DNA of 64,000 bases from a virus. The translations under genes were made by a program, and so were the position numbers. The notes below the pieces were generated by a model. That model saw nothing but the letters and a program-made list of their open reading frames with translations, did no database searches and was not told the DNA's origin. Location of the stretch: positions 1 to 64,000 of IMG/VR virus record IMGVR_UViG_3300029267_005544; one strand, given 5' to 3'. Positions 1 through 64,000 of this stretch are shown piece after piece (the first letter of the stretch is position 1; every line of letters begins with the position of its first letter).

Positions 1-180
1 GACTGTTGCTATCTGACTGTGCCCATTACGCTCAGAGCCAAGACAGATAGAAACAGCCGGTTCATTACCATCAAACTTCTCAATTATTAATGGATAATGA
101 GCACAACTTCTGATTCTTTTTTTGCGGCGATCTAATAATATTACACCGCATTTATTGCATCGAATAACGTTATCTGGCAT
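1..180 (-). CDS. small CxxC protein, 3' end outside window
   Basis: An ATG (CAT at 178-180) opens a frame that stays open for 60 codons to the left edge, so the C-terminus is missing. A ribosome binding site AAGGA lies just upstream on the minus strand. The N-terminus carries a CNKC pair near residues 8-11 followed by a basic stretch DRRKKRIR, suggesting half of a zinc-binding knuckle. The function is not recognised. It is first after the gene at 182-520 in a tightly packed minus-strand operon. Confidence 0.6.
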   Translation of the reverse strand, partial: MPDNVIRCNKCGVILLDRRKKRIRSCAHYPLIIEKFDGNEPAVSICLGSERNGHSQIATV

Positions 181-181
181 A

Positions 182-520
182 TTAATCCTTATTTATTTGT
201 TTCCATTCATTTGCATGATCAACGAGAATTTCCTCTGAAACAAGCAGATGTTTTCCCATATTAACCTGGGAAACAATTTTGTCACATATATTAATTGCTG
301 TTTTTGCCTTTTTATCAAGTGTTTTTGCACCAGCCAAAAAAGCTAATTCAAGACGATTACGCAGATATTGCCCATTAGCAATACCTGCGCATGCTTTTTT
401 TCCTTCTGCAGACTTAAGCCATGAATCGCGCGCTTTTGCAAGAGTACTTTTATCAGGCCTGGAGACCACATTTTCCTTCATTGTTATTGCATAGTTTTCT
501 GATAAGTTTTCCATTATCAA
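182..520 (-). CDS. hypothetical phage protein
   Basis: This is a 112-aa soluble, Lys/Ala-rich and probably helical protein with no recognised family. The TTG at 520 is 8 nt from a GGAGAAAG site (529-536), whereas the ATG at 514 is 14 nt away, so the TTG start is favoured. It overlaps the 3' end of the gene at 453-893 by 68 bp in another frame, which suggests translational coupling in the same minus-strand operon. Confidence 0.6.
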   Translation of the reverse strand: MIMENLSENYAITMKENVVSRPDKSTLAKARDSWLKSAEGKKACAGIANGQYLRNRLELAFLAGAKTLDKKAKTAINICDKIVSQVNMGKHLLVSEEILVDHANEWKQINKD

Positions 521-893
521 TACTCAATCTTTCTCCAACAAGGTCGTATTTCACTTCCAAGGTTGTACACAAAATGCTTTTACGTGCCTGAACTTTATCA
601 AGAGCTTTGTTAAGTTTATTTTGCTCAAGCTTAAGCCGCTCAATTTCTGCTATGATTGAATTCCAATCATCAAGCTCATTCATATCAAGATCAGCAATAA
701 CTTCGGTTTTGTTATCAGGACACATCTCACATATTTTATCACGAATCGATGCAGGTATAAGGTTCATTGGTATTAAAGCTCCTTTTAATTTACCTGTGTC
801 TCCGATTAACCTGTTTAGCATTTCGCCAAGCGAACCTGTTGAATCATCATTTTCGTCTGGAGGTAAGTTTTTTTCATTGTCATTATCACTCAT
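453..893 (-). CDS. hypothetical acidic coiled-coil protein
   Basis: The protein is 146 aa with an ATG start and a strong AAGGAG site at about 897-903. The N-terminal 25 residues are acidic and disordered (Asp/Asn/Glu-rich). Residues 85-125 form a heptad-like helix (IAEIERLKLEQNKLNKALD), so a coiled coil is likely. Two Cys near residue 55-58 do not make a complete zinc knuckle. The function is not recognised. It is co-oriented and overlaps its downstream neighbour. Confidence 0.65.
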   Translation of the reverse strand: MSDNDNEKNLPPDENDDSTGSLGEMLNRLIGDTGKLKGALIPMNLIPASIRDKICEMCPDNKTEVIADLDMNELDDWNSIIAEIERLKLEQNKLNKALDKVQARKSILCTTLEVKYDLVGERLSIDNGKLIRKLCNNNEGKCGLQA

Positions 894-908
894 AATAACT
901 CCTTAAAA

Positions 909-1248
909 TTAGATTAACATTTTACCTATAGCCTCAACTATAGCTATGAATAATATATGGATTATATTATCCATTAATATTAAAGACCACGGTGAACATA
1001 CACCGGTAGCAAACTCTTCACTACCTGTCTTTTTCATAAACCACAATATTAATTGTGTACTATCCTGCAAATAATGCTGTAGGCCAATTAATACAATCTG
1101 CCACCAAGCAAAATCTGTGAAAAAAAACACAGCTGAATATGTTAAAGCATGAACAAATGCTGGAAAAAACTTTTTTTTTCTTATTAAGCGCCATCCAGTC
1201 ATTTTGGAGAATATAATCCCCAATTAAATGCGCATAAATCCAGTGCAT
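909..1248 (-). CDS. DUF3307-like membrane protein, reading frame split at an A9 tract
   Basis: Two overlapping minus-strand frames together make one DUF3307-type phage membrane protein. The first frame (from ATG at 1248) gives the diagnostic start HLIGDYILQNDWMALNK. The second (in frame from 1223 to 909) continues with FFPAFVHALTYS, Trp-rich membrane helices and the C-terminus. The frames meet at a run of nine A (1171-1179, minus strand). Skipping one nucleotide there restores a continuous protein of about 112 aa. It could be a sequencing error, a real loss-of-function indel, or programmed polymerase slippage. The family role is unknown; members are small integral membrane proteins. Confidence 0.72.
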
Positions 1249-1249
1249 T

Positions 1250-1456
1250 TTATTCCCTTTCTATAGTCCAGTATGCTTCATCTTTTTTACGATTTTTACC
1301 TTGCAATCCACCACCCTCTCTGCCAACATATTTCGGTTTAGCAGTCAACAGTTTGGGAACAATATGAGATACAGCGGTGAGAAACAGCCTTACCTGTTCT
1401 TTCATTGTATTAGCATACAGATTAATCACAATCTTTGCAGGCTTTGAATACCCCAT
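1250..1456 (-). CDS. hypothetical basic small protein
   Basis: The protein is 68 aa from ATG at 1456, which follows a GGAG site with short spacing. The frame is open upstream to a TTG at 1525 but no good ribosome binding site supports that start. The middle is hydrophobic and the C-terminus is basic with GREGGGLQGKNRKK. No family is recognised. It ends 1 nt before the DUF3307-like gene, consistent with one operon. Confidence 0.5.
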   Translation of the reverse strand: MGYSKPAKIVINLYANTMKEQVRLFLTAVSHIVPKLLTAKPKYVGREGGGLQGKNRKKDEAYWTIERE

Positions 1457-1568
1457 TCTTCTCCGTTTCCGGACAATAAACCTTTGCCCTATATTTTGGA
1501 GGAACCCTCCGTTCTTTGATTTCAATTATTTTACAACCGATATCCGCAAAAAATAAGCAGAAATAAAG

Positions 1569-1712
1569 CTACATATCCCATAAGTCATTTTCACTTTCTG
1601 TTTTTGGACTCCAATTACTAAACCATCTAGGGTCGCAACTGTCACATGGATATTGATCTTTATCAGTATCTTCATCTCTACATGTAGAACAATTTTTTTC
1701 TTCATTATTCAT
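1569..1712 (-). CDS. 47-aa zinc-knuckle protein
   Basis: This short gene runs ATG 1712 to TAG 1569. It encodes two Cys pairs, CSTC at residues 8-11 and CDSC at 23-26, spaced like a treble-clef or zinc-ribbon knuckle, followed by an acidic C-terminus. An AGGA site lies about 10 nt upstream of the ATG. It is one of many tiny Cys-pair proteins in this phage. The function is unknown. Confidence 0.6.
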   Translation of the reverse strand: MNNEEKNCSTCRDEDTDKDQYPCDSCDPRWFSNWSPKTESENDLWDM

Positions 1713-1766
1713 ATCTAATAGCATCCTGAAATAGTTATGAAAACAAATGAGTGCTCCAATACTATA

Positions 1767-2024
1767 TTATTCATTAAGCTTTACTTCTTGAGATTTGCGT
1801 GCTCTTGTTGGCACAGCATTACACATACTTTCAGGCCACCCAAGTGCTTTTTTAAGTTTGTTTCCACCTATTGCTGCCTGTTCGCAGTCTTTAACTGATT
1901 CCCCGTATGTTACAACATGCGTTCGCCCCTCAATAGCGTCCCACGTAATTAATATTACCTGTGATTGTTTATAATTACGAGAAATTTCTTTACACACACT
2001 AATAGGAATTCTTTTTATAGACAT
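1767..2024 (-). CDS. conserved phage hypothetical protein
   Basis: This is an 85-aa protein from ATG at 2024, 7 nt from an AGGAGA site. The pattern of a short basic N-terminus, a strand with ILITWDA, THVVTYG, and then DCEQAAIGGNKLKKALGWPE resembles a small conserved family seen in many siphoviruses and myoviruses. I know no function for it. An alternative TTG start at 2030 adds two residues. Confidence 0.6.
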   Translation of the reverse strand: MSIKRIPISVCKEISRNYKQSQVILITWDAIEGRTHVVTYGESVKDCEQAAIGGNKLKKALGWPESMCNAVPTRARKSQEVKLNE

Positions 2025-2102
2025 TAGCAAATCTCCTATAATTTTGATCTTCTCAAGCGTTGGGTATGTTGGGTAAATAAATATATGGATTAATTAATTC
2101 TG

Positions 2103-2264
2103 CTAAAGTTTAATTGTTTCATAATGGTCTGCAAATAAATGGCCGTCCATTGCTTCGTCTGCAGATTCTTCTGTCTGAAATTTTATAGGAATTCCATCTG
2201 ATTCAGATTCAAGAAATCCAATAACACTATTATCCTTTGGCGATCTGAGTATAACATACCACAT
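2103..2264 (-). CDS. hypothetical 53-aa protein
   Basis: A short gene from ATG 2264 to TAG 2103 with an AAGGA site about 9 nt upstream. It has an N-terminal strand (WYVILRSP) and an acidic C-terminal half containing EESADEAMDGH, a typical small alpha/beta phage protein. No family is recognised. It lies in line with its neighbours on the minus strand. Confidence 0.55.
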   Translation of the reverse strand: MWYVILRSPKDNSVIGFLESESDGIPIKFQTEESADEAMDGHLFADHYETIKL

Positions 2265-2284
2265 AGAAAGTTCCTTTATAATTA

Positions 2285-2626
2285 TTATTCCTGATTAATT
2301 TCTTTTTTAACATTTTTAGACTCTATAAGAAAGCTTAATTTATTCATACATCTATTCAAATAATCCAGAATATCAGTAAGAGCAAAGACTTTATCTTCTT
2401 CTCCGTATCCAAAAAATATACCAACATTTGAAGAATCTGGTTTACACGTCTTTATTCCAGCATCTTCCAGTATCGCTGCTGTCTTCTTTACCGAATTGAG
2501 GACTTTCTGTTTATATTCTTCATTTGCGGAGTTTTGTAAAGCTTGATTGTCTGATACTTGGATATCTGCAAAACCATTGATATAAACTATGCAACCGCCA
2601 AGTTCATATTTTTCATGTATACTCAT
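2285..2626 (-). CDS. hypothetical protein
   Basis: A 113-aa soluble protein with ATG start at 2626, immediately after the stop of the 156-aa gene at 2628. It has an N-terminal beta region (GGCIVYINGF) and a helical, Lys-rich remainder. No recognised domain. Minus-strand operon member. Confidence 0.6.
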   Translation of the reverse strand: MSIHEKYELGGCIVYINGFADIQVSDNQALQNSANEEYKQKVLNSVKKTAAILEDAGIKTCKPDSSNVGIFFGYGEEDKVFALTDILDYLNRCMNKLSFLIESKNVKKEINQE

Positions 2627-2627
2627 A

Positions 2628-3098
2628 TTATATCCTATTTACAGGGCTATGTGTTAATTGGGGAATCTGTTTGAAGTTGTTTTTCTTAAGATATTCATAA
2701 TACGTTTCCTGACCATCAAATACATATGGAAGGAAAACTTCACTCGCTTCAACTTGATCCATTTCAATTAATGAAAGTTGAATATCAATCCAATCAGACA
2801 TTATTTTCCATGCTGTGCGCTCTGCTTGTTTTCTAAGCCTCTCTTTATCTTCTTTTGTTTTAGGATGTCTTGATCTATTAGCTAAAAAACGTTTTTCAAC
2901 TTTGTCAACATTGGCCGGTACTTTATATGTCATTGCTTGTCCATTCGATAAAAGAGCAAAACAAAGACCTGCAGTACAACCATTTGCATCGAACCATTTT
3001 GATATACTCGATGCACCATGTATAGCGAGTTTATGTTCAATATTAGATATAGATTGTCTCGCTGAAACGGTTGAAGTATAATTTTTTAAATTAGGCAT
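2628..3098 (-). CDS. conserved phage hypothetical protein
   Basis: The 156-aa product begins NLKNYTSTVSARQSISNIEHKLAIHGA and has the block ERTAWKIMSDWIDIQLSLI followed by EVFLPYVFDGQETYYEYL, each shortened here from a longer conserved layout. These blocks resemble a family very common in tailed phages, usually annotated hypothetical. Length matches that family. ATG start; it overlaps the 111-aa gene by 8 bp. No function is established to my knowledge. Confidence 0.65.
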   Translation of the reverse strand: MPNLKNYTSTVSARQSISNIEHKLAIHGASSISKWFDANGCTAGLCFALLSNGQAMTYKVPANVDKVEKRFLANRSRHPKTKEDKERLRKQAERTAWKIMSDWIDIQLSLIEMDQVEASEVFLPYVFDGQETYYEYLKKNNFKQIPQLTHSPVNRI

Positions 3099-3426
3099 CG
3101 ACTAGCCCGCCTTTAATATGGTTTAAATTTTGGTTTGATTGAACATACATACGGAGATCCTCTGTGTTATTAAAAAACACCCACGATTTCATATCAGATA
3201 TATTAACAACATCAAGCGTTAATGGCAATCCACAAAACCATTCAAAATACTGAATTAAAAAGTCACCATTACCTTCACATGATACTATCATACCTTGGTA
3301 TTTAAAACAACCATCATCATCAAATGTTAAAAAACACTTCTTTACAAGACTGCTGTGCCTGTCATTAGACATTGCGGCGCCGGCACCCCACGCATCTCTT
3401 AATTGTTGAATGTTGTATTTTTTCAT
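3091..3426 (-). CDS. hypothetical protein
   Basis: A 111-aa protein with ATG at 3426 and a GGGAG site upstream (about 3438-3443). Mixed alpha/beta composition with an aromatic central strand (FLIQYFEWFCGLP). No family is recognised. Its 3' end overlaps the next gene by 8 bp, suggesting coupled translation. Confidence 0.6.
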   Translation of the reverse strand: MKKYNIQQLRDAWGAGAAMSNDRHSSLVKKCFLTFDDDGCFKYQGMIVSCEGNGDFLIQYFEWFCGLPLTLDVVNISDMKSWVFFNNTEDLRMYVQSNQNLNHIKGGLVDA

Positions 3427-3466
3427 AACACACCATCTCCCTCAATGAGCTCATATTTGACATGCA

Positions 3467-4632
3467 TTATTGGACCCTCCTCCATCCAGCCTGAGAATCA
3501 CGAAACGGTTTTATACGAAGATTAACATCTTTAAGTTTTTCAAAAAGTTGTTTTGCTTTACGCACATGGGCAAAATCGTCATACTTATCTTCAGGAAATA
3601 ATAAGCTCCGCAACCTTCTTTGTAAACTTTGAAGCTCATCGGGACCGGCTGCGGGTATGAGCGGTGAAATGAATTTTCTTGCCCTTTCACGCTCAAATAC
3701 TGATATCGCTATTGATTCTTCAAGTGAATCATATTTAAATCTCCGACCAACGAATAAAAAGTACGCCCTGGCAGCACCCGTAGCGGTCCCTAAGATTTTG
3801 GGACTACCCCCTTCGTAGTCATAATTTTAAACATTTTTTTATCAAACATGTATTTTTCATTTGATAAAAAGTCAATTAGTGGTGTTGGCATTTGTTGTAT
3901 ACGTCTTGCTCTAATTAACAATGCCTCTTTAAGAGCTTTGCTTATATTATCAGCCTTGTCTTTTTCACCTTGTGTTTCAAAATCGCCCCTTCGTATAATA
4001 GCTTTTTTAATAACACTTAAATGCCGTGACCTATCATTGTCGCATAAATCATAACCATTAATACCCTTATATCCCAGGGCAAGAAACATTGAGTTTCTTA
4101 ACGTCTGTACTTTATTTTGTGGAAGATCGACCATTCCATCATCGGTTTCAAATTTTTTAATTATTTCAAAAATAGCCTCATCAATCAAACCAATTTCTTC
4201 TGCATTTGTTGAACATATAACGAATTTCTTATCAGGAAAATTCGGTATTGTTACTTCAGTCTCCGCGTACCCATCAAATATCATTTTTTCAGCAAGTTTT
4301 AAATCATCTTCAGTAATTTCGATATCATCAAGATCACTATCTTTGTTATTGAATGATTTATTTATTTGGGCAGCAGTTTTTTCTGCATAAGTATCAGTAG
4401 AAGGTTTTGCGTTTTCTGCTCTACTTTTTATCTCAGCAGCCTGTTCGGCAAATGGATCTTTAAAATCCTCTTTCTGCTTTTCCTGGATAGCAGCTGTCTC
4501 TTGTGTTTTGGCATATCCGGAATTTGATTTAGCACCAAGCTCAACAGGTGCTTTTAAATTTTTCTTGTCGAAAACTCCGCCTCCGGGGTGTGGTTGCTCA
4601 CCATCTCTTCTGTTTTGGTTTGTATCACTCAC
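3467..4632 (-). CDS. tail-assembly-chaperone-like protein with programmed -1 frameshift
   Basis: The zero frame runs from GTG 4632 to TAG 3790 (280 aa): about 95 disordered, charged residues, then a helical domain. The codons just before the stop are GTC CCA AAA TCT TAG, so a canonical X XXY YYZ heptamer, C CCA AAA, lies in phase at 3796-3802. A -1 slip enters a frame with no start codon of its own. That frame stays open for 110 codons to TAA at 3467-3469 and is strongly protein-like (FLFVGRRFKYDSLEES, then FERERARKF). The fusion would be about 388 aa. Short and frameshift-extended forms made at a slippery site are the hallmark of phage tail assembly chaperones (G/GT). The function is inferred from this architecture and the nearby tail genes; sequence similarity to a chaperone was not tested. 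Confidence 0.7.
3796..3802 (-). promoter_or_regulatory. -1 ribosomal frameshift slippery heptamer CCCAAAA
   Basis: The minus-strand heptamer is in the correct zero-frame phase (C CCA AAA) and sits one codon before the zero-frame TAG. After slippage the next codons are ATC TTA GGG, which enter the 110-codon open extension. A GC-rich segment immediately downstream (GGGACCGCTACGGGTGCTG) could form the stimulatory structure. Confidence 0.75.
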
Positions 4633-4651
4633 AAAAGCTCCTTTTTTTTAA

Positions 4652-4669
4652 CTATGAGAAATCTCATAG
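4652..4669. promoter_or_regulatory. inverted repeat between divergent transcription units
   Basis: A perfect 7-bp inverted repeat, CTATGAG-AAAT-CTCATAG, lies 20 bp upstream of the minus-strand gene start and about 45 bp upstream of the plus-strand promoter. It may be an operator or an mRNA 5' hairpin. No binding protein can be assigned. Confidence 0.4.
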
Positions 4670-4714
4670 AAAGATAATCTTTTTCATACCTAATTGCAAT
4701 AAAAAAAAATAAAT

Positions 4715-4743
4715 TGTGATTCTCAATAAATATCTGGCATAAC
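4715..4743 (+). promoter_or_regulatory. promoter P1 (TGTGAT-17-CATAAC)
   Basis: The -35 TGTGAT (4715-4720), a 17-nt spacer ending in TGG, and the -10 CATAAC (4738-4743) match the promoter design repeated across the plus-strand block. It would drive the first plus-strand operon (lipase and sulfotransferase). Confidence 0.65.
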
Positions 4744-4782
4744 TATTTTGATGGTAGTATTTATTTTAAAAGGAGAATACAA

Positions 4783-5184
4783 ATGCTTGAATGTTTTATT
4801 AAGTTTATGGATAAAAACAGGTTTGTAAAAAACCTTTTGATTGAATGTGGAGCTCTTACTTTCTGTCCAAAGAGCTATCACCTTGTAAGAACAACGGATG
4901 AACGTTACCTTGAATTCACAGTCGAGCTTGCTCGACAAATTTTCATAGTATGCAGTAAGTTTCAAACAGCCGAAGAACTTGAAAAATATATACGTGAAGT
5001 TGCTGGAAAACACGCAATAAGCTGTGATTTCTGCACTGATAAACCGGAACATATTTCTCATAATTTCGACCATGGGCCATTTGAAGCTGCTAAAATGCAA
5101 TTTGAAAAGGAGATATCTGATGCTGAAATTAAAGGTGAGCAAAAAGATGCTTCTGGACGGCTGGCTTCTGACGAAAGCCAATGA
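4783..5184 (+). CDS. hypothetical protein
   Basis: The 133-aa product starts at ATG 4783 after AAAAGGAG. It is mixed alpha/beta, with a helical segment around residues 45-75 and a Cys pair CDFC near 81-84, which is not a complete zinc site. It is the first gene after promoter P1 and overlaps the lipase-like gene by 65 bp. No family is recognised. Confidence 0.6.
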   Translation: MLECFIKFMDKNRFVKNLLIECGALTFCPKSYHLVRTTDERYLEFTVELARQIFIVCSKFQTAEELEKYIREVAGKHAISCDFCTDKPEHISHNFDHGPFEAAKMQFEKEISDAEIKGEQKDASGRLASDESQ

Positions 5185-5836
5185 CAATCCCAAGCTGATT
5201 GAAAAGGGCCTGGGGAAGAAACCGCGTGCTTACTATTATTTTACCTACGGGAATGATCGCGGCTATATTGCATTCTCTGAATACCAAAAGGGTATTAAGG
5301 TAACAGTATCAGTTGCTGGTTCAGACGACTGGCAGGATTGGGTAGAAAACGCCCATGCAGAATTTGATGGAATGGGGCGACATAAAGGTTTCCGCGAACC
5401 AGCAAAGGTCATCTGGGAAGATATAATCGTTCCGCATGTTAAAGCATGGCGCAACGTTAAATCTATTGAGTTTCGCGGCCACTCTCGAGGTGGTGCGATA
5501 TGTATTGGGATGATGGAGTTGGCAGCTGACGTCCCGAAAGACTATCCATGGGGGCACAATATAACCGGTATTGTATATGGCGCCCCGATGTATGGTGATG
5601 AACGCTGGAAGGTCCGTATTGAATCTGTGGCAAAAGGTTTTCTGCGAGTCGAGGCAAAATACGATATTGTACCGGAGGTTCCGCTCAAGAAATGGGGATA
5701 CGTAAAAGAGTGTCCGGTATTCGAAATCAAACAGAACTGGTTATGGCGTGTCCTTCCTATACGCAGCCATTTATGGTACAAAATGCTAATCAGGGGAATT
5801 AAACAGAAGGTGTTTGACAAATTCAATAATCGATGA
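5120..5836 (+). CDS. class 3 lipase-like alpha/beta hydrolase
   Basis: The 238-aa product has the nucleophile elbow GHSRGG (residues 120-125, Ser122), preceded by a beta strand as in class 3 (fungal-type) lipases. A plausible catalytic Asp is D182 in AKYDIVP and the His is H217 in RSHLWY, in the usual Ser-Asp-His order. The upstream block SVAGSDDWQDW (64-74) resembles the oxyanion/lid region of Lipase_3 proteins. The ATG at 5120 is chosen over an in-frame ATG at 5024 because AAGGAG sits 7 nt upstream. No signal peptide is seen. It may cleave ester bonds in host envelope lipids or polymers; the substrate is unknown. It overlaps the next gene by ATGA. Confidence 0.7.
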   Translation: MLKLKVSKKMLLDGWLLTKANDNPKLIEKGLGKKPRAYYYFTYGNDRGYIAFSEYQKGIKVTVSVAGSDDWQDWVENAHAEFDGMGRHKGFREPAKVIWEDIIVPHVKAWRNVKSIEFRGHSRGGAICIGMMELAADVPKDYPWGHNITGIVYGAPMYGDERWKVRIESVAKGFLRVEAKYDIVPEVPLKKWGYVKECPVFEIKQNWLWRVLPIRSHLWYKMLIRGIKQKVFDKFNNR

Positions 5837-6537
5837 GTTATATATACGTTTATTTACATATGCCAAAAACCGGCGGACAATCTCTTCGCGATAATTTCGC
5901 AAAAGAGATGGGTCTGAATAACTTCATTTATACTGGTGAAAGTTCTACCCCTGGCGACGGAACCGGTCGTTCGGGTAAGTTGAAAAATACACTTAGAATA
6001 ATAATGGGCCATGGTGTAAATCATCATACTCATGAATGTGTTGGTAATCGTCCTGTTAGACATATTACTTTCCTTCGATCTCCAATTGAAAGAATGGTGT
6101 CACATTATAATTATGATATGTGGCACCATTATATTAACAAAGGAAAAAAGCAAATCAGTCTTGATGACTGGTTTAAAGAGCGTCATTATCCAAATTATAT
6201 GGTAAATTATATATATGGTAGATTTATCATGGGTCCGGATATTGATAATGAAAAAAAGAAATTTGATATTGTAATGAAAAAACTTGAGACATTCTGGTTT
6301 GTCGGTATCTATGAAGCCTTTGATGTTATATCGGTGGCAATGGCAAGGCATTTTCATATACGATATAGGAATTTACATAAAAATAAAACATCTGATTATT
6401 CAAATAAAGTTGATATATTAAAATTGAATGGTTATATCATCGAACAATATAATCATTTATTTCAATATGATTATGAATTATATGAATATTGGAAGAATCA
6501 ATTAAGCTTTTCAATTAAAAGGTTAGGGGAAAAATGA
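5833..6537 (+). CDS. PAPS-dependent sulfotransferase family protein
   Basis: The 234-aa product starts with a strand followed by HMPKTGGQSL, the 5'-phosphosulfate-binding loop of sulfotransferases (PKTGG, residues 11-15). It has a second block FLRSPIERMVSHYNY (80-94), the 3'-phosphate-binding motif. This arrangement is typical of the Sulfotransfer_2 (carbohydrate sulfotransferase) family, which moves sulfate from PAPS to sugar hydroxyls. The start overlaps the lipase stop by 4 bp, so the two are translationally coupled and may act together in surface or capsule modification. The 3' half has lower GC than the 5' part. Confidence 0.82.
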   Translation: MSYIYVYLHMPKTGGQSLRDNFAKEMGLNNFIYTGESSTPGDGTGRSGKLKNTLRIIMGHGVNHHTHECVGNRPVRHITFLRSPIERMVSHYNYDMWHHYINKGKKQISLDDWFKERHYPNYMVNYIYGRFIMGPDIDNEKKKFDIVMKKLETFWFVGIYEAFDVISVAMARHFHIRYRNLHKNKTSDYSNKVDILKLNGYIIEQYNHLFQYDYELYEYWKNQLSFSIKRLGEK

Positions 6538-6605
6538 AATCTGCAACATATTTAAAAGTGCTGTTTATACTGTATTTTCTCAATTTATATCACTTGTGTT
6601 CATAA
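6534..6605 (+). CDS. possible 23-aa hydrophobic microprotein
   Basis: An ATG overlapping the sulfotransferase stop (ATGA) begins a 23-codon frame that is almost entirely hydrophobic (LKVLFILYFLNLYHL), as for one membrane helix. A GGGGAAAA purine stretch lies just upstream. It could be a real micro-membrane protein or chance. Confidence 0.35.
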   Translation: MKSATYLKVLFILYFLNLYHLCS

Positions 6606-6631
6606 ATCCAATTAGCTGCATCTGATACATT

Positions 6632-6880
6632 TTGGTTATTTTTTCTTTTCTTATTACAAACGCGATACTTTATATAATCTGGATATTAAAAAGAAGAAAA
6701 GAAGCTCGCTGGCAGTTCGAATGGCGATTGTGGGATATATGGCTTCTTTTAAGGCTAAGAAAGCGATGTTATGAGTGTAATGGAACAAAAGAGAAATGGA
6801 AATATAACCAACCAGGCCCGTGTGGCCTGTGTGATGGAACAGGGTATGTTTCGAGAAATATTCGATATAAATTGAAATAG
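6632..6880 (+). CDS. membrane-anchored zinc-ribbon protein
   Basis: This 82-aa frame starts at TTG 6632 with no clear ribosome binding site, so the start is uncertain. Residues 1-19 form a membrane helix. After a basic stretch comes CYECNGTKE ... CGLCDGTG, a DnaJ-type CxxCxGxG zinc repeat pair. It stops at TAG. It is probably a membrane-tethered small zinc protein of unknown role. Confidence 0.5.
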   Translation: MVIFSFLITNAILYIIWILKRRKEARWQFEWRLWDIWLLLRLRKRCYECNGTKEKWKYNQPGPCGLCDGTGYVSRNIRYKLK

Positions 6881-6927
6881 TAGCTATCATGAAGTAGGTA
6901 AAAATTTTATAAAATTAAGGAGGTAAT

Positions 6928-7227
6928 GTGGCATTGGTAGAATGGGTAGAATGCCCAGATCCAGAACCTGGGTCTTCAGCAAATTTTATTACATCTTGTT
7001 TTTTTGTTAAAAAAAAATCTCCATACTACCCAATAATAGCAATTGATGCTTATAAATCTAAATTACATCCAGGTGCAATCGATATACATATAACACAATG
7101 TGAGTATTGTAATAATGGCTATGAGTTGGATTGGGGTAGAACATGTGTTGAATATAAAGCATGGATTAAAATAGAAAGTGAAGAAATAAAAAAAAGAGCA
7201 ATAGAAAAAATAAAATATATGGAATAA
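6928..7227 (+). CDS. small zinc-knuckle hypothetical protein
   Basis: A 99-aa product starting at GTG 6928, 4-5 nt after an AAGGAGGT site. CEYCNNGYELDWGRTC near residues 58-73 contains a Cys pair plus a third Cys. The N-terminus VEWVECPD resembles that of the 181-aa product at 27493 (NNWVECPNGFC). No function is recognised. Confidence 0.55.
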   Translation: MALVEWVECPDPEPGSSANFITSCFFVKKKSPYYPIIAIDAYKSKLHPGAIDIHITQCEYCNNGYELDWGRTCVEYKAWIKIESEEIKKRAIEKIKYME

Positions 7228-7242
7228 AAATTGGAGTTGCTT

Positions 7243-7344
7243 ATGAATTTTAAGATAGCATTAGAATGGGTAGAAGATCAGTTAAATTTTAAAATAACTG
7301 ATTGGGATGAACGTAAAGTAAGTGTATCGGTAAACGATGTATAA
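7243..7344 (+). CDS. hypothetical 33-aa protein
   Basis: A short frame from ATG 7243 preceded by TTGGAG. Charged and amphipathic (ALEWVEDQLNFKITDWDE). It lies between two genes with no other coding candidate and has its own ribosome binding site. Confidence 0.4.
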   Translation: MNFKIALEWVEDQLNFKITDWDERKVSVSVNDV

Positions 7345-7371
7345 TTAAAATTATAAATAAGGAGAAAATAT

Positions 7372-7599
7372 GTGAAATTTTTTCATTTTGGTTCTAAAAT
7401 AAGCAAAAATTATGCATACGAATTGTCGTTTATGCATATATATCGATGTTTTGATGATGGAATTGATTTTATTAATTTTAATGTAGAATTGAGTATTTTC
7501 AAAGCAGATCACAATCCTACATTTTCAATTCTTTTTGTGTTTTTTAATATTGCCATTATTGATTTTACTATACATAATGTTAACCATTTGAAAGAATGA
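7372..7599 (+). CDS. hypothetical protein
   Basis: A 75-aa frame from GTG 7372 with AAGGAG upstream. Aromatic- and Ile/Asn-rich, ending with a hydrophobic stretch (FSILFVFFNIAIIDF) that could be a strand-rich core or a membrane helix. No family is recognised. Confidence 0.45.
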   Translation: MKFFHFGSKISKNYAYELSFMHIYRCFDDGIDFINFNVELSIFKADHNPTFSILFVFFNIAIIDFTIHNVNHLKE

Positions 7600-7678
7600 G
7601 GAGATGGAAAGTGTGATGGTAGGCCAGGCTCCAATCAACATTGACTCAAAATGAGCATGGGCAACAGAAGGGGGAATT

Positions 7679-8209
7679 ATGAATGATAATGAGTTTATAA
7701 AAAGTCTTCAGGAAATAAATACACCTGAAGAAATGATCAAATTTATGATACAATCTGTTGGTGATGGTATATTTGGAAACGATCCTTATTATGAAAAACT
7801 TAAAAATGCTGTAATTAACCGCGCCAGACAGATTTTCGATGGAGTTTCAAATCAGTATCCTGAACCATGGAAAACTATCAATGTCCGTATTAATAAAAAG
7901 ACTGGCGAGATTCATTGTGATGGTGATGAGGAAACTGTTCAATGGTTTCAAAAAAAAATACATGCAAATGGAAAAGTACATGATACTTTACAAAGTGTTG
8001 ATGCTCTTGATAATTTATCACTCGTTGCAAAAACTGCAGATGAGTTTGAATTATTGGAATATATTCAAATATTGGTTAAACAATGGGGAGAAAATCGTAA
8101 TAATATAGTCAATACTCTTTGCACAGTTTGTGGAAAATCTGGGGGTTTAACTGATTCAGAGTTGATTCATAAAAAGTGTCTTAAAAATATTAAAACTAAA
8201 GGAGAATAA
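7679..8209 (+). CDS. hypothetical protein with C-terminal Cys motif
   Basis: The 176-aa product has ATG at 7679 after an AGGGGG site. It is mostly helical, with a C-terminal CTVCGKSGGLTDSELIHKKC (three Cys and a His, residues about 146-165) that looks like a single zinc finger. It is separated by 1 nt from the next gene. Function unknown. Confidence 0.6.
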   Translation: MNDNEFIKSLQEINTPEEMIKFMIQSVGDGIFGNDPYYEKLKNAVINRARQIFDGVSNQYPEPWKTINVRINKKTGEIHCDGDEETVQWFQKKIHANGKVHDTLQSVDALDNLSLVAKTADEFELLEYIQILVKQWGENRNNIVNTLCTVCGKSGGLTDSELIHKKCLKNIKTKGE

Positions 8210-8210
8210 G

Positions 8211-8816
8211 TTGAGTTACCAAGTTCCAGGCGGTTCTGGTATAGGTACTGAAGATATTAAATCAGCTTGCGAGAATTACGGCTATGGTAATGTTATGTCA
8301 ACTGCTTCTATTTTATGGCAAAAAAAACTCGGAAGAAATGCAGGAGGCGCTTATTCTGTTGGGCCGTGTATAGCGTCTCTTGTACCATGCGGATGTAAAG
8401 ATGACTTTAGAACAAAATGTAACTGGTGTGCAGGTACGGGCAAATTAACAAAACATGTTAAATCGATTAAAGATTCAATGGAAAATAAAAAACATGAACC
8501 ATTGAAATATGAAATAGAAAAGTTTTTCGTTGTATCAACAGCCCATATATCATCCAGTGATAATGATGGTCTTCAATATGCTGTTAATAAAAATAATACG
8601 ATTGAAGATCAATCCCATCCTTGTAATATTGTTGTTTATCAATATGAATTTGGGTGGTTTATATGGATAGATCCTCAAATGACTTTCAATGATTATAAAG
8701 GGTATTCAAATGCATTCAAGCGTTTAATAACCATGGCAAAGAAACTTAAATGCCAATATCTTAAAATAGATCGGGATGGGCCACAATATAATAATCTTGA
8801 AACATTCGATTGGTAA
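8211..8816 (+). CDS. hypothetical zinc-binding protein
   Basis: A 201-aa product from TTG 8211 with AAAGGAG upstream. After a Gly-rich N-terminus it has CGCKDDFRTKCNWCAGTGK (residues about 63-81), a DnaJ-like CxxCxGxG-type knuckle. The C-terminal 120 residues are alpha/beta. It sits between the 176-aa gene and the endonuclease V-like gene. Confidence 0.6.
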   Translation: MSYQVPGGSGIGTEDIKSACENYGYGNVMSTASILWQKKLGRNAGGAYSVGPCIASLVPCGCKDDFRTKCNWCAGTGKLTKHVKSIKDSMENKKHEPLKYEIEKFFVVSTAHISSSDNDGLQYAVNKNNTIEDQSHPCNIVVYQYEFGWFIWIDPQMTFNDYKGYSNAFKRLITMAKKLKCQYLKIDRDGPQYNNLETFDW

Positions 8817-8819
8817 AAT

Positions 8820-9167
8820 ATGAGAATGTGGATGGTTCCTCCGCAAATATTATGCAGAAAACACCTTTTTGGAGAACATGGTGAAATTCATAAACACCGT
8901 CATAATTTTGTTAAAAAATATTCTATAAATGGTCGAATATTTCCAGTCGTTCAAATAGAGCCATCATCAATGTTAATTCGGCATGATGAATTGGCAGAAG
9001 AGATGTTGCGACGAGGATATAATCATAAATCACCTTATTATATGCCTGATATCTCATACCTTCCTGAAGAAATACGTAATTCCAAAGTTGATATTAATAA
9101 ATCGATTGAAGATCTTATTGATAGGTGTGAAGATTGCAAATTAAGAATAATGAATATAGGGGGATAA
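8820..9167 (+). CDS. T4 endonuclease V-like (pyrimidine dimer glycosylase family) protein
   Basis: The 115-aa protein begins with VPPQILCRKHLFGEHGEIHKH. It has RHDELAEEMLRRGYNHKSP (residues about 58-76), then DISYLPEEIR and a helical end. The order HLxxEHxE, RHxEL, LxRGxNxK, DIxxLPxE matches T4 DenV and the wider Pyr_excise-type family, which cleave at UV pyrimidine dimers by a glycosylase/AP-lyase reaction. It is shorter than DenV (138 aa) and lacks DenV's Thr at residue 2, so activity is uncertain. ATG start with weak ribosome binding. Confidence 0.58.
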   Translation: MRMWMVPPQILCRKHLFGEHGEIHKHRHNFVKKYSINGRIFPVVQIEPSSMLIRHDELAEEMLRRGYNHKSPYYMPDISYLPEEIRNSKVDINKSIEDLIDRCEDCKLRIMNIGG

Positions 9168-9168
9168 T

Positions 9169-9542
9169 GTGAAACCAAAAGATATACCTACCATGATACA
9201 AATCATGAAGGCTTCCCGGAAAAAAAAGTGATTCTGTTACAAGACGGCCTTTCTATACCTCATCTGAGATGTTGGGGTATTCGCCAGCGAGGCAACACTC
9301 TGGCATTTTTTACATGTATTGACAGGGTTCATTCAAACGGTTGGAAAGAACCGGAAGATTGGCGCGTTTCATACAGAAAAATGTTCGGTGCTATGTGGTG
9401 GGATGATAAAATTGAGCGGATGCTCGGCAACCCAGTGATAATTAAATACCGGTATGATACTTTCATGCCGTGGTCTACTCAGCACTTTTTCTCAGTTCGT
9501 GTATATATGCAATATTTTAACGAATTTGAAATAATTGATTAA
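9169..9542 (+). CDS. hypothetical protein, possible -1 frameshift or broken start
   Basis: The 104-aa ORF in frame from 9228 to 9542 (aromatic, alpha/beta) has no good start of its own; GTG 9228 overlaps a TGA and lacks a ribosome binding site. Upstream, GTG 9169 with AGGGGGATA starts a 20-codon frame ending AAA AAA AAG TGA. Its A AAA AAG heptamer (dnaX-type slippery site) precisely leads, by a -1 slip, into GTG ATT CTG of the long ORF. Alternatively the long frame is itself open back to 9168 with protein-like sequence (HDTNHEGFPEKKVILLQDG), and a 1-nt insertion after ATG 9167 has broken the start. Confidence 0.5.
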
Positions 9543-9551
9543 GGAGGATAA

Positions 9552-10013
9552 ATGAGTTTATATAATCAGATACTTGGAACACATCCATTTTTACAACACC
9601 TTTTCGCGTTACTTGGCCTTGGTGTAAATGAGGATGATGAATATTATGTCGGAAAGATACGGGATTTATACGTGATCAAGATTGAAGATATATTCAAAAT
9701 CATTTTGTATACCAGGAATGGCGGACCAAACAGAAAATCTTTTTCTTTGGTTTTCAAGAAATTAAGATCGCATCCGAATTACATCAAAGATTATGATTGT
9801 AATATCGATAATACATATGCGTATTTTGAATTCTCACCACCAAAAGATTGTTTAGATATCGTTCAGGAAATATATGATATAGCTCCTGAAGAAAGAGGTA
9901 CCAAACTCTTTATGCGGGTGTGTGATAATATGAGGAAAGGTAAGAAAGATCCAATAACAAATCGTGCCCTTGAGGTTGGCAAAAAAAATACTGAAACCAA
10001 TTTTAAATGGTGA
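9552..10013 (+). CDS. hypothetical protein
   Basis: A 153-aa alpha/beta protein, ATG 9552 with AAGGAGG 7 nt upstream. There are no recognised motifs; the C-terminus is basic (MRKGKKDPITNRALEVGKK). It is the last gene before promoter P2 and the Cas12-like gene, with 120 bp of intergenic sequence between. Confidence 0.6.
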   Translation: MSLYNQILGTHPFLQHLFALLGLGVNEDDEYYVGKIRDLYVIKIEDIFKIILYTRNGGPNRKSFSLVFKKLRSHPNYIKDYDCNIDNTYAYFEFSPPKDCLDIVQEIYDIAPEERGTKLFMRVCDNMRKGKKDPITNRALEVGKKNTETNFKW

Positions 10014-10061
10014 TATTGAAAATAGTGGTATTGTAGAAGTATAATTTCTCAAACATAAAAA

Positions 10062-10090
10062 CGTTATAATTTTGGCTTTTCTGGTATAAT
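10062..10090 (+). promoter_or_regulatory. promoter P2 for the Cas12-like gene (CGTTAT-17-TATAAT)
   Basis: The -35 CGTTAT (10062-10067), a 17-nt spacer ending CTGG, and a perfect TATAAT (10085-10090) match the block-wide design. Transcription would start near 10097, leaving a leader of about 37 nt before the ATG at 10134 with AAAGGAGGG upstream. The effector therefore has its own promoter. Confidence 0.72.
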
Positions 10091-10133
10091 AATAACAGTA
10101 AATAGCTTTAATAATTTATTAAAGGAGGGCTAG

Positions 10134-11348
10134 ATGGCCAAAGTTAAAAAAGCTAATACTGGCCTTAACAGAACGGTTGTATTTGAAGTCAGTGTTGCTA
10201 ATAATAATATTAAAAAACAAGTCATGGCGTCTATAGATAAATATAGAGCAGTGGCACGAAAGATGTATTCATCGGTTGCGATGGCAGCAACTGCAGGAGC
10301 AACAATCGAAGTAAAAAATGGTGATGTCAGGGTTAAACCTTATACTCAAAATTCAAAAGATATATTGTCAAAAGCATATAATGTGTCTGGAAAAGCTCAA
10401 TTTTATGAATTAAGAAATTTCGTATTAAAAGATCATGCTAATACATGGCAATCTGTAATATGGGATTCTTGCAGACTTGCAGTGGCTGGGACATGGAATC
10501 ATGCTGATCCCGAATTTTCTAAAGGTGAAAAGAAGGTTGGACGTGGCTGGTTATCACTCCAAGGCGCAAGAGCTTTTGGATTTTTCAATCGTTGTGGTAT
10601 AGGTTTACCAAATACAAAATCTATACAATTTGGTTCAAAAAGTATGACGATGAAATGGGACAAGGAAATTGATGATGTAACATTTTTCGTTGACAGTAAG
10701 CTTCCCGGGAATACATTCTGGAAATTTAAGAACATAAGAGATGGTGTATGGGAAAGGGGTACATGTTACATTGGGTGGAAGTATAAAAATATCGGTGGTG
10801 GTAAAAAAGTAAAAACACTTTATATAACAATGACCTATAAACTTCCAGAAAATTATTTCAATGAGGAATCAGGTGAAGGTGTTATGATTGTTGAGTTTAC
10901 AGATGATCCTGAAAACGGAATCGTCATGTATTCTGATGATAAGTTCCATTATTCCGACAAAATAAGTGTGTATGAGGCTATAGCATGGAATAAGCAACTC
11001 AATGTTGTAAAGGATTACTACAAAAAACAAAGAGCATCAGTTGGTGGTAGAGATAAGCAGTGGGGTCTCAACCAAAGTCTCATGGTTATTAGTAACAAAA
11101 GTGAAAATTTGACCAAAAGGAGAATTAACGGCAAAAAGCATCGGAATCATATATGGGCCAACAGAATAGTGGCGAGAGTTAGACAATGGGGTATGGGTGT
11201 TGTTGTACTCAAAGATTTTCCTGACGGCCTATTAATTGATCAGGAATGGTCTATGTTTGAGCTTAAAGAAATATTGAAGTACAAACTTAGAGAAATTGGG
11301 TGTGAGTTGAAAACCTATAATACCCCAAAAGAAGAAGAAGCTGCTTAG
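10134..11348 (+). CDS. nuclease-dead Cas12/TnpB-like RNA-guided effector (candidate)
   Basis: The 404-aa protein has the layout of a TnpB/Cas12 C-terminal half. A beta-strand leader (TLYITMTYKLP, 228-238) is followed by a RuvC-I-like strand (VMIVEFTDDPENGIVMYSDD, 250-269) in which the catalytic Asp position appears to be Glu254. A Lys/Arg helix HRNHIWANRIVARVRQWG (336-353) comes next, then a RuvC-II-like strand GVVVLKDF (355-362) where the usual Glu appears to be Lys360. The final helix WSMFELKEILKYKLREIG (372-389) closely resembles the TnpB block before the zinc finger. The protein ends 15 residues later, so the zinc finger and RuvC-III Asp are missing. I infer RNA-guided DNA binding without cleavage. 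Residues 15-60 look like the start of a wedge domain. ATG with AAAGGAGGG; TAG stop. A CRISPR array follows directly. Alternatives are an exapted TnpB repressor or a diverged type V effector. Confidence 0.66.
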   Translation: MAKVKKANTGLNRTVVFEVSVANNNIKKQVMASIDKYRAVARKMYSSVAMAATAGATIEVKNGDVRVKPYTQNSKDILSKAYNVSGKAQFYELRNFVLKDHANTWQSVIWDSCRLAVAGTWNHADPEFSKGEKKVGRGWLSLQGARAFGFFNRCGIGLPNTKSIQFGSKSMTMKWDKEIDDVTFFVDSKLPGNTFWKFKNIRDGVWERGTCYIGWKYKNIGGGKKVKTLYITMTYKLPENYFNEESGEGVMIVEFTDDPENGIVMYSDDKFHYSDKISVYEAIAWNKQLNVVKDYYKKQRASVGGRDKQWGLNQSLMVISNKSENLTKRRINGKKHRNHIWANRIVARVRQWGMGVVVLKDFPDGLLIDQEWSMFELKEILKYKLREIGCELKTYNTPKEEEAA

Positions 11349-11379
11349 GAATCTAAATAGCGCACGGGAGAAATTAAAA

Positions 11380-11521
11380 ATATAGGCGCTATGGAAATTG
11401 TGTTATACTAGGCCCTAAAAAAAATATCAGAGTAATTTTTTCATACGAGTGAGGGAAATTGATTAGGCTACAGCGCCATTCTAAAAGATTTCTGAACTTA
11501 TTTGTACATAAGGAAAGCTGA
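11380..11521 (+). repeat. three decayed CRISPR repeats upstream of the clear array
   Basis: Imperfect copies of the repeat 3' core (GAGGGAAACTGG) lie at 11380-11401 (TATGGAAATTGT, 8/12), 11441-11462 (GAGGGAAATTGA, 10/12) and 11500-11521 (AAGGAAAGCTGA, 8/12). Their starts are spaced 61, 59 and 61 nt from each other and from the first clear repeat, the same period as the array. The GC-rich (CG)n part is lost. This looks like the old, decaying end of the array next to the effector gene. Confidence 0.55.
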
Positions 11522-11553
11522 GTGGTGAGATTTTGGATGTTGTATCAATTATT

Positions 11554-11945
11554 GTTTCTTCCGCGCGCGCGAGGGAAACTGGGATTTGCATTTAATTTCA
11601 ACTACCTGCGCAAGTATGCTCCGCGCGCGCGGGGGAAACTGGATATTCGGCCGGGAGAGGGCGAAACAGCTGTAGTATGCTCCGCGCGCGCGAGGGAAAC
11701 TGGGTTACTTCGTACCTCTATTCCATCATATCCTAGTATTCTCCGCGCGCGCGATGGAAACTGGGGAAATTTCCAATCATACTGGCGTGACCATAGTATT
11801 CTCCGCGCGCGCGAGGAAAACTGGGTTTCTTTTATATACAAAAGGGTGCAATATTGTATTCTCCGCGCGCGCGAGGGAAACTGGCCCCCCAGCATTTGAA
11901 CTTGCCGTTATCGTTCGTTTCTTTCGCGCGCGCGAGGGAAACTGG
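11554..11945 (+). CRISPR. CRISPR array: 7 repeats, 6 unique spacers
   Basis: Seven repeats of about 29 nt have conserved 22-nt cores at 11561, 11621, 11682, 11743, 11803, 11863 and 11924. Each core is an alternating (CG)n tract followed by AGGGAAACTGG, preceded by GTATTCT or a variant. The single-base variants are G for A in copy 2, T for G in copy 4, A for G in copy 5 and T for C at the start of copy 7. The six spacers are 31-32 nt, all different in sequence and composition. Forward orientation is assumed because the effector reads this way. No cas1, cas2 or cas4 is in the window. Short ORFs that read through the repeats are artefacts. Confidence 0.9.
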
Positions 11946-11949
11946 TTTG

Positions 11950-12103
11950 GGATATTTCGGTTTTAAAAATAAATTTATATCCGGAAATAGTAAGGTGAAC
12001 ACCCTTGCATTTCTTTACAAGTTACAACTGAGGCTACAGTTTGTCTCGTGGATAGTAGAGTGCTATCTAATGTTCCGATGGAACACCCTCGCGCGCCTTT
12101 TTA
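11950..12103 (+). ncRNA. tracrRNA candidate with 11-nt anti-repeat
   Basis: This 150-nt non-coding stretch after the array contains three hairpins: AACTG/CAGTT (12026-12041), GATAG/CTATC (12051-12067) and TGTTCC/GGAACA (12071-12085). They are followed directly by CCCTCGCGCGC (12086-12096). That last string is the exact reverse complement of the repeat segment GCGCGCGAGGG, and a C plus T5 follows it like a terminator. Hairpins, then anti-repeat, then a U-run is what a tracrRNA for a Cas12-type effector would look like. No separate promoter was found, so it may be processed from the array transcript. Confidence 0.55.
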
Positions 12104-12125
12104 TTAATAAATCAAAGGATATAAT

Positions 12126-12350
12126 ATGACTAAATTAAAACCGAAAATATGTCCACACTGCGGGGTATTATTTACCCCCGCAGTGCCTGGACAAAAATAT
12201 CACAGTCCAAGATGTCGGAAAAATGATTATAGTTCCAGAAAACAATATTTTCCACGCTTCGGTAATGATGCAAAAATGAGACATGTCTTCAGAACAGAGA
12301 AAAACGTTATAACAAAATACTCAAAGGAGGTAGAATTTGCCAAAAAGTAA
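12126..12350 (+). CDS. small zinc-finger protein
   Basis: The 74-aa product has CPHCGVLFTP ... YHSPRCRKNDYSSRK (residues 10-38), a CxxC...HxxxC zinc finger like those in phage and plasmid FCS-type proteins, followed by a basic tail. ATG with AAAGGAT upstream. It lies 23 bp after the tracrRNA candidate and overlaps the next gene by 14 bp. It could bind nucleic acid; no link to the CRISPR locus beyond position is shown. Confidence 0.6.
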   Translation: MTKLKPKICPHCGVLFTPAVPGQKYHSPRCRKNDYSSRKQYFPRFGNDAKMRHVFRTEKNVITKYSKEVEFAKK

Positions 12351-12579
12351 AATGGAGGAATTCCGTGAAAATGGAAAAAAAATACAGGAAGGATGTATTG
12401 CTGAAATGGAAAACCTTCGAAAGTCGTGGATAGATTATAAAGCTAATAATGAGACACATGGTGACGCCATGCTCCTCATACGCCAATCCAGAGCGCATGC
12501 ATACAATGCGTCAGCGGCTGTCCGTGAAAGGGTAATAGAGATGGGTCTCCATGTGGGTAGCGGCTATTACCATCCTTAA
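12337..12579 (+). CDS. hypothetical helical protein
   Basis: An 80-aa product from TTG 12337 with AAAGGAGGT 6-7 nt upstream, which decides the start. Highly charged helical N-terminal half, then a small C-terminal region. It ends at a terminator. Confidence 0.55.
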   Translation: MPKSKMEEFRENGKKIQEGCIAEMENLRKSWIDYKANNETHGDAMLLIRQSRAHAYNASAAVRERVIEMGLHVGSGYYHP

Positions 12580-12611
12580 AAAAAAGTACTAATTAAATGT
12601 ACTTTTTTTTA
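12578..12611. terminator. bidirectional rho-independent terminator
   Basis: The inverted repeat AAAAAAAGTAC - TAATTAAAT - GTACTTTTTT lies directly after the 80-aa gene. The stem is short in GC but flanked by A and T runs on both strands. Confidence 0.6.
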
Positions 12612-12650
12612 TTTATTTATAATAAACCAGTTTAAGAATTGAGGATTAAC

Positions 12651-12956
12651 ATGGGCTATATATTGCAATCAAATTTTGATGGTTTAATCGGAAAAAAGTG
12701 CAGAGTTGAACCAGGTGATCGACCGGGTATTGATAAGTCACATAGTGTATCTGTAAAAGCAGGAGACGAACAGAATGGTGTTATTATTGGATATGTTGTA
12801 GAGCTTAACAATGAAATGTTTGAGAACGATCCTGTTGATATTGAAACTATGCCATTAACTGTTTTTCTTTATATTCTTATTACGCATAATAATGGTGATG
12901 GAAACCAATGGTCTGAAATTGTTAGGGAGGATTTTTCATATGTAACATTTAATTAA
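12651..12956 (+). CDS. hypothetical protein
   Basis: A 101-aa beta-rich protein; ATG 12651 follows GAGGATTAAC. An in-frame TTG at 12639 is less likely because it overlaps the ribosome binding site. No family is recognised. Confidence 0.55.
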   Translation: MGYILQSNFDGLIGKKCRVEPGDRPGIDKSHSVSVKAGDEQNGVIIGYVVELNNEMFENDPVDIETMPLTVFLYILITHNNGDGNQWSEIVREDFSYVTFN

Positions 12957-13001
12957 ATATTTCTTTAACCAAAACGTATATTATTAGTAAGGAGTCAAAC
13001 A

Positions 13002-13070
13002 ATGTTACCAATATAGGTTACTTCAATTCACCCGCCGTAGATTTTTTACCGCAAGCGCAAACCGCCGTAA
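13002..13070 (+). other. possible amber-interrupted mini-ORF
   Basis: A strong AAGGAG precedes ATG 13002, but TAG occurs at codon 5 (13014) and codon 13 (13038) before TAA at 13068. If the phage amber suppressor tRNA reads both, a 22-residue basic peptide results. The segment also contains two CGCCGTA repeats. It is otherwise a 190-bp gap with no other gene. Confidence 0.25.
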
Positions 13071-13144
13071 TCTCTATTATACCATTCTGTATAATACCAA
13101 TTAGTATAACAAATTTTATTTAATTTATTTTTAAGGAGATTACA

Positions 13145-13471
13145 TTGAATATTTCAATTGAACAGATTAAACTTATCAGTCAGTTCAAGAAAGAGCTGAA
13201 ATTAGAAGCGGCTGCGCTTCAACGCCTTAAACAGGACACTAAAAATGCCCAGAGAGAAGGTGATGTTGCTACTGGAGACCTTCAGTTTAAGATTATCAAG
13301 AACAAAAATAAATTTCGGCATCGCCACATTGCATACTGTATGTTGCGCGGAAAGAAATACAATGAAATCGAAAAAAAATGCAGATGTAATCCAAACTTCA
13401 AAACAATCGAACTGATTAAAGGTAAATATACATACCATGGTACAGAAGAAACTATATCTGCTGCTGCGTAA
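13145..13471 (+). CDS. hypothetical basic protein
   Basis: A 108-aa Lys-rich protein from TTG 13145 with AAGGAG upstream. Helical N-terminus and two Cys in KCRCNPNF. Its 3' end overlaps the PTH2-like gene by 35 bp. Confidence 0.55.
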   Translation: MNISIEQIKLISQFKKELKLEAAALQRLKQDTKNAQREGDVATGDLQFKIIKNKNKFRHRHIAYCMLRGKKYNEIEKKCRCNPNFKTIELIKGKYTYHGTEETISAAA

Positions 13472-13745
13472 AGATTTAGGTACAATATATAGTATGGTTC
13501 AGGCCGGACATGCTATTGCAGAGTTCGCATTAAACGGCAATACTGCAGCATTTAAAATATGGGGAAACGGAACCCTCGTCTACCTCGGGGTTCCGGATCT
13601 TCAATCATTAGAGTTCTGGCAGGAAAGGCTTAAAGTCCGTGAAAAAGAATTCGTGTGCTTCTATGAGCCTGATATAAATAACGAATTAACAACCATCGCA
13701 TGTATCGACGATGGAAAAATATTTAAGAAGTTGCGGTTGGCTTAA
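13437..13745 (+). CDS. peptidyl-tRNA hydrolase 2 (PTH2)-like protein
   Basis: The 102-aa product has the PTH2 layout: KKLYLLLRKDLGTIYSMVQAGHA (residues 4-25, with the conserved RKDL and QAGHA), a central GTLVYLGVPDLQSLEFWQE strand-helix, then EPDINNELTTIA (residues about 78-89). PTH2 enzymes release peptidyl groups from stalled tRNAs; the domain is usually about 115 aa, so this is nearly complete. The ATG overlaps the upstream gene. In a phage with its own tRNAs, a role in translation maintenance is plausible. Confidence 0.72.
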   Translation: MVQKKLYLLLRKDLGTIYSMVQAGHAIAEFALNGNTAAFKIWGNGTLVYLGVPDLQSLEFWQERLKVREKEFVCFYEPDINNELTTIACIDDGKIFKKLRLA

Positions 13746-13768
13746 AAAGTGCTAAAGGAGTATGTATA

Positions 13769-14083
13769 ATGGATTTTAAAATTGAAATTATTGAAGATAT
13801 TCAAGATAAGTATGTAATATTTGATACACATCCTAATGTAAATTATTATACCGTATCAATGCTGCTTGAAGGTCCATCTGTGGGGGATTTTGTTATAGAT
13901 TTACAATTTGGAATAAACAGCCCAAGGTTTAAATTATATATGTATAGTATTGAAAAGGTTTTTGATTTATTTTGTTGTATACATAAATATAAATTAGACC
14001 ATGAAAATGATTTTGAATCTATTACTCTTGTAATAAATAAGCACAACAATACAATTGGCGCGTTTTTTACACAAAGTTTGTAA
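13769..14083 (+). CDS. hypothetical protein
   Basis: A 104-aa alpha/beta protein, ATG 13769 with AAAGGAG 8 nt upstream. No recognised motif. Confidence 0.55.
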   Translation: MDFKIEIIEDIQDKYVIFDTHPNVNYYTVSMLLEGPSVGDFVIDLQFGINSPRFKLYMYSIEKVFDLFCCIHKYKLDHENDFESITLVINKHNNTIGAFFTQSL

Positions 14084-14126
14084 GGTTTTTAAAAGATTCC
14101 AATTAGCATAAGGAAAATTATTTTAT

Positions 14127-14312
14127 ATGACTGATGACGAAAAAAAAAGAATTGATAATATGACACAGTATGAACTATGTTATATGTGGAGATTCGCAAA
14201 ATCTGGAGAATCACTTCTGCAAGGTGATACTGGTAAGTATTTTGCAGAAGTTTTAAAAAAGAAAGGCGGATTTACTCCTGAAATATCAAAACATCTCGGT
14301 TGGAAAAAATAA
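14127..14312 (+). CDS. conserved phage hypothetical protein
   Basis: The 61-aa product (TQYELCYMWRFAKSGESLL, then GDTGKYFAEVL, GGFTPEISKHLGW) matches a small family I recognise from many tailed phages and prophages, usually unannotated. ATG start; AAGGA upstream. It is the last gene before the RNA cluster at 14.3-14.7 kb. Confidence 0.65.
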   Translation: MTDDEKKRIDNMTQYELCYMWRFAKSGESLLQGDTGKYFAEVLKKKGGFTPEISKHLGWKK

Positions 14313-14315
14313 TAT

Positions 14316-14398
14316 GGCAGGGTGATGCAGTGTTTAGACGTTCACGCCAACGATATGGTTCCGTGATTGCGGAGGTTCAAATCCTTCCCCTGCTACCA
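14316..14398 (+). tRNA. tRNA-like element with aberrant D/anticodon region
   Basis: The ends fold like a tRNA: acceptor strands GGCAGGG (14316-14322) and CCCTGCT, discriminator A, encoded CCA, and a T arm GGAGG-TTCAAAT-CCTTC. The 48 nt between do not give a canonical D arm and 7-nt anticodon loop; the best stem TCACG/CGTGA encloses a 15-nt loop. It may be a decayed tRNA, a tRNA mimic or an unusual isoacceptor, so no anticodon is assigned. Confidence 0.5.
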
Positions 14399-14402
14399 TA
14401 AA

Positions 14403-14630
14403 TTAATGAGAACAATGTTCTCATTAACCCAACGTCGCAGCCCCTGACGGTCAGGTCCGGTAAAAGCCCGGTTAAATCGGGGAGTGGTTAGCGTAAGCGC
14501 CACCTCGCGTCTTAATGACGGGGTCTTCGAGCAGAGCCTGGCAATAAATTATGGTGTGGGATAACGCTGATATTTCCCGAGAATGAGCGATAGTGATGGG
14601 GTGCTCAAATATCAGCGGGCTTCCCCACTA
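14403..14630 (+). ncRNA. structured RNA between tRNA-like element and suppressor tRNA
   Basis: This 230-nt GC-rich, non-coding stretch starts with a perfect 11-bp hairpin, TTAATGAGAAC/GTTCTCATTAA (14403-14427). It ends with a long hairpin CGCTGATATTT (14565-14575) paired to AAATATCAGCG (14607-14617), itself enclosed by GTGGG/CCCAC. Several smaller GC stems lie between. No known RNA family is recognised. Its position suggests co-transcription and processing with the tRNAs. Confidence 0.5.
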
Positions 14631-14634
14631 CAAT

Positions 14635-14709
14635 GCGCCTGTAGCTCAGTGTTAGAGCAGTGACCTCTAAAATCACTGGTCGGTGGTTAGAATCCACCCA
14701 GGCGCTCCA
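14635..14709 (+). tRNA. tRNA-Sup(CTA), amber suppressor
   Basis: A cloverleaf can be built by hand: acceptor GCGCCTG/CAGGCGC (7 of 7 pairs), D stem GCTC/GAGC, anticodon stem GTGAC/ATCAC (last pair C-A mismatched), loop CTCTAAA with anticodon CTA, T stem GGTGG/CCACC, and encoded CCA. The anticodon reads UAG. Oddities are a short D loop without GG and TTAGAAT in the T loop. A phage amber suppressor suggests regulated readthrough or partial TAG recoding. Several genes here still end in TAG. Confidence 0.75.
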
Positions 14710-14790
14710 AATTATGAGGGTTGGTATACAACTATATTACCTGCATCCTCGATCAATTCATCGCAAATACTCTTAAAAGGAAATCTTCAA

Positions 14791-15291
14791 ATGCGACCTG
14801 AGAATCTCTTCCTAAAACGTATTAAAGAATTACAGGGCACTGCAGAACAATATTGTGGCCTCTCTGCTAATACACAGGACAAATACTGGCCTTTCTATGA
14901 CTCCTATGAAGCCCTCGAAAAAGACTGCTTCAAACGTGAAGATGGCATCTGGCAACTTAATTATAAAATAAATACCCATATAAAAGGAGGCAGTACCGTC
15001 CTCTTTATATGGCGTATAGCTCCTAACTATTGTTGCCACGGCCAACCTTTATATACCGAAGACAAAATACAGGAATTCCTGAAACAAAGCGAAACCGAAA
15101 AAGTATTACTCATCCACAAAGACTATGAATTCGTCTGGACATGGAATGAATTCCACAGACCTACAAGAAATATCTGGGGCCTGAAAAAAGGCCCAGACTA
15201 TCTCGTCCTGCGAAAGAACGGAGAAATACTGGTAAAAACCCAAGTGAAAAAACATTTCCTGGAAACAGTCCATCGAATCTTAACCTCTTAA
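14791..15291 (+). CDS. hypothetical protein with divergent codon use
   Basis: A 166-aa alpha/beta protein. The ATG at 14791 after AAAAGGAAA is chosen over upstream in-frame codons that lie inside the tRNA. The gene uses many C-ending codons and has higher GC than its neighbours, suggesting recent acquisition together with the tRNA cluster. No family is recognised; aromatic motif FVWTWNEFHRPTRNIW near residue 125. Confidence 0.6.
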   Translation: MRPENLFLKRIKELQGTAEQYCGLSANTQDKYWPFYDSYEALEKDCFKREDGIWQLNYKINTHIKGGSTVLFIWRIAPNYCCHGQPLYTEDKIQEFLKQSETEKVLLIHKDYEFVWTWNEFHRPTRNIWGLKKGPDYLVLRKNGEILVKTQVKKHFLETVHRILTS

Positions 15292-15299
15292 AAATCAGT

Positions 15300-15490
15300 C
15301 TGGAGTAGAATGTAGTACTCTTTGTGGCTGCCAACGGTTGCGAAAAATGTAAAAAATCACCCCCGATTTTGAAACTGCACCACACCATGGGCCGAAGAAT
15401 TCTTTCTACGCAATAATTCTTCGGCACCATTCGGTGGCTTTTGCTTAGGCTTTTCGCGTTTCATCTCACCTTAATAAATCTATCTTAGTT
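15300..15490 (+). ncRNA. structured RNA element, copy A
   Basis: A non-coding 190-nt segment with an 11-bp hairpin GCCGAAGAATT (15391-15401) / AATTCTTCGGC (15415-15425). It is followed by TTCGGTGGCT, later TCTCACCTTAAT, and TTAGTTATATATTAA. The last three blocks recur in the same order downstream of the hairpin in the element at 17.5-17.7 kb, so the two are related. It precedes the ribosome binding site of the gene at 15513, so a cis-regulatory role is possible. Confidence 0.5.
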
Positions 15491-15512
15491 ATATATTAAA
15501 AGGAGAATGATT

Positions 15513-15917
15513 TTGAGTAATTTAGACAGTAAAGATGATTTTTCAAAAATAAATGATAATTTGTTGTTATCATTATTTGAAGATCTTGTTATAGACTTTA
15601 AAATGTTACCGTGCACCTCGTGTGATGCAAGAAAACAGAATGCGGCAATAGTTCTAAATAATGTTAGAGCAGAAATTTTAAAAAGACTGACAGATAAAAC
15701 ACGTATCTTAAGAAAAACATTAACAGTAGAACAAATAGAAGCTGGCAATAACGTTGCATCTGAAATGTATACAGCATCAATTCAAAAAGCAATTGGACTT
15801 GGCGGTTGTGAAGAAATTGATATGAATAAGTTTAAATTTAAAAATATAGTCAAGCGCTACTTGGATGGAGATATTGACAGTGTTACCGGTATATGGTTGG
15901 CTATGGAGGGAGAATAA
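15513..15917 (+). CDS. hypothetical protein
   Basis: A 134-aa helical protein. TTG 15513 is 8 nt from AAAGGAGA and is preferred to ATG 15507, which is too close. Contains CTSCDARKQNAA near residue 37. It abuts the YcgL-like gene directly, so the two are probably coupled. Confidence 0.58.
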   Translation: MSNLDSKDDFSKINDNLLLSLFEDLVIDFKMLPCTSCDARKQNAAIVLNNVRAEILKRLTDKTRILRKTLTVEQIEAGNNVASEMYTASIQKAIGLGGCEEIDMNKFKFKNIVKRYLDGDIDSVTGIWLAMEGE

Positions 15918-16748
15918 ATGGAAAAAAGAGTTATTGAAATATTAAGAGAAATAGAATTAATGGAAGATGTCAAAATTATCTACGCCTGTGAATCTGGGAG
16001 TAGGGTGTGGGGTTTTGAATCAGATAATAGTGATTATGACGTCAGGTTTGTCTATATCAGGCCAATAAAATCTTATTTCTCAATTAGTCCTCTCAGAGAT
16101 GTAATCGATCGTAATAAGGGTAAGGAAAAAACCAGTCAGTATATCAGACAGCTTGAGAAAGATGGTATTGATATTGTTGGATTTGACATAAGTAAAACCC
16201 TCAAGATGATTGCTGATGGAAATCCGGCTCTTGCTGAATGGCTTCACTCTCCTGTAGTGTATATGGAAAAGATGTTCGTCGTTGCAGCGCTGCAGAGGCT
16301 TTCTGAGAGGTTCTTCAAATCAAAAGCCGGTATTTATCATTACGTACATATGGCTAAAAGGAATTTTACTCAGTACATCAAAAATGTTGATGGTGATGTA
16401 ATAATTAAAAAATACCTGTATGTTCTCAGGCCACTCTACGCCTGCGAGTATATTATAATAACAAATGGCAGTGTTCCACCAATGAACTTTAGTAAATTAA
16501 TAGATTGGTCTGAAAGCTCTGGTACTAAAGAGTTTAGTACAATAAAAAGATCTGTTGAAAATATTATTACCAGGAAAAGAGAAGGGGAGGAGCTTGGCCA
16601 CGGTCCACATGTTGAGCTTTTTGATGATACATGCGCAAAACTACTTGAGTCATATGATGGATATGCAAAAACACTTGGTATAGAAGCGCTAACTGAGGAA
16701 GAATGGCAAAGTCTTGATGATGCGTTTTTTGATTTAGTTTGCAAATAA
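15918..16748 (+). CDS. YcgL-type nucleotidyltransferase
   Basis: The 276-aa product has the pol-beta-fold nucleotidyltransferase signature GSRVWGFESDNSDYDVRF (residues 27-44). The two metal-binding Asp are D39 and D41 and the strand VYIRP follows. The pattern GSRxWGFxSxxSDYDVRF and the length match the COG3541/YcgL family, which occurs in phages and in RNA-repair gene clusters. The reaction is transfer of a nucleotide to an RNA or protein acceptor; the substrate is unknown. ATG start after GGAGAATAA; coupled to the upstream gene. Link to the tRNA cluster 1.2 kb upstream is inference. Confidence 0.82.
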   Translation: MEKRVIEILREIELMEDVKIIYACESGSRVWGFESDNSDYDVRFVYIRPIKSYFSISPLRDVIDRNKGKEKTSQYIRQLEKDGIDIVGFDISKTLKMIADGNPALAEWLHSPVVYMEKMFVVAALQRLSERFFKSKAGIYHYVHMAKRNFTQYIKNVDGDVIIKKYLYVLRPLYACEYIIITNGSVPPMNFSKLIDWSESSGTKEFSTIKRSVENIITRKREGEELGHGPHVELFDDTCAKLLESYDGYAKTLGIEALTEEEWQSLDDAFFDLVCK

Positions 16749-16786
16749 AGTAATGTATTATATCAAATAGAAAATTCTATAAAACA

Positions 16787-16808
16787 ACATCCTCACTTGA
16801 GGTTTTTG
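16787..16808 (+). terminator. rho-independent terminator
   Basis: CCTC-ACTT-GAGG stem-loop followed by TTTTT, 40 bp after the nucleotidyltransferase stop. Confidence 0.5.
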
Positions 16809-16899
16809 AGCGATGTTGATCTTGAAAAGTATACACAATATATTATTTTATATGTGTGTAAACAAAAAAAAAATTACATTTAACCAAAGGAGGTCAAAT

Positions 16900-17322
16900 A
16901 TGCGTGCTGTTTTAAAGCTGTGTGGCATATTTGCGTGTTTGATTGTAATATTATTATTATTTTACACATCATATCCGGATAATGTTTCTATCAATGGCGG
17001 CAGAAATACTGAGTTGAGGTCAGTAGAAATGGAAGTAGATAATACTATCCCTGACGAAATTACTTTTCAAAAACCAAGCATTGTTACAGAAAATACAATT
17101 CTATTCAATTTTCAATTTCTGGATAATCTGGAAAATCCAATATTTATCAATTTGAAAAAGTCAATATTTAATAATAATCAAAAGCGATATAATTTTAAGT
17201 TTGATAAGAGTGTTACAAATAATAAAATTTATTTAAGCAATTCAATATATAAAGAAGAGTCCCTGGGAGTATTCACGCTTGACGTGCTTAAACTACCAAT
17301 TAATCAGTGCTTAAATATATAA
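16900..17322 (+). CDS. membrane-anchored or secreted hypothetical protein
   Basis: The 140-aa product starts at ATG 16900, 7 nt after AAAGGAGGT. Residues 1-24 are a signal-anchor (MRAVLKLCGIFACLIVILLLFY has a Cys but no clear lipobox). The rest is beta-rich and Asn-rich, consistent with an extracytoplasmic domain. Function unknown. Ends at a strong terminator. Confidence 0.6.
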   Translation: MRAVLKLCGIFACLIVILLLFYTSYPDNVSINGGRNTELRSVEMEVDNTIPDEITFQKPSIVTENTILFNFQFLDNLENPIFINLKKSIFNNNQKRYNFKFDKSVTNNKIYLSNSIYKEESLGVFTLDVLKLPINQCLNI

Positions 17323-17344
17323 ATAAATTTCTTTTTAAATCAAG

Positions 17345-17378
17345 AAGCCTCCATAGAAATATGGAGGTTTTTTTTTAT
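17345..17378 (+). terminator. rho-independent terminator
   Basis: The stem AGCCTCCAT / ATGGAGGTT with a 6-nt loop is followed by T9, right after the 140-aa gene. Confidence 0.85.
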
Positions 17379-17402
17379 TTTATATAATACTTTTTTTTTA
17401 AC

Positions 17403-17431
17403 TGTTATTGTTTTATTTATTTTGGTATAAT
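17403..17431 (+). promoter_or_regulatory. promoter P3 (TGTTAT-17-TATAAT)
   Basis: Perfect form of the block promoter: TGTTAT 17403-17408, 17-nt spacer ending TTGG, TATAAT 17426-17431. It starts just after a terminator and would transcribe the non-coding element at 17.5 kb, which has no gene before the next terminator and promoter. Confidence 0.75.
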
Positions 17432-17494
17432 AATTATGGATAATGTAATTATTTTTTTTTAAATAATTAAAATTCTAATAAATATATAAGGTTT

Positions 17495-17675
17495 TAGATG
17501 GTGTTTCGCCATCAATATTTTGTAATAAGGCCTCGATAACCTGGGAACGGCCACAGTCCGCCACGTCGTTGGCCTTGACCTCTTCAGCAAGCTGAAGAAT
17601 TCAAGGCCACTCGGTGGCTCCCTTATGGCCTTACTCCCTGGTTATCTCACCTTCGTGTCTCAATATTAGTTATAT
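17495..17675 (+). ncRNA. structured RNA element, copy B, own promoter
   Basis: The segment between P3 and the next terminator is non-coding. It contains a hairpin GATGG/CCATC, a long hairpin GGCCTTGA ... TCAAGGCC (about 17570-17608) with an inner CTTCAG/CTGAAG, a GCCAC/GTGGC hairpin, and an enclosing near-perfect pair GATAACCTGGGA / TCCCTGGTTATC. The blocks CGGTGGCT, TCTCACCTT and TTAGTTATATATTAA are shared with copy A at 15.4 kb. A free-standing small RNA is the best reading. Confidence 0.6.
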
Positions 17676-17685
17676 ATTAATAATT

Positions 17686-17771
17686 TCGATTGGCGCCATG
17701 TCGTACAGCCAAATTGCCGGCTTCCGGGTCTGTACTTCTTATGGCGCCAACTCGATCTACCTTTTTTTTTT
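17686..17771 (+). terminator. large hairpin terminator
   Basis: TTGGCGCCAT (17690-17699) pairs perfectly with ATGGCGCCAA (17741-17750). Inside, GTACAG/CTGTAC and CCGG/CCGG form further stems. T10 follows. It ends the copy B RNA and abuts promoter P4. Confidence 0.7.
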
Positions 17772-17774
17772 AGC

Positions 17775-17803
17775 TGTTATCGCGTCACCAAATGTGGCAT
17801 AAC
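17775..17803 (+). promoter_or_regulatory. promoter P4 (TGTTAT-17-CATAAC)
   Basis: TGTTAT 17775-17780, 17 nt, CATAAC 17798-17803, beginning within the T-run region of the preceding terminator. Drives the leader-peptide unit at 17850. Confidence 0.7.
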
Positions 17804-17849
17804 TATTATGTGAGTAATAATTATTAATTTTAACAAACGGAGAAATAAT

Positions 17850-17891
17850 ATGTGGAATAATAAATGGTGGAGTTTTTTATGTCAAGAATGA
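17850..17891 (+). CDS. 13-aa Trp-rich leader peptide candidate
   Basis: ATG 17850 after CGGAGA opens a 13-codon frame with three Trp (MWNNKWWSFLCQE). It ends in TGA inside the next gene, whose ATG is at 17879. This resembles a translational attenuator or coupling leader. The gene it overlaps has an in-frame TGA at 17954. Confidence 0.4.
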   Translation: MWNNKWWSFLCQE

Positions 17892-18271
17892 TTTATCAGA
17901 CACGCCCTGCCGATGTTATAGTAGCTGTTGAATTATATAAAAAAGTATTTTCCTGAACACTTTTTAGTTATGATGATAGTGAATTAATAAAACTTGCCTA
18001 TAAATGTGAATATGGTTCTATTGGCAGTTATCTATTAGATGCTTTTGATAGTTTTATAGAAAATATGCCTGACATTCCTCCATACTTAAGGAGGTATATT
18101 AAATCAGATGAGCAATTAAAAGAAATGTTCGAAATAGAAACAGAAGAAACCATTGTCAAATTATCTAATTCAATTTTTGATTTAAGTGCTATTTTTGATA
18201 AAGAGTATATATCAGATCACATATTTGAAATAGTAGATGATATTGAAATTTGTGATACTGATTATTTTTAA
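17879..18271 (+). pseudogene. hypothetical gene interrupted by in-frame TGA
   Basis: From ATG 17879 a single frame encodes 25 residues, then TGA at 17954-17956, then 104 more residues to TAA at 18271. The sequence on both sides is protein-like (ADVIVAVELYKKVFS | TLFSYDDSELIKLAYKCEYGS), so the stop interrupts one gene. The downstream ATG at 18065 would give only 68 aa and has no good ribosome binding site. Either a nonsense mutation or TGA readthrough explains it. Confidence 0.6.
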
Positions 18272-18294
18272 ATTCAAACTGTTAAAGGTGAAAT

Positions 18295-18702
18295 ATGAAT
18301 AGTTGGAGGAAAGATATGTATGACAATTGGCTTCGTAAGCTGCTTCAGAAGGCTGTAGAGGCCAAGAATATAGCAGGGTTATTTATGATGGACTTAGCAC
18401 CGGAAGCTCAGAAACACATAGATAAGGCCGGCCTTAAAACGAAACCTGAACAAGAATTAAGAACGCTGGTTGTCGAACATTTTGGAAAAGAGTACTTCAT
18501 CGCATTTATTGATGCGTTTGATGGAAATTTATATGCAGGTTTTTTTTTGAGTTACAACAGGTCCCATCGAGAATTATACCAGGCTCTGCAAATTATAAAG
18601 GTAAATGGATTGGATATTGCAAAGTTAGTAAATAAAGGTGATTATGAAGTGTTGTACAACATAAACCGCGCTGAGATTATAGTTCGGCGCACTGGAGGTT
18701 AA
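18295..18702 (+). CDS. hypothetical protein
   Basis: A 135-aa helical/mixed protein with ATG at 18295; AAAGGTG upstream. Its stop is next to the start of the 63-aa gene (1-nt gap). No family is recognised. Confidence 0.6.
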   Translation: MNSWRKDMYDNWLRKLLQKAVEAKNIAGLFMMDLAPEAQKHIDKAGLKTKPEQELRTLVVEHFGKEYFIAFIDAFDGNLYAGFFLSYNRSHRELYQALQIIKVNGLDIAKLVNKGDYEVLYNINRAEIIVRRTGG

Positions 18703-18703
18703 A

Positions 18704-18895
18704 ATGCTCGGCTCAATATGCGGGGTTCCATTTCATGTTGTAGAAGCGACACTTAAACAAGGTGATACTCCTGAAGAAAAAGCAGATGCATTCAACCTTA
18801 TTGCTCATATCGCAGATGAATCTGTGTCGCTTGAAAGCATTGTGGAAAATGTTATGAATGGTACGGTGCCAAAAGTTGTGGCGCCGAAAGAATAA
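18704..18895 (+). CDS. hypothetical protein
   Basis: A 63-aa acidic protein, ATG 18704 directly after the TAA of the upstream gene with GGAGG 6 nt before. No recognised motif. GC is higher than in the upstream genes. Confidence 0.55.
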   Translation: MLGSICGVPFHVVEATLKQGDTPEEKADAFNLIAHIADESVSLESIVENVMNGTVPKVVAPKE

Positions 18896-18918
18896 TATTG
18901 AGGCGCGATTTACGTCGC

Positions 18919-19005
18919 ACAACAACCGTATGTTGAAATGGGATAGAGGCATGCGGTTGTACCACATCAACATACTATCCCGTTGTGAGCAATACCGCCC
19001 GGCTC
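18919..19005 (+). repeat. left structured flank of the DUF2829 cassette
   Basis: An imperfect palindromic element starts ACAAC and ends GTTGT (18919-18986) with a 9-bp stem AACCGTATG / CATGCGGTT. It runs into the 24-nt inverted repeat at 18982-19005 (GTTGTGAGCAATACCGCC...). A sister element lies at 19370-19442. Shared blocks are ACAAC, CCGTATG, CATGCGGT, GTACC and CATACTATC.CGTTGT. Confidence 0.6.
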
Positions 19006-19047
19006 TTAAAATTATAGGGCGGCCATTTATAACGAAAGGAATTTGCC

Positions 19048-19341
19048 ATGAACTTCGGGCAAGCCATCGAGTCGATGAAGCGCGGCGAGAAAGTCTGCCG
19101 TGCTGGTTGGAATGGAAAAGGTATGTTTATCGTTCTTATGGGAGCGTTGAGCCTGCCGCCGTACAATACACAGGGTACGGAGCGCAAGGTTAATGACCGC
19201 ACTGCAAAGTGGATTGGCGAAGATAAGCCGCTGGACAGCCAGCCGTATTTCGCCATGTACACCGCGCAGCAGAAGTGGCAGCCGGGATGGCTTGCTTCTC
19301 AGGCCGATATGTTAGCCGATGATTGGGAAGTGGCCGCCTGA
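19048..19341 (+). CDS. DUF2829 family protein, high-GC cassette gene
   Basis: The 97-aa product begins NFGQAIESMKRGEKVCRAGWNGKGMF and ends PGWLASQADMLADDWEVA, the two ends that define DUF2829, a small phage/prophage family of unknown function. ATG with AAAGGAA upstream. Its GC content is far above that of its surroundings and it is framed by inverted repeats (18982-19005 and 19351-19374) and by two related structured elements. This looks like an acquired cassette. Confidence 0.85.
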   Translation: MNFGQAIESMKRGEKVCRAGWNGKGMFIVLMGALSLPPYNTQGTERKVNDRTAKWIGEDKPLDSQPYFAMYTAQQKWQPGWLASQADMLADDWEVAA

Positions 19342-19350
19342 ACACTATGG

Positions 19351-19442
19351 TAGCCGGGCGGTACAGCTCACAACACCCGTATGGATGCCATGCGGTCAAA
19401 AAATATGTGGGCGTACCGCACAGCACCATACTATCACGTTGT
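19351..19442 (+). repeat. right structured flank of the DUF2829 cassette
   Basis: TAGCCGGGCGGTACAGCTCA continues to CAAC (19351-19374) and is the inverted complement of the left repeat with about three mismatches. It leads into a second ACAAC...GTTGT element (19370-19442) with the hairpin ACCCGTATGG / CCATGCGGT. This stem is the same as in the left copy but with different loop sequence, so pairing rather than sequence is conserved. Confidence 0.6.
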
Positions 19443-19494
19443 AAGATTCATTTGAACCATTTTTGAGGCAATTAACGATTAATGGAGGATAAAT

Positions 19495-19977
19495 TTGATA
19501 TTAGTTAAACATTCTATTGAGGAAAGGATTAAAATTGGCACTCAAAGTAGATATATTAATTTTGTTTCACAAATTTGTGGAACATATTCATATGAATTTA
19601 AGACTGCTTATTTTAACAATGCTTTATTTAATTATTTTTGTAAAAAAATATTAAGAAGATTCCCTGAATTAGATGGGTTTATACAATTTCATATTTCCAG
19701 TAATAAAAAAAATATATATTGTGCTAAAATACCTACATCATCAAAATTATGGTTCCAAATAAAATATATGATTGTTACAATAAATAATGCCACATGGTTA
19801 AATGATGGCAGGAAACATATTTGTGTAGATTGCGATCCACTATGGAGGCTTTGGGGGCAACGGTGCTTAAATTGCCAGGCTATAAAATGTGATAAAAGCT
19901 TATGGGATAATTCTATAGCAGAACCATCAATAGAATGTGAATTTAATCAATTAATGTTTGAAACATTCGGAATATAG
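19495..19977 (+). CDS. hypothetical zinc-finger protein
   Basis: A 160-aa product from TTG 19495 with ATGGAGG upstream. The C-terminal third has CVDCDPLWRLWGQRCLNC (residues about 109-126), a two-pair CxxC zinc site. AT-rich codon use, unlike the DUF2829 gene before it. Stops at TAG. Confidence 0.55.
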   Translation: MILVKHSIEERIKIGTQSRYINFVSQICGTYSYEFKTAYFNNALFNYFCKKILRRFPELDGFIQFHISSNKKNIYCAKIPTSSKLWFQIKYMIVTINNATWLNDGRKHICVDCDPLWRLWGQRCLNCQAIKCDKSLWDNSIAEPSIECEFNQLMFETFGI

Positions 19978-20629
19978 ATATACTGCTCCTGAAAAAAAAA
20001 TAGAAACATCTTGCATCAGAGTTAAAAAAAAATTATATTACTTTTTACTGATTACCCTCTAATCAGATAAGTAAAATACACCCTTTTTAAAAATTTTGTA
20101 ATAATCTCCAGATCTCTCGTATGCGCGAGAAACCCCCTATAGAGTTTTTTTAACTTTTTGCTTGCATTAATGTCAATAATTTTTTAAAAATTTAAAAAAA
20201 ATTTTACGCACATAATGAGGGATTATTACATAATTTTATAATATTATATATAAATTATATTATATTAATAACTTATATAGATATCTCTCTTAATGGCGTG
20301 AGAGCTTTTTTATATATATATTATAATATTATACTTCCTATATAGCTTGACAAATGAATACATCCGTGACCATCGAAAATCGAATTTTTAGTGAAAATAC
20401 ATGTTAATAACTAATGTATAGTGACAAAACAGCAATCTTTACTTTCTTTAATGTCACTTTTTTATTTTTTCAATTTAACCGATTAAAATAGCATTAGCCA
20501 AAAATACCAAAGGTCGAGGTTTTATTCATTAGTAAATAAAAGTTAGAAATATAAAATATTCAAAAATATAAAAACGCAAATTTTGGTTGGAAATGTAAGT
20601 TATTGATTCAGATTTAAGGAGGTTTTCAG
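19978..20629 (+). other. 650-bp AT-rich intergenic region with two terminator-like hairpins
   Basis: No gene is visible. The stretch is extremely AT-rich, especially 20160-20350. It holds TCTCG/CGAGA, a hairpin CTCTC/GAGAG followed by T6 (about 20285-20316), and AGTGACA / TGTCACT followed by T6 (about 20419-20463). The low melting stability could suit a replication or recombination site, but no iterons or known origin motif were found. Confidence 0.5.
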
Positions 20630-21034
20630 TTGGAGAAAAAAAGAGATAAAAGTAACAGATATTATTCCTGCCAATGCATCCGTATGATAGTCGGTCCAAT
20701 TAATAATAGTATGATTCATATGAATCTCGCCGGCAGACTGAGAAGGTTTGTTGTCGATGTTTTTGGTATTGATGCTGGGGATACTGATAAAATAATTGCT
20801 GACTTCTACTGGAGTAAAGGTGGAAATGTTGGTATTGGTGATTTTAACGAATTATTTGAGATAATATATAGAAAGCATAATCCACCAATAGTAATCAGAG
20901 ATAAATTTGCCCAGAAAATTGAACCTGTTATTAAATTATTTCAAGAAAACGGGTGGAATGAAAAGGAATTCGATATGATGCTACTCAGTGGTACCAAGTA
21001 TGTAATTAAAATGAGAAAAAAATGGAGGAAATAA
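20630..21034 (+). CDS. hypothetical protein
   Basis: A 134-aa basic protein from TTG 20630, AAGGAGG about 9 nt upstream. It ends at a TAA with the next gene starting at once. No recognised family. Confidence 0.55.
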   Translation: MEKKRDKSNRYYSCQCIRMIVGPINNSMIHMNLAGRLRRFVVDVFGIDAGDTDKIIADFYWSKGGNVGIGDFNELFEIIYRKHNPPIVIRDKFAQKIEPVIKLFQENGWNEKEFDMMLLSGTKYVIKMRKKWRK

Positions 21035-21832
21035 TTGGAAGATACTTTTGTGTATAGTGGAACTCAAAAAATATTTGAAGAATTAAGGAATATGCCGTGT
21101 CCTCATCTTGAATGTGATAATGATGATCCGGAAGAAATTGATGCAGCTGGTTGCATCAAATGCTCTCTCGGGAGAACATGCGACCCGGGGAAGCCTGAAA
21201 CATGTCCTGTTATTGAAGCGCTCCTTGTTTATATACCATGGAAAAGAGATATGCTTGAAGAAGAGGAGGATTATAACGAGTATATGTATAACAATGCCCA
21301 AAACGTGCTCAAGCGCAGCGGAACAAGGCCAAAATGTATGTGGGATGACGATGATGAAGATTTGGTTGATAATTATGGTTTTTACAAACCACGTCATGAC
21401 AAAATAGATCCTGATGGTGATATTTATACTATGGGTGTTGTTAAGATTGGTCAGATACGATTGGTTCCTGGCAACTATTATATAGTTAAAAGAGAAAACC
21501 ACAGTGATGATTATATCGGATCTTTTTATAATATGAAAAATGGTGAAATTCTGAGATTCACTGAAGATGATAGCTTTTTTGTTGAAATTGATATCAAAAC
21601 AATTGATTCGATTGAATATATTTCATTTAAAGAGGTTCAAGAATACTATGCCAAAGATATATGTGGTATAGATATGGAAAAAAAAAGAGTTTATACCGTT
21701 CATTTTAATAATGGCCAATGTTTTACCGGGGAGTTTAATATTGCTATGGTGGATTGTATTTTTATGAAAGCAAATGGTGAGCAGGAGAAAATATACATTG
21801 ATGATATTACCGGTATCGAATTAATAGAATAA
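21035..21832 (+). CDS. hypothetical Cys-rich acidic protein
   Basis: The 265-aa product starts at TTG 21035 with ATGGAGG upstream. The N-terminal 60 residues contain seven Cys (CPHLEC, CIKCSLGRTC, CP) in a likely zinc- or disulfide-stabilised knot. The middle is Asp/Glu-rich, and the C-terminal half looks like two small beta domains (VYTVHFNNGQCFTGEF). No function is recognised. Confidence 0.6.
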   Translation: MEDTFVYSGTQKIFEELRNMPCPHLECDNDDPEEIDAAGCIKCSLGRTCDPGKPETCPVIEALLVYIPWKRDMLEEEEDYNEYMYNNAQNVLKRSGTRPKCMWDDDDEDLVDNYGFYKPRHDKIDPDGDIYTMGVVKIGQIRLVPGNYYIVKRENHSDDYIGSFYNMKNGEILRFTEDDSFFVEIDIKTIDSIEYISFKEVQEYYAKDICGIDMEKKRVYTVHFNNGQCFTGEFNIAMVDCIFMKANGEQEKIYIDDITGIELIE

Positions 21833-21847
21833 ATATATGAAAATTTG

Positions 21848-21876
21848 TTTGACTTTTTATATTATATATTATTATA
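21848..21876 (+). promoter_or_regulatory. sigma70-like promoter
   Basis: TTGACT (21848-21853), 17 nt, then ATTATA (21871-21876) in an AT-rich gap before the ribbon-helix-helix gene. This -35 differs from the NGTTAT design used elsewhere, so the regulator gene may be controlled separately. Confidence 0.4.
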
Positions 21877-21927
21877 TTTAATATGGATAAAAATATATTA
21901 TTTTTTCATATATAAAATAAGGTAATT

Positions 21928-22146
21928 ATGGCCGAACAGAATTTAGTAACTGTAAATCTTAAACTCACTCGCAGAGAGAGAAATGATTTCAAGGAAACTG
22001 CTAAAAGAAAAGGCCATAAATCGATGCAGTTGGTTTTATCAGCATTTATCAGCTCATATATACAAAACCCAGACCAATTCGTTATTCAGTTAGGAGTTAA
22101 AGGAAATGGATCACCCATTCGGAAAGAGTCTGCAATTAAATCCTGA
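21928..22146 (+). CDS. ribbon-helix-helix-like DNA-binding protein
   Basis: The 72-aa product starts LVTVNLKLTRRERNDFKETAKR (a beta strand, then helix 1), followed by a second helix (SMQLVLSAFISSYI). This is the size and pattern of a ribbon-helix-helix (Arc/MetJ-type) repressor domain. It probably dimerises and binds operator DNA. ATG with AAGGTAA upstream. It overlaps the next gene by 41 bp. Confidence 0.6.
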   Translation: MAEQNLVTVNLKLTRRERNDFKETAKRKGHKSMQLVLSAFISSYIQNPDQFVIQLGVKGNGSPIRKESAIKS

Positions 22147-22438
22147 GAATATTACATATGGATATGAAACATTCTCGAGGTTTTCAGTTGAAACAGTCTA
22201 TTTAAATGGAAAACGAAAAAATGAATACCATCTGAAGGCAGAGGGTGATTTAACAAACGAGCAATTGCTTATTGTTTTAAAAAAACAACTGCAAAGAGAT
22301 TGTGAAGTCGGATTTGTCGATAGAACCGGGATAATAACGCTTGAATATCCGATATACATTATTGTAACAAACCCGATACTCGTCGACGAAATGCATAATA
22401 TATTCATAGATGTTGAACAAATTATTAACAAGGAGTAA
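22106..22438 (+). CDS. hypothetical protein
   Basis: A 110-aa alpha/beta protein; ATG 22106 preceded by AAAGGAA, overlapping the ribbon-helix-helix gene by 41 bp in another frame. No recognised family; co-expression with the regulator is likely. Confidence 0.55.
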   Translation: MDHPFGKSLQLNPENITYGYETFSRFSVETVYLNGKRKNEYHLKAEGDLTNEQLLIVLKKQLQRDCEVGFVDRTGIITLEYPIYIIVTNPILVDEMHNIFIDVEQIINKE

Positions 22439-22440
22439 AT

Positions 22441-23361
22441 TTGAGCGATAAAGACAATCAGGATTTGAATGCCGGAGAGCTTCACGTAGATGGTGAAGGT
22501 GAATATACTCCCCCAACCGGGGAAGGAATTAAACATATTCCTCCAATTGATGAAGGAGGGACGGAAGAATCACTCGAAGATATGGTTGATGGTAAAACCA
22601 AAATTCAGGGAGATGATTTTCAGGTTGGTGGAGATAATGATATTGATGAATCTGATATCGAATTGCCGCCATCAGAAGGTGTTGAGTATGGTGCGCCTCC
22701 GGAGCCTGATGAGGATACTGATGATACTGCTGTAAGTCTTGAAGAGGCTATTGCTGAGCCTGATAATAAAGACATACCGGTAAACGAAAATGGTGCTATA
22801 CAAGCTTCCACAGAAGGCCAGGTAATACAAGAACAGGCTCAAACATCAGATAATACCACAGCTCCCGTGGTCGGTCAAAATGTGGATGAAAAAACCGGTA
22901 TAAATCTCGACAATGTTATTGAGGAGCAAGAACTCACACAGTCTGATAAACCTGGATTTAATCCAGCGGATACACAGGATGCCAGGAGTGATCATGAGGT
23001 TGAGGGTGGTATAGCGCGCAACAGGACGACAGGCAATCAATTCCACAGCCGCGGAATGCCTGAAGGGCATCAGGTGAGACCAGACATATCAAAACCGAAA
23101 GATGTAAGTGAAATGTTCGAAATATCTGGGTTTACCGTCTCATTTGAGAAAAAACCCGGACAGGGTAATGTTAATGTCGAAATAACTGACCACTTTATCG
23201 ATCTCGAGACTGCGCAGGCAAGTATAAACGGAGAGAAATATTTGATGCCACTCCCGCAGACAGGATTTAAAATTGTTGATATTGTTTCCGGAGCCCCGAC
23301 AATCAGTCATCATGACAGGGTATTATATGAATATATTAACAATAAATGGAGGAGAAAATAA
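22441..23361 (+). CDS. acidic low-complexity protein with small C-terminal domain
   Basis: The 306-aa product starts at TTG 22441 with AAGGAG upstream. Residues 1-200 are disordered, Asp/Glu/Pro/Gly-rich with short degenerate repeats (GEGEYTPPTGEGIKHIPPI and similar). The last 90 residues (from about SEMFEISGFTVSF) form a compact beta domain. Such acidic proteins can be DNA mimics or virion/scaffold parts; nothing here decides that. Confidence 0.6.
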   Translation: MSDKDNQDLNAGELHVDGEGEYTPPTGEGIKHIPPIDEGGTEESLEDMVDGKTKIQGDDFQVGGDNDIDESDIELPPSEGVEYGAPPEPDEDTDDTAVSLEEAIAEPDNKDIPVNENGAIQASTEGQVIQEQAQTSDNTTAPVVGQNVDEKTGINLDNVIEEQELTQSDKPGFNPADTQDARSDHEVEGGIARNRTTGNQFHSRGMPEGHQVRPDISKPKDVSEMFEISGFTVSFEKKPGQGNVNVEITDHFIDLETAQASINGEKYLMPLPQTGFKIVDIVSGAPTISHHDRVLYEYINNKWRRK

Positions 23362-23362
23362 G

Positions 23363-23480
23363 GCAGGGGATGTCTCTTATAAAGGTGACGCAGGTTTATT
23401 CCTATATTCCACCCGGGGTATCATGGTGTGAATAAGTGGTAAAACCATTTCCGGAGAATAACCGGATAGGAATTCCTGCT
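23363..23480 (+). ncRNA. structured intergenic RNA
   Basis: A 140-bp gap before the Nudix gene is GC-rich relative to its flanks. It holds TTCCTAT (about 23419) complementary to ATAGGAA (about 23465), CCGG-AGAATAA-CCGG, and GCAGG/CCTGC pairs near its ends. No open frame. It may be a leader structure or a processed RNA. Confidence 0.4.
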
Positions 23481-23503
23481 ACGCCTGCTGAAATGGAAAT
23501 ATT

Positions 23504-23980
23504 ATGATTCGATATGTATGTGGTTTTATGTTCAATAATTTAAAATCATCTGTTGTTCTTATAAGAAAGAAAAGACCTGAATGGCAGAATGGTATGCTCA
23601 ATGGCGTCGGCGGAAAAGTAAATGATTATGATGATGACGATATTGGGGCAATGATTAGAGAATTTCGAGAAGAAACCGGTGTTCATTATGAAAATTGGAA
23701 ACATTTTGTTACAATTACAGACCGGAAAGAATTTGAAGTTGTATTCTTCGCTGCAGCAGACACTGAAGCATTTGACAAGGCCTACACAGCAACAGACGAA
23801 ATTATCGTAAAAAGTATTATTACAGGTCGTGGAGATATATCATTTGCAATTGATGCATCTTGCGTCTTTAACCTCAATTGGTTAATCCCACTTGCACTGG
23901 ATGAAAAAGTTATTAAACCAGTGACAATAATTTATACCGAAAATGGACTATCAATCGGTAATGGGCCATTTACTGCGTAA
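23504..23980 (+). CDS. Nudix hydrolase-like protein
   Basis: The 158-aa product has strand SSVVLIRKKRPEWQNGMLNGVGGKVN and the catalytic helix IREFREETGVHY (residues 51-62). This matches the Nudix signature GGK...REx2EExG. The Glu of the GX5E part appears as Asp in the DYDDDD stretch, which is unusual. Such enzymes hydrolyse nucleoside diphosphate derivatives, for nucleotide-pool cleaning or cap removal. ATG start with a weak ribosome binding site after the structured RNA. Confidence 0.8.
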   Translation: MIRYVCGFMFNNLKSSVVLIRKKRPEWQNGMLNGVGGKVNDYDDDDIGAMIREFREETGVHYENWKHFVTITDRKEFEVVFFAAADTEAFDKAYTATDEIIVKSIITGRGDISFAIDASCVFNLNWLIPLALDEKVIKPVTIIYTENGLSIGNGPFTA

Positions 23981-24113
23981 GAAATTGAAGAGCCGAAGCT
24001 CGAACCACAGTTTTATAAAGAATCCAAAAAAAACAAATTAGTGTACAATATATTAAGCACAAATTTTTTTTTATATCTAATATTTTTCGGAAAATGACAC
24101 TCAAAGGTATGTT

Positions 24114-25331
24114 ATGTCTGGTAATAATCAAGGAATAGAAGTTGTATATAATAATAGAAGATATAGAGCAATAGGTGAGGCTATGTGGGCTTGTTTTTTT
24201 GACATAATAGGAATAATTTTTGGTTATGAAGTAAAAAACATCAGCGGTTGGTTGGTTGATTTTTATTTTTCATATATACCAGGATTATGTATAGATGGCT
24301 TTATTGAAAAGAAAATAGCATGTGAAAGAAAGGCTGCTGAATATGATAATGATGCTCAGTTTACTCCATATCTTTCATATGTATACGAAAGAGGTGATCC
24401 AATTCTATTTATAGGGCATATACCTGGGTTTGCAAAGTATAAAATGTGTAAATATAATAAAATTCATTTTGCAACAGCTGTAAATCCAAGGACTGGTGAG
24501 CGAACTAAGTTGTACATTGGTTACAATCTTGACAAAGAAAATATATTTGGACTTTACAGTAATAATGATAAAGTTGTTAAATGCACTGGTGAATATAAGC
24601 CGATTGACAGATCTGATATATCAATTGGTTTAAAAATGCTTGTTGATGACGCAAAAATAATAATAGATAAATTTTGCAGAAAAGGTAAGACTGGCCAAAC
24701 AAGTAGGTACTTTGGAAAAATTAGATATTCATATAATGAAATAAAGAAACTGCTTCTTCTAAAAAGAAGTGGAAAAAAAATTCACATCAAGAATGTGTTT
24801 AGATATCCTGATCTTAATATAAAAACACTATTCGACGCAGAATATGAAGAATTAAAAGGAAAGCTTGTCGAATCCTGTATTGATGTATTTGATAATGAAT
24901 GTTATTGGAAAGACTGCTGCACACTATCATCTACAGAATGTGTATCAAGGATATGTTATGCAAAAAGAAACCAGCTAGGATCATTTGTTGCTCTTATGAA
25001 TCAATATAATAAAAAAATTGAAAAATGCGGGTTTATTCACGGTTGTTTTTATTGTAGATTTAAAGGTGGATATGCATGTAAAAATAAAATTGAAGATGCT
25101 GAAAAATATATTAGAATATCAAAAAAGACAAACCCTTGTATATATGTTTCAGTATGCAAAAAACTTTTGCAATGCGACCCTAATAAATGTGTTCAATATC
25201 ATAATAACTGTGATGATATTAAGCATGTAAAATCTTCACCATGCATCATGGGTAGTAATATGTTCGCATGTGATTTTTGTAGGATATATTCTAACTGTAA
25301 TTGTGATTTAAAAAGAGATATATTTGGTTAA
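24114..25331 (+). CDS. REase-fold N-terminus fused to Cys-rich region
   Basis: The 405-aa protein starts with RRYRAIGEAMWACFFDIIGIIFGYE, then DFYFSYIPGLCIDGFIEKK (residues about 49-67). This matches the restriction-endonuclease-like fold found in many phage proteins (R.EA.WA.FFD.LGI.YEYE, PDF..., E.K). The possible catalytic Asp/Glu/Lys are in DFYF and EKK. The C-terminal 130 residues contain more than 20 Cys in CxxC pairs, enough for several zinc knuckles or an iron-sulfur site. It lies 31 bp before an XPD-type helicase gene, suggesting a helicase-nuclease pair. Confidence 0.6.
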   Translation: MSGNNQGIEVVYNNRRYRAIGEAMWACFFDIIGIIFGYEVKNISGWLVDFYFSYIPGLCIDGFIEKKIACERKAAEYDNDAQFTPYLSYVYERGDPILFIGHIPGFAKYKMCKYNKIHFATAVNPRTGERTKLYIGYNLDKENIFGLYSNNDKVVKCTGEYKPIDRSDISIGLKMLVDDAKIIIDKFCRKGKTGQTSRYFGKIRYSYNEIKKLLLLKRSGKKIHIKNVFRYPDLNIKTLFDAEYEELKGKLVESCIDVFDNECYWKDCCTLSSTECVSRICYAKRNQLGSFVALMNQYNKKIEKCGFIHGCFYCRFKGGYACKNKIEDAEKYIRISKKTNPCIYVSVCKKLLQCDPNKCVQYHNNCDDIKHVKSSPCIMGSNMFACDFCRIYSNCNCDLKRDIFG

Positions 25332-25362
25332 ACTATTAATATTTTATAAGGAGTAAATAAAA

Positions 25363-27261
25363 ATGAATTTTAAATCAACAGATTTTGAAAAATCTGAATA
25401 CAATGAGATTTCTGATGAGAAATATAAGAAAACAATGGATTCATTTTTTAAAGAAGATGATAATATTTCTACTGGCTATTATGGGTTTAAGATGAATGAT
25501 CCATACAAACCGAAAATAACACTACCGAATGACGGAAATCCTCATAATAAAAAGTTGTCAATGTTTCCATTTCCGACATTTAGAAAGTTTCAAAAAAAAT
25601 TACTTCAGAGAATGTTTGAGGTAGATGAAAAGTTTATTCTATATCAAGGGCCTTGTGGAAGCGGTAAGTCTGCAACAGCTGTTACTTTTGCTATGAACCA
25701 GTCTAAAACATTTATACTTACTTCACAAAGAGTTCTTGAAGATCAGTATATAAACGACTTCGGGTGCGATGATTTCGCTGTATTGAAAGCGAAGAGGCAT
25801 TATCAATGTGAAGTGGATGATGCGTGTAATGCCGCAGAAGCAAGATGTTCACATGGTTTTAAGTGTGATGAGCTTTGTGATTACAGAATAGCAAGAGGAA
25901 AGGCTATGAATGCCAAGGTTGTTGTGATGAATTATACTTATTTTCTTTATGCCACATATTTTGGTGATTATTTACCAATGGCAGATCTTATAATATACGA
26001 TGAAGCTCATAATATTGAGAAGCAGCTTATGGCATTTATTAAAATAGATTTTAAAATTGGACATCTACTAGAATACGGTATTATAGAGATTCCAAGATAC
26101 AAAAATGCTAATAATTATATTCAATGGATTAATGAGGTAGTAGATCATTATAAAGCTGATGTTCTTGAATCTAATAATTTATTAAAAAATAAACAAAAGG
26201 AGTGTAGTGATATTGAAGACAGAAAACCACCAAGCAGGTTTATAGAAAAATTAGACAAATGGAAAATTGAACACGAGAAGATACTTGTTTCTATAAAGAA
26301 ACTTGAGAAAAAAATAGAAGTTTTACACAAAAGAGTAATTAAAGTGGGTGATTTTATTAATTCGTTCAAAAAATATAAATGGGTTTATAAATTCTCATAT
26401 GAAGGAGATACTCTAAAGGAAACAATAACATTCAAACCTGTATCAGTTTCACAGTATGCAAATGAGATGTTATTCAAACATGGTAAAAGGCACCTTATGA
26501 TGTCTGCAACAATACTCGACAGTGAAATGTTTTGTTATAATATTGGTATAGACCATACAAAAGTACATTACTTCGTAACACCATCTACATTCCCACCTGA
26601 AAACAGAAAAATATACTTTGTTAATGCTGGAAATATGTCTAATAAAAAAAGAGATAAAAATATAGATAGTGCAGCAGAGATTGTAACGAAGATAATGGAT
26701 ATGTACTCGAATCAAAAGGGGCTTATATATACTAAAAATAACAGTGTTAAAAATGAAATAAAGCGTGGACTTCCAGACAGGCACTTGGTAAGATTAAAAG
26801 ACCACGAGAGATATGCTGATAGAAATGAATGCCTTAATGAGTTTTTGACGAATAAAACTAATAAAGTGCTTATCTCCCCATCGTTCAGTGAGGGTATTGA
26901 CCTTAAGGATGATAGAGCAAGGTTTATAGTAATAGCCAAAGTTCCATGGCCAGATAAGGGAGACCCACAAGTTAAGACAAAAGACCAAATGGTGCCGGAT
27001 TGGTATAGATTTCAAACCGCTCTCGATTTCCATCAGGTTTTGGGAAGGGGTGTTCGCCATGAAAAAGATTGGTGTGATATATATATACTCGATTCTGCTT
27101 TTGAAGGGTTAGTTTACCCAACAACATTTACAGGTGAAAGGCTTAAAAACTTTTTCTCTCATGATGTTATTGATTGTCTTGAATTAGATGAAGCAGGGTT
27201 TCCAGTTACTACTAATATTGACGATATAACACCATCAACAGGACCATCTGTAGTAAAATGA
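25363..27261 (+). CDS. XPD/DinG-like superfamily 2 DNA helicase
   Basis: The 632-aa protein has Walker A GPCGSGKS (96-103), a four-Cys iron-sulfur-type cluster region (C149, C155, C162, C168, C172), and the DEAH box at 213-216 in LIIYDEAHNIEK. An SATILDS-type motif III follows near residue 385, and motif VI QVLGRGVR lies near 558-565. This is the XPD/DinG/FANCJ arrangement of 5'-3' helicases acting on bubbles, forks or R-loops. ATG with AAGGAG. It overlaps the next gene by 4 bp. Together with the REase-fold neighbour it may process replication or recombination intermediates, or defend against R-loop-forming systems. Confidence 0.85.
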   Translation: MNFKSTDFEKSEYNEISDEKYKKTMDSFFKEDDNISTGYYGFKMNDPYKPKITLPNDGNPHNKKLSMFPFPTFRKFQKKLLQRMFEVDEKFILYQGPCGSGKSATAVTFAMNQSKTFILTSQRVLEDQYINDFGCDDFAVLKAKRHYQCEVDDACNAAEARCSHGFKCDELCDYRIARGKAMNAKVVVMNYTYFLYATYFGDYLPMADLIIYDEAHNIEKQLMAFIKIDFKIGHLLEYGIIEIPRYKNANNYIQWINEVVDHYKADVLESNNLLKNKQKECSDIEDRKPPSRFIEKLDKWKIEHEKILVSIKKLEKKIEVLHKRVIKVGDFINSFKKYKWVYKFSYEGDTLKETITFKPVSVSQYANEMLFKHGKRHLMMSATILDSEMFCYNIGIDHTKVHYFVTPSTFPPENRKIYFVNAGNMSNKKRDKNIDSAAEIVTKIMDMYSNQKGLIYTKNNSVKNEIKRGLPDRHLVRLKDHERYADRNECLNEFLTNKTNKVLISPSFSEGIDLKDDRARFIVIAKVPWPDKGDPQVKTKDQMVPDWYRFQTALDFHQVLGRGVRHEKDWCDIYILDSAFEGLVYPTTFTGERLKNFFSHDVIDCLELDEAGFPVTTNIDDITPSTGPSVVK

Positions 27262-27509
27262 TAACAATGAACTGGGCTTTACCATTAGATCAGCATGAAA
27301 TTGAGGAATTAGGAGAATATAATATAGTACTGTCTGATGTTGGCATGATTAATAAAATGCTTCTAATTCCTACACATTTTTTGTTAGGAAAATATAATGT
27401 AAATAAATATAATTTTGATTCTGTAGGCTATGAGACACTTTTAAGAAGTATTAAAAACTCAGGATATGAATTTATTTCATTTGGGGTTAAGAATGGTACC
27501 AATTCTTAA
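27258..27509 (+). CDS. hypothetical protein
   Basis: An 83-aa protein whose ATG overlaps the helicase stop (ATGA). Short alpha/beta protein with no recognised motif. Its end overlaps the 173-aa gene. Confidence 0.5.
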   Translation: MITMNWALPLDQHEIEELGEYNIVLSDVGMINKMLLIPTHFLLGKYNVNKYNFDSVGYETLLRSIKNSGYEFISFGVKNGTNS

Positions 27510-28011
27510 TAACTGGGTTGAATGTCCTAATGGTTTCTGTCGTAAAGATGAAATACTAATTAATAGTGTATACGATAGTGAGAGGTTTAAACACTACAGA
27601 CAACAATACCCCCTCTACAATCACATCCTCCAACATCTCGGAGAATTTACTATACCTGAATATGAGCAAGGTTGGGCGCAACAAGAGGGAAGATTATTCC
27701 AGATGGTTGTTGATGAAATTGAGGATCTTGAGCAACCTCGTACACCTATTATTGATACACCTATGTTTCCAGGTCTCTATATACAAGAGAATGAGCCAAA
27801 CCGTAATAATCAATTATTTGTTGGAGGATGTGATTTTGGAAGGGATAATGACCAAGTAGGATTTTATATAAGTGGTAGTAGCTCTGGTAGCGGTATAAAT
27901 ATAAGCGCATCAAGTAGTGGCGCAGGTGTTGAACTTTCTACAGGAGGTACCAATAATGCATCTCATATCCACTTTTTTAATCCACCTTTATCCACTGGCG
28001 GAAGTGCATAA
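27493..28011 (+). CDS. hypothetical protein with Gly/Ser-rich fibre-like tail
   Basis: The 172-aa product is read from ATG 27493; an in-frame start at 27466 is less likely. N-terminus NNWVECPNGFCRKDE has a Cys pair. From about residue 130 it becomes Gly/Ser-rich (SSSGSGINISASSSGAGVEL), strongly resembling the rung sequence of the giant fibre at 58-64 kb. It may be a small fibre-like or virion protein. Confidence 0.5.
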   Translation: MVPILNNWVECPNGFCRKDEILINSVYDSERFKHYRQQYPLYNHILQHLGEFTIPEYEQGWAQQEGRLFQMVVDEIEDLEQPRTPIIDTPMFPGLYIQENEPNRNNQLFVGGCDFGRDNDQVGFYISGSSSGSGINISASSSGAGVELSTGGTNNASHIHFFNPPLSTGGSA

Positions 28012-28201
28012 GCGATACCGTATTTTTCCCAATACAAAACATGAATTTATTAAATGTCCATACTGCAATTCAATTTCAAAAGTATATTTTTTGGAGCTTC
28101 TTTTTATCGGTAAGTACTGCATAAATTGTGGAGCCAGACATATCGCCTGGAATGTAACACTTCCTCCATTTTATCGAAAAATAAAGAAACGATTGTTATA
28201 A
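27956..28201 (+). CDS. zinc-ribbon protein
   Basis: The 81-aa frame from ATG 27956 has AGGAGGT 7 nt upstream. Another possible start is GTG 28004. The core is CPYCNSISK ... KYCINCGARH, a four-Cys zinc ribbon, followed by a basic tail. Overlaps the upstream gene by 56 bp. Confidence 0.5.
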   Translation: MHLISTFLIHLYPLAEVHKRYRIFPNTKHEFIKCPYCNSISKVYFLELLFIGKYCINCGARHIAWNVTLPPFYRKIKKRLL

Positions 28202-28222
28202 CCAGCACAATTCTGGTATAAC
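28194..28222 (+). promoter_or_regulatory. promoter P5 (TGTTAT-17-TATAAC)
   Basis: TGTTAT 28194-28199 (overlapping the upstream stop region), 17 nt ending CTGG, TATAAC 28217-28222. It would drive the 669-aa gene and the gene after it. Confidence 0.7.
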
Positions 28223-28298
28223 CATTTTGTAAAATTTAATTAACATAAGGGCGTGCACACCCTTTTTTTTATTTAATATTAAAAACCGCGAGGTGGTG

Positions 28299-30305
28299 AT
28301 GAGTAAATTAATCTTTAAAGACTTTAAAGATGCTGTACAGAAACAGTTCGATACTATGAAGAATAGGCCACTCTTTGTAGTCGAAGTGGAAAAGAATTAT
28401 CTATGGAATATATATCTCAATAGCTTTCCCGAAGGTTACAATAAAATGTTTCGTGAAAGGCTGGAATATGATTGCCAGTCATGTAAAACATTCATAAGGG
28501 CATGTGGCCATATGGTTAAAATCGTCGATAATAAAATGGTTTCAATATGGGATATTGATATTGAAGGTCCGTATAAAATTGTCGCCGATGCATTATCAAA
28601 AGCTGTTAAGAAAAGGCCTATCAGGAATGTATTTCGATATTTTCAGCAGAATGCAGGAACAAATAGTAATATGCAAATGCTCGAAGATGGAAATACAATT
28701 AAATGGGAGCATTTTTTTGTTAAACTTCCTGCACAGTATGTACAAAGTGGTGATGATATTAATGTTACTTATTCGAACTGCAGAACACAGAAAGAATTAT
28801 TCTGCCGGGCAATGAATGAGATAACTCTTGAATCAGCAGAAACTGTTCGTGATCTTATTGAGCAGAATTCTCTTTACCGCGGTGAGGAGCATTTACCGAC
28901 AATTAAGCTCTTCATAGCAGAAAAGAGTAAATATGATGTCGTTCCAGAAGAGGGCCGTGATATATATGAGTGGACAACCTCTTTAAGACTTGGTGGTAAT
29001 TCAAGAATGAAAAATTCTGTTATCGGAACGCTCCTGGTAGATTTATCGAATGGAGAATCGCTTGATAGGGCCGTTAGCTCGTTTGAGTCTAAAGTTGCAC
29101 CCGCTAATTATAAACGACCTACTGCTCTTATTACAAAAGGTATGATAAAGCAGGCTGAGAAGAAGGTAGAAGAGCTCGGCATAGAAAACTCCCTTTATAG
29201 ACGGTTTGCTGTTACTGAAGATATAACAGTAAATAACGTTCTTTTTGCTGACAGAGAAGCAAAAAAGAAAATGGGAGCATTTGACACTCTTAAAAGCGAA
29301 GTTGCTGTTAATGAGAAAAAATACAGCAAGGTTGAAGAGGTTTCTGTTGATAAATTTATAAAAGACATTTTGCCAAATGTTGATTCTGTTGAAATGATAT
29401 TCGAAAACAGACATATCAATAATTTGATGAGCCTTATTGCCCCAATGCAGCCTGATACAAAAAATATATTCCAATGGCACAATAATTTCTCATGGGCGTA
29501 TAATGGTGATGTTACCGACTCAATTAAAGAACGTGTTAAGGCCGCCGGCGGGAGTGTTACCGGCGTTCTACGTTGTTCGCTCGGGTGGTTCAATTATGAT
29601 GATTTGGATATCCATGTAATCGAACCTTATGGCAATGAGATTTATTATGGAAATAAATCTTCTAGTACAGGTGGCTGTCTCGATGTTGATATGAATGCCG
29701 GTGGGTCACAATCTCGTAATGCTGTTGAAAATATTACGTGGCCAAGACTCTCTACAATGAAAGAGGGTAAGTATCAAGTATTTATCAACCAGTATAACAA
29801 GCGTGAAGATGATAACGTTGGATTTGATGCAGAAATTGAATATGGTGGTGAAATTCACCGGTTTCATTATCCGCGTCGTGTTTCAGGAAATGTTCATGTT
29901 GCCGAATTTACATTTTCTAAAAAAGGTGGTATAAAGTTTGGCAAATCAATGGAGTCAACTACAGCAAAAAAAACCGTATGGGGAATTTCTACCCAACAAT
30001 TTCACAAGGTGAAATTGATTATGAATTCTCCAAATCATTGGGATGGTCATAAAACCGGTAATCGTCATGTGTTTTTTATACTTGATGGATGTAAAAACGA
30101 CAAAGACGCAAGAGGATTTTTCAATGAATTCCTCAGTAATGAGTTGACTAAGCACAGAAAAGTGTTTGAAGTGCTTGGATCTAAACTCAAGGCCAAAGTT
30201 TCTGATGAACAATTAAGTGGTCTTGGTTTCTCAAGTACAAAGAGGAATTCTGTTGTTTGTAAGTTATCAGGGAATTTTTCCCGGACTATCAAAATAAACT
30301 TCTAA
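28299..30305 (+). CDS. large phage protein with DUF2135-like domain
   Basis: The 668-aa protein reads from ATG 28299 after GAGGTGGTG. Residues about 430-520 contain YDDLDIHVIEPYGNEIYYGN, TGGCLDVDMNAGG, NITWPR and GKYQVFINQY. This is the pattern of DUF2135-type beta domains (DLDxHVxEPxGxxIYYxxK...GGxLDVDxN...ENIxW...GxYxVxVN). The N-terminal half is helical and unclassified; the C-terminus is basic. Such proteins occur in large phages, next to a short partner like the gene at 30316. Function unknown; possible structural or nucleoid role. Confidence 0.65.
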   Translation: MSKLIFKDFKDAVQKQFDTMKNRPLFVVEVEKNYLWNIYLNSFPEGYNKMFRERLEYDCQSCKTFIRACGHMVKIVDNKMVSIWDIDIEGPYKIVADALSKAVKKRPIRNVFRYFQQNAGTNSNMQMLEDGNTIKWEHFFVKLPAQYVQSGDDINVTYSNCRTQKELFCRAMNEITLESAETVRDLIEQNSLYRGEEHLPTIKLFIAEKSKYDVVPEEGRDIYEWTTSLRLGGNSRMKNSVIGTLLVDLSNGESLDRAVSSFESKVAPANYKRPTALITKGMIKQAEKKVEELGIENSLYRRFAVTEDITVNNVLFADREAKKKMGAFDTLKSEVAVNEKKYSKVEEVSVDKFIKDILPNVDSVEMIFENRHINNLMSLIAPMQPDTKNIFQWHNNFSWAYNGDVTDSIKERVKAAGGSVTGVLRCSLGWFNYDDLDIHVIEPYGNEIYYGNKSSSTGGCLDVDMNAGGSQSRNAVENITWPRLSTMKEGKYQVFINQYNKREDDNVGFDAEIEYGGEIHRFHYPRRVSGNVHVAEFTFSKKGGIKFGKSMESTTAKKTVWGISTQQFHKVKLIMNSPNHWDGHKTGNRHVFFILDGCKNDKDARGFFNEFLSNELTKHRKVFEVLGSKLKAKVSDEQLSGLGFSSTKRNSVVCKLSGNFSRTIKINF

Positions 30306-30315
30306 GGAGTGTGTA

Positions 30316-30720
30316 ATGGATATTTTCGCTTACGCGACTCGTACAAAACTGAGGTTTGAAACGGACAGGGGTAACCTTACTGTAGAAGATCTCTGGGACC
30401 TTCCATTAACCGATGAAAATGGTGGGTTGTCGATCGATTCCATCGGTAGAATTATGACAAAAGCTGTGAGAGATAATGAAGGTAATGAAGCTTTTGTTTC
30501 TACAAAAGAAAAGGATGATGAAGGCCTACCGTTAAAAGTAAAGCTTCAAATCCTTGAACATATAAGGGATCACAAGGTTGAATATGCTGCCCGGGCTGAA
30601 AAAGCTGTATTGACCAAGGCACGGAAGCAGAAAATCCTTGAGATTATTGAACAGAAAAAGGTTGGCGCACTTGAGGAAAAGAGTGTGGAAGAGCTTCAAG
30701 AGCTGCTTGATTCAATGTAA
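30316..30720 (+). CDS. conserved phage hypothetical protein
   Basis: The 134-aa product (IFAYATRTKLRFETDRGNL, then VEDLWDLPLT, and a Lys-rich C-terminus KQKILEIIEQKKVGALEEKS) matches a small family I know from many tailed phages. ATG with AAGGAG. It is cotranscribed with the DUF2135-like gene, as often seen elsewhere. Confidence 0.7.
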   Translation: MDIFAYATRTKLRFETDRGNLTVEDLWDLPLTDENGGLSIDSIGRIMTKAVRDNEGNEAFVSTKEKDDEGLPLKVKLQILEHIRDHKVEYAARAEKAVLTKARKQKILEIIEQKKVGALEEKSVEELQELLDSM

Positions 30721-30747
30721 TAAAATGACGGGCTTGTTCAGCCTCTA

Positions 30748-30776
30748 CGTGATTATCGTATATTATCTGGTATAAT
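30748..30776 (+). promoter_or_regulatory. promoter P6 (CGTGAT-17-TATAAT)
   Basis: CGTGAT 30748-30753, 17 nt ending CTGG, perfect TATAAT 30771-30776. Drives the 42-aa membrane microprotein. Confidence 0.65.
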
Positions 30777-30828
30777 GATAATGTAAGATAAAAACAGCCC
30801 TCGTGCAACGAGGAGAAAGGGGTCTCAT

Positions 30829-30957
30829 ATGGTAAAAGAGATTCTTAAAATATCTGCTGCATTAGTAGTAGGTATAGTCGGGACAATTCTTACCCCAAAG
30901 GTTATCAGAAAGCGGGGTAAGAAAGCTGAGAAAGCTCCCGAAGAAAAAGGTGAATAA
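30829..30957 (+). CDS. 42-aa membrane microprotein
   Basis: ATG 30829 follows GAGGAGAAAGGGG. The product has one membrane helix (ILKISAALVVGIVGTILTP) and a basic/acidic C-terminal tail. It stands alone between promoter P6 and a terminator, so it is a real transcription unit. Function unknown. Confidence 0.65.
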   Translation: MVKEILKISAALVVGIVGTILTPKVIRKRGKKAEKAPEEKGE

Positions 30958-31021
30958 AACGAAATCTCAGCAGCTGAGGATAATAATAAAGTCGGGGTAA
31001 CTTTCTTGAAAACATCTTAAA

Positions 31022-31104
31022 ATCCTATTGACATTCCGACATCAATAGGTGTCCTCATTTTCGAATGAAGGCTAGGTTATAATTGTAACCTAGTCTTTTT
31101 TTTT
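31022..31104 (+). terminator. tandem hairpins with rho-independent terminator
   Basis: CCTATTGA/TCAATAGG (31024-31049) is followed by CTAGGTTA (31072-31079) / TAACCTAG (31086-31093) and then TCT8. The second hairpin is a clear terminator. Confidence 0.8.
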
Positions 31105-31145
31105 AATTATTAATAAGCAATTTATTTAAAATATTAGTAAAATAA

Positions 31146-31174
31146 TGTGATTCTTTTTATATTCATGGTATAAA
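31146..31174 (+). promoter_or_regulatory. promoter P7 (TGTGAT-17-TATAAA)
   Basis: TGTGAT 31146-31151, 17 nt ending ATGG, TATAAA 31169-31174, just after a terminator. Drives the 53-aa acidic gene. Confidence 0.65.
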
Positions 31175-31216
31175 TAATATAGTAAGTCATATATATTAAT
31201 TTCACAGGAGGATTAT

Positions 31217-31378
31217 ATGCCATTCTATGATGATTCTCTTGATGAAGAGATGTCATTTCCTGAAGTCAGAAGTGCAGAGGAATTAGACGAAGAGGCGTTT
31301 GGGGATGTAAGAGGTAATTTTTCACAGCGCCAAACCGTTGACGATGATAGTTATTACGGGCACTTATTGGACTCGTAG
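31217..31378 (+). CDS. 53-aa acidic protein
   Basis: ATG 31217 after CAGGAGG. Highly acidic (SLDEEMSFPEVRSAEELDEE) with TAG stop. It forms its own promoter-terminator unit. Small, strongly acidic phage proteins are sometimes inhibitors or DNA mimics; there is no direct evidence for that here. Confidence 0.6.
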   Translation: MPFYDDSLDEEMSFPEVRSAEELDEEAFGDVRGNFSQRQTVDDDSYYGHLLDS

Positions 31379-31383
31379 CTACG

Positions 31384-31462
31384 AGAAGGTGACTGGTAGA
31401 GAAGTTATTAATCACCATAATGTATTGTGATGTTAATAATGGATCCCGGTCGCCTTTTTTTT
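31384..31462 (+). terminator. rho-independent terminator
   Basis: AGGTGACTGG near 31386 pairs with CCGGTCGCCT near 31446-31455 (with wobble pairs), followed by T8. The long loop holds AT-rich sequence. Confidence 0.6.
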
Positions 31463-31494
31463 TAAAGGCATAATAGTGTCAGGGGGTTAAACCA

Positions 31495-31569
31495 ATGATA
31501 TGGAAAATATTATGGTGGACTGGGATTGTTCTGTCCCTGTTCATAATTAATTTACAGACTACTTTATAG
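31495..31569 (+). CDS. 24-aa membrane micropeptide
   Basis: ATG 31495 after AGGGGG. Nearly all residues are hydrophobic with three Trp (IWKILWWTGIVLSLFIINL), so it is a single membrane helix. TAG stop, and a terminator follows at once. Confidence 0.5.
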   Translation: MIWKILWWTGIVLSLFIINLQTTL

Positions 31570-31592
31570 GCGCTTTGCAGCGCCTTTTTTTT
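31569..31592 (+). terminator. rho-independent terminator
   Basis: GGCGCT-TTGC-AGCGCC followed by T8. Confidence 0.85.
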
Positions 31593-31609
31593 AAATCAGG
31601 AGGATAGCT

Positions 31610-32512
31610 GTGAATATATTTAGAAAAATTGAAGAAACAAAAGCCCTTATTAAAAAAATGAAAGACAGAATGCCAACCAATATACAGGCAGTAAATGTTG
31701 CTTATGATTTTATAACATTATATGAGAAATTAAATCTCTGGCAATCATTAGGTTCAAAAACATTCCGTTTATCCAAAGAGCTTATTGATGCTTTTACACT
31801 TACTGATATACCTCTTGATATTACTCCGAACGAATTTAAATATCCATTTGATACATTTCTTATTGAGGGCGAGAAGCCTTTATACCAGGTTCAAATTCGC
31901 AAAAACGATTATGCAGATGTGCACTGTCTGCTTTTTATTGACAAAAGAGCAATAATAAAACAGCCTGGTGATAGATACCTTACACGCAATGGTGAATGGC
32001 TTGACGATCTTGAATGGGATCTATCTGTATCAGGATTATCTCCCGGCCTTGACGGATATGGGCTTGATCACATGTGGTTAAATATGAAAAATCATGAAAC
32101 AATTGAAAACGCTCTTAAAGTAGAAAATCAAGCAAAAGAATATCGTGATACAGTATCGATACCTGAAGCCAAAAGGGCTTCGAATATTTTCTTTAATACG
32201 ATAATGTATATCAACGATCCAACAAGGATACCTGTGGAGACTGAGTCGAGAGGGAGAGCTAAATATAAATTAAGCGGTAAAAAAAGAACAATAAAGAATG
32301 AATATATTTTACTTCGTCCACCGAGAAATTACATTTCAATTCCTGGAGTCGGAACTGGTAGAAAAGTTGATAAGCGATTTATTGTTCGTGGTCATTATCG
32401 CAACCAAGTATATGGAAAGGGTCGATTAGAACGAAAAAGAATTTGGATTATGCCATTCTGGAAAGGACCTGAATTAGCTGAGATTGTATCAAAAAAATAT
32501 AAGGTGGAATAA
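31610..32512 (+). CDS. AcrVA2-like family protein (candidate anti-CRISPR)
   Basis: The 300-aa protein starts at GTG 31610 after AGGAGGATA. The C-terminal block RFIVRGHYRNQVYGKG (residues about 257-271), followed by RIWIMPFWKGPE, resembles the RRGHW...W.P end of AcrVA2 and its many phage/plasmid homologues. The segment ASNIFFNTIMYINDPTRIP (about 188-206) fits the preceding helix that ends in a D/EPD-type turn. AcrVA2 blocks production of Cas12a. The match is by motif only, and the wider family has members with no known anti-CRISPR activity. It has no promoter of the NGTTAT type directly upstream. Confidence 0.45.
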   Translation: MNIFRKIEETKALIKKMKDRMPTNIQAVNVAYDFITLYEKLNLWQSLGSKTFRLSKELIDAFTLTDIPLDITPNEFKYPFDTFLIEGEKPLYQVQIRKNDYADVHCLLFIDKRAIIKQPGDRYLTRNGEWLDDLEWDLSVSGLSPGLDGYGLDHMWLNMKNHETIENALKVENQAKEYRDTVSIPEAKRASNIFFNTIMYINDPTRIPVETESRGRAKYKLSGKKRTIKNEYILLRPPRNYISIPGVGTGRKVDKRFIVRGHYRNQVYGKGRLERKRIWIMPFWKGPELAEIVSKKYKVE

Positions 32513-32513
32513 T

Positions 32514-32825
32514 ATGGATAAATTATTGGAAGAATTAGTTAAAGCTGCTATGTCGGAAGCTTACCCTGAAGGTGATGATAGTAATCCTGATGATGATTTT
32601 GTTAGTTGTAATAAAAATGGTTTTCGAGTTGCCTTTAGGAAAGTACTAATCCAAAATTCTCACACTATGGCTAAAAAATCCATATCGAACAATAAACAAA
32701 TTGATGCCATTGCCTTGAAAGAAGAGATTCAAGAAGTATTGCGCGGTTATATTTTTTCAAATGAAGTGTCCAGAATAACCGATTGCATAATGAAAAAAAT
32801 AGAACAAAGGATACATATTTCGTAA
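32514..32825 (+). CDS. hypothetical protein
   Basis: A 103-aa mostly helical protein, ATG 32514 with AAGGTGG upstream. The acidic stretch EGDDSNPDDDF near residue 17 is followed by helices. It directly follows the AcrVA2-like gene (2-nt gap), so it is coupled to it; an anti-defence partner is possible but unproven. Confidence 0.55.
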   Translation: MDKLLEELVKAAMSEAYPEGDDSNPDDDFVSCNKNGFRVAFRKVLIQNSHTMAKKSISNNKQIDAIALKEEIQEVLRGYIFSNEVSRITDCIMKKIEQRIHIS

Positions 32826-32864
32826 ATTATTGTATTTAATCCAAAATTTTCAAGGATATTTTAT

Positions 32865-33074
32865 ATGGCAAAACGATATATAATAGTTGAAAAATGCAGT
32901 GAAAAGACGTGTCCGTATTATGAGATTCATCCGATATTAAAAAAACGATATTGTAAATTAGTTAGTAAAAATTATGGCGACATAATTGATTCTAGGGTTA
33001 AAACATTTCCAAGGTTTTGTCCATTGGATAATATTAAATGTCCGCATTGTGGAGGTAAATTTTATACTGAATAA
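32865..33074 (+). CDS. small zinc-binding protein
   Basis: A 69-aa product with six Cys: CSEKTCPYYE, CKL, FCPLDNIKCPHCGGKFY, a double-knuckle zinc protein ending in a CPHCG ribbon. ATG 32865 with a weak AAGGATAT site. Function unknown. Confidence 0.6.
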   Translation: MAKRYIIVEKCSEKTCPYYEIHPILKKRYCKLVSKNYGDIIDSRVKTFPRFCPLDNIKCPHCGGKFYTE

Positions 33075-33093
33075 CCTTATAGGAGAAAAAAAA

Positions 33094-33327
33094 ATGTTTT
33101 TATTTGAATGTTTGTTAAAGTTTCCATATCACTTACGTAGATTGCCTGAAAAGGTATATGTAATTGCTGAATCTCCCGACGATGCCAAATTGTTAATAAC
33201 AAAAGGTCAATATAAGTCAATTGACATTAAAATGTTATGCGAGCAAAAAAACATTCTTTCCTCAGATAATAAGAATTCTGACGATGATAAACCAATAACA
33301 AACAGATTCCTAAGATATACAGACTAA
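33094..33327 (+). CDS. hypothetical protein
   Basis: A 77-aa product; ATG 33094 with AGGAG upstream. FECLLKFPYHLRRLPEKVYVIAESPDDAKLLI suggests a small alpha/beta domain. No family is recognised. Confidence 0.5.
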   Translation: MFLFECLLKFPYHLRRLPEKVYVIAESPDDAKLLITKGQYKSIDIKMLCEQKNILSSDNKNSDDDKPITNRFLRYTD

Positions 33328-33383
33328 TATTAGACATTACAAGTTGAAAGAATAATAATATGTAAATTAATAAAATAAAATAA

Positions 33384-33497
33384 GTGAAAGTCTCACCCGA
33401 ATTGGATAGAAATATCTGCCAGTAGTACCAGCAACTGTACGACTGGGGCTATCTCCGTGTTCACCAGGAGACTTGGTGAGACTTTCCTTTCTTTTTA
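33384..33497 (+). ncRNA. structured RNA with 12-bp closing stem
   Basis: GAAAGTCTCACC (33386-33397) pairs perfectly with GGTGAGACTTTC (33475-33486). Inside, GGATAG/CTATC and CCAGT/ACTGG form nested arms, giving a multi-branched fold. A pyrimidine/T-rich tail follows (CTTTCTTTTT). Non-coding. It could be a small RNA or riboswitch-like leader for the 265-aa gene. Confidence 0.55.
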
Positions 33498-33524
33498 ACA
33501 AGAAGGGGGTCTAATGTAAATTAA

Positions 33525-34322
33525 ATGGAAAAAAAGGCTAGTATTATAAGAGATAAAGAGCAAGAGCGCATATACCATTCTTTGCTCAGTGGACATTTTA
33601 AAACCGTAACCCTCGAGAAATATAATGACGCAATGATGAATTTAATGTTTCAAGAGGCTTGTGACAAAGTGCTTGGTAAAAATTTTTCCAAGAATCGAAT
33701 AAGCAAACGTAAAGAAAAAAAAATAAAAGATTATGTTGCAAATAAAATTCGAAAAAAGTATGGTAAGTGGGTTAATCTTACCAATGTAAAATTAAAGAAA
33801 AATGGCCAAATGGCTTTTAGAACAAATCTTGACAGAACATTTATTGTTCCTGACAGAGGTAGATTATACGGTGCTTACTATCATACAATAAGTGGAAATG
33901 TATTTTTTACTGAACATTGTCTTGAACGGTTTGAAGAACGGGCAAATATGGAATTTCTTGATGGTATAATAAATGCTGCCAGGAGAGGTCTTAATGCAGA
34001 GCCAACTGCAGTTGATATTTTATCATTACTTATAAATTATGGCCCGCTTGATTATGGTAGAAATAAAGACCATCTTCATATAAGCGTATTATCTGGAATA
34101 ATTGCGCTTGAAGATCTTGGAGATGTATTTATAGCAAAAACATTTCTTTCTGAGAACATGATTAAAGATATACAATGGTATCGACCCGAAATTGGAAATC
34201 GCAGTGAAGCAATGTCATTTGTCAGTGTATTACAATCGCCGTGTAAAAAAATAGATAAGCCCCTTTTATATACAACAGCAATAGAAGAAGCTCGTAAACT
34301 CTACAATGAAAGCGTGGATTAA
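33525..34322 (+). CDS. hypothetical protein
   Basis: The 265-aa product starts at ATG 33525; the best ribosome binding site (AAGGGGG) is about 15 nt upstream, so the start is not certain. The N-terminal 70 residues are very basic, then a mixed domain with FTEHCLERFEERAN and a Leu-rich helix. No family is recognised. Confidence 0.6.
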   Translation: MEKKASIIRDKEQERIYHSLLSGHFKTVTLEKYNDAMMNLMFQEACDKVLGKNFSKNRISKRKEKKIKDYVANKIRKKYGKWVNLTNVKLKKNGQMAFRTNLDRTFIVPDRGRLYGAYYHTISGNVFFTEHCLERFEERANMEFLDGIINAARRGLNAEPTAVDILSLLINYGPLDYGRNKDHLHISVLSGIIALEDLGDVFIAKTFLSENMIKDIQWYRPEIGNRSEAMSFVSVLQSPCKKIDKPLLYTTAIEEARKLYNESVD

Positions 34323-34374
34323 TAATCTACGTTGCTTGACTATGAGTTGAGCTTCTTTTTTAGTTATTAGATAT

Positions 34375-34403
34375 TGTTATAAAATATGAAAATCTGGTAT
34401 AAA
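34375..34403 (+). promoter_or_regulatory. promoter P8 (TGTTAT-17-TATAAA)
   Basis: TGTTAT 34375-34380, 17 nt ending CTGG, TATAAA 34398-34403, after a T-run at 34355. It starts the transcript carrying the structured RNA at 34433. Confidence 0.68.
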
Positions 34404-34432
34404 TATATTGAATGGCGATTTATATTTAAATT

Positions 34433-34550
34433 GGAAGAAAGGTTATACCGACCCCACCATGCCACAGGGTAGCGAGAAAACCGTAAGGGTAATCGTCCTG
34501 CTATATTGGTGCCTTCGTCGGTCTTTTCCTTGATTTGGGACCTTTCTTCC
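34433..34550 (+). ncRNA. structured RNA with 11-bp closing stem
   Basis: GGAAGAAAGGT (34433-34443) pairs perfectly with ACCTTTCTTCC (34540-34550). Inside it ACCGAC (34447-34452) pairs with GTCGGT (34517-34522), then CACCA/TGGTG. The architecture is the same as the RNA at 33384 but the sequence differs. It starts about 20 nt after promoter P8. It may be a 5'-UTR element of the 74-aa gene. Confidence 0.6.
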
Positions 34551-34587
34551 TTGTTAATATAATATTTCTTTATTAAAGGAGAATTTT

Positions 34588-34812
34588 ATGGAAAAGGGTG
34601 TGGATATTGATGCTGGAAGAATTATATTCTTCCAGAATGAAGAATATATTGATATATGTCAAATCGGTTTTATGCTACACGGATTTAGTGCATGTCATCA
34701 TTGTAAAATGATGACAGTGTGTAAATTAGCAGTTACTAATATGGAAACAAGTAATACATTATTAAATATATATAATCAACTGTCAATGAAATATCAAAAT
34801 TCCTGGAGCTAA
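34588..34812 (+). CDS. hypothetical protein
   Basis: A 74-aa product, ATG 34588 with AAAGGAG 7 nt upstream. CHHCKMMTVC near residues 38-47 is a compact Cys/His zinc knuckle. Ends before a terminator. Confidence 0.55.
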   Translation: MEKGVDIDAGRIIFFQNEEYIDICQIGFMLHGFSACHHCKMMTVCKLAVTNMETSNTLLNIYNQLSMKYQNSWS

Positions 34813-34842
34813 CCAGGCCTTATAAATGATATTTTCTTTTCA

Positions 34843-34876
34843 AAAGCGGCTCGGTAAAACGTGCCGCTTTTTTTTA
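34843..34876 (+). terminator. rho-independent terminator
   Basis: AAGCGGC (34844-34850) / GCCGCTT (34863-34869) with T-run. Confidence 0.85.
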
Positions 34877-34881
34877 CCTAT

Positions 34882-34913
34882 TACTGTTAGAAAAACAGTA
34901 AATCTGGTATAAG
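34882..34913 (+). promoter_or_regulatory. promoter P9 with overlapping operator-like palindrome
   Basis: TGTTAG 34885-34890, 17 nt ending CTGG, TATAAG 34908-34913. The inverted repeat TACTGTT (34882-34888) / AACAGTA (34894-34900) spans the -35 box and spacer, as a repressor operator would. None of the other copies shows this palindrome as clearly. Confidence 0.6.
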
Positions 34914-34958
34914 TATAATGAAAGGAAAATTAACTATTCATTTATAATGGGAGACGTT

Positions 34959-35327
34959 ATGGAAAAAGTAAAAGTTATCGATGAACATCCAAATAAAATA
35001 CACGATGGAATGGAACTGTTCCTTGTCACCGGAAAGCAACTTACTAATGCCGGTGCTTTTCTAAAAGGCGAGACATTTTTAACTGGATTTCAGGAAAATA
35101 ACAATGTCCGTGGAATGTTTAGTGAAGATTTCGAACCTGTTCAGATTATCGCGTTTGATAATGGAAAATATATATTCACGATGTTCAATGTAACAACTAT
35201 TTCGAGAGAAGGTATTTCAGAGCTAATCAAAAAAGGCGAATACATTCTCGATAACAACAAATGTATGAGCCAATCCGAACGTGAAGAGTTTGGTGAATTA
35301 TATCCTATATATAAATTTACATTATAA
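34959..35327 (+). CDS. hypothetical protein
   Basis: A 122-aa beta-rich protein. ATG 34959 is chosen because GGGAG lies 7 nt upstream; ATG 34947 overlaps that site. No recognised family. Transcribed from promoter P9. Confidence 0.6.
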   Translation: MEKVKVIDEHPNKIHDGMELFLVTGKQLTNAGAFLKGETFLTGFQENNNVRGMFSEDFEPVQIIAFDNGKYIFTMFNVTTISREGISELIKKGEYILDNNKCMSQSEREEFGELYPIYKFTL

Positions 35328-35359
35328 AAATAAAAACTATTCATTTACAAGGAGGAGAT

Positions 35360-35528
35360 ATGTTTAAATCATTCACAGACTTATGAAGAGTTTCAGGAGT
35401 GGATTGAAATGTGCAAAAAGGACAAGGAAAAGTTTAATTTTAAAACTTATGCAGCATTCATGATGATGAAGAGGGGTGTCATTGGAAATAGCTCTATTAG
35501 ACAAAGGATTATTAATAAATTATTATAA
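35360..35528 (+). pseudogene. small gene with frame disrupted at its start
   Basis: A strong AAGGAGG precedes ATG 35360, which stops after 8 codons. The +1 frame from 35361 encodes a good 55-residue protein (SQTYEEFQEWIEMCKKDKEK, then FKTYAAFMMMKRG) to TAA 35528 but has no start codon. One extra nucleotide just after the ATG would explain this, or a +1 shift. Confidence 0.5.
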
Positions 35529-35577
35529 TGATATTTTCCTTTATACAAATTTACAATTTACAAATAAGGAGAAAAGT

Positions 35578-35976
35578 ATGTATAAAAATTACGCAGAATA
35601 TGCAAAAGCCCGTGTTGAAAATATAAAGTCATTGATCCAGTTTATTCCTGAACTGGAAGCATGTGTCGAAATGATGGATGACTTCTTATCCGAAGCTGTC
35701 AAATGTGGTCCAATATTTGACAAAGTCAAATTGGCAATTGAAAACGCACTCGGCAAAGAAATTGAGTTTGCCGAGTGCGATACGATATTCGCCGTAATCT
35801 CGTCAGTCATGACAGGTAAAATTGACTATTCGCTGGTTAATGAACCTGCCGACATAGGCAGGTTAACAATTATTGAAATTGCTAAAGTGCTGCCTGGCAC
35901 CGGTATCGAAGGTGTCTCTGAGAGTATTGTTGAAATAACAAATAAAATGTTAGGCCACGCCAAAGACCTAATGTAG
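35578..35976 (+). CDS. hypothetical helical protein
   Basis: A 132-aa protein; ATG 35578 with AAGGAG 6 nt upstream, preferred over an in-frame TTG far upstream. Almost all helix, moderately acidic. TAG stop, then a terminator. Confidence 0.6.
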   Translation: MYKNYAEYAKARVENIKSLIQFIPELEACVEMMDDFLSEAVKCGPIFDKVKLAIENALGKEIEFAECDTIFAVISSVMTGKIDYSLVNEPADIGRLTIIEIAKVLPGTGIEGVSESIVEITNKMLGHAKDLM

Positions 35977-36010
35977 ACTGTTATTGGTAAGTGATTATAT
36001 ACAAAAAAGA

Positions 36011-36038
36011 GCGCAACTAAATAGTTGCGTTTTTTTTA
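36011..36038 (+). terminator. rho-independent terminator
   Basis: CGCAACTA-AA-TAGTTGCG followed by T8, leading directly into the promoter at 36041. Confidence 0.85.
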
Positions 36039-36040
36039 GC

Positions 36041-36069
36041 TGTTATCAAAAAGATAATTCTGGAATTAC
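36041..36069 (+). promoter_or_regulatory. promoter P10 (TGTTAT-17-AATTAC)
   Basis: TGTTAT 36041-36046 sits 2 nt after the terminator T-run; 17-nt spacer ending CTGG; -10 AATTAC 36064-36069 is a weak match. Drives the DUF932-like gene. Confidence 0.55.
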
Positions 36070-36115
36070 TATAATGTGCACGTTACTATTAACTTTTTTT
36101 ATGAAAGGGCATGGC

Positions 36116-36883
36116 ATGCCAAAATTTTCCAATCCATTTGTAGAAGTGAAACAAGAGCCCGTCGAAGTCGGCGGTGATAAAGTCTCCAAAATAGGAGTTC
36201 GAGTGCAGGATGACGAAGGCAACTGGCAGTTAGCTGGAATCCAATCGGCTGGTTGGAGCCTGATTAAAAACAGTATTGCAAAAGATGTTGGTGATAATAT
36301 TATGAGTCGCTCACCATATGACTGGGAAGAACTCAAAATCCTTTGGGATGGAAAGAAGTATGCACATTATTTTATTACAAAACAGACTGTTGCTGAAATT
36401 AATGCCGGCGGTAGTGAAGAAAATGTACGCGATATTCGTCTTGGTATGATGATGCGAAATGCATATGACGGAAGTGGTAAATTCGGAATGGAAATGTTTG
36501 CCTGTGATTACGGGTGCACAAATCAATTTGTGTCCAGGAAGAGGTTTGGTTATTTTGCTATTTATCATAGCGAACAGGATTCGTGGAAGATTGATGATGC
36601 TCTTCAAAATCTCCAAATTGGTGCAGAAAATCTTATTGCAATTGCACCAAGAATTCAACAGCTCGCAGAAACACCACTGGAGACTCAGCACCTCATAAGT
36701 GCTTATAAAAATACAAAAATACCTCAAAGCAAATGGGGTGAAGTTATTGAGCGTTTATCCATCGAGCAGGCAACATTATTTGGGCTGTATTCAGCGCTGA
36801 CATATATCACATCTCATCAATTGAAAGGTTTTAATGCGATTACCGTTGGCGATACAATCACTGAGCATATGCTTAGTGATTGA
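36116..36883 (+). CDS. DUF932-like phage protein
   Basis: The 255-aa product reads from ATG 36116 (AAAGGG 7 nt upstream; ATG 36101 is an alternative). The middle has GMMMRNAYDGSGKFGMEMFACDYGCTNQFV and a following His/Tyr motif, similar to the DUF932 block (NSYDGS.A.......VVCTNG). DUF932 proteins occur in phages and plasmids; the function is unknown. Confidence 0.65.
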   Translation: MPKFSNPFVEVKQEPVEVGGDKVSKIGVRVQDDEGNWQLAGIQSAGWSLIKNSIAKDVGDNIMSRSPYDWEELKILWDGKKYAHYFITKQTVAEINAGGSEENVRDIRLGMMMRNAYDGSGKFGMEMFACDYGCTNQFVSRKRFGYFAIYHSEQDSWKIDDALQNLQIGAENLIAIAPRIQQLAETPLETQHLISAYKNTKIPQSKWGEVIERLSIEQATLFGLYSALTYITSHQLKGFNAITVGDTITEHMLSD

Positions 36884-37003
36884 TGAAGTTATAATAAAAT
36901 AAAACATAACCAAGAGGTAGTTTTTTTCTATCTCTTGGTGTTATTTATAACAATTTTTATTTGGAATCAAATTATGATTTTAATAAAAGCGTCAATAATT
37001 ATA

Positions 37004-37357
37004 ATGTCCAATCTTGATATAGATGCAATAGGATTGACAAAACAAAATCTTGCAAAATGTTGTCCGTATGGAGAAATATTAATAAATAATGAGGGAAAAT
37101 ATAAAGATACATTTTCTTTATTTAAAAGATTAATAATTTGCTCTGATATAACCAATATTTTAATTCATGTTCCATATGCTGAAAAATTTGAACCACACAG
37201 CAGAATATTTCGTAATAGAAAAGATAAACCATATATAATTTTAAAAAAAATGTATACTGATATGGATGAGGTTGAAGAATTAATTGAATTTTGTTTCTGC
37301 AAAAATATAATTGTAGAATCACATTGTATAATTGGTGAGAGTAGAAATAATGAGTAG
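37004..37357 (+). CDS. hypothetical protein
   Basis: A 117-aa product from ATG 37004; the frame is open farther upstream and no strong ribosome binding site decides the start. Mixed alpha/beta. The upstream gap holds a long hairpin ACCAAGAGGTAG / CTATCTCTTGGT with T7 in the loop (36908-36942). Confidence 0.5.
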   Translation: MSNLDIDAIGLTKQNLAKCCPYGEILINNEGKYKDTFSLFKRLIICSDITNILIHVPYAEKFEPHSRIFRNRKDKPYIILKKMYTDMDEVEELIEFCFCKNIIVESHCIIGESRNNE

Positions 37358-37739
37358 TAATTATTGGGCAAATAGTGGATATATACTTAAAATTACAGAT
37401 GAAGTTTTAAAGGCTTTTAATATAACAAAAGAACTTCTAATTCAACAATGGTCTGACGAACATAATATAAAACATTGCGAATCAATAATGGATATGATTC
37501 GCGAAGCTACATATGGTGGTGAAAAGCTTCATCTGGATTTTTGTGGCAATAAATTTTCTGTTGATATATTCTGTGTTAATGATGATATTGAGAGTGCTGA
37601 CGCATTACTTGATAGGTGGGAATATTATATGATTTTTGATCAGAGTGATATTTGTACTATTAAACCTACGCCCTTTTTACAAGCTTTACAAGATAGAAAT
37701 ATTGCTCCAGAATTTAAACAATGGGTGAGTTATGGGTAA
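37350..37739 (+). CDS. hypothetical protein
   Basis: A 129-aa acidic protein; ATG 37350 overlaps the upstream stop by 8 bp. Helical. No family is recognised. Confidence 0.55.
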   Translation: MSSNYWANSGYILKITDEVLKAFNITKELLIQQWSDEHNIKHCESIMDMIREATYGGEKLHLDFCGNKFSVDIFCVNDDIESADALLDRWEYYMIFDQSDICTIKPTPFLQALQDRNIAPEFKQWVSYG

Positions 37740-37749
37740 AATTGCTCGA

Positions 37750-37778
37750 TGTTGTTTCTTTAAAATTTCTGGCATAAT
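37750..37778 (+). promoter_or_regulatory. promoter P11 (TGTTGT-17-CATAAT)
   Basis: TGTTGT 37750-37755, 17 nt ending CTGG, CATAAT 37773-37778. Starts a run of about ten genes to 41.1 kb. Confidence 0.6.
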
Positions 37779-37836
37779 TATAATAAAGGTTGATTAACTA
37801 TTTGAATCGATTAAATCGACTTATAAGGAAGGAAAA

Positions 37837-38022
37837 ATGTACATTCAATTAACTTATAAACATGGAAACGGAATATATGATTCCAAAGTCAAAATCGTCT
37901 CAGATAATGAAATAGATTGCAGCTCGATAGACACTATCGAGGATAATGGTGTTGTATACTGGCAAGATGGAGACCTAAACGGAATAGCCATACCGCTTCC
38001 TGACAATATCGAAGAGGTATAA
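37837..38022 (+). CDS. hypothetical protein
   Basis: A 61-aa acidic beta-rich protein, ATG with AAGGAAGG upstream. First gene after promoter P11. Confidence 0.55.
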   Translation: MYIQLTYKHGNGIYDSKVKIVSDNEIDCSSIDTIEDNGVVYWQDGDLNGIAIPLPDNIEEV

Positions 38023-38025
38023 TAT

Positions 38026-38325
38026 ATGAATTCTAAAGCAAATACTGTAACAATTTATGCATTTTTTACATTTGTAATAATAGCGGTTTGTTTAATAATT
38101 GTGTGGTGCCCGATAAAATCGAAATATAAAAAAATATTACCAGATAAAGATACCGTGTATGTTGATAAGGCTATAGGGATTGACACATTATATATTGATA
38201 CCGGTATTATTACCAGACTTTATCTCAGAGAAGATAGTTTGTACAAAGAAATTATTATAACTCGTGATAGTCTCAACGAAATTAAAAGGAGGATAGCGAA
38301 TGCCAAAGAAAAAGAAGCTCCCTAG
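38026..38325 (+). CDS. small membrane protein
   Basis: A 99-aa product with one N-terminal membrane helix (TIYAFFTFVIIAVCLIIVW, about residues 8-26) and a C-terminal charged domain ending in a coiled-coil-like helix (DSLNEIKRRIANAKEKE). The size and shape are like i-spanin/Rz-type or small inner-membrane phage proteins, but no lysis genes are identified nearby. Confidence 0.55.
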   Translation: MNSKANTVTIYAFFTFVIIAVCLIIVWCPIKSKYKKILPDKDTVYVDKAIGIDTLYIDTGIITRLYLREDSLYKEIIITRDSLNEIKRRIANAKEKEAP

Positions 38326-38560
38326 AATGTTCATATACGTTGAGGGTGGTCTTATCCAGACCATAGCGGCAGATATTCCAATGGAAATTCTGGTGCTCGA
38401 TGGTGATGTTGATGGTATCGAATGTCCGGATAATTATAAAGATATTGATGGTAGTGAATTTCGTGCTCGAGTTGCCTGGGAAAGAAAGCCGTACCAAAGT
38501 AAGAGTACCGTTAATCATTATTTCAATGAACAAGCACGAGTAGATAAGGAAAACTACTGA
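38300..38560 (+). CDS. hypothetical protein
   Basis: An 86-aa product, ATG 38300 inside the 3' end of the membrane protein gene with AGGAGG upstream. Beta-rich, acidic centre (VLDGDVDGIECPD). The stop overlaps the next start (TGATG). Confidence 0.55.
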   Translation: MPKKKKLPRMFIYVEGGLIQTIAADIPMEILVLDGDVDGIECPDNYKDIDGSEFRARVAWERKPYQSKSTVNHYFNEQARVDKENY

Positions 38561-38697
38561 TGGAAAATGAAACAATCGAATGTCCAGGATGTGGATACGC
38601 AATATCCATAAATAATCTTCAGTGCCCGGAATGCGGGTACGAAATGGATGATGATGAGCGTGAGGAGGCCGGAAATGAATCCAGAACAGATAATTAA
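38560..38697 (+). CDS. 45-aa zinc-ribbon protein
   Basis: ATG 38560 overlaps the upstream TGA. Residues 8-26 contain CPGCGY and CPECGY 14 residues apart, a textbook two-knuckle zinc ribbon, then an acidic tail. The next gene starts inside it. Confidence 0.65.
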   Translation: MENETIECPGCGYAISINNLQCPECGYEMDDDEREEAGNESRTDN

Positions 38698-39154
38698 TCA
38701 AATATGGACAATGCACTGGTATGAAGTAATACAAATCGCTTTAATGGATGATTTGATACTCCTGGTGAAAACATGGCCATTTTTACTTGTATCAATTTTT
38801 ATTTTTTTCGGAACACTTCTATTAATAGAAAAGAATAAAAAGTATAGAATTACATCCCTTAAAAGCAAATGCCTATTATGCGAAGGTAAAATAGAATGCG
38901 GCCTCCCCAATCATAAACCGTGTGGAAAAGTTATAATAACCATATCAGATATTTCAAATGAAGATTTCTGTATAGTTATGCATCGCAACTGTGCTAAAGA
39001 ATATATGAAAAAACTTATCGGTAATGTGGAAGGGCTTCCACAGACTGATGAGTTTATTGTCGGTGTAATAGCAAGCGAGCTTGTTAATAAAGGCGATCTT
39101 ATCAGGCCGCAATGGGAAATATTTCAGTGTGTATCAAAGAATCAAGGAGGATAA
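38675..39154 (+). CDS. membrane protein with Cys motif
   Basis: The 159-aa product starts at ATG 38675 with GAGGAGG upstream, overlapping the zinc-ribbon gene. A membrane helix (FLLVSIFIFFGTLLLI, about 33-48) is followed by CLLCEGKIEC and a His/Cys pair, a likely cytoplasmic zinc site. Function unknown. Confidence 0.58.
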   Translation: MNPEQIINQIWTMHWYEVIQIALMDDLILLVKTWPFLLVSIFIFFGTLLLIEKNKKYRITSLKSKCLLCEGKIECGLPNHKPCGKVIITISDISNEDFCIVMHRNCAKEYMKKLIGNVEGLPQTDEFIVGVIASELVNKGDLIRPQWEIFQCVSKNQGG

Positions 39155-39472
39155 TTGTTAAAAAATAAAAAATTTGTAATACCTGTAATGCAATTACAGG
39201 ATTTATTAACAAGATTTGTCGAAACGCCATCAATAGGAAATCCTGATTATATTGATATGATACTCTGGCTTTATGCATGTGCGAGAAATAATAAAGATAA
39301 TTGGGGGCTAAAAGGTAAATGGCCTTATTTCAGGATTAAAATCGATCTCGAGAAGCAATGGTACCCGGTAGTTATAATATATAACCGCTGGTTTGCCAAT
39401 GCATTCATTGAGGGATGGTTATTTAATTACATTAAAAAGAAAAGGAGTAGTAAGCGTGGCAAAAAAAATTGA
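39155..39472 (+). CDS. hypothetical protein
   Basis: A 105-aa product from TTG 39155 after AAGGAGG. Aromatic alpha/beta core and a basic tail (KKKRSSKRGKK). Overlaps the next gene by 17 bp. Confidence 0.55.
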   Translation: MLKNKKFVIPVMQLQDLLTRFVETPSIGNPDYIDMILWLYACARNNKDNWGLKGKWPYFRIKIDLEKQWYPVVIIYNRWFANAFIEGWLFNYIKKKRSSKRGKKN

Positions 39473-39746
39473 ACACTGGGATCCTGAATTTTGTCCGGAA
39501 GAGTTAAGCGCATTATATGATTTTCTTGATAATAGGGCGCATGGTCTTCCGGAAGATATTGATCATTACATTATATCAAAAGAGTACTTTAAAGAACTTG
39601 AGGTATATACTTGCCCGGAAGATCATTATGATATTAATGATTATGTGGATGTCGAGTACGTTGCTCATTTTGCAAGTATGTTAGAGCGTTTGAAAGATAT
39701 TCCTGATGACGCTGTGCTTGAAATAGATTTATCAAACGCCTATTAA
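39456..39746 (+). CDS. hypothetical acidic protein
   Basis: A 96-aa product from GTG 39456 with AAAGGAG upstream, which decides this start. Very acidic (Asp/Glu-rich), helical. No family is recognised. Confidence 0.55.
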   Translation: MAKKIEHWDPEFCPEELSALYDFLDNRAHGLPEDIDHYIISKEYFKELEVYTCPEDHYDINDYVDVEYVAHFASMLERLKDIPDDAVLEIDLSNAY

Positions 39747-39757
39747 AGGAGTATCTT

Positions 39758-40144
39758 ATGAGCGAGGTGGTGAAGGTTGCGACTACGCAATCGTATGAAT
39801 TCTGGCTGTTAATAACCGGCCATGGTGAAGGTTGCGACTACGCAATCGATTGTAACAAAATCTGGAAGAAGATTGATGGCTGCACGAGCATGGAAGACGC
39901 TCATATTATGGTTGAGACAATGTTCGAGACCGGGAATCTTTTATTTGAAGGTGAAAGAGGTGTGAAGAGCATTTCTATCCTTCAGGTAAAAGATGCAGCA
40001 ATATTCAATGTTCAGCAAGCCAAAACGAAAATCGAAAGGCAGGCTAATGTGGAAGAGAAGCAGAAAGAAGAAGCCGAAGATCTTGCTAAAATGGCTGAGC
40101 TAAAGATGAAATATCCTGAAAAATTCAAGGAGATGGCTCAGTGA
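39758..40144 (+). CDS. hypothetical protein with frame-shifted internal duplication
   Basis: The 128-aa product has an N-terminal beta region (FWLLITGHGEGCDYAIDCNKIWKK) and a helical Lys/Glu C-terminus. A 26-nt string occurs twice, at 39768-39793 and 39823-39848. The first copy is read as VKVATTQ and the second, in a different frame, as GEGCDYAI. The second copy lies in the conserved-looking domain, so the first is probably a duplicated fragment that now supplies a new N-terminus. ATG with AAAGGAG. Confidence 0.6.
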   Translation: MSEVVKVATTQSYEFWLLITGHGEGCDYAIDCNKIWKKIDGCTSMEDAHIMVETMFETGNLLFEGERGVKSISILQVKDAAIFNVQQAKTKIERQANVEEKQKEEAEDLAKMAELKMKYPEKFKEMAQ

Positions 40145-40431
40145 GATATAAAAAACTGAAAACGCTCTGGGCCGCAATGGAACGCAATATTGGGTTCAAT
40201 GCGGCCCATTATGAGCGCGCTCTCGGCCTCGACCATGGAATTATTGAAAGAGCCCTTAAAATTGAGAAGAATGGTGGTCAGTGCCCGCAAGAGTTGTTTG
40301 CTGTTATGAAAATAGTATATACATTTCCATGGATACTTAGGGTTGCTGATCAAAATTATGATCCGAAATACGCAATGAAGGAACTCTGCAAACACGCAGT
40401 AGATATCCTTGTCGAAACAACTTACCCTTAA
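40141..40431 (+). CDS. hypothetical, possible helix-turn-helix protein
   Basis: A 96-aa basic helical protein from GTG 40141, overlapping the upstream TGA by 4 bp (GTGA). GFNAAHYERALGLDHGIIERALKI (residues 18-41) could be a helix-turn-helix. Not assigned to a family. Confidence 0.5.
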   Translation: MRYKKLKTLWAAMERNIGFNAAHYERALGLDHGIIERALKIEKNGGQCPQELFAVMKIVYTFPWILRVADQNYDPKYAMKELCKHAVDILVETTYP

Positions 40432-40518
40432 ATACTAAAACCTACTAATTTGTCCTAAAATTAGGAAGAAGGAGGATAATCAATGTATGAAAATACCACT
40501 TAACCCCAATGGATTCAT

Positions 40519-40722
40519 ATGCTGATAAAGGAAGAATTACTTACTATGATGGCTAGAGCTGACATTTTAATGCAGGAAATATCTGATGCTGCAGAAGAAT
40601 GCACTGCGACCCAAATGCCAGCACAAAACGTCGTATCAGTTCTCACAGCTACTCATGAATTTAATAAATTATTAAATGAGTTTGTTGAGGCTCATTCAAA
40701 AGATGAGACCTTTATCGTATAA
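40519..40722 (+). CDS. hypothetical protein
   Basis: A 67-aa helical acidic protein from ATG 40519. Upstream is a 12-codon mini-frame (ATG 40488) that ends just inside this gene. Its own ribosome binding site is not strong. Confidence 0.45.
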   Translation: MLIKEELLTMMARADILMQEISDAAEECTATQMPAQNVVSVLTATHEFNKLLNEFVEAHSKDETFIV

Positions 40723-40744
40723 CCACTTTTTGTCGGAGGATAAG

Positions 40745-41065
40745 TTGCCTACCATCAGAGAAATACTTGGAAAAGTAGTAAATTATGTGCAACCGCAGCC
40801 TAAAAAGAGGCGGATTAAAGCTCCTATAACCCCGGAAGGAGCAATTTGCACTGATATGTTAGTTATTTATGAATGGCTGGAGCAGAATAAGCACAATGCT
40901 CCATTTTACTGCCTTATGCTTCAGGAACAATTTGATACATCATTCTTTCTCACACCGGATGGAACACCTGCAATCTTTAAAAAATGGGATGAGGTGATTC
41001 GTGAAAAAGAGGATCTTAATAATCCAAATGTTTGGATACTTGAGTTTACCGGAGTTGCAAATTGA
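40745..41065 (+). CDS. hypothetical protein
   Basis: A 106-aa product from TTG 40745, after CGGAGGATAAG. Basic N-terminus (QPKKRRIKAPI), then an alpha/beta domain. Ends before a terminator. Confidence 0.55.
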   Translation: MPTIREILGKVVNYVQPQPKKRRIKAPITPEGAICTDMLVIYEWLEQNKHNAPFYCLMLQEQFDTSFFLTPDGTPAIFKKWDEVIREKEDLNNPNVWILEFTGVAN

Positions 41066-41091
41066 TTTACCCTGAATGCGGTACTATAATT

Positions 41092-41127
41092 AAACCGGGG
41101 ATTATGTTTTATCATTTCCCCGGTTTC
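41092..41127 (+). terminator. rho-independent terminator
   Basis: AAACCGGGGA (41092-41101) / TCCCCGGTTT (41117-41126), a 10-bp perfect stem with an A/T-rich loop, then CATTTTC. Confidence 0.75.
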
Positions 41128-41146
41128 ATTTTCAAAATAGGAGGAT

Positions 41147-41419
41147 ATGGTGTTAGGATTTTATTTTATTTTTGAATGTAAACTGTGTGGAAAACAGTTT
41201 ACTTTAACTCCTGAAGAAATGATTGAGGAGAAGCGTGTTGTGAGTGAAATGATTGAAAGAGATACACGTTATAAGTTTACTAATTTAGATATGGTAACAC
41301 GAGTATTCCATAAATGTGAAATTGAATCGGTTCATGAGAACGTTTCATTAAAAGAAAAGGGTTTAAAAAGTTATTATGGTATTGCTGAGACTGTTGGTTT
41401 TATGATTGTAAATACGTAA
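41147..41419 (+). CDS. hypothetical zinc-finger-like protein
   Basis: A 90-aa product, ATG 41147 with AGGAGG upstream. FECKLCGKQFTLTPEEM near residue 8 looks like one half of a C2-type zinc finger, with a His-x-Cys later (FHKCEIESVH). Function unknown. Confidence 0.55.
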   Translation: MVLGFYFIFECKLCGKQFTLTPEEMIEEKRVVSEMIERDTRYKFTNLDMVTRVFHKCEIESVHENVSLKEKGLKSYYGIAETVGFMIVNT

Positions 41420-41427
41420 ATCCGGAA

Positions 41428-41494
41428 GGGTGGCGGTATATAATTATACACCTCTTATCCTCCGGCGTATAATTATTTATACAAACCGTCACCC
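41428..41494 (+). ncRNA. long two-tier RNA hairpin
   Basis: GGGTGGCGGT (41428-41437) pairs with ACCGTCACCC (41485-41494). Inside, ATAATTATAC (41440-41449) pairs perfectly with GTATAATTAT (41467-41476). The loop contains TATCCTCC, which could sequester the AAGGAGA ribosome binding site of the next gene. A translation-control element or small RNA. Confidence 0.5.
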
Positions 41495-41524
41495 GACTTT
41501 ATATATATAAAATAAGGAGAAAAT

Positions 41525-42100
41525 TTGATACAAGAAAATATTATCTTGTTCGATATGGATGGAACACTGTGTAATTATGAAGCAGCTTTATTAAATAGTC
41601 TTAATGAGCTGAAAGGTCCTAAAGAAAAAATGCTTAAAATACTTCCACATAAATCAAAAACTCCTGCCTATCTTAAAGCAAGGATGGATTTAATACGCGA
41701 TAATACAAAATGGTGGATAAATATACCACCACTTTCTTTGGGAATGCAACTGTGGAGAGTGGCAGGCGAGATAGGGTTTAGAAGAATGATACTTACACAG
41801 GGGCCTAAAAGATATCCAAAATCATGGATGGCAAAGAAAATGTGGATAGATAAATATCTTGGAAGCGATGTTGATATAACAATAACCCGGGATAAAGGTC
41901 TTGTGTATGGAAGGGTCCTGGTTGATGATTGGCCTGACTATATAATTAGATGGGCGAAATGGAGGCCGAGAGGGCTTATTGTAATGCCTGATGGTAAACA
42001 CAATCAGGGTTTTGAACACGATCAGGTCATCAGATATGATGGAAATAATTTTGAAAAAGTTGCTGGTGTGCTTCAGGATAAATTTGATTTCATAAATTAA
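41525..42100 (+). CDS. HAD-family 5'-nucleotidase-like phosphatase
   Basis: The 191-aa product begins with motif I FDMDGTLCNY (nucleophile D10, acid D12) and has LTQGP as motif II and RVLVDDWPDY as motif IV (residues about 133-142). This fits the 5'(3')-deoxyribonucleotidase/HAD group often found in phages. Probably dephosphorylates nucleotides. TTG start with AAGGAG. Confidence 0.75.
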   Translation: MIQENIILFDMDGTLCNYEAALLNSLNELKGPKEKMLKILPHKSKTPAYLKARMDLIRDNTKWWINIPPLSLGMQLWRVAGEIGFRRMILTQGPKRYPKSWMAKKMWIDKYLGSDVDITITRDKGLVYGRVLVDDWPDYIIRWAKWRPRGLIVMPDGKHNQGFEHDQVIRYDGNNFEKVAGVLQDKFDFIN

Positions 42101-42114
42101 TTTTGGAGGATAAA

Positions 42115-42474
42115 ATGAAATTAACAATTAGAAAGATAATTGATATTCTTGCATATCGGCCGGATATCGCCCAAAATGACAGGAATGAGTTGGTTAAAAT
42201 TGCTGAAGATGAAGGGTTATTCATTGATACAGAAAAAACCTGTATTGATAGTGCCGAACGCAAAATATGCAATTCTAAATATCTTGGTATAAAAGCGAAT
42301 ACATGGGATAATAAAGAATTTTATTTCTATACAATGGAACAAAATCATGTAGATAATGCAATGCATATTATGGGTTATGATAGTCATGGATATTGGTTGA
42401 GTTTTTTCAATAACCCTCTGGAGCCTGAAACACCAGAAAATTTTGAATTCAAAGGTGGTAAGCATGGTAGATAA
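42115..42474 (+). CDS. hypothetical protein
   Basis: A 119-aa product, ATG 42115 with TGGAGG upstream. Helical N-terminus, beta C-terminus (NTWDNKEFYFYTMEQNHVD). Overlaps the Pol X-like gene by 11 bp. Confidence 0.55.
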   Translation: MKLTIRKIIDILAYRPDIAQNDRNELVKIAEDEGLFIDTEKTCIDSAERKICNSKYLGIKANTWDNKEFYFYTMEQNHVDNAMHIMGYDSHGYWLSFFNNPLEPETPENFEFKGGKHGR

Positions 42475-43015
42475 TCTTGGATTTATACCAAAATCTAAAG
42501 CAAATGATATTGCAGTTAAAATATGCATGGAACTTCTTCCTCATTGCGAACAGAAAGGAATAACTGTAGTTGGTGATTTAAGGCGCGAGCGAAGCAAGGT
42601 TGATAGTATTGATATAGTATGCATTCCGAAAACCCATTATGCACAAACAGATCTTTTGACATATGGTCCGATAAGAACCAATGGTTTTATTAAAACTGTT
42701 AATTCATGGGCAAAAATGAAAGGGGATCCTGTTGGTGGGAAGTATACTCAACGGTATCATCCAACCCATATGATAACTATAAATCTTTATATGGTTACCA
42801 GGGATAATTATGGATTAATGGTTATGTTTCGCACCGGGCCGGTCAAATATTCAAAGCGCATGATGGAAAAGGAGACCAAAAAAGTTGGAATGAAATCTAG
42901 GGGTGGATATCTCCGCTGGGAAAAAAATGATGAGATAATTCCAACACCTACTGAAGAAGAGTTTTATCGTCTTGTTCAGGAACCATGGATTATACCAATG
43001 GCACGAATAAAATAA
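42464..43015 (+). CDS. family X polymerase-like nucleotidyltransferase
   Basis: The 183-aa product has GDLRRERSKVDSIDIVC (residues 37-53), the family X polymerase palm motif G...RR.....D.D, with metal-binding Asp D47 and D50. A thumb-like region with YHPTHMITINLYMVTR and FRTGPVKYSKRMM follows. The N-terminal fingers and lyase domains of full Pol X are absent; this short form is common in phages. Nucleotide addition or an inactive binding role are both possible. ATG with AAAGGTGG. Confidence 0.7.
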   Translation: MVDNLGFIPKSKANDIAVKICMELLPHCEQKGITVVGDLRRERSKVDSIDIVCIPKTHYAQTDLLTYGPIRTNGFIKTVNSWAKMKGDPVGGKYTQRYHPTHMITINLYMVTRDNYGLMVMFRTGPVKYSKRMMEKETKKVGMKSRGGYLRWEKNDEIIPTPTEEEFYRLVQEPWIIPMARIK

Positions 43016-43024
43016 AGGGGAATT

Positions 43025-43366
43025 ATGGCTAAACATATATTTAAATGTTTATATTGCAATTCGCCAATGAAACTGGAATCAAAACCATGTGGAGAAGTTG
43101 AAGAAGGTTTTAAATGGCACTATCTACAATGCACTCAATGCCTGGCTACAGGTCCACAGTTTTGTGATTCAATAGATATATCTAAAGTCAATTGTATCAG
43201 AAAGGCTTTTGAGTCTATGACCATACCACATGGTTACAGAATCACACTTGTTTGCAGCAAATGTATTCTTGAATGTTCGGGCCAATTGGAAGATATACAT
43301 AAAGAGTGTCCATTGCCTGATTGTAATGGCACACTACACAAAATACCAGAAGAATATATACATTAA
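43025..43366 (+). CDS. double zinc-ribbon protein
   Basis: The 113-aa product has CLYCNSPMKL ... CTQC (residues about 8-41) and a C-terminal set CSKCILEC ... CPLPDC, so two zinc ribbons. ATG with GGGG-type site upstream. Function unknown. Confidence 0.6.
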   Translation: MAKHIFKCLYCNSPMKLESKPCGEVEEGFKWHYLQCTQCLATGPQFCDSIDISKVNCIRKAFESMTIPHGYRITLVCSKCILECSGQLEDIHKECPLPDCNGTLHKIPEEYIH

Positions 43367-43377
43367 AAGGAGGGTAA

Positions 43378-43743
43378 TTGGACGATGCTGCATTTGACGG
43401 CCTTGTTCGTCAAAGAATACAAAAAATAAAAGATGTTCTGGCGTCAAAAGGTAAAGATTACGGGCGCGAAGATCGGCTTCACCAGTTCAAAGAGGCTGGA
43501 ATGAGATTACACTGTACTCCGGAAAGAGCTCTGCAGGGTATGGCTGTAAAGCATGATATATCAGTAGCGACAACTATTACTGATATTGAAAACGGTACTT
43601 ATGATTATGTTACTCATGAGTATATTGATGAGAAGATTGGTGATGCAATAAACTATATGATACTTCTCGAAGCATTAATTAAAGAGCGTCTTCTTAAAGA
43701 CAATTGTACTGTTGAAAGTGAGGGGGCTTTAAATGGAAAATAA
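43378..43743 (+). CDS. Nmad1/DUF1599-like protein
   Basis: The 121-aa product (VLASKGKDYGREDRLHQFKEAG, then MAVKHDISV, YIDEKIGDAINYMILLEALI) matches a widespread phage family related to DUF1599, now called nucleotide modification associated domain 1. The link to DNA modification is by association only. TTG start with AGGAGGG. Confidence 0.68.
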   Translation: MDDAAFDGLVRQRIQKIKDVLASKGKDYGREDRLHQFKEAGMRLHCTPERALQGMAVKHDISVATTITDIENGTYDYVTHEYIDEKIGDAINYMILLEALIKERLLKDNCTVESEGALNGK

Positions 43744-44086
43744 AAAATCCGGACTACGGGATGAATTTGAAATGCGCCAAGATGCTGCTGAAATTGAAGC
43801 TGAAAGTCGAAACTTCAATAATGAAGAACCGCCGGATTGTCTTACATGTAATAGAACTGGCGTGTGCTTTGCCGGGTGTATTGAAATGCTTGGAATTGAT
43901 CCTTTCAAGGTTAATGAGCCGACGAGCAGAATAATAAAGGCTTTGAAAATAGCCATGGATTATGGTACCGCCCAAGGAGACCAGCACAGAGCATTTGCTA
44001 TTGATCAAATGGTGCGCGCCCTTTCTGGTGATCAATATGAAAATTTTACAAAACAAGCTGTCATCTGGGATAAAGGTGTCGGTTAA
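43733..44086 (+). CDS. conserved phage protein with Cys motif
   Basis: The 117-aa product overlaps the upstream gene by 11 bp. CLTCNRTGVCFAGC (about 36-49) is a compact Cys cluster; the C-terminal block IAMDYGTAQGDQHRAFAIDQMVRALSGDQYE is one I recognise from many phage hypothetical proteins. ATG start. Function unknown. Confidence 0.65.
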   Translation: MENKKSGLRDEFEMRQDAAEIEAESRNFNNEEPPDCLTCNRTGVCFAGCIEMLGIDPFKVNEPTSRIIKALKIAMDYGTAQGDQHRAFAIDQMVRALSGDQYENFTKQAVIWDKGVG

Positions 44087-44111
44087 ATAACAAAAAATTG
44101 GATTAGAAAAA

Positions 44112-44141
44112 AGGCTGAAGTGCTAATTTCAGCTTTTTTTT
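44112..44141 (+). terminator. rho-independent terminator
   Basis: GCTGAA/TTCAGC with a short loop followed by T8. Confidence 0.75.
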
Positions 44142-44170
44142 AGTTATTATCAATTAGTTTATGAGATAAC
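44142..44170 (+). promoter_or_regulatory. promoter P12 (AGTTAT-17-GATAAC)
   Basis: AGTTAT 44142-44147 abuts the terminator T-run; 17 nt; GATAAC 44165-44170. Drives three small genes and the tRNA-Met region. Confidence 0.55.
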
Positions 44171-44207
44171 TACTATGTAAATGATAATTATTTGACAAGG
44201 AGAAGTA

Positions 44208-44387
44208 ATGCCAGAATTTGATATTTCAATAGTAAAAATAGCCCAAACAACTGAAGATTTTCATATAACTACAAAGAATAAAAAAGAGGCTGAAAAGCTT
44301 GCTATACAAGCGGCTAAGAAAACTGAATTTAGTCATGGGGAGCCTGATATAATTACTGATATGATTATTGAGTGTAAGGGGGAGTAA
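44208..44387 (+). CDS. hypothetical 59-aa protein
   Basis: ATG 44208 after AAGGAG. Mixed alpha/beta with helix KKEAEKLAIQAAKK. The stop TAA overlaps the next ATG (TAATG). Confidence 0.55.
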   Translation: MPEFDISIVKIAQTTEDFHITTKNKKEAEKLAIQAAKKTEFSHGEPDIITDMIIECKGE

Positions 44388-44665
44388 TGGATATACGAGA
44401 TTTTTGTGAATTGGTATACACATCTTATCAGAAATATGAAGAATCAAGATTGGAAAACTCTCTTGACATTCTTGAAGAAGAAATACAAGCAACTGTTTTG
44501 GACTTTGTTAATGATGGTGGGATCAATAACTGTTCAGTTGATGCGCTTTGTTGTGATACTTCATCTCTTGTAAATACTATGTATGAACTACTCGGATTGA
44601 ATAAAACCCCTGGGATTGAAGAAGAAATTGATGATATATTCTCTGCTGAAGAAAATAATTTATGA
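44387..44665 (+). CDS. hypothetical acidic protein
   Basis: A 92-aa helical acidic protein, ATG overlapping the upstream stop, GGGGGAG upstream. The stop overlaps the DUF4031 gene by 4 bp. Confidence 0.55.
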   Translation: MDIRDFCELVYTSYQKYEESRLENSLDILEEEIQATVLDFVNDGGINNCSVDALCCDTSSLVNTMYELLGLNKTPGIEEEIDDIFSAEENNL

Positions 44666-44928
44666 TTTACATTGATGAAATACGCGATTATACCGGTATG
44701 ACAAATTTAAAATATAAAAAATGGTCACATATGTGGACTGATGGCGATATTGAAGAATTGCATAAATTTGCAGAGAAACTTGGATTAAAAAGAAGATGGT
44801 TCCAAAATAAAAAACGGTTACCACATTATGATTTAGTTCCTACAAAAAGAGCTATCGCATTAAGAATGGGGGCGAGATTTATTCCGCTTAGAGAATGGTA
44901 TAAAAAGTTGAAATTAATGAATAAATAA
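44662..44928 (+). CDS. DUF4031 family protein
   Basis: The 88-aa product matches DUF4031 closely in layout: IYIDEIRDY, KKWSHMWTDGDIEELHKFAEKLG, RRWFQNKKRLPHYDLVP, KRAIALRMGARFIPLREW. It is a small phage/bacterial family of unknown function. ATG overlaps the upstream stop (ATGA). Confidence 0.85.
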   Translation: MIYIDEIRDYTGMTNLKYKKWSHMWTDGDIEELHKFAEKLGLKRRWFQNKKRLPHYDLVPTKRAIALRMGARFIPLREWYKKLKLMNK

Positions 44929-44959
44929 ATCTATTTTATATAAAATCATTACGACATAT

Positions 44960-45036
44960 TGCAGGGTAGAGCAGTTGGATAGCTTGCTTGGCTCATAACC
45001 AAGAGGTCGGGGGTTCAAATCCCCTCCCTGCTACCA
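44960..45036 (+). tRNA. tRNA-Met(CAT)
   Basis: The cloverleaf has acceptor TGCAGGG/CCCTGCT (first pair mismatched), D arm GAGC-AGTTGGATA-GCTT, anticodon arm CTTGG-CTCATAA-CCAAG with anticodon CAT, T arm GGGGG-TTCAAAT-CCCCT, discriminator A and encoded CCA. CAT can be elongator Met, initiator Met or lysidine-modified Ile; the acceptor mismatch leaves initiator use possible. Confidence 0.9.
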
Positions 45037-45042
45037 ATATAA

Positions 45043-45285
45043 TAGAAACACATCATAGGTGTACGTGCTTTACACTTGGACATTGATCGTGGAGCCGTAT
45101 AGCTTGTACGATTCGGTTCTTGTGCTACGAACACGAGTACAGAATAAAGCACACGTACTGGTAAGCGGGGTGAACTTCCGTGAGATATCTGTTGTGTTTC
45201 TAATTCGGGTAATATGGATGATCTGAGAAGGTGTTTTGTGTCTCCCATTAGGCATCTTTAATGTAATTCCATATTACCTTTTTTA
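45043..45285 (+). ncRNA. 240-nt structured RNA with terminator after tRNA-Met
   Basis: TAGAAACACA (45043-45052) pairs with TGTGTTTCTA (45193-45202). Inside it GTACGTGCTTTA (45061-45072) pairs with TAAAGCAC(A)CGTAC (45145-45158), enclosing further arms. A separate GGTAATATGG (45208-45217) / CCATATTACC (45269-45278) stem with T6 ends the RNA. No ORF. The fold is larger than a usual attenuator. A phage RNA of unknown class, probably co-transcribed with the tRNA. Confidence 0.6.
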
Positions 45286-45304
45286 ATTTTATAAAGGAGG
45301 ATAA

Positions 45305-45772
45305 ATGGATATACGTATCATACTTCTATTTGCGGTTATTTTACCAATAATATTTATATTATTATGGAGAACATTCTGGGAAACGTATGGCAGACCCAAA
45401 TGGATTCCATGGAAAATATTCTACCCTATTCACCAGGTGGAATGGTGGATATTCGAAACTTTATGGTGTAACAGGTTTTTGACACAGTGGAGGTGGGATA
45501 GAAGGAAGGATAAAAACACTCTTCCGATCCAGAACTGGGGGTATAATGGATTTTCCGGGAGCCTTAAAGAAGGCATGGCACCATTCACAGGCCAGTTTGT
45601 CAGGTGGACAGCTGACCCTGGTGTAGCTGAGATTAGATGTTCTGATGGCAAGACCAGATACATACCTTCTTATGCAATTCATGGGCACAAGCCGCCTGAG
45701 CCAGATTATGAAAAAATGAAAAAGAATGGACAGATGGCTTACTTCGGTAAGGCATCAAGCTCTGAAAATTAA
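45305..45772 (+). CDS. membrane-anchored hypothetical protein
   Basis: A 155-aa product with an N-terminal membrane helix (IRIILLFAVILPIIFILLW) and a Trp-rich domain with DRRKDKNTLP and GQFVRWTADPG. ATG with AAGGAGG. Function unknown. Confidence 0.58.
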   Translation: MDIRIILLFAVILPIIFILLWRTFWETYGRPKWIPWKIFYPIHQVEWWIFETLWCNRFLTQWRWDRRKDKNTLPIQNWGYNGFSGSLKEGMAPFTGQFVRWTADPGVAEIRCSDGKTRYIPSYAIHGHKPPEPDYEKMKKNGQMAYFGKASSSEN

Positions 45773-45790
45773 ATAACTGAGGTAGAGATT

Positions 45791-46033
45791 ATGTCACAAT
45801 TACCAATAGCGCATATTGAGTTCAGAGGTGATGTTCCTGCGATTTATCACAATATGCCATGCCCAATATGCTATCATAAACATGCAGTTTATCAAACCAA
45901 TAATGGTATATTTTTACCATGTTGGAGGTGTCAGGAAAAAGGATTCAAATTAATAAAAACGAAAAGTAAATTTATATTAAAAATCCTTCATTGGCTTGGC
46001 GTTATTAAATTACCACAAAAGGGCAGTGTTTAA
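45791..46033 (+). CDS. zinc-ribbon protein
   Basis: An 80-aa product with CPICYHKHAVY ... CWRCQEKGF (residues about 24-50), a four-Cys ribbon, and a basic C-terminus. ATG with GAGGTAGAG upstream. Confidence 0.6.
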   Translation: MSQLPIAHIEFRGDVPAIYHNMPCPICYHKHAVYQTNNGIFLPCWRCQEKGFKLIKTKSKFILKILHWLGVIKLPQKGSV

Positions 46034-46047
46034 CTGTCCTTTTTTTT
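46021..46047 (+). terminator. rho-independent terminator
   Basis: GGGCAGT / ACTGTCC with a 5-nt loop followed by T8. It overlaps the end of the zinc-ribbon gene. Confidence 0.8.
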
Positions 46048-46076
46048 AGTTATTAACTTCATAAATGTGGTATAAT
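46048..46076 (+). promoter_or_regulatory. promoter P13 (AGTTAT-17-TATAAT)
   Basis: AGTTAT 46048-46053 begins at the T-run end; 17 nt ending GTGG; perfect TATAAT 46071-46076. Drives the 148-aa membrane protein and the ligase-like gene. Confidence 0.75.
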
Positions 46077-46116
46077 TATTATGTAAAGAATAATTATTAA
46101 TTTTAAGGAGAACAAA

Positions 46117-46563
46117 ATGAAATTTAATTTTAAAGATGTTTATAACACAACGGTAGATTTTGCTGCCGAAGCAATAAATCAAACTATTGATTTAGCGATA
46201 AACACATCAATCAATATATATGATTTTGCCAAAAGGCTCGGTTCAAAAAACGGTCGTGAAAAGAATTGGAATGATATTAAAAAAAAAGCTAACGACTTTG
46301 CAAAAATTGTTTTGAATGAGGCAAAAAAGATATTGAAAGATGTGGTCGATAATTGGGAAGCGGCTATAATATTAACATTGTCGTCAGTTGGATTAACTCA
46401 TATCATTGGCAGCCTTCCTGAAACAGTTAATTTACCAGCATTTATTGAAATCCCTATGGTTGCTCCGGTAATCTCTGTATTAATAATACTTTTTCTTGTA
46501 TTTCTTATTGAAAGAAAAATGAAAGGAGTCAATAATGAGACTTCTGGCGCAAGGATTAGTTAG
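46117..46563 (+). CDS. membrane protein
   Basis: The 148-aa product has a helical N-terminal half and two C-terminal hydrophobic segments (WEAAIILTLSSVGLTHIIG and PVISVLIILFLVFLI). ATG with AAGGAG. TAG stop; it overlaps the ligase-like gene by 29 bp. Confidence 0.6.
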   Translation: MKFNFKDVYNTTVDFAAEAINQTIDLAINTSINIYDFAKRLGSKNGREKNWNDIKKKANDFAKIVLNEAKKILKDVVDNWEAAIILTLSSVGLTHIIGSLPETVNLPAFIEIPMVAPVISVLIILFLVFLIERKMKGVNNETSGARIS

Positions 46564-48187
46564 AGGGAAGGGCCTTTATCAGTGTATAAATCCAGCTTGG
46601 CCAAAAGTTTTAAAAATTGGAAAAGTAAAACGAATTCTCAAAATAGTTAAAATAATTTCACTGATTGAAAAATATCATAAAGCAAGATCTATTGATGACA
46701 TAGTAGAAGTTTTTTCAAGAAGAATGATAAAGTGGTTTGTTTTTGGGTTTGTTAGCAAAAAGACAGAGAGTGTTTATCAAAAAGCGGCATCAAGTAGCAA
46801 TGTTTTTAACGGTACAAAAAAGAGAACATGGTTAAATAGAGGTAGTAATTCTTCAAGAACAGTAAAACGAATGAGGGTTGTATTCCACCATGCAACCAAC
46901 CCTCATTTGGACATTCATATAGGACACTTGAGTCTTGTAATAAATCTCGGAAACAAACCGGTAATGAATGATATCAAGTTCAATAAAAATGGCGAACTTA
47001 CTGAAAAGAGTAAAGCTGCAATTATGGAATTCCTGCGTGAAGAGATAATGAACAATTCCAGAATGGCACAGAATCTTGATCACTCGGTAAGGAACGCAGC
47101 TACATCATGGAACGCTGGTGAGGTTGGAATATCTGGTTATGGCTCTGGATTAACCAGGCAGACCGTTGTAAATGAACCAGTTGAGATAATGTCTATAGAT
47201 GATGGAGATGGTAAAACGATAAAGATGTATTGTCCGATTATTAACCGACACAGATTGCTCTATTTGCATAAACTATATAATGGAAATAAGAAAAAGGCAC
47301 CTATAGTCACTTGGGGGACAATCAAGAAGCCATCCCCATCGTTTGAGAGCAGGCTTCATCTTAAAAGCGATAAGGATATCAATTCTTTCAGGAAAAACGT
47401 TGATCACGAAACAGTTACTAAGAAATATGATGGTGCAAGCGCATATTTTGATACCGGTGAAAAGGAGACGAGCTGGTGGTCTCCAAGAGTAAGTAATGAA
47501 ACCGGAGATCGTATAATGTATTCAGGAAAGGTTCCAGAGCTGTTTCGAATAAAAAGTAAAGAGCATCCCCGTGGTATTGGTGAGCTGATGTTTATCAGGA
47601 AATTTAATATATTTAATCCGTTTGCAAGAAGAATGCTAACCGCTGCGGAAACAGGCGGGATTCTTAATTCGGATAAAATAAGGCCGATGAGTATAATTCC
47701 TGTATTCATAGTTTACCGAATTGATAGATGGGGCGGAAGCAGAACAACAGAGCTGCCATTTAAAGAAAATCGAGTTCTACAAAAGCTATTTGCTGATATG
47801 AGTGAATATGTCGAGATTCCAGAATTTGTTTCAATTGCAATCCACAAAGGTATTGAAGGGATTGTCGGTGTCCCGGCCGGAAAGAGTATAAATGAAGGAA
47901 GAAAACATAGATTCTGGGGAGATCCTCATGACTGGCAGGTTATTTCAGTTGATCTAAAATGGGGTCCAAAAGGAAAACCTGCTGGAATGGTTCTTTTTCG
48001 GTCTCTCGATTCAGAAAAAGTGTTTAAGCTCGGGCCCGGACAGCTCGGAAAAGAAAATGAATTCATTGAGCTGCTTAATAAAGGTAATTCGCTTATTGGG
48101 ATGGTGGCCAAAGTGAACTCTCGATACGGTCACGAAGGCAGAGCGTCTAAGCTGGCTGAATGGCATTTGGATAAGGGGATCGGTTAA
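46535..48187 (+). CDS. ATP-dependent DNA ligase-like protein
   Basis: The 550-aa protein carries a ligase motif I KYDGASAYF (about residues 297-305), with the Lys that would be adenylated. IGELMFIRKF follows as a possible motif III, then EGIVGVPAGKSIN (about 441) as motif IV and DLKWGPKGKPAG as motif V. The unusually long N-terminal region (about 290 aa) is basic and may bind DNA. It could seal nicks in phage replication or repair. Several positions differ from standard ligases, so activity is uncertain. ATG with AAAGGAG. Confidence 0.62.
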   Translation: MRLLAQGLVRGKGLYQCINPAWPKVLKIGKVKRILKIVKIISLIEKYHKARSIDDIVEVFSRRMIKWFVFGFVSKKTESVYQKAASSSNVFNGTKKRTWLNRGSNSSRTVKRMRVVFHHATNPHLDIHIGHLSLVINLGNKPVMNDIKFNKNGELTEKSKAAIMEFLREEIMNNSRMAQNLDHSVRNAATSWNAGEVGISGYGSGLTRQTVVNEPVEIMSIDDGDGKTIKMYCPIINRHRLLYLHKLYNGNKKKAPIVTWGTIKKPSPSFESRLHLKSDKDINSFRKNVDHETVTKKYDGASAYFDTGEKETSWWSPRVSNETGDRIMYSGKVPELFRIKSKEHPRGIGELMFIRKFNIFNPFARRMLTAAETGGILNSDKIRPMSIIPVFIVYRIDRWGGSRTTELPFKENRVLQKLFADMSEYVEIPEFVSIAIHKGIEGIVGVPAGKSINEGRKHRFWGDPHDWQVISVDLKWGPKGKPAGMVLFRSLDSEKVFKLGPGQLGKENEFIELLNKGNSLIGMVAKVNSRYGHEGRASKLAEWHLDKGIG

Positions 48188-48211
48188 ACCGGTCCCTTTA
48201 CTTTTTTTTAG
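48174..48211 (+). terminator. rho-independent terminator
   Basis: AAGGGGATCGGTT / AACCGGTCCCTT overlapping the ligase-like stop, then T8. Confidence 0.8.
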
Positions 48212-48222
48212 AAAGGAGAAAT

Positions 48223-48444
48223 ATGGCTATCGATGGGGTAACAAAAGCTCATGTAATATGCTGCAATGATGGCGTAATGGCTGTTGTCCTTGGTCCTGAG
48301 AAAAAGGCAAAAAAGAAATGTGAGCAAATGAAAGAGGAATATATAAAGAAGCATTATCATTATATGCGTGAAAAAGAGCTCGAAGAGCAGAAACAACTTT
48401 TATATTTCCATTTGCATACCGTAGATGTATTTTTTATTAATTAA
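48223..48444 (+). CDS. hypothetical protein
   Basis: A 73-aa product; ATG with AAAGGAG. Beta N-terminus (THVICCNDGVMAVVLG-like) and a Lys/Glu-rich helix. It has no promoter of its own in view. Confidence 0.55.
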   Translation: MAIDGVTKAHVICCNDGVMAVVLGPEKKAKKKCEQMKEEYIKKHYHYMREKELEEQKQLLYFHLHTVDVFFIN

Positions 48445-48471
48445 TATTTTAATCAAAATATAGGAGGTTCA

Positions 48472-49035
48472 GTGAGGATTGTTATTGACGTCAGAGATGA
48501 TGTAATTGCCAGATGGGGTTCGTTATTCATTCACCCACTGAGTTATAATACGCAGGAAGTGCGTATGTATACGCCTGGTTTTGAAATGGTACAAGGTATT
48601 CAACCAAATCAGGCATTTACTGTAAGTATTTTACAGAGTCCTCAGCAAATGCAGGTACAGCAACCAACTACACCACCTCAACCTGCAGCACCGGCCGGAT
48701 GGCCACAGCAGCCACAATTGCCAAACGAGTATCCGCCGCCACAATTGCCGAAAGCGTATGAACCACCAAAGCCGGCACAACCGCCTACAATGCAGCAAAC
48801 TCCACCTTCATATGTTCCGCCGGATAATCAACCTACCCCGCCTGCAACGCAAGACAATTCGTCTTTGCAAAAACAGCAATCATCTTCACAACAGCCGACA
48901 CCAACCGATAAACCACCACTTTCATTGGTTACCCCGGATGAACATAAAAAAGATAATGATAATTTGCAAAATAATGAAAGTGATAATAAAGACGCTAAAG
49001 GAAATAAAGGTGAAGAGCCCGAAAAGGAGACTTAG
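48472..49035 (+). CDS. Pro/Gln-rich low-complexity protein
   Basis: A 187-aa product from GTG 48472 with AGGAGG. A 45-residue beta start, then a long Pro/Gln/Thr tract, then a Lys/Asp/Asn tail. Likely an extended linker or virion accessory protein. TAG-terminated; a terminator follows. Confidence 0.6.
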   Translation: MRIVIDVRDDVIARWGSLFIHPLSYNTQEVRMYTPGFEMVQGIQPNQAFTVSILQSPQQMQVQQPTTPPQPAAPAGWPQQPQLPNEYPPPQLPKAYEPPKPAQPPTMQQTPPSYVPPDNQPTPPATQDNSSLQKQQSSSQQPTPTDKPPLSLVTPDEHKKDNDNLQNNESDNKDAKGNKGEEPEKET

Positions 49036-49065
49036 TGTCAAATATGATATTTTATAGTATATTAT

Positions 49066-49099
49066 AGGTAGTGGGGTAAAATCTCACTACCTTTTTTTT
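49066..49099 (+). terminator. rho-independent terminator
   Basis: AGGTAGTG / CACTACCT with an 11-nt loop followed by T7. Confidence 0.85.
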
Positions 49100-49102
49100 A
49101 TC

Positions 49103-49131
49103 TGTGATATTTATAAATTAATTGTAATAAC
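49103..49131 (+). promoter_or_regulatory. promoter P14 (TGTGAT-17-AATAAC)
   Basis: TGTGAT 49103-49108, 17 nt, AATAAC 49126-49131, directly after the terminator. Drives the 34-aa basic protein and the genes to 51.1 kb. Confidence 0.6.
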
Positions 49132-49150
49132 TATATTGTAAGGAGTAATT

Positions 49151-49255
49151 TTGGCATCAGATTCAAAGAAAAAAAATAAGCGAAAGATGGCCCGTGCTTC
49201 CCGTCGTCTTAATCGTTTCAAAAAAGGAAGAAGTAAAAAACAAGGGAAGTATTAA
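49151..49255 (+). CDS. 34-aa highly basic protein
   Basis: TTG 49151 after AAGGAG. About half the residues are Lys or Arg (KKKNKRKMARASRRLNRFKKG). Likely binds nucleic acid or ribosomes; the composition resembles small ribosomal proteins. First gene after promoter P14. Confidence 0.55.
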   Translation: MASDSKKKNKRKMARASRRLNRFKKGRSKKQGKY

Positions 49256-49264
49256 GGAAGTATT

Positions 49265-49573
49265 ATGCTTATATTTTTTGAAACCGACAGTGATTTAAAC
49301 CTTATGACCGAAATGGTTAAAGCATATGAAGAAAAGCGTGCAAAAGCGCTCCGCAGTGATGACCTTATTACTCATAATATTATTGAGATAATAAAAAAAG
49401 AAATTCGTCTACAGAAATACACACGAGCAGGCTATCTCACCAAACATGTCCGTTGTCATAGATGTAAGAATGTATGGCTTGCGTTATATGATGACGAAAG
49501 GGCGTCAATTACATGCCCAACATGTAAAGAAAAAATTCCAATTGTTCGACAAAAAAAGAACAAGGAAAAATAG
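49265..49573 (+). CDS. zinc-ribbon protein
   Basis: A 102-aa product, ATG with AAGGAAG. Helical N-terminal half, then CHRCKNVW ... CPTCKEK (residues about 63-86), a four-Cys zinc ribbon with a basic tail. The stop overlaps the next start. Confidence 0.62.
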   Translation: MLIFFETDSDLNLMTEMVKAYEEKRAKALRSDDLITHNIIEIIKKEIRLQKYTRAGYLTKHVRCHRCKNVWLALYDDERASITCPTCKEKIPIVRQKKNKEK

Positions 49574-49860
49574 TGTCTCAAAAATTAGATAATTTAATGA
49601 TGAATTTTAACAAACTGGTAGAGTTAAAATTCAAAGAATTTCTATATATATTTTTAAAAAATTATTATCATAATGCAACTTGTGAAAAACTTACCCACAT
49701 ATTAATGAATCTACCATTAGGCTATTTTTTAAATGAAAAAGATATTAGTCATATATTTAAAAATGGGAAACCATTATCATACAATGAAGTAATTGAATTA
49801 TTATCAAAAAAAAACATTAAATCAATAATCGAGGAGGATGAATGCCATACAAATGGGTAG
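49573..49860 (+). CDS. hypothetical protein
   Basis: A 95-aa product from GTG 49573, overlapping the upstream TAG. Helical, Asn/Lys-rich. Overlaps the next gene by 19 bp. Confidence 0.5.
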   Translation: MSQKLDNLMMNFNKLVELKFKEFLYIFLKNYYHNATCEKLTHILMNLPLGYFLNEKDISHIFKNGKPLSYNEVIELLSKKNIKSIIEEDECHTNG

Positions 49861-50582
49861 ATCCGGATTTGTATCTGGAATATTTTGGTATACGCATCTT
49901 CCGTGCGTATGATGATGAATGGTATGACCAACCATTAACCTATTGGTTTACAACATCTAATTTTGACGATAGTCAAGATTGGCAATTTGATGCTAGAGAG
50001 CATGTTAGTATAGTAAATATAGCAGCTGGTAGAGATGCGCATTGTAGTGATGATATTGCTCTAAAAGAAGGAATAATGCGCGCAATAGAGCTTCAGGAGC
50101 TTAAGCTTCCTGTTGATGAAGGTGTTGACTACCCATTCAAAAGAGGGACGTTTAACTGGTATGTGAATCATCCGGGTGAATTTATCCAGTCACTTTCAAA
50201 AGCGATAATGAAAGCTGATATGGGAAACAGGTCAAAGCTTAATAAAATATACAGGCATGCAATGTTGGCAAATGCAATAGGAAATTGGGATAAAATTGTT
50301 GATGGAAATATAATTGACGAACCGCTTGGTGATAACACTAAGGTTTCAGTAATAAACCCTGAAAATCCTGTTCATGGGTGCTTCTTCTGGTATCTGCATC
50401 ATTCAGGTTCATTTGTAACGCATATGGCAAATACAATAAGATATGCTGATAATAACAACCGTGAATTAATAAGAATAGTTTATCCGCAAATGGTTGCTGC
50501 ATATGATTTAAGTAATTGGAATCAAATTCCAGAAAATTTTACCCCAGTATATAATGCGGAGAATGTTGGTGAAAGAGGGTAG
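49842..50582 (+). CDS. hypothetical protein with internal duplication
   Basis: The 246-aa product has two repeats of about 60 residues: FNWYVNHPGEFIQSLSKAIMKADMGN at about 105 and FFWYLHHSGSFVTHMANTIRYADNNN at about 182, each followed by a helix ending NWDKI or NWNQI. This is an ancient internal duplication of a helical unit. ATG with GAGGAGG. Function unknown. Confidence 0.62.
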   Translation: MPYKWVDPDLYLEYFGIRIFRAYDDEWYDQPLTYWFTTSNFDDSQDWQFDAREHVSIVNIAAGRDAHCSDDIALKEGIMRAIELQELKLPVDEGVDYPFKRGTFNWYVNHPGEFIQSLSKAIMKADMGNRSKLNKIYRHAMLANAIGNWDKIVDGNIIDEPLGDNTKVSVINPENPVHGCFFWYLHHSGSFVTHMANTIRYADNNNRELIRIVYPQMVAAYDLSNWNQIPENFTPVYNAENVGERG

Positions 50583-50745
50583 ATTAAATATAATTCTATC
50601 AATTCCAGCCGATTTTCTCGAAAAATTTATCCATTTCATAAATAATATAAATGCTTTAAATAGCGATAAAGGGCAACCTGTAATAGTTGAAAAAATTTAT
50701 TATAACAAGGAGGATTCTATTGAGGATAAGGCTGAAAGTGAATAG
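50569..50745 (+). CDS. hypothetical protein
   Basis: A 58-aa product; GTG 50569 (or ATG 50554 or 50563) with GGAG nearby. Overlaps the upstream gene. Stops at TAG. Confidence 0.45.
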   Translation: MKEGRLNIILSIPADFLEKFIHFINNINALNSDKGQPVIVEKIYYNKEDSIEDKAESE

Positions 50746-51103
50746 TTATAAACATTATGGTGGTAACTATTCAGAACAATTAGAAGCAATAGATGGTCAA
50801 TGGGTTAATATTGATACAACATTTTTACACAATGATCAATTAAATACAATGCCAATAATCGGGGTAACAAATATTGGTCTTAGAATATATCAAAAAGATA
50901 TAGAAGAAATCCAAAATGATGAACGTGTTGGCAGATGGAGGTGCGATTATTGTGGTTCATGGACTGATACTGGAAAACCCTGTCAAAATTGTGATAAAGG
51001 AACTTCTTATATGAGTGAATTTTTTCCTGGAACAAAAAGAAGTCCAAGAACAGTTCAGGAAGAAGTTGACGGAATGTTAGAAGATATATTTCAGGAAACA
51101 TAA
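50720..51103 (+). CDS. zinc-ribbon protein
   Basis: A 127-aa product from TTG 50720 after AAGGAGG. The C-terminal half has CDYCGSWTDTGKPCQNC, a four-Cys ribbon. Last gene of the plus-strand block. Confidence 0.58.
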   Translation: MRIRLKVNSYKHYGGNYSEQLEAIDGQWVNIDTTFLHNDQLNTMPIIGVTNIGLRIYQKDIEEIQNDERVGRWRCDYCGSWTDTGKPCQNCDKGTSYMSEFFPGTKRSPRTVQEEVDGMLEDIFQET

Positions 51104-51126
51104 TAAATTAATGTATAAAGTCTTAA

Positions 51127-51155
51127 TGTTATTTTATATATAAAAAAGTAATAAC
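51127..51155 (+). promoter_or_regulatory. promoter P15 (TGTTAT-17-AATAAC) for the giant RNA
   Basis: TGTTAT 51127-51132, 17 nt, AATAAC 51150-51155. There is no gene between here and the bidirectional terminator at 52.1 kb, so the transcript is a non-coding RNA. Confidence 0.6.
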
Positions 51156-51161
51156 TATTAT

Positions 51162-52092
51162 AGTTGATGGATTAATTATTTATTTTACCCTTTTGTTTTC
51201 TCAAAGAATATAAATGCGGCGTTGTTTCGATGTCGTTTACTTATATCATTTATACTCAGCCACGAAGCTCGCTCTTGCAGAGCGTCGCTTCAGGCTGGTC
51301 GCTGATTTACTGAAGTAAATCAAAACGCGACACGTATAAATGATACTGGGCGCTCGGCCGACCGCGGGTCCGGATGCTGTTGCGGTCCGGGGTTCAAACC
51401 TGTGACCGATGCTTGTTGAGGGGAACTTTGGCACCGCTCCCGGAAAAGTTAGAACGGTAAGAAGTTTAATATCGGTATGATACTTTCCGTCGGGCCTCGC
51501 GAAACTGCTCGAGCAATAGTTTGAGAATTATTTTCCAAGTATGCCCCAACATCGCCGCTCCGGCGCTATGGTGGCCCTTGAAAAGTAAAAAAGTTTTTTA
51601 CTACTCAAGGGTAGTTGCAGGGGCACATACTGCATTAGAGATGCGGGGTAACCCTTCCCCGCATCTTCTATTAATTTGATATTTAACTCCAAGATTTTAC
51701 ACTTGATGTTTCATCAAGGTATAAAATACCACTTCGTGGTACCGTCGAGGCGGGCTCGAGCGTGGGGCGTCGGAGGCGATGGTAATTCTGCCGCTCCATC
51801 CCCCGACGACTGCAGGTGCATGCTTGCGCGGTTACTGGGATCTGGGTCCGGATGGGCACGAACGTACGCGACGGACAACAAGATTGAGCTATATTTAAGT
51901 TGGAGTATTTTCTTCTAAGATTTTTAAATTCTATTGTTACGATAGAATATAAAAATTTTCCTATTATTAGCCACCAGTTTCCTACTGGTGGCTACAGCTC
52001 GGTGAATTCATCTCGAGATACCATGGTCTTGGACTGCAGCTGTAGCTGGATTTACGGTTACTAAACCTGGTCAAATTTAAGTTAGAAGAAAT
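51162..52092 (+). ncRNA. giant structured non-coding RNA (about 930 nt)
   Basis: No supported ORF. The region is GC-rich against an AT-rich genome and full of long stems: TATCATTTATAC (51244-51255) / GTATAAATGATA (51334-51345); AGTATGCCCC (51538) / GGGGCACATACT (51620); CCCTTGA/TCAAGGG (51575/51605); AGATGCGGGG (51639) / CCCCGCATCT (51657); TACCACTTCGTGGTA (51727); CGTCGG...CCGACG (51768/51803) enclosing GATGG/CCATC; GCCACCAGT (51970) / ACTGGTGGC (51984). The size, location in a phage and density of stems recall giant phage RNAs such as GOLLD or ROOL, though I see no diagnostic match to either. Confidence 0.62.
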
Positions 52093-52130
52093 AAAAAAAA
52101 AGAGAGTAAAATTTAACTCTCTTTTTTTTT
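52093..52130. terminator. bidirectional terminator between convergent blocks
   Basis: A9 - AGAGAGT - loop - ACTCTCT - T9: works in both directions, ending the plus-strand RNA and the minus-strand tail operon. Confidence 0.85.
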
Positions 52131-52152
52131 AGCTATTAGAAAAATTATTGAA

Positions 52153-52965
52153 TTAACCGTCGATTGCTGTTTGATCCCAATTGGTTTGCTCAGATACGAT
52201 ATTAAGATCGGCAAGATTCTCACCTTTAACATAATCTTTCGATGCAGCTGTATTAATAGGTCTACAGCGAACAAATTCCATATTGATTGATTCTGTAAGC
52301 ACATTCATATTGGCTGAAATACCCATATTCAATGTGCTAACACGACATCCTTCAAAATATGTTTGTCCAACAGTATCATCTTGTTGATCTTTGAAATAAA
52401 ATGCGAGCCCAACGGGCTGTTCAAAGAAAGAAGAGGCTAGATTCATGGCAAGATTTCCAGAACCAATATTGGCGAATTTTTGATATGTTTCGGCGCCATC
52501 AACATAATAAGGGTTTGAAGTAAATTTGGCAAATTTCTTATCTTGTGTAGCAAAATCTGCTTTTACCTCACCCATATATATTGCCTTAAGAAGGCTTGGT
52601 CCGTCAAAAAATACACGACTTAAACTTATTCCACCCACGGTACGACCAGGTATGATATAGCTGAGCTTTGATCCAATTTCAAAAATACGGCTCAAGGGCT
52701 TGTTCATACTTATCTGAGCTGTTTCGATAAGGCCGATAGGTACAACTCTGAACCCGTCAGGGTCTTCCGAAGCTTTATCGAGATCAGAAGGGCCGGCAGC
52801 GATAAGAACGGTTCCCGATTCAACTATATCATTTATAGCAATCGATTCTTTTGTGTCAATACCATGAGGGGAAATATAAGCCTGAGATACATGAGCATCT
52901 TCCCAGTCCCAACCGCCAGATTGGTCTATTAACTCTTGCAAATCCACTTTAGGTAGAGGTGGCAT
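52153..52965 (-). CDS. tail tube-like protein
   Basis: The 270-aa product is read from ATG 52965, 8 nt after AAGGAGGA; an ATG at 52971 is too close to the site. It is beta-rich, with AINDIVESGTVLIAAGP, SLLKAIYMGEV and a beta C-terminal half. It lies 47 bp downstream of the sheath gene, exactly where contractile-tail phages place the tube gene. Length is above T4 gp19 (163 aa) but usual for jumbo phage tubes. It would polymerise to form the inner tube. Assignment is mainly by position and composition. Confidence 0.6.
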   Translation of the reverse strand: MPPLPKVDLQELIDQSGGWDWEDAHVSQAYISPHGIDTKESIAINDIVESGTVLIAAGPSDLDKASEDPDGFRVVPIGLIETAQISMNKPLSRIFEIGSKLSYIIPGRTVGGISLSRVFFDGPSLLKAIYMGEVKADFATQDKKFAKFTSNPYYVDGAETYQKFANIGSGNLAMNLASSFFEQPVGLAFYFKDQQDDTVGQTYFEGCRVSTLNMGISANMNVLTESINMEFVRCRPINTAASKDYVKGENLADLNIVSEQTNWDQTAIDG

Positions 52966-53012
52966 ATGCATTTCCTCCTTTAATTAATATTCTATATTGA
53001 ATTGATTACCAT

Positions 53013-55568
53013 TTAACGAGAAACGACAATCAATGTTACGTCATAGTAATTACCAGCGACAAAGACAGTTGCTTCCATTGTGATATTAATCTTGTCAGCA
53101 ATAACCTCATCTCGGGCAATTTTTAGAACAGAAAGCCGAGCAATTACCCCTTCTTTTACAAGTTTGGTACTTACAATAGCACAGACTTGGCCAATAAATC
53201 TGAACAAATCAGGGGTAATGTTATATTTACCAACATAAGGCGCAATCGCATTTCGAATTGTTTTTGCAGATACGTCAGCCTGCTTTGTGATTGAGCGCTC
53301 ACGATACTCAACTGCATCCATATTAGATGTTAGATCGTGGCGTGATTTAACTGTTTGGCTAATTCGTGCATCTTGAACCATAATATCAACACCGCCGCCA
53401 CCCATTTCATCGAGCTGTAGTTTGCGATAATAATGATTCGTATCAAGTTGGATGTTTGACAACCCTGGAATAGCAAAGGTGTAATTGGTGAATGACTGAG
53501 ATGCGATGATTCCACCATCCATACCAGTAATTGCAGCAGACAGATAATAAGGTGGCAGTGTATAAGTTTCTCCACCCCAGTCAGCCTGGAACCATCCTGG
53601 CCAAACAACAGTAACACGACGATTTCCATATTGGATTGCTCCAATTCGAACTGCCTGATCGTCTTTACGACCGCTTTGAAATCTGAATGAATGCCCCGCT
53701 CCGAGCGCTGCGCCATCATAATCAGTTTGAACTTCAGTGATAACACTTGGAGTTTCGGTAACATTTACCTCATCAACAAAATCACCACTGGAATCATATA
53801 TCTTCACAATATCACTAACGGTAACACCTGAAGCTATAGGATCAAATGCACCGTCAATTGTGATAAGGCCTGTGTCAGCAACAGAGCCGGTATCAGTTCC
53901 TTGAAGGAAGATATCATCAGCATCATATACAATAACACCAATTCTTTCATGACCTTCATATGGTTCGGATTCTCCATCAACATATGGTCCAACAAGAGCG
54001 TTTACTCCACCATCTGTTGTACCGAAGGCGTGACTATATACATCATATAGTTTAAGCTCTTCAAACGCATCAGCATACTGCTGTGCTATATTTGGTTCTG
54101 TAGCATCGACATTAACACCATACAGCACTTTTCCACGGTTAAGACCGAATTGTATTTGGGCCATAAAAGCAAGCTCATTATGAATATCAATATCATTATC
54201 TTTTGACCATGCCGTGGTAATATCTTCCGGACTGGTGATACGTTTAACAACACCAAGCTCTTCTTCGCGTACTGCACGAAAATCACCGAGAATAGGAGTT
54301 TCAACCTTTGGTGCCCACATATGAATGAATTCTCCACCAGAGAATTCAGTTTCAGGAACAACTCCTGATTGATAAATTGTTCCATCAACTGTAATTTCAT
54401 AATTAGCACCAGAAGTAGTTATAGTACTTATTCGATACGAACGAAAATTGGTTGTTGTTCTTTCGTCGGTACCGGCGGCAATATTTATTGTAGTTAAAAT
54501 GAAAATATCACCTTCATTTACAATTGGAAATCCTGAAATTGGAACGGTAAGAACGCTGGAGCTCACTTTCGCGACGGCGACACCAGCGCCGGCGTTGAGT
54601 AATTTAATACCATAATTTTGAGAGAATCCGCAGTAACGCTCAATCCAATAGGTGCGAAGTTGCAATGTAGAGCCTGGTGTTTCAGTAAAATCTTGATACT
54701 TAAGATAATCATAATCAACCTGACCGGTAGTAAGAGTTTCAGTATTGAATTTCAACGTGTTCTTATCTATAATTGATACGACTGATGCGGCTATAGGATT
54801 TGCAACAGATGCCGCAATGGCCAATGTAGAAATATAGACGATGTCACCAACTCTTACTTTTGCAGTAATAAAATCTGCATTCGGGTCATAAAGAGTATTT
54901 GGAATATCGATAAGAGAATCAGATACCGCCCCGACAGCGATACCATCACCGTTTGTTATTTCAGTTGTGTATGGCGTAGCAAGGCGTATTTTTGTTTCAT
55001 CATTTCCAATAGAACCAACTGTTCCAACAAGGGTCCAGCTTGTACCGCCATCATCAGTGATAAAAACTTTTTGTCCAGGCTTTAATTGTGCAGTAACAAC
55101 CGTTCCGCCTGTAATTACGACAGTCCTTAAATCGGCAGCAAGAATCTTAACATCACCTGCCGTCAGAATTCTTTTATAATATGGAATAATTCCCTGACAA
55201 GAACCAACAGCCTGTTCAGTATCAGGAATTTTATATGCTTTATCCTTAAGAATCGTAGCCCCTGTGCTCGAAAGATTTGCATCCAACAGTTCGAGGTCTA
55301 TATTCCCGAACAGCGAATTGACAAATACTTTTGCCGGATAAAAATCAAAGGCTTTCTGATCTATCACATCTTTATCGAAAACAACTTTATCTGTAACCCA
55401 CGCAAACTCTCTGTCAACGATACCGTATGATGATCCGATTTGCTCTTTTTCAAATACATCGAAGGCAGTGCCAACAACAACTGAAGGCAAGTCTTCTAAA
55501 GCAATTGCACCGGGGCTGGTAACGAATTGCTGTGTTACCGCAACATGCGGTCCTTGATATGTAGGCAT
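53013..55568 (-). CDS. tail sheath protein
   Basis: The 851-aa product starts with AVTQQFVTSPGAIALEDLPSVVVGTAFDVFEKEQ and ends with a C-terminal domain including RKLQLDEMGGGGVDI, IAPYVGKYNITPDLFRFIGQVCAIVSTKLV and a terminal strand. This is the N- and C-terminal arrangement of phage tail sheaths, whose conserved C-terminus interlocks neighbouring subunits. The middle (about residues 120-600) holds inserted beta domains with SGVVPETEFSGGE. Larger than T4 gp18 (659 aa). ATG with AAGGAG. It contracts to drive the tube through the envelope. Confidence 0.88.
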   Translation of the reverse strand: MPTYQGPHVAVTQQFVTSPGAIALEDLPSVVVGTAFDVFEKEQIGSSYGIVDREFAWVTDKVVFDKDVIDQKAFDFYPAKVFVNSLFGNIDLELLDANLSSTGATILKDKAYKIPDTEQAVGSCQGIIPYYKRILTAGDVKILAADLRTVVITGGTVVTAQLKPGQKVFITDDGGTSWTLVGTVGSIGNDETKIRLATPYTTEITNGDGIAVGAVSDSLIDIPNTLYDPNADFITAKVRVGDIVYISTLAIAASVANPIAASVVSIIDKNTLKFNTETLTTGQVDYDYLKYQDFTETPGSTLQLRTYWIERYCGFSQNYGIKLLNAGAGVAVAKVSSSVLTVPISGFPIVNEGDIFILTTINIAAGTDERTTTNFRSYRISTITTSGANYEITVDGTIYQSGVVPETEFSGGEFIHMWAPKVETPILGDFRAVREEELGVVKRITSPEDITTAWSKDNDIDIHNELAFMAQIQFGLNRGKVLYGVNVDATEPNIAQQYADAFEELKLYDVYSHAFGTTDGGVNALVGPYVDGESEPYEGHERIGVIVYDADDIFLQGTDTGSVADTGLITIDGAFDPIASGVTVSDIVKIYDSSGDFVDEVNVTETPSVITEVQTDYDGAALGAGHSFRFQSGRKDDQAVRIGAIQYGNRRVTVVWPGWFQADWGGETYTLPPYYLSAAITGMDGGIIASQSFTNYTFAIPGLSNIQLDTNHYYRKLQLDEMGGGGVDIMVQDARISQTVKSRHDLTSNMDAVEYRERSITKQADVSAKTIRNAIAPYVGKYNITPDLFRFIGQVCAIVSTKLVKEGVIARLSVLKIARDEVIADKINITMEATVFVAGNYYDVTLIVVSR

Positions 55569-55583
55569 TTTTATTCTCCTTGC

Positions 55584-56507
55584 TTAAGTATTATTGTTCG
55601 GAACATCCCCGCGTATATGTACACAATTCCAATACAATTGATATCCAAGGTCAACAGCGCTCGCAGGCGCTGAATAAGGTATTGGGTTCCCATCTTCATC
55701 ATGAGTAAGTAATTGTAAAGTATTTTGGTCCACAATATCTGCAATAGGATACAGTTGATCGCCATCTACGAACTTAATATAATAATACCCTTCTTGCAGC
55801 TCTTTTTCAATAAGTCTCGGGTCATTTGTTTCAAGATAGCCGAAATTGGCTGTAGAATCAGTTAATGTATCGAGACCTTCAGCAACTATGCCGCTATTTG
55901 AGGTTCTACCCCAATTTGAATTTACTGCATATATTGAAACCTTATTCCAAGGCTCCGGCTCCCGTATAGTTGTTGCCCATCCAACTTGCATAGAAACCAT
56001 TATGCGAATAGTTACTTCCCATCTTTTAACTTCTGCGTCTTTAAATACCGGTATTTCCGGGCCAATATCAACATAATTAAAATTTCTTAAGAATTTTAAT
56101 TGGTCTATAATTCCATGCCTGTCGGCTTGATAGTTGATAGCTAAAAAATTTGCTATATTTGATGCTTCTCCTGCTGCTCTGGATCCAACAATTACATTTA
56201 TGTAACCATCCATCCAATCTACTTTTTCTTTTGTCTCAAATGTATTTGGAGTAGCATTTTTTAAATTATCAATGGTGCTATTATTGAAAGCAAATGTTCC
56301 TCTTTCTACAACTATAAATGGTACACTCATTGGTTTTTCATTATCGATAACAAAAGGCCCCTGAATTCTGAGTTTACTTTCTCTGTCATTTTCAGAATAG
56401 CGATAAGATGGTGGAGTAATCTCGTCATTGGTAAAAAGAAATTTAGTATAACTGATTATACCATCAACTATTGCTTTCAGAGGAAAATTTAAAAAAGGTA
56501 CTGGCAT
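55584..56507 (-). CDS. neck/tail completion-like protein
   Basis: The 307-aa product is encoded immediately upstream of the sheath in transcription order. It has an N-terminal hydrophobic start (PFLNFPLKAIVDGIISYTKFLF), a region with VERGTFAFNN and WEVTIRIMVSMQVGW, and a beta C-terminal half. The neighbourhood (before sheath and tube) fits a tail terminator or neck protein; this is inference. ATG with no strong ribosome binding site. Confidence 0.5.
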   Translation of the reverse strand: MPVPFLNFPLKAIVDGIISYTKFLFTNDEITPPSYRYSENDRESKLRIQGPFVIDNEKPMSVPFIVVERGTFAFNNSTIDNLKNATPNTFETKEKVDWMDGYINVIVGSRAAGEASNIANFLAINYQADRHGIIDQLKFLRNFNYVDIGPEIPVFKDAEVKRWEVTIRIMVSMQVGWATTIREPEPWNKVSIYAVNSNWGRTSNSGIVAEGLDTLTDSTANFGYLETNDPRLIEKELQEGYYYIKFVDGDQLYPIADIVDQNTLQLLTHDEDGNPIPYSAPASAVDLGYQLYWNCVHIRGDVPNNNT

Positions 56508-56598
56508 AATTTATCAACCGATTTCAAAGAGCATTACCTATTCATAATATAAGTCTAAAAGAACAGAAAGGCAAAGGTAAGCTCCTAAAATCATAAGT

Positions 56599-57342
56599 TT
56601 ATGTATGTAAAAATTCGACTGCATCTTCTTGATTTTCAAAAATTGGTATTATATTATTCATTTTACACTCATGGAACATATCAATATGTTTGTTGCTTTT
56701 ATTATAAAAAGCCATTTTTCCACCACGACTTGATACTGATTTATAAATTTCAAAAATCTGACTACAATGTGATGTTTCAATATAATCACGATCTGGATAC
56801 GATACTATAGCTTTATTAATGCCAGATTCTTCACATTTTTTTATTAATCCTGATTTGCTTTCTTCTGATAAAATTCTTTTAATCTCTATAAAAGCTATAT
56901 CATTATTAATTTCGAATGAATATCCATTTGCGCTTATAACAGCCCTATTTATATTTTCATCTTCTGCAGCGGCCATTTTCTGAAGCCTGTATTTAGTTTC
57001 AAGATATTTCAATTTATCTATTACTCTATCAATATCATTTAACAAGACTCCATTGATTAAATCGTATGATATATCTGTTTTTGATAAACAATCAATTGAA
57101 TCACATAATAAATATAAATCAGCATTTGTTTTTTCACGAATTGATTTTAAAAGCTCAATTCCCCCTATAGGTTTTGTTTCTGAACATGCTATAATTGCAT
57201 TAAATAATTTTATTTTTATTTTTCCAAAATCATGAGAATTATTAAAAAAGAATATATTCCAACCATCATTGTTTATTTTTGCCAATTCTTCTTTTAAATA
57301 ATAGATGAATTTATTATTACCACCTATAATTGCTATTCTCAT
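56599..57342 (-). CDS. receiver-like plus STAS-like protein
   Basis: The 247-aa product has an N-terminal Rossmann-like half (IAIIGGNNKFIYYLKEEL, then IIACSETKPIGGIELLKSIRE, LYLLCDSIDCLS, GVLLNDIDRVI) that follows the response-regulator receiver layout but lacks the usual Asp pocket. The C-terminal half (about 140-247: KAIVSYPDRDYIETSHCSQIFEIYKSVSSRGGKMAFYNKS, then IPIFENQEDAVEFL) matches a STAS/anti-anti-sigma fold. This regulatory-type fusion is unusual within a tail module. ATG start; weak ribosome binding site. Confidence 0.6.
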   Translation of the reverse strand: MRIAIIGGNNKFIYYLKEELAKINNDGWNIFFFNNSHDFGKIKIKLFNAIIACSETKPIGGIELLKSIREKTNADLYLLCDSIDCLSKTDISYDLINGVLLNDIDRVIDKLKYLETKYRLQKMAAAEDENINRAVISANGYSFEINNDIAFIEIKRILSEESKSGLIKKCEESGINKAIVSYPDRDYIETSHCSQIFEIYKSVSSRGGKMAFYNKSNKHIDMFHECKMNNIIPIFENQEDAVEFLHT

Positions 57343-57351
57343 TTGTAATCC

Positions 57352-57753
57352 TTATTTGAGATGAACAAAGACGGCTGCCAAGGCGCTTATTACCGACGCT
57401 AATGCACCAAGTATTCCAGCAAGAAGTTTGGCAAATTTAACTCCAGCCCTGATCTCTGTTTCAAATATAATTCTTTTGTCTTTTTCAGAATCTATATCTT
57501 TTATATTTTGATTAACTCTATCTCTTAATTCTCGTATATCAACTTGTATAGATTCTTTTTCTTTTACATCTTTTGTTTGATGTATATTAACTTTTTCACC
57601 TATACGTGCAATTTCTCTTAAATGATCTTTTGACTCTTTATCTATTGTTTGAAATAAACGGCCCAAATCATTTCTCATTGTTCCAATATTTTCAGATGTA
57701 CTTTCAAGTTTTTGCTGTATTTGTCCTAATTCCCTGTCCATAGATTCATTCAT
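57352..57753 (-). CDS. coiled-coil protein with C-terminal membrane helix
   Basis: The 133-aa product is a long coiled coil (residues 5-100, LGQIQQKLESTSENIGTMRN and on) ending in a membrane helix (LLAGILGALASVISALAAVFVHL). This tail-anchored form resembles holin-like or XhlA-type phage membrane proteins. ATG start. Located between virion genes; a lysis or virion role is open. Confidence 0.6.
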   Translation of the reverse strand: MNESMDRELGQIQQKLESTSENIGTMRNDLGRLFQTIDKESKDHLREIARIGEKVNIHQTKDVKEKESIQVDIRELRDRVNQNIKDIDSEKDKRIIFETEIRAGVKFAKLLAGILGALASVISALAAVFVHLK

Positions 57754-57785
57754 AATAATTCCATTTCTTTTTTTTGAACAGGATA

Positions 57786-57986
57786 TTATACTTTTAATTC
57801 TTCATAATTTCCGTCAGTATTGACAAATATAGCCTTATCTCTTCTTAATATACTGATAAGTTCTTCAATTGTTATATCTGCATATGAAAACCACCCATCA
57901 ATGAGAACACTGTCATCAGGAGCAGATTGACCATCATCACCAAACCATCCACCAACAATTATTGACTCATTATCTAAAAGGGCCAT
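57786..57986 (-). CDS. hypothetical 66-aa protein
   Basis: ATG 57986 with CAGGAG upstream. Contains two copies of a GGWF/DGWF motif (VGGWFGDDG, LIDGWFSYAD), a small internal repeat. Overlaps the next gene start by 13 bp. Confidence 0.55.
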   Translation of the reverse strand: MALLDNESIIVGGWFGDDGQSAPDDSVLIDGWFSYADITIEELISILRRDKAIFVNTDGNYEELKV

Positions 57987-58183
57987 TTTAAACTCCTGAA
58001 ATGTAGAAAGCCAGGTTTAGAACTTTTTTTCTTTTTTTTGTTTTTATATTTTTCGTTGTATTTTTCTTTTATACTTTTAATATAATTAGTTGTGCGCATT
58101 ATAGCAGATGGCTTGGGAAGTTTAAGCCCGAGCTTCTCAAGCTCATCTGCAAAAGCGTTATTGTATATACTATTAAAATCCAT
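57974..58183 (-). CDS. hypothetical basic protein
   Basis: A 69-aa product whose ATG (58183) shares its last base position with the fibre gene stop. FADELEKLGLKLPKPSAIMR is followed by a very Lys-rich stretch (NEKYKNKKKKKSSK). Translationally coupled to the fibre gene; probably a small virion or chaperone protein for the fibre. Confidence 0.55.
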   Translation of the reverse strand: MDFNSIYNNAFADELEKLGLKLPKPSAIMRTTNYIKSIKEKYNEKYKNKKKKKSSKPGFLHFRSLKWPF

Positions 58184-61100
58184 TATGATCGCGTTCTACC
58201 TGCAGCAGACCCAGAAATAACCATAACGTCAGCATTGTCATCATAATTTCTATAAGTATATACTGAACCGGCTCGATTGATATTTCCTCCACAATAAGCA
58301 AGTATTTGCCTCATAGCAACTGAAAATGTTGCAGTTCCGTCAATTGTCATACCAAGTATTTCAGATGTGACATTATTAATTTCTGCTGCATCAATGTCTT
58401 TTCCAGTGCCGTTTCCTCTCATTATAAATCCAGCTTTATCGCCGGCCTGAGATTGAATATTAAGACCATATCCATCAGAAGATCCACCGATAACCTCGAT
58501 ACCGCTTCCTACCACACCACCTTCGAATCTCATTCCAGCACCAGCATTAAAACCCTGTACATGAATACCATTAAATGAACCACCACCAGCAACTTCAGCA
58601 TGGAATGCATGTCCACCAACAGCTTGAACACTTATACCAGCTCCAGAATTTGACTCAATACGAAGTCCGTTATAAGTACCACCACTACCGCCTTCTATAA
58701 GGGCTCCATTCCCGGCAGACGCAAATACTTTAATAGCAGGAATTCCTGCTCCTGATGTGCCAATATCAAGGCCTATACCATTATTACCATAACATGCAAG
58801 GCCACCACCGTTTGCGAGAGATTGTATTTCGACAGCATAATCCCCGTTAGCGTTTTGAGATTTGGCAAATAAGGCTCTTCCAAGAACAGAATCTAATCTA
58901 ACTGCGTCGCCTGATGTTGATCCGCCTAGAACACTTAATCCAACACCGGTTGAACCTGCTTCAACAGTAATTCCATTTCCTATTCCATTTCCTTGGATAA
59001 CAAGCCCAGTAGCATCAGTTCCTCCGGATATCAACATTCCACCATCAAGGGATACAGCATATCCAACAGATGTGACACCTATTCCAGTTCCAAGAGTTGT
59101 GACTTTAATTCCACTTGAACCGGAGCCACCCATTGCTGTTACATTAATACCATTATTGTTATTTGCGCCAACAGCAATGTCAATACCATGTCCGTCAGTA
59201 GTCGATATATCAATACCATTTCCAACTGCAGCAGCTATTTCAAGTGCATGCCCTGTATCACCGCCACCGACAAATAATCCTGCGCCATTCCCGGCGCCTG
59301 TCAGATTAATAGCATCGCCATTAGTACCGGCAACAGCCTGAATAGCATGGGTTGTATCAGAGGTGGCAATTATAGCTGCGCCGCCGTCATTGTATATATT
59401 GAGTTGTTTTAGATTAAGCGTTGCATTATTACCTGAAGTAAGCTCATCATCAATTGATACCAGGTTAGCATTGATAACACCTTCAGGAGCCTCTTCAAGA
59501 ACGAGGGTTGTCCTACTATAATGAAGTGCAACAGAACCCTCTTCACATGCGAAATCATACATGAATTGTGCTTCATTCTCTGTATTCACTATCTCCATGT
59601 AACAGAAGAATATTCCTTTAGCCTCCCTCTCAAGCTCTTTATATCCGGAAAATTTAACTGAATTGTCCAAAGCGTTTGAAAGAGCAAACTCTTTATAGAG
59701 AAGAGCGTTCTTATCAGTGCCGTTGGCAGTTTCAAGATCGATTGAGAACTCAGGCATACCGACACGATACGTCTTACCTGTACCTGTGAAAATATCAGCA
59801 TCAAGAGTAAGCTCATCTTCACCATTAACAACCGTGACATTTGCTTCAGTTAAATCGGTGTCGTTATATACAACATCACCAATCTGAACACCGTTCGTCT
59901 GGAATGTTGCCAAGGTATCATAAAGCTTGTTCGTTCCAGTTGAAGTATTCGTACCTGTTTCTTTTTCATTTAAATCAGGATCTTCCATATTACCAGCAGA
60001 ATCATAGAAATGTACTTGAAGTTTGTATATATTTGATCCTGCCACAGGAATCAGGCAGTAAGAAGGTATAGTTGCTACAAATCGAGTATTGTTTTGAATT
60101 GAATCAACCGAACTTTGTCTTGCGACGCCGTTTCCGGAATCGTAAGCATTAAGAGCATCATCGCATCCACCCTCGATATCGATAGCAGAAATTGCCGGCA
60201 GTATTGCATCGATTTCGTCAGCATCAATATCTTTACCAGTCGTTCCTTTAACACAAGAAAAGCCGTGGCCGGAACCATTACCCTGAACAAGCAATCCATT
60301 CTGATTCGGACCTGCCTGAATAAATGCACCAGCAAGTCCTCTCAATGAATAATTGCCAGGATCAGCAATAAGTGTTAATGCGTCACCACTTTCACCAGCA
60401 GCTACCTGTACACCACCATCCATCTGAATTGCTCGTTTAGTTCCTCCAGGGCCAACATATATTCCATAACCGTCAGTTGTGGAAACATCAATACCCATGC
60501 CAGAAGTTGAGCCGCCAACAATTTCAACACCGTTTCCAGTAGCACCACCCTCAACCTTTAATCCAGAATTTGCTCCGTTACCTTTAAGCTCTAAAGCAAT
60601 GCCACTCGGAATAGCCTCAAGTTTAGCTGCACCAGAACCACCTTGAATGTACAATCCTAATTGACCGGGGCCGCCTGTGACATTAAGAGCTGGATGTGAC
60701 GGAGAACCTTGTATATAAGCACCATAGCCAGTAATACCAGGAACTAATCTAAGCCCTGATTCTGTTCCAGAGCCCCAAAGGCGTAGTCCATCATTGTTGC
60801 CACCAGCCTGCGAAATGATTCCGTGACCATCTGTGGCTGATATATTAATACCATTTCCTGATGTAGAACCTCCAACAACTTCAAGACCATTACCTGTCGC
60901 ACCACCTTTAGAATAAATACCAGCATAAGCTCCTTCTCCAAGAGCCTCTATACCTGGACCACCGTATCCTTCAGCCTTAAACCCGGCGCCAGAAGCAGGT
61001 GGACCAGCCGAAGCGGTAAGGGCATAAATGCCATTAGTTTCACCCTCTGATTTTAATCCAATCGCCTTACCCTTTGTATAAATACCGATGTTACCGGCAG

Positions 61101-64000
61101 TAGCAGCCGCATTAATGTTCACCCCGTTACCATTGACAGTATTTATACTTATACCATGACCAGAGGTAGGACCACCGACTATTTCGATACCGGCACCTGT
61201 AGAATCAGAGTTAAAATAAGCTCCGGCACCAGAATTACCACCAACTGACTTAATACCGTTACCGTCTGTGGCGGAAATATTTATACCGTTACCTGAAGTA
61301 GAGCCACCAACAATATTTATTCCGTTACCGGTAGCGCCGCCTTCAAACTTAGCACCTGAACCAGAACCATCACCCTTAGCGTAGAAACCGTGATAACCAG
61401 AGCCAACAGCAATAGCCTCAATACCATGGCCAGATGGCGCTGCAACAGCCTCTGCTTTAATACCACTTCCGGAAGAATCTCCACCAACTGCGTGAAAACC
61501 AGGACCTGTTGTGCCACCTTTTGAACGGATGCCAGCGCCAGTTCCGTCACCTTGTGCATAAATACCACAATAGCCAGAGCCAACACCTATTGCTTCAATA
61601 CCATGGCCAGACGGTGCCGCAACAGCTTCAGCCTTGATGCCACTTCCAGAAGAGTTTCCTCCAACTGCATGAAAACCAGGACCTGTAGAGCCTCCCTTTG
61701 CATAAATGCCGGCAAAAGATCCTTCTCCCTCGGCCTCTATACCGGGGCCACCATTACCAGTTGCCTTAAAGCCAGCGCCAGATGGCGGAATAACAGCATA
61801 AGAACGAGCCCAAATACCATTGGTTTCACCCTGAGCTTGAATACCAATCGTTTTTCCCTCAGTATAAATACCAATATTCCCTGCAGAACTATTGGCAATT
61901 ATATTCATTCCATTTCCATCAGTTGTTGAAATGTCTATGCCATGACCAGATGTAGAGCCACCTTTTATTTCAATTGCCTTGCCGGTACTATTTGAATCTA
62001 TTTTAACAGCAGGGATAGAACCTGTATTTCTACTGTTTATATACAAAGAGCCACCATTGTCCGATGCCCCATCAAGTTTTAATGCATATCCATCGCTATT
62101 ACACGCAAGAATCATGGCAGTTCCGCCAGCACCACCGTTACCAGCACTAACATAAATACCAGCGCCTTGTGAATTTACACTAATGCCAATACCAGAGCTA
62201 CCGCCAGCAGTAATAGAGACGCCTTGCCCATTTGTGGTAGTAATATCTATACCTTTTCCGGAAGTTGAACCACCTGCTACTTCAATCCCATGGCCAGTAG
62301 CACCACCGGCTATCTCTATACCTGCGCCCGTGCCATTACCACTTATCTTTATTGCGGATTGATTGGTACCACCAAATATTCCTATTCCAGCACCAGAGCC
62401 ACCAAGGCAGCTAATGTTTATAGCATTGTAGGCTCCATTTCCAAATATAGACAAACCACTTCCGCTTTGAGTTGGATGATTGGAAAGATGTACAGCATCG
62501 CCACCAGAAGACGAGCCATACACTTTAATACCAACTTTACTTGTACCTCCCGGGGTAACCAAAACACCAACACCGTTAGTAGTAGAAATATCTATACCTT
62601 CTCCGGAAGTCGAACCACCTGCCACATCGATTCCATTACCAGTAATACCACCCTGCACATCAATTCCGGCTCCAGCACCGTTACCTCTTACAAGAATTCC
62701 TGGTGCATCAGTATCACTATTCTGGATATTAAGCTGTTTCAGATTAAGCGTCGCGTTATTACCGTTTGTAGCCTGACCGTCGATTGATACAACATTTGCA
62801 TCCACAGCTCCTGAGCCCTGATTATCTCTAATTGCTTCTTGAGAATCAGTGGTTCTGTCATAAGAACCGGCATCACTTGTTTTACCAGCAATTGCGGTAA
62901 GCATCTCTGTGATTGATGTTCCATCTCCAAGATCCACACCTGATCCGAGTTGCGCAACAATAGCATCAATTTCGTCATCTTTATCGGACTGATCGCTTGA
63001 GCCCATAATATAATTAGTTGGTAATTTTGATACGATAGTGTCGACATTGGTATCAATTGTGTCAATTTTAGTTTCATTAGCATCAATATTATCATTGATA
63101 TCTTTATAAATAGAACCGGACACTGCACCTGTCCCTGAAACATCACGCTCTTTTAACGCCTCTGCAATAATATCTTTATTAGTCGTATTGTCAGCAAGTG
63201 TTGTTGTTCCTGGTGTTGCAGCAAGAACATTTGTACTACGTGAATAATTAAGAAGAGTACTTGATTCTTCAAGTTTGAATGTGGCTGTCCACTGATCCTC
63301 GCTTTCAGTATTTGGAATCTTATAATAAGTTTCATAAACACCAGTGCTTATTTTTACCATCTTCCACATATTTGCATCTATTACACCTGCGGTTGCAGGG
63401 GTTGTGCCACCCGCATCATCGAAGAAGGCATCTTTATCACCACCGGAAACATTCTCATAAAGAATGTCGATTTCATTATTATCCGGATCTTCCATATTAC
63501 CATCAGAATCATAGAAGTGCGCTGTAATCTTATACATTGTATTGCCAGCAGCCGGTATAATCATATACGTTGGAACAGTAGCGACAAATTTTGTATTATT
63601 CTGAATACCATTTACACTCGTTTGAACACTGTCAATCTGATCAGAAAGTGTCTCAAGCGTATCACCATCAGCCCCAGTTCTTGCAACGGCAGTTGAACCT
63701 GTATCTGCTGAAGTAAGCGGGTATGCAGTGGTTTCATCGAATTTAGAAGCTGTGATTGCATCATCATTTAGATTAACAGCGGGGTGATTTGCATATGCTC
63801 CAACAACAAAAGCACCAGTCGCCTCATCGAGCTGAATATCACCATCAGCATTAGCTGTACCAGCAAGGTAGCTCTTAGAAGGCAATTTAGCTTCAATATT
63901 ATTAACACCAGTGTCAATATCGGTAAGTGCTCCTGAATTTGGAAGATTATCAGTAACAGCTTTAATAGCATTAATCTCATCATCCTTGTCTGTCTGAACA
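58183..64000 (-). CDS. giant repetitive tail fibre, N-terminus outside window
   Basis: The frame is open from its stop at 58183 to the right window edge (at least 1,938 codons), so the start lies outside; an internal TTG at 63885 is not the true start. The first visible part is helical linker-like (DDEINAIKAVTDN, then EAKLPSKSYLAGTA). A central region of about 1,100 residues consists of many Gly-rich rungs of about 20-24 residues (GNGINI, GGSTSGNGI, GHGIEA variants), as in right-handed beta-helix fibres. Two non-repetitive beta inserts break the array near 59.4-60.1 and 62.8-63.7 kb. It ends with a small domain (YTYRNYDDNADVMVISGSAAGRTRS). It is probably the host-binding long tail fibre. Confidence 0.8.
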   Translation of the reverse strand, partial: VQTDKDDEINAIKAVTDNLPNSGALTDIDTGVNNIEAKLPSKSYLAGTANADGDIQLDEATGAFVVGAYANHPAVNLNDDAITASKFDETTAYPLTSADTGSTAVARTGADGDTLETLSDQIDSVQTSVNGIQNNTKFVATVPTYMIIPAAGNTMYKITAHFYDSDGNMEDPDNNEIDILYENVSGGDKDAFFDDAGGTTPATAGVIDANMWKMVKISTGVYETYYKIPNTESEDQWTATFKLEESSTLLNYSRSTNVLAATPGTTTLADNTTNKDIIAEALKERDVSGTGAVSGSIYKDINDNIDANETKIDTIDTNVDTIVSKLPTNYIMGSSDQSDKDDEIDAIVAQLGSGVDLGDGTSITEMLTAIAGKTSDAGSYDRTTDSQEAIRDNQGSGAVDANVVSIDGQATNGNNATLNLKQLNIQNSDTDAPGILVRGNGAGAGIDVQGGITGNGIDVAGGSTSGEGIDISTTNGVGVLVTPGGTSKVGIKVYGSSSGGDAVHLSNHPTQSGSGLSIFGNGAYNAINISCLGGSGAGIGIFGGTNQSAIKISGNGTGAGIEIAGGATGHGIEVAGGSTSGKGIDITTTNGQGVSITAGGSSGIGISVNSQGAGIYVSAGNGGAGGTAMILACNSDGYALKLDGASDNGGSLYINSRNTGSIPAVKIDSNSTGKAIEIKGGSTSGHGIDISTTDGNGMNIIANSSAGNIGIYTEGKTIGIQAQGETNGIWARSYAVIPPSGAGFKATGNGGPGIEAEGEGSFAGIYAKGGSTGPGFHAVGGNSSGSGIKAEAVAAPSGHGIEAIGVGSGYCGIYAQGDGTGAGIRSKGGTTGPGFHAVGGDSSGSGIKAEAVAAPSGHGIEAIAVGSGYHGFYAKGDGSGSGAKFEGGATGNGINIVGGSTSGNGINISATDGNGIKSVGGNSGAGAYFNSDSTGAGIEIVGGPTSGHGISINTVNGNGVNINAAATAGNIGIYTKGKAIGLKSEGETNGIYALTASAGPPASGAGFKAEGYGGPGIEALGEGAYAGIYSKGGATGNGLEVVGGSTSGNGINISATDGHGIISQAGGNNDGLRLWGSGTESGLRLVPGITGYGAYIQGSPSHPALNVTGGPGQLGLYIQGGSGAAKLEAIPSGIALELKGNGANSGLKVEGGATGNGVEIVGGSTSGMGIDVSTTDGYGIYVGPGGTKRAIQMDGGVQVAAGESGDALTLIADPGNYSLRGLAGAFIQAGPNQNGLLVQGNGSGHGFSCVKGTTGKDIDADEIDAILPAISAIDIEGGCDDALNAYDSGNGVARQSSVDSIQNNTRFVATIPSYCLIPVAGSNIYKLQVHFYDSAGNMEDPDLNEKETGTNTSTGTNKLYDTLATFQTNGVQIGDVVYNDTDLTEANVTVVNGEDELTLDADIFTGTGKTYRVGMPEFSIDLETANGTDKNALLYKEFALSNALDNSVKFSGYKELEREAKGIFFCYMEIVNTENEAQFMYDFACEEGSVALHYSRTTLVLEEAPEGVINANLVSIDDELTSGNNATLNLKQLNIYNDGGAAIIATSDTTHAIQAVAGTNGDAINLTGAGNGAGLFVGGGDTGHALEIAAAVGNGIDISTTDGHGIDIAVGANNNNGINVTAMGGSGSSGIKVTTLGTGIGVTSVGYAVSLDGGMLISGGTDATGLVIQGNGIGNGITVEAGSTGVGLSVLGGSTSGDAVRLDSVLGRALFAKSQNANGDYAVEIQSLANGGGLACYGNNGIGLDIGTSGAGIPAIKVFASAGNGALIEGGSGGTYNGLRIESNSGAGISVQAVGGHAFHAEVAGGGSFNGIHVQGFNAGAGMRFEGGVVGSGIEVIGGSSDGYGLNIQSQAGDKAGFIMRGNGTGKDIDAAEINNVTSEILGMTIDGTATFSVAMRQILAYCGGNINRAGSVYTYRNYDDNADVMVISGSAAGRTRS

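Follow-up and report, generated by a model that had tools for sequence, protein, structure and literature searches.

The region examined here, positions 51,162–52,092, lies in a window of 64,000 nucleotides (the whole stretch of DNA that was analysed), which is part of a 186,450-base virus record (G000). A promoter-like element stands upstream, structured units follow one another in tandem, and the gene at 52,153–52,971 (minus strand), convergent with the array RNA, has distant similarity to a structural protein of Salmonella phage Arash. The features are as follows.

51,126–51,163, plus strand: promoter-like element, ATGTTATTT-N15-AATAACTATTATAG, upstream of the array; its single occurrence in G000.
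51,198–51,527, plus strand: module M1; closing inverted repeat (a1/a2) 51,198–51,205 with 51,520–51,527, candidate priming G at 51,206, triloop hairpin 51,216–51,236; matched by the module descriptor and kept in loci L002 and L003.
51,538–51,631, plus strand: M2, a compact module-like element with closing helix, triloop hairpin and short insert, recognised by its fold and by counterparts in L002 and L003; membership uncertain.
51,686–51,906, plus strand: module M3; closing helix ACUCCAA/UUGGAGU, candidate priming G at 51,693, triloop hairpin 51,702–51,718, hypervariable insert; matched by the descriptor.
51,909–52,091, plus strand: module M4; closing helix UUUCUUCUAA/UUAGAAGAAA, candidate priming G at 51,919, triloop hairpin 51,928–51,948; matched by the descriptor.
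52,092–52,131, no strand assigned: bidirectional terminator-like hairpin, a strong A/T hairpin separating the array from convergent virion genes.

Two further features of the window were noted in passing. Seven copies of a GC-rich repeat (approximately CTCCGCGCGCGCGAGGGAAACTGG) with ~60-base spacing and unlike sequence between them (11,560–11,945) look like a phage-carried CRISPR array. The tRNA at 14,635–14,709 (anticodon CTA; ARAGORN label tRNA-Pyl) is a possible amber suppressor, yet nearby genes end in TAG (e.g. 50,580–50,582).

The original prediction had described the region as one giant non-coding RNA, rich in GC and with at least seven long stems, running from its own promoter to a bidirectional terminator. 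Its structured and non-coding character was borne out. The fold energy of 51,162–52,092 was −335.9 kcal/mol, compared with −271.5 ± 7.4 kcal/mol for 20 dinucleotide shuffles (z = −8.67; 0/20 as low), more than seven long stems were present, and eight related phage loci each keep a structured RNA at the corresponding position. Open reading frames inside the region were just 52–80 aa, overlapping on both strands. Since all were short and mostly found no overlap in relatives, a coding reading of the array was rejected; the conserved frame that would have spoken for coding was not seen across the relatives, in which array length varies freely. The terminator-like hairpin lies where a terminator had been proposed. 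The proposed promoter likewise has a counterpart in the ATGTTATTT-N15-AATAACTATTATAG element, which recurs at the orthologous array RNA in G001, G002, G003 and G008. Two more matches (G007:56,820 and G008:123,226) have no detected module nearby, and the element may therefore be a general promoter of these phages. GC content was raised relative to the genome (~0.40–0.46 in the array's two 500-base intervals, 0.36 genome-wide), the increase being located in the variable inserts, but it is not high in absolute terms. Rfam searches with all three module sites of G000 (see below), at gathering and at permissive thresholds (E ≤ 10), returned no relevant family, msr, GOLLD and ROOL included, in agreement with the earlier failure to match the RNA to GOLLD or ROOL. 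A blastn search of the array against cultured phages gave no match, and a strict DNA pattern run over IMG/VR recovered already known relatives only.

What did not hold was the single giant RNA. The region consists instead of independent units of ~180–330 nt, each with its own closing inverted repeat and msr-type hairpin; the original prediction had overlooked that the stems form repeated modules, with relatives elsewhere in the window and in the genome. Three clear modules and one compact module-like element stand in tandem. The shared anatomy begins and ends with the a1/a2 inverted repeat, which ends in ...AA or ...UA and whose helix is 7–14 bp in nearly all modules. A G follows immediately after a1, and next comes a hairpin of ~7–10 bp whose triloop, in most cases G(UUU)C, is closed by G-C. 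Between this hairpin and a2 lie, in that order, a structured insert that varies and a motif close to UCNAUUUUAG (about UNAAG). The context of the candidate priming G is AAG or UAG followed by varied bases, not the usual TAGC, and the inserts of this array are branched rather than single long hairpins. Own-arm pairing held at 132 of 133 positions (19 distinct helices), and 0/10,000 re-pairings were as good, a statistic that is supportive but not independent because pairing had helped to delimit the modules. Similarly, the G after a1 was present in every descriptor module, but the descriptor itself demands it. Orthologues of M4 (n = 3) carried compensatory changes in both helices. M2 was missed by the module descriptor and fits the module anatomy poorly.

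Relatives were reached via IMG/VR homologues of the convergent gene at 52,153–52,971. Eight further loci were obtained (L002, L003, L004, L007, L008, L010, L012 and L016; L008 and L010 are nearly identical), all with a structured RNA of very different sequence at the equivalent position. Module anatomy was seen in nine loci: the window and the two loci nearest to it have three clear modules plus the compact element, the remaining loci two or three modules. When G000, G001 and G002 were compared, module cores were 71–95% identical and the neighbouring gene 83–84%, whereas inserts were 45–68% identical against 41–53% for shuffled inserts. For M3 the core was 85–95% and the insert 45–54% identical across the three; M1 inserts retained some similarity, M3 and M4 inserts little. 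At the sequence level, the inserts diverge to near-random identity on a conserved scaffold. Searching the rest of the phage genomes with the inserts gave nothing beyond chance-level matches. In G001, a transposon-like insert separates units of the array.

Several observations concern the surroundings of these arrays. By eye, a TnpB-like protein-coding stretch (~7,220–9,180) interrupts the L002 array between M2 and M3, an IscB-like gene lies ~2 kb upstream of the array in L003, and a TnpB-like gene lies downstream in L004. A small thioredoxin-like ORF (CxxC) is found just upstream of the array in L002, L003, L007, L012 and L016; the window array is preceded instead by a zinc-ribbon-like ORF (50,687–51,103), with no thioredoxin-like ORF.

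A module descriptor was built from the first array loci and run on whole contigs, with shuffled contigs (3-base blocks) as control. It found ~56 modules in 11 contigs, 37 of them outside the arrays used to build it, where about one was expected. All contigs with modules are metagenomic and from one phage group. The modules of G000 occupy three sites (17,481–17,678; 51.2–52.1 kb; 113,910–115,101), and the features beyond the array, together with the reverse transcriptase (RT) gene taken up below, are these.

17,481–17,678, plus strand: single-module RNA, intergenic; its insert is a long imperfect hairpin; candidate priming G at 17,490, triloop hairpin 17,497–17,513; descriptor match, fold z = −7.0.
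90,556–91,626 of G000, outside the window: retron-type RT gene (356 aa), separated by ~39 kb from the array and by ~22 kb from the closest of the other module sites.
113,910–115,101 of G000: run of five modules (1.2 kb) directly after a gene resembling the Gp3-like family, found by the descriptor.

Fold z values of the units at 17.5 kb and 113.9–115.1 kb ranged from −6 to −14.5, and each has a short hairpin followed mostly by one long imperfect hairpin. The msd form with one long hairpin is thus present at 17.5 kb and mostly at 113.9–115.1 kb, while the 51–52 kb inserts are branched. Neither an array nor modules above the shuffled rate were found in the cultured relatives Vibrio phage D181 and Salmonella phage Arash. 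Arash (L018) has two ~0.9–1 kb stretches without annotated genes beside the spike gene (8,143–9,048 and 9,932–10,929); no module was found in either, and the opposite strand looks coding in places. A very loose module scan barely beat the shuffles; it gave two adjacent module-like units in G016, whose RT is 56% identical. The results given here rest on the specific descriptors only.

The retron-like anatomy of the RNA modules predicted an RT, which was searched for and found. A single RT per genome was present in six of the eight module-bearing contigs (G000, G001, G003, G004, G006 and G008). The remaining two, G002 (149 kb) and G007 (117 kb), are shorter and yielded none. The metagenome that gave G002 also contains a 42-kb contig, G009, with the RT and three modules; G009 and G002 may derive from a single phage. 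Contigs G010 and G012, which were reached through the RT, have modules too. The module-free controls, Vibrio phage D181 and Salmonella phage Arash, yielded no RT. Conversely, G017 and G018 have RTs (40–41% identical) and gave no module with the descriptors. The protein had its best scores with retron models, NCBIfam retron_St85_RT (2.4e-62, below its cut-off) and PADLOC RT_XIII (7e-66), and its best PDB match was the Ec86 retron RT (1.6e-28). Its NAxxH and YADD motifs are invariant, with ICG, VCG or TCG in place of the usual VTG. An AlphaFold model was of low confidence (pLDDT 56, six sequences). In the RT tree, 17 phage sequences grouped as a single clade (96/89 support), separate from their bacterial relatives, to which they are at most 32% identical. 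Retron-like RTs are rare in phages: only 27 of 50,697 records matched this RT at all. In six of six genomes, a DHH-family phosphoesterase gene precedes the RT gene and an RNase HI gene follows it; the operon consists of DHH, RT and RNase HI only, with no recognisable effector. Retron RTs have no RNase H of their own and depend on RNase H1 (PMC8989520), and a neighbouring phage RNase HI therefore makes sense.

In G008 (L016), module triloops are TAA, AAA, CAC, TAC or TAT, elsewhere mostly TTT. Its RT is an early branch within the group of close phage RTs, a pattern that would suit a joint change of hairpin loop and enzyme.

Retrons are known as compact bacterial cassettes in which one template RNA lies beside one RT, and mostly for anti-phage defence. 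No known bacterial retron has been described with many dispersed templates and one distant RT. The region very likely consists of tandem retron-type msr-msd templates that are served in trans by the distant RT, together with six more units at two sites. The modules co-occur with a retron-type RT and RNase HI, which supports this reading. Against it count the distance of the RT from the templates, the replacement of TAGC and VTG, the branched array inserts and the lack of an Rfam msr match, as do the modules of G002 and G007, where no RT was found, and the RTs of G017 and G018, where no module was.

The proposed mechanism runs as follows. The array would be transcribed from its own promoter. 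Pairing of a1 with a2 would set the G after a1 beside the template start, as judged from anatomy rather than chemistry. By analogy with its family, the RT would recognise the short UUU-type triloop hairpin, prime at the 2′-OH of this G and copy part of the insert into DNA. Template removal would then fall to the phage RNase HI encoded next to the RT, with possible trimming of the product by the DHH phosphoesterase. Each insert would in this way yield an RNA-DNA molecule (msDNA) through the RT acting in trans, and one phage would make about ten distinct msDNAs. We consider it probable that, in this lineage of large phages, one trans-acting RT, with RNase HI and the DHH nuclease, turns about ten dispersed, fast-diversifying templates per genome into a cocktail of msDNAs in the course of infection, with which the phage acts on its host, in contrast to bacterial use against phages. 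Fast insert diversification on a constant scaffold suggests that the set probably targets variable host factors; it fits an arms race with such factors, or a role that needs structure alone (e.g. MutS sequestration). We speculate that the msDNAs counter retron-like or ssDNA-sensing defences, for example as decoys or antidotes, a counter-defence role that is put forward tentatively and stands first in our order of preference, followed by titration of host proteins and then by exclusion of other phages.

The two other roles invoke the same machinery. Structured, mismatched ssDNA hairpins could sequester MutS or further host proteins that bind or repair DNA and so favour phage recombination or mutation. 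Overproduced mismatched msDNA does titrate MutS in E. coli, raising mutation and recombination (PMC6868368), and both the long imperfect hairpins and the freedom of the insert sequence to drift would suit this role. We nevertheless regard titration as rather unlikely, as it would not by itself require ten different templates and the 51–52 kb inserts are not long hairpins. The machinery might alternatively act as a phage-borne defence retron that excludes competing phages, just as effector-bearing bacterial retrons, some of which sit in prophages, abort phage infection (PMC6868368, PMC8867640). The operon carries no recognisable effector, however, and known defence retrons have one msr-msd rather than about ten, which makes exclusion improbable.

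Structured RNAs such as phage regulatory RNAs could be unrelated to an RT that is present by coincidence, the link between the two being drawn from sequence. This is very improbable, considering that the RT was found on prediction, is missing from the module-free control phages and belongs to a kind rare in phages. Still harder to credit is one giant ornate RNA of GOLLD or ROOL type, folding or assembling as a single particle. The length, the structure, the phage setting and the single promoter-like element would agree with it, but GOLLD and ROOL went unmatched in Rfam, the array is made of closed repeat units, two to four per relative, lone units occur elsewhere, and the transposon-like insert splits the G001 array between units; the co-occurring RT would be left unexplained. 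Neither a cage nor a multimer is necessary to explain the array. The least probable reading of all is a diversity-generating or recombination-donor system, in which inserts are copied and then written into other genes. An RT together with hypervariable inserts might suggest it, but the RT, with its NAxxH, is of the retron and not the DGR type, and the inserts match nothing elsewhere in the phage genomes, so that recombination donors were rejected.

We favour trans-served retron templates. This lineage of large phages appears to own retron machinery in which the RT stands apart from many templates and an RNase HI is supplied by the phage. If so, a retron RT can serve a template library in trans, phages would seem to put multicopy ssDNA to use, and the RNA signature could be used to find retron templates that do not lie beside an RT.

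Among known systems, diversity-generating retroelements likewise combine a phage-borne RT with a non-coding template RNA, but here the RT is of the retron class (NAxxH) and no template/variable repeat pair was found. GOLLD and ROOL are also long structured non-coding RNAs of unknown role encoded by phages; the present RNA differs in having no Rfam match, in being a modular array rather than one fold and in its link to an RT (PMC12286853). In retrons, the ends of the msr-msd RNA are complementary, the priming G comes right behind the first arm, the msr hairpin measures 7–10 bp and the msd is structured (PMC6868368). The msr loop typically has 3–10 nt, and the msd forms one long hairpin, often with mismatches. 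The phage system shares with retrons (Retron-Eco1 (Ec86), St85-type RTs) the complementary a1/a2 ends, the G after the first arm, the 7–10 bp UUU-loop msr hairpin, the structured insert, a retron-class RT with NAxxH and YADD, and the RNase H requirement. The stem bound by RT-Eco1 is 8 bp long and carries a UUU loop (PMC6868368); the phage module hairpins resemble it. Unlike retrons, which are compact cassettes, it has its RT tens of kb from the templates, of which each genome holds about ten, some in arrays and some alone. It also brings a DHH gene and an RNase HI of its own and sits in a phage genome; no effector was seen, ICG, VCG or TCG stands for VTG, and AAG or UAG for TAGC. Among open-licence papers, no report of phage-borne retrons with many trans templates was found, and the nearest precedent there is Retron-Nex1 (Ne160), with several duplicated msr-msd repeats and no RT within a kilobase (PMC6868368). 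The phage array resembles it in having multiple msr-msd units without an RT within a kilobase; Retron-Nex1 is bacterial and its repeats are described as duplicates, whereas the phage units share a scaffold only, carry unrelated inserts, occupy three sites and have an identified RT.
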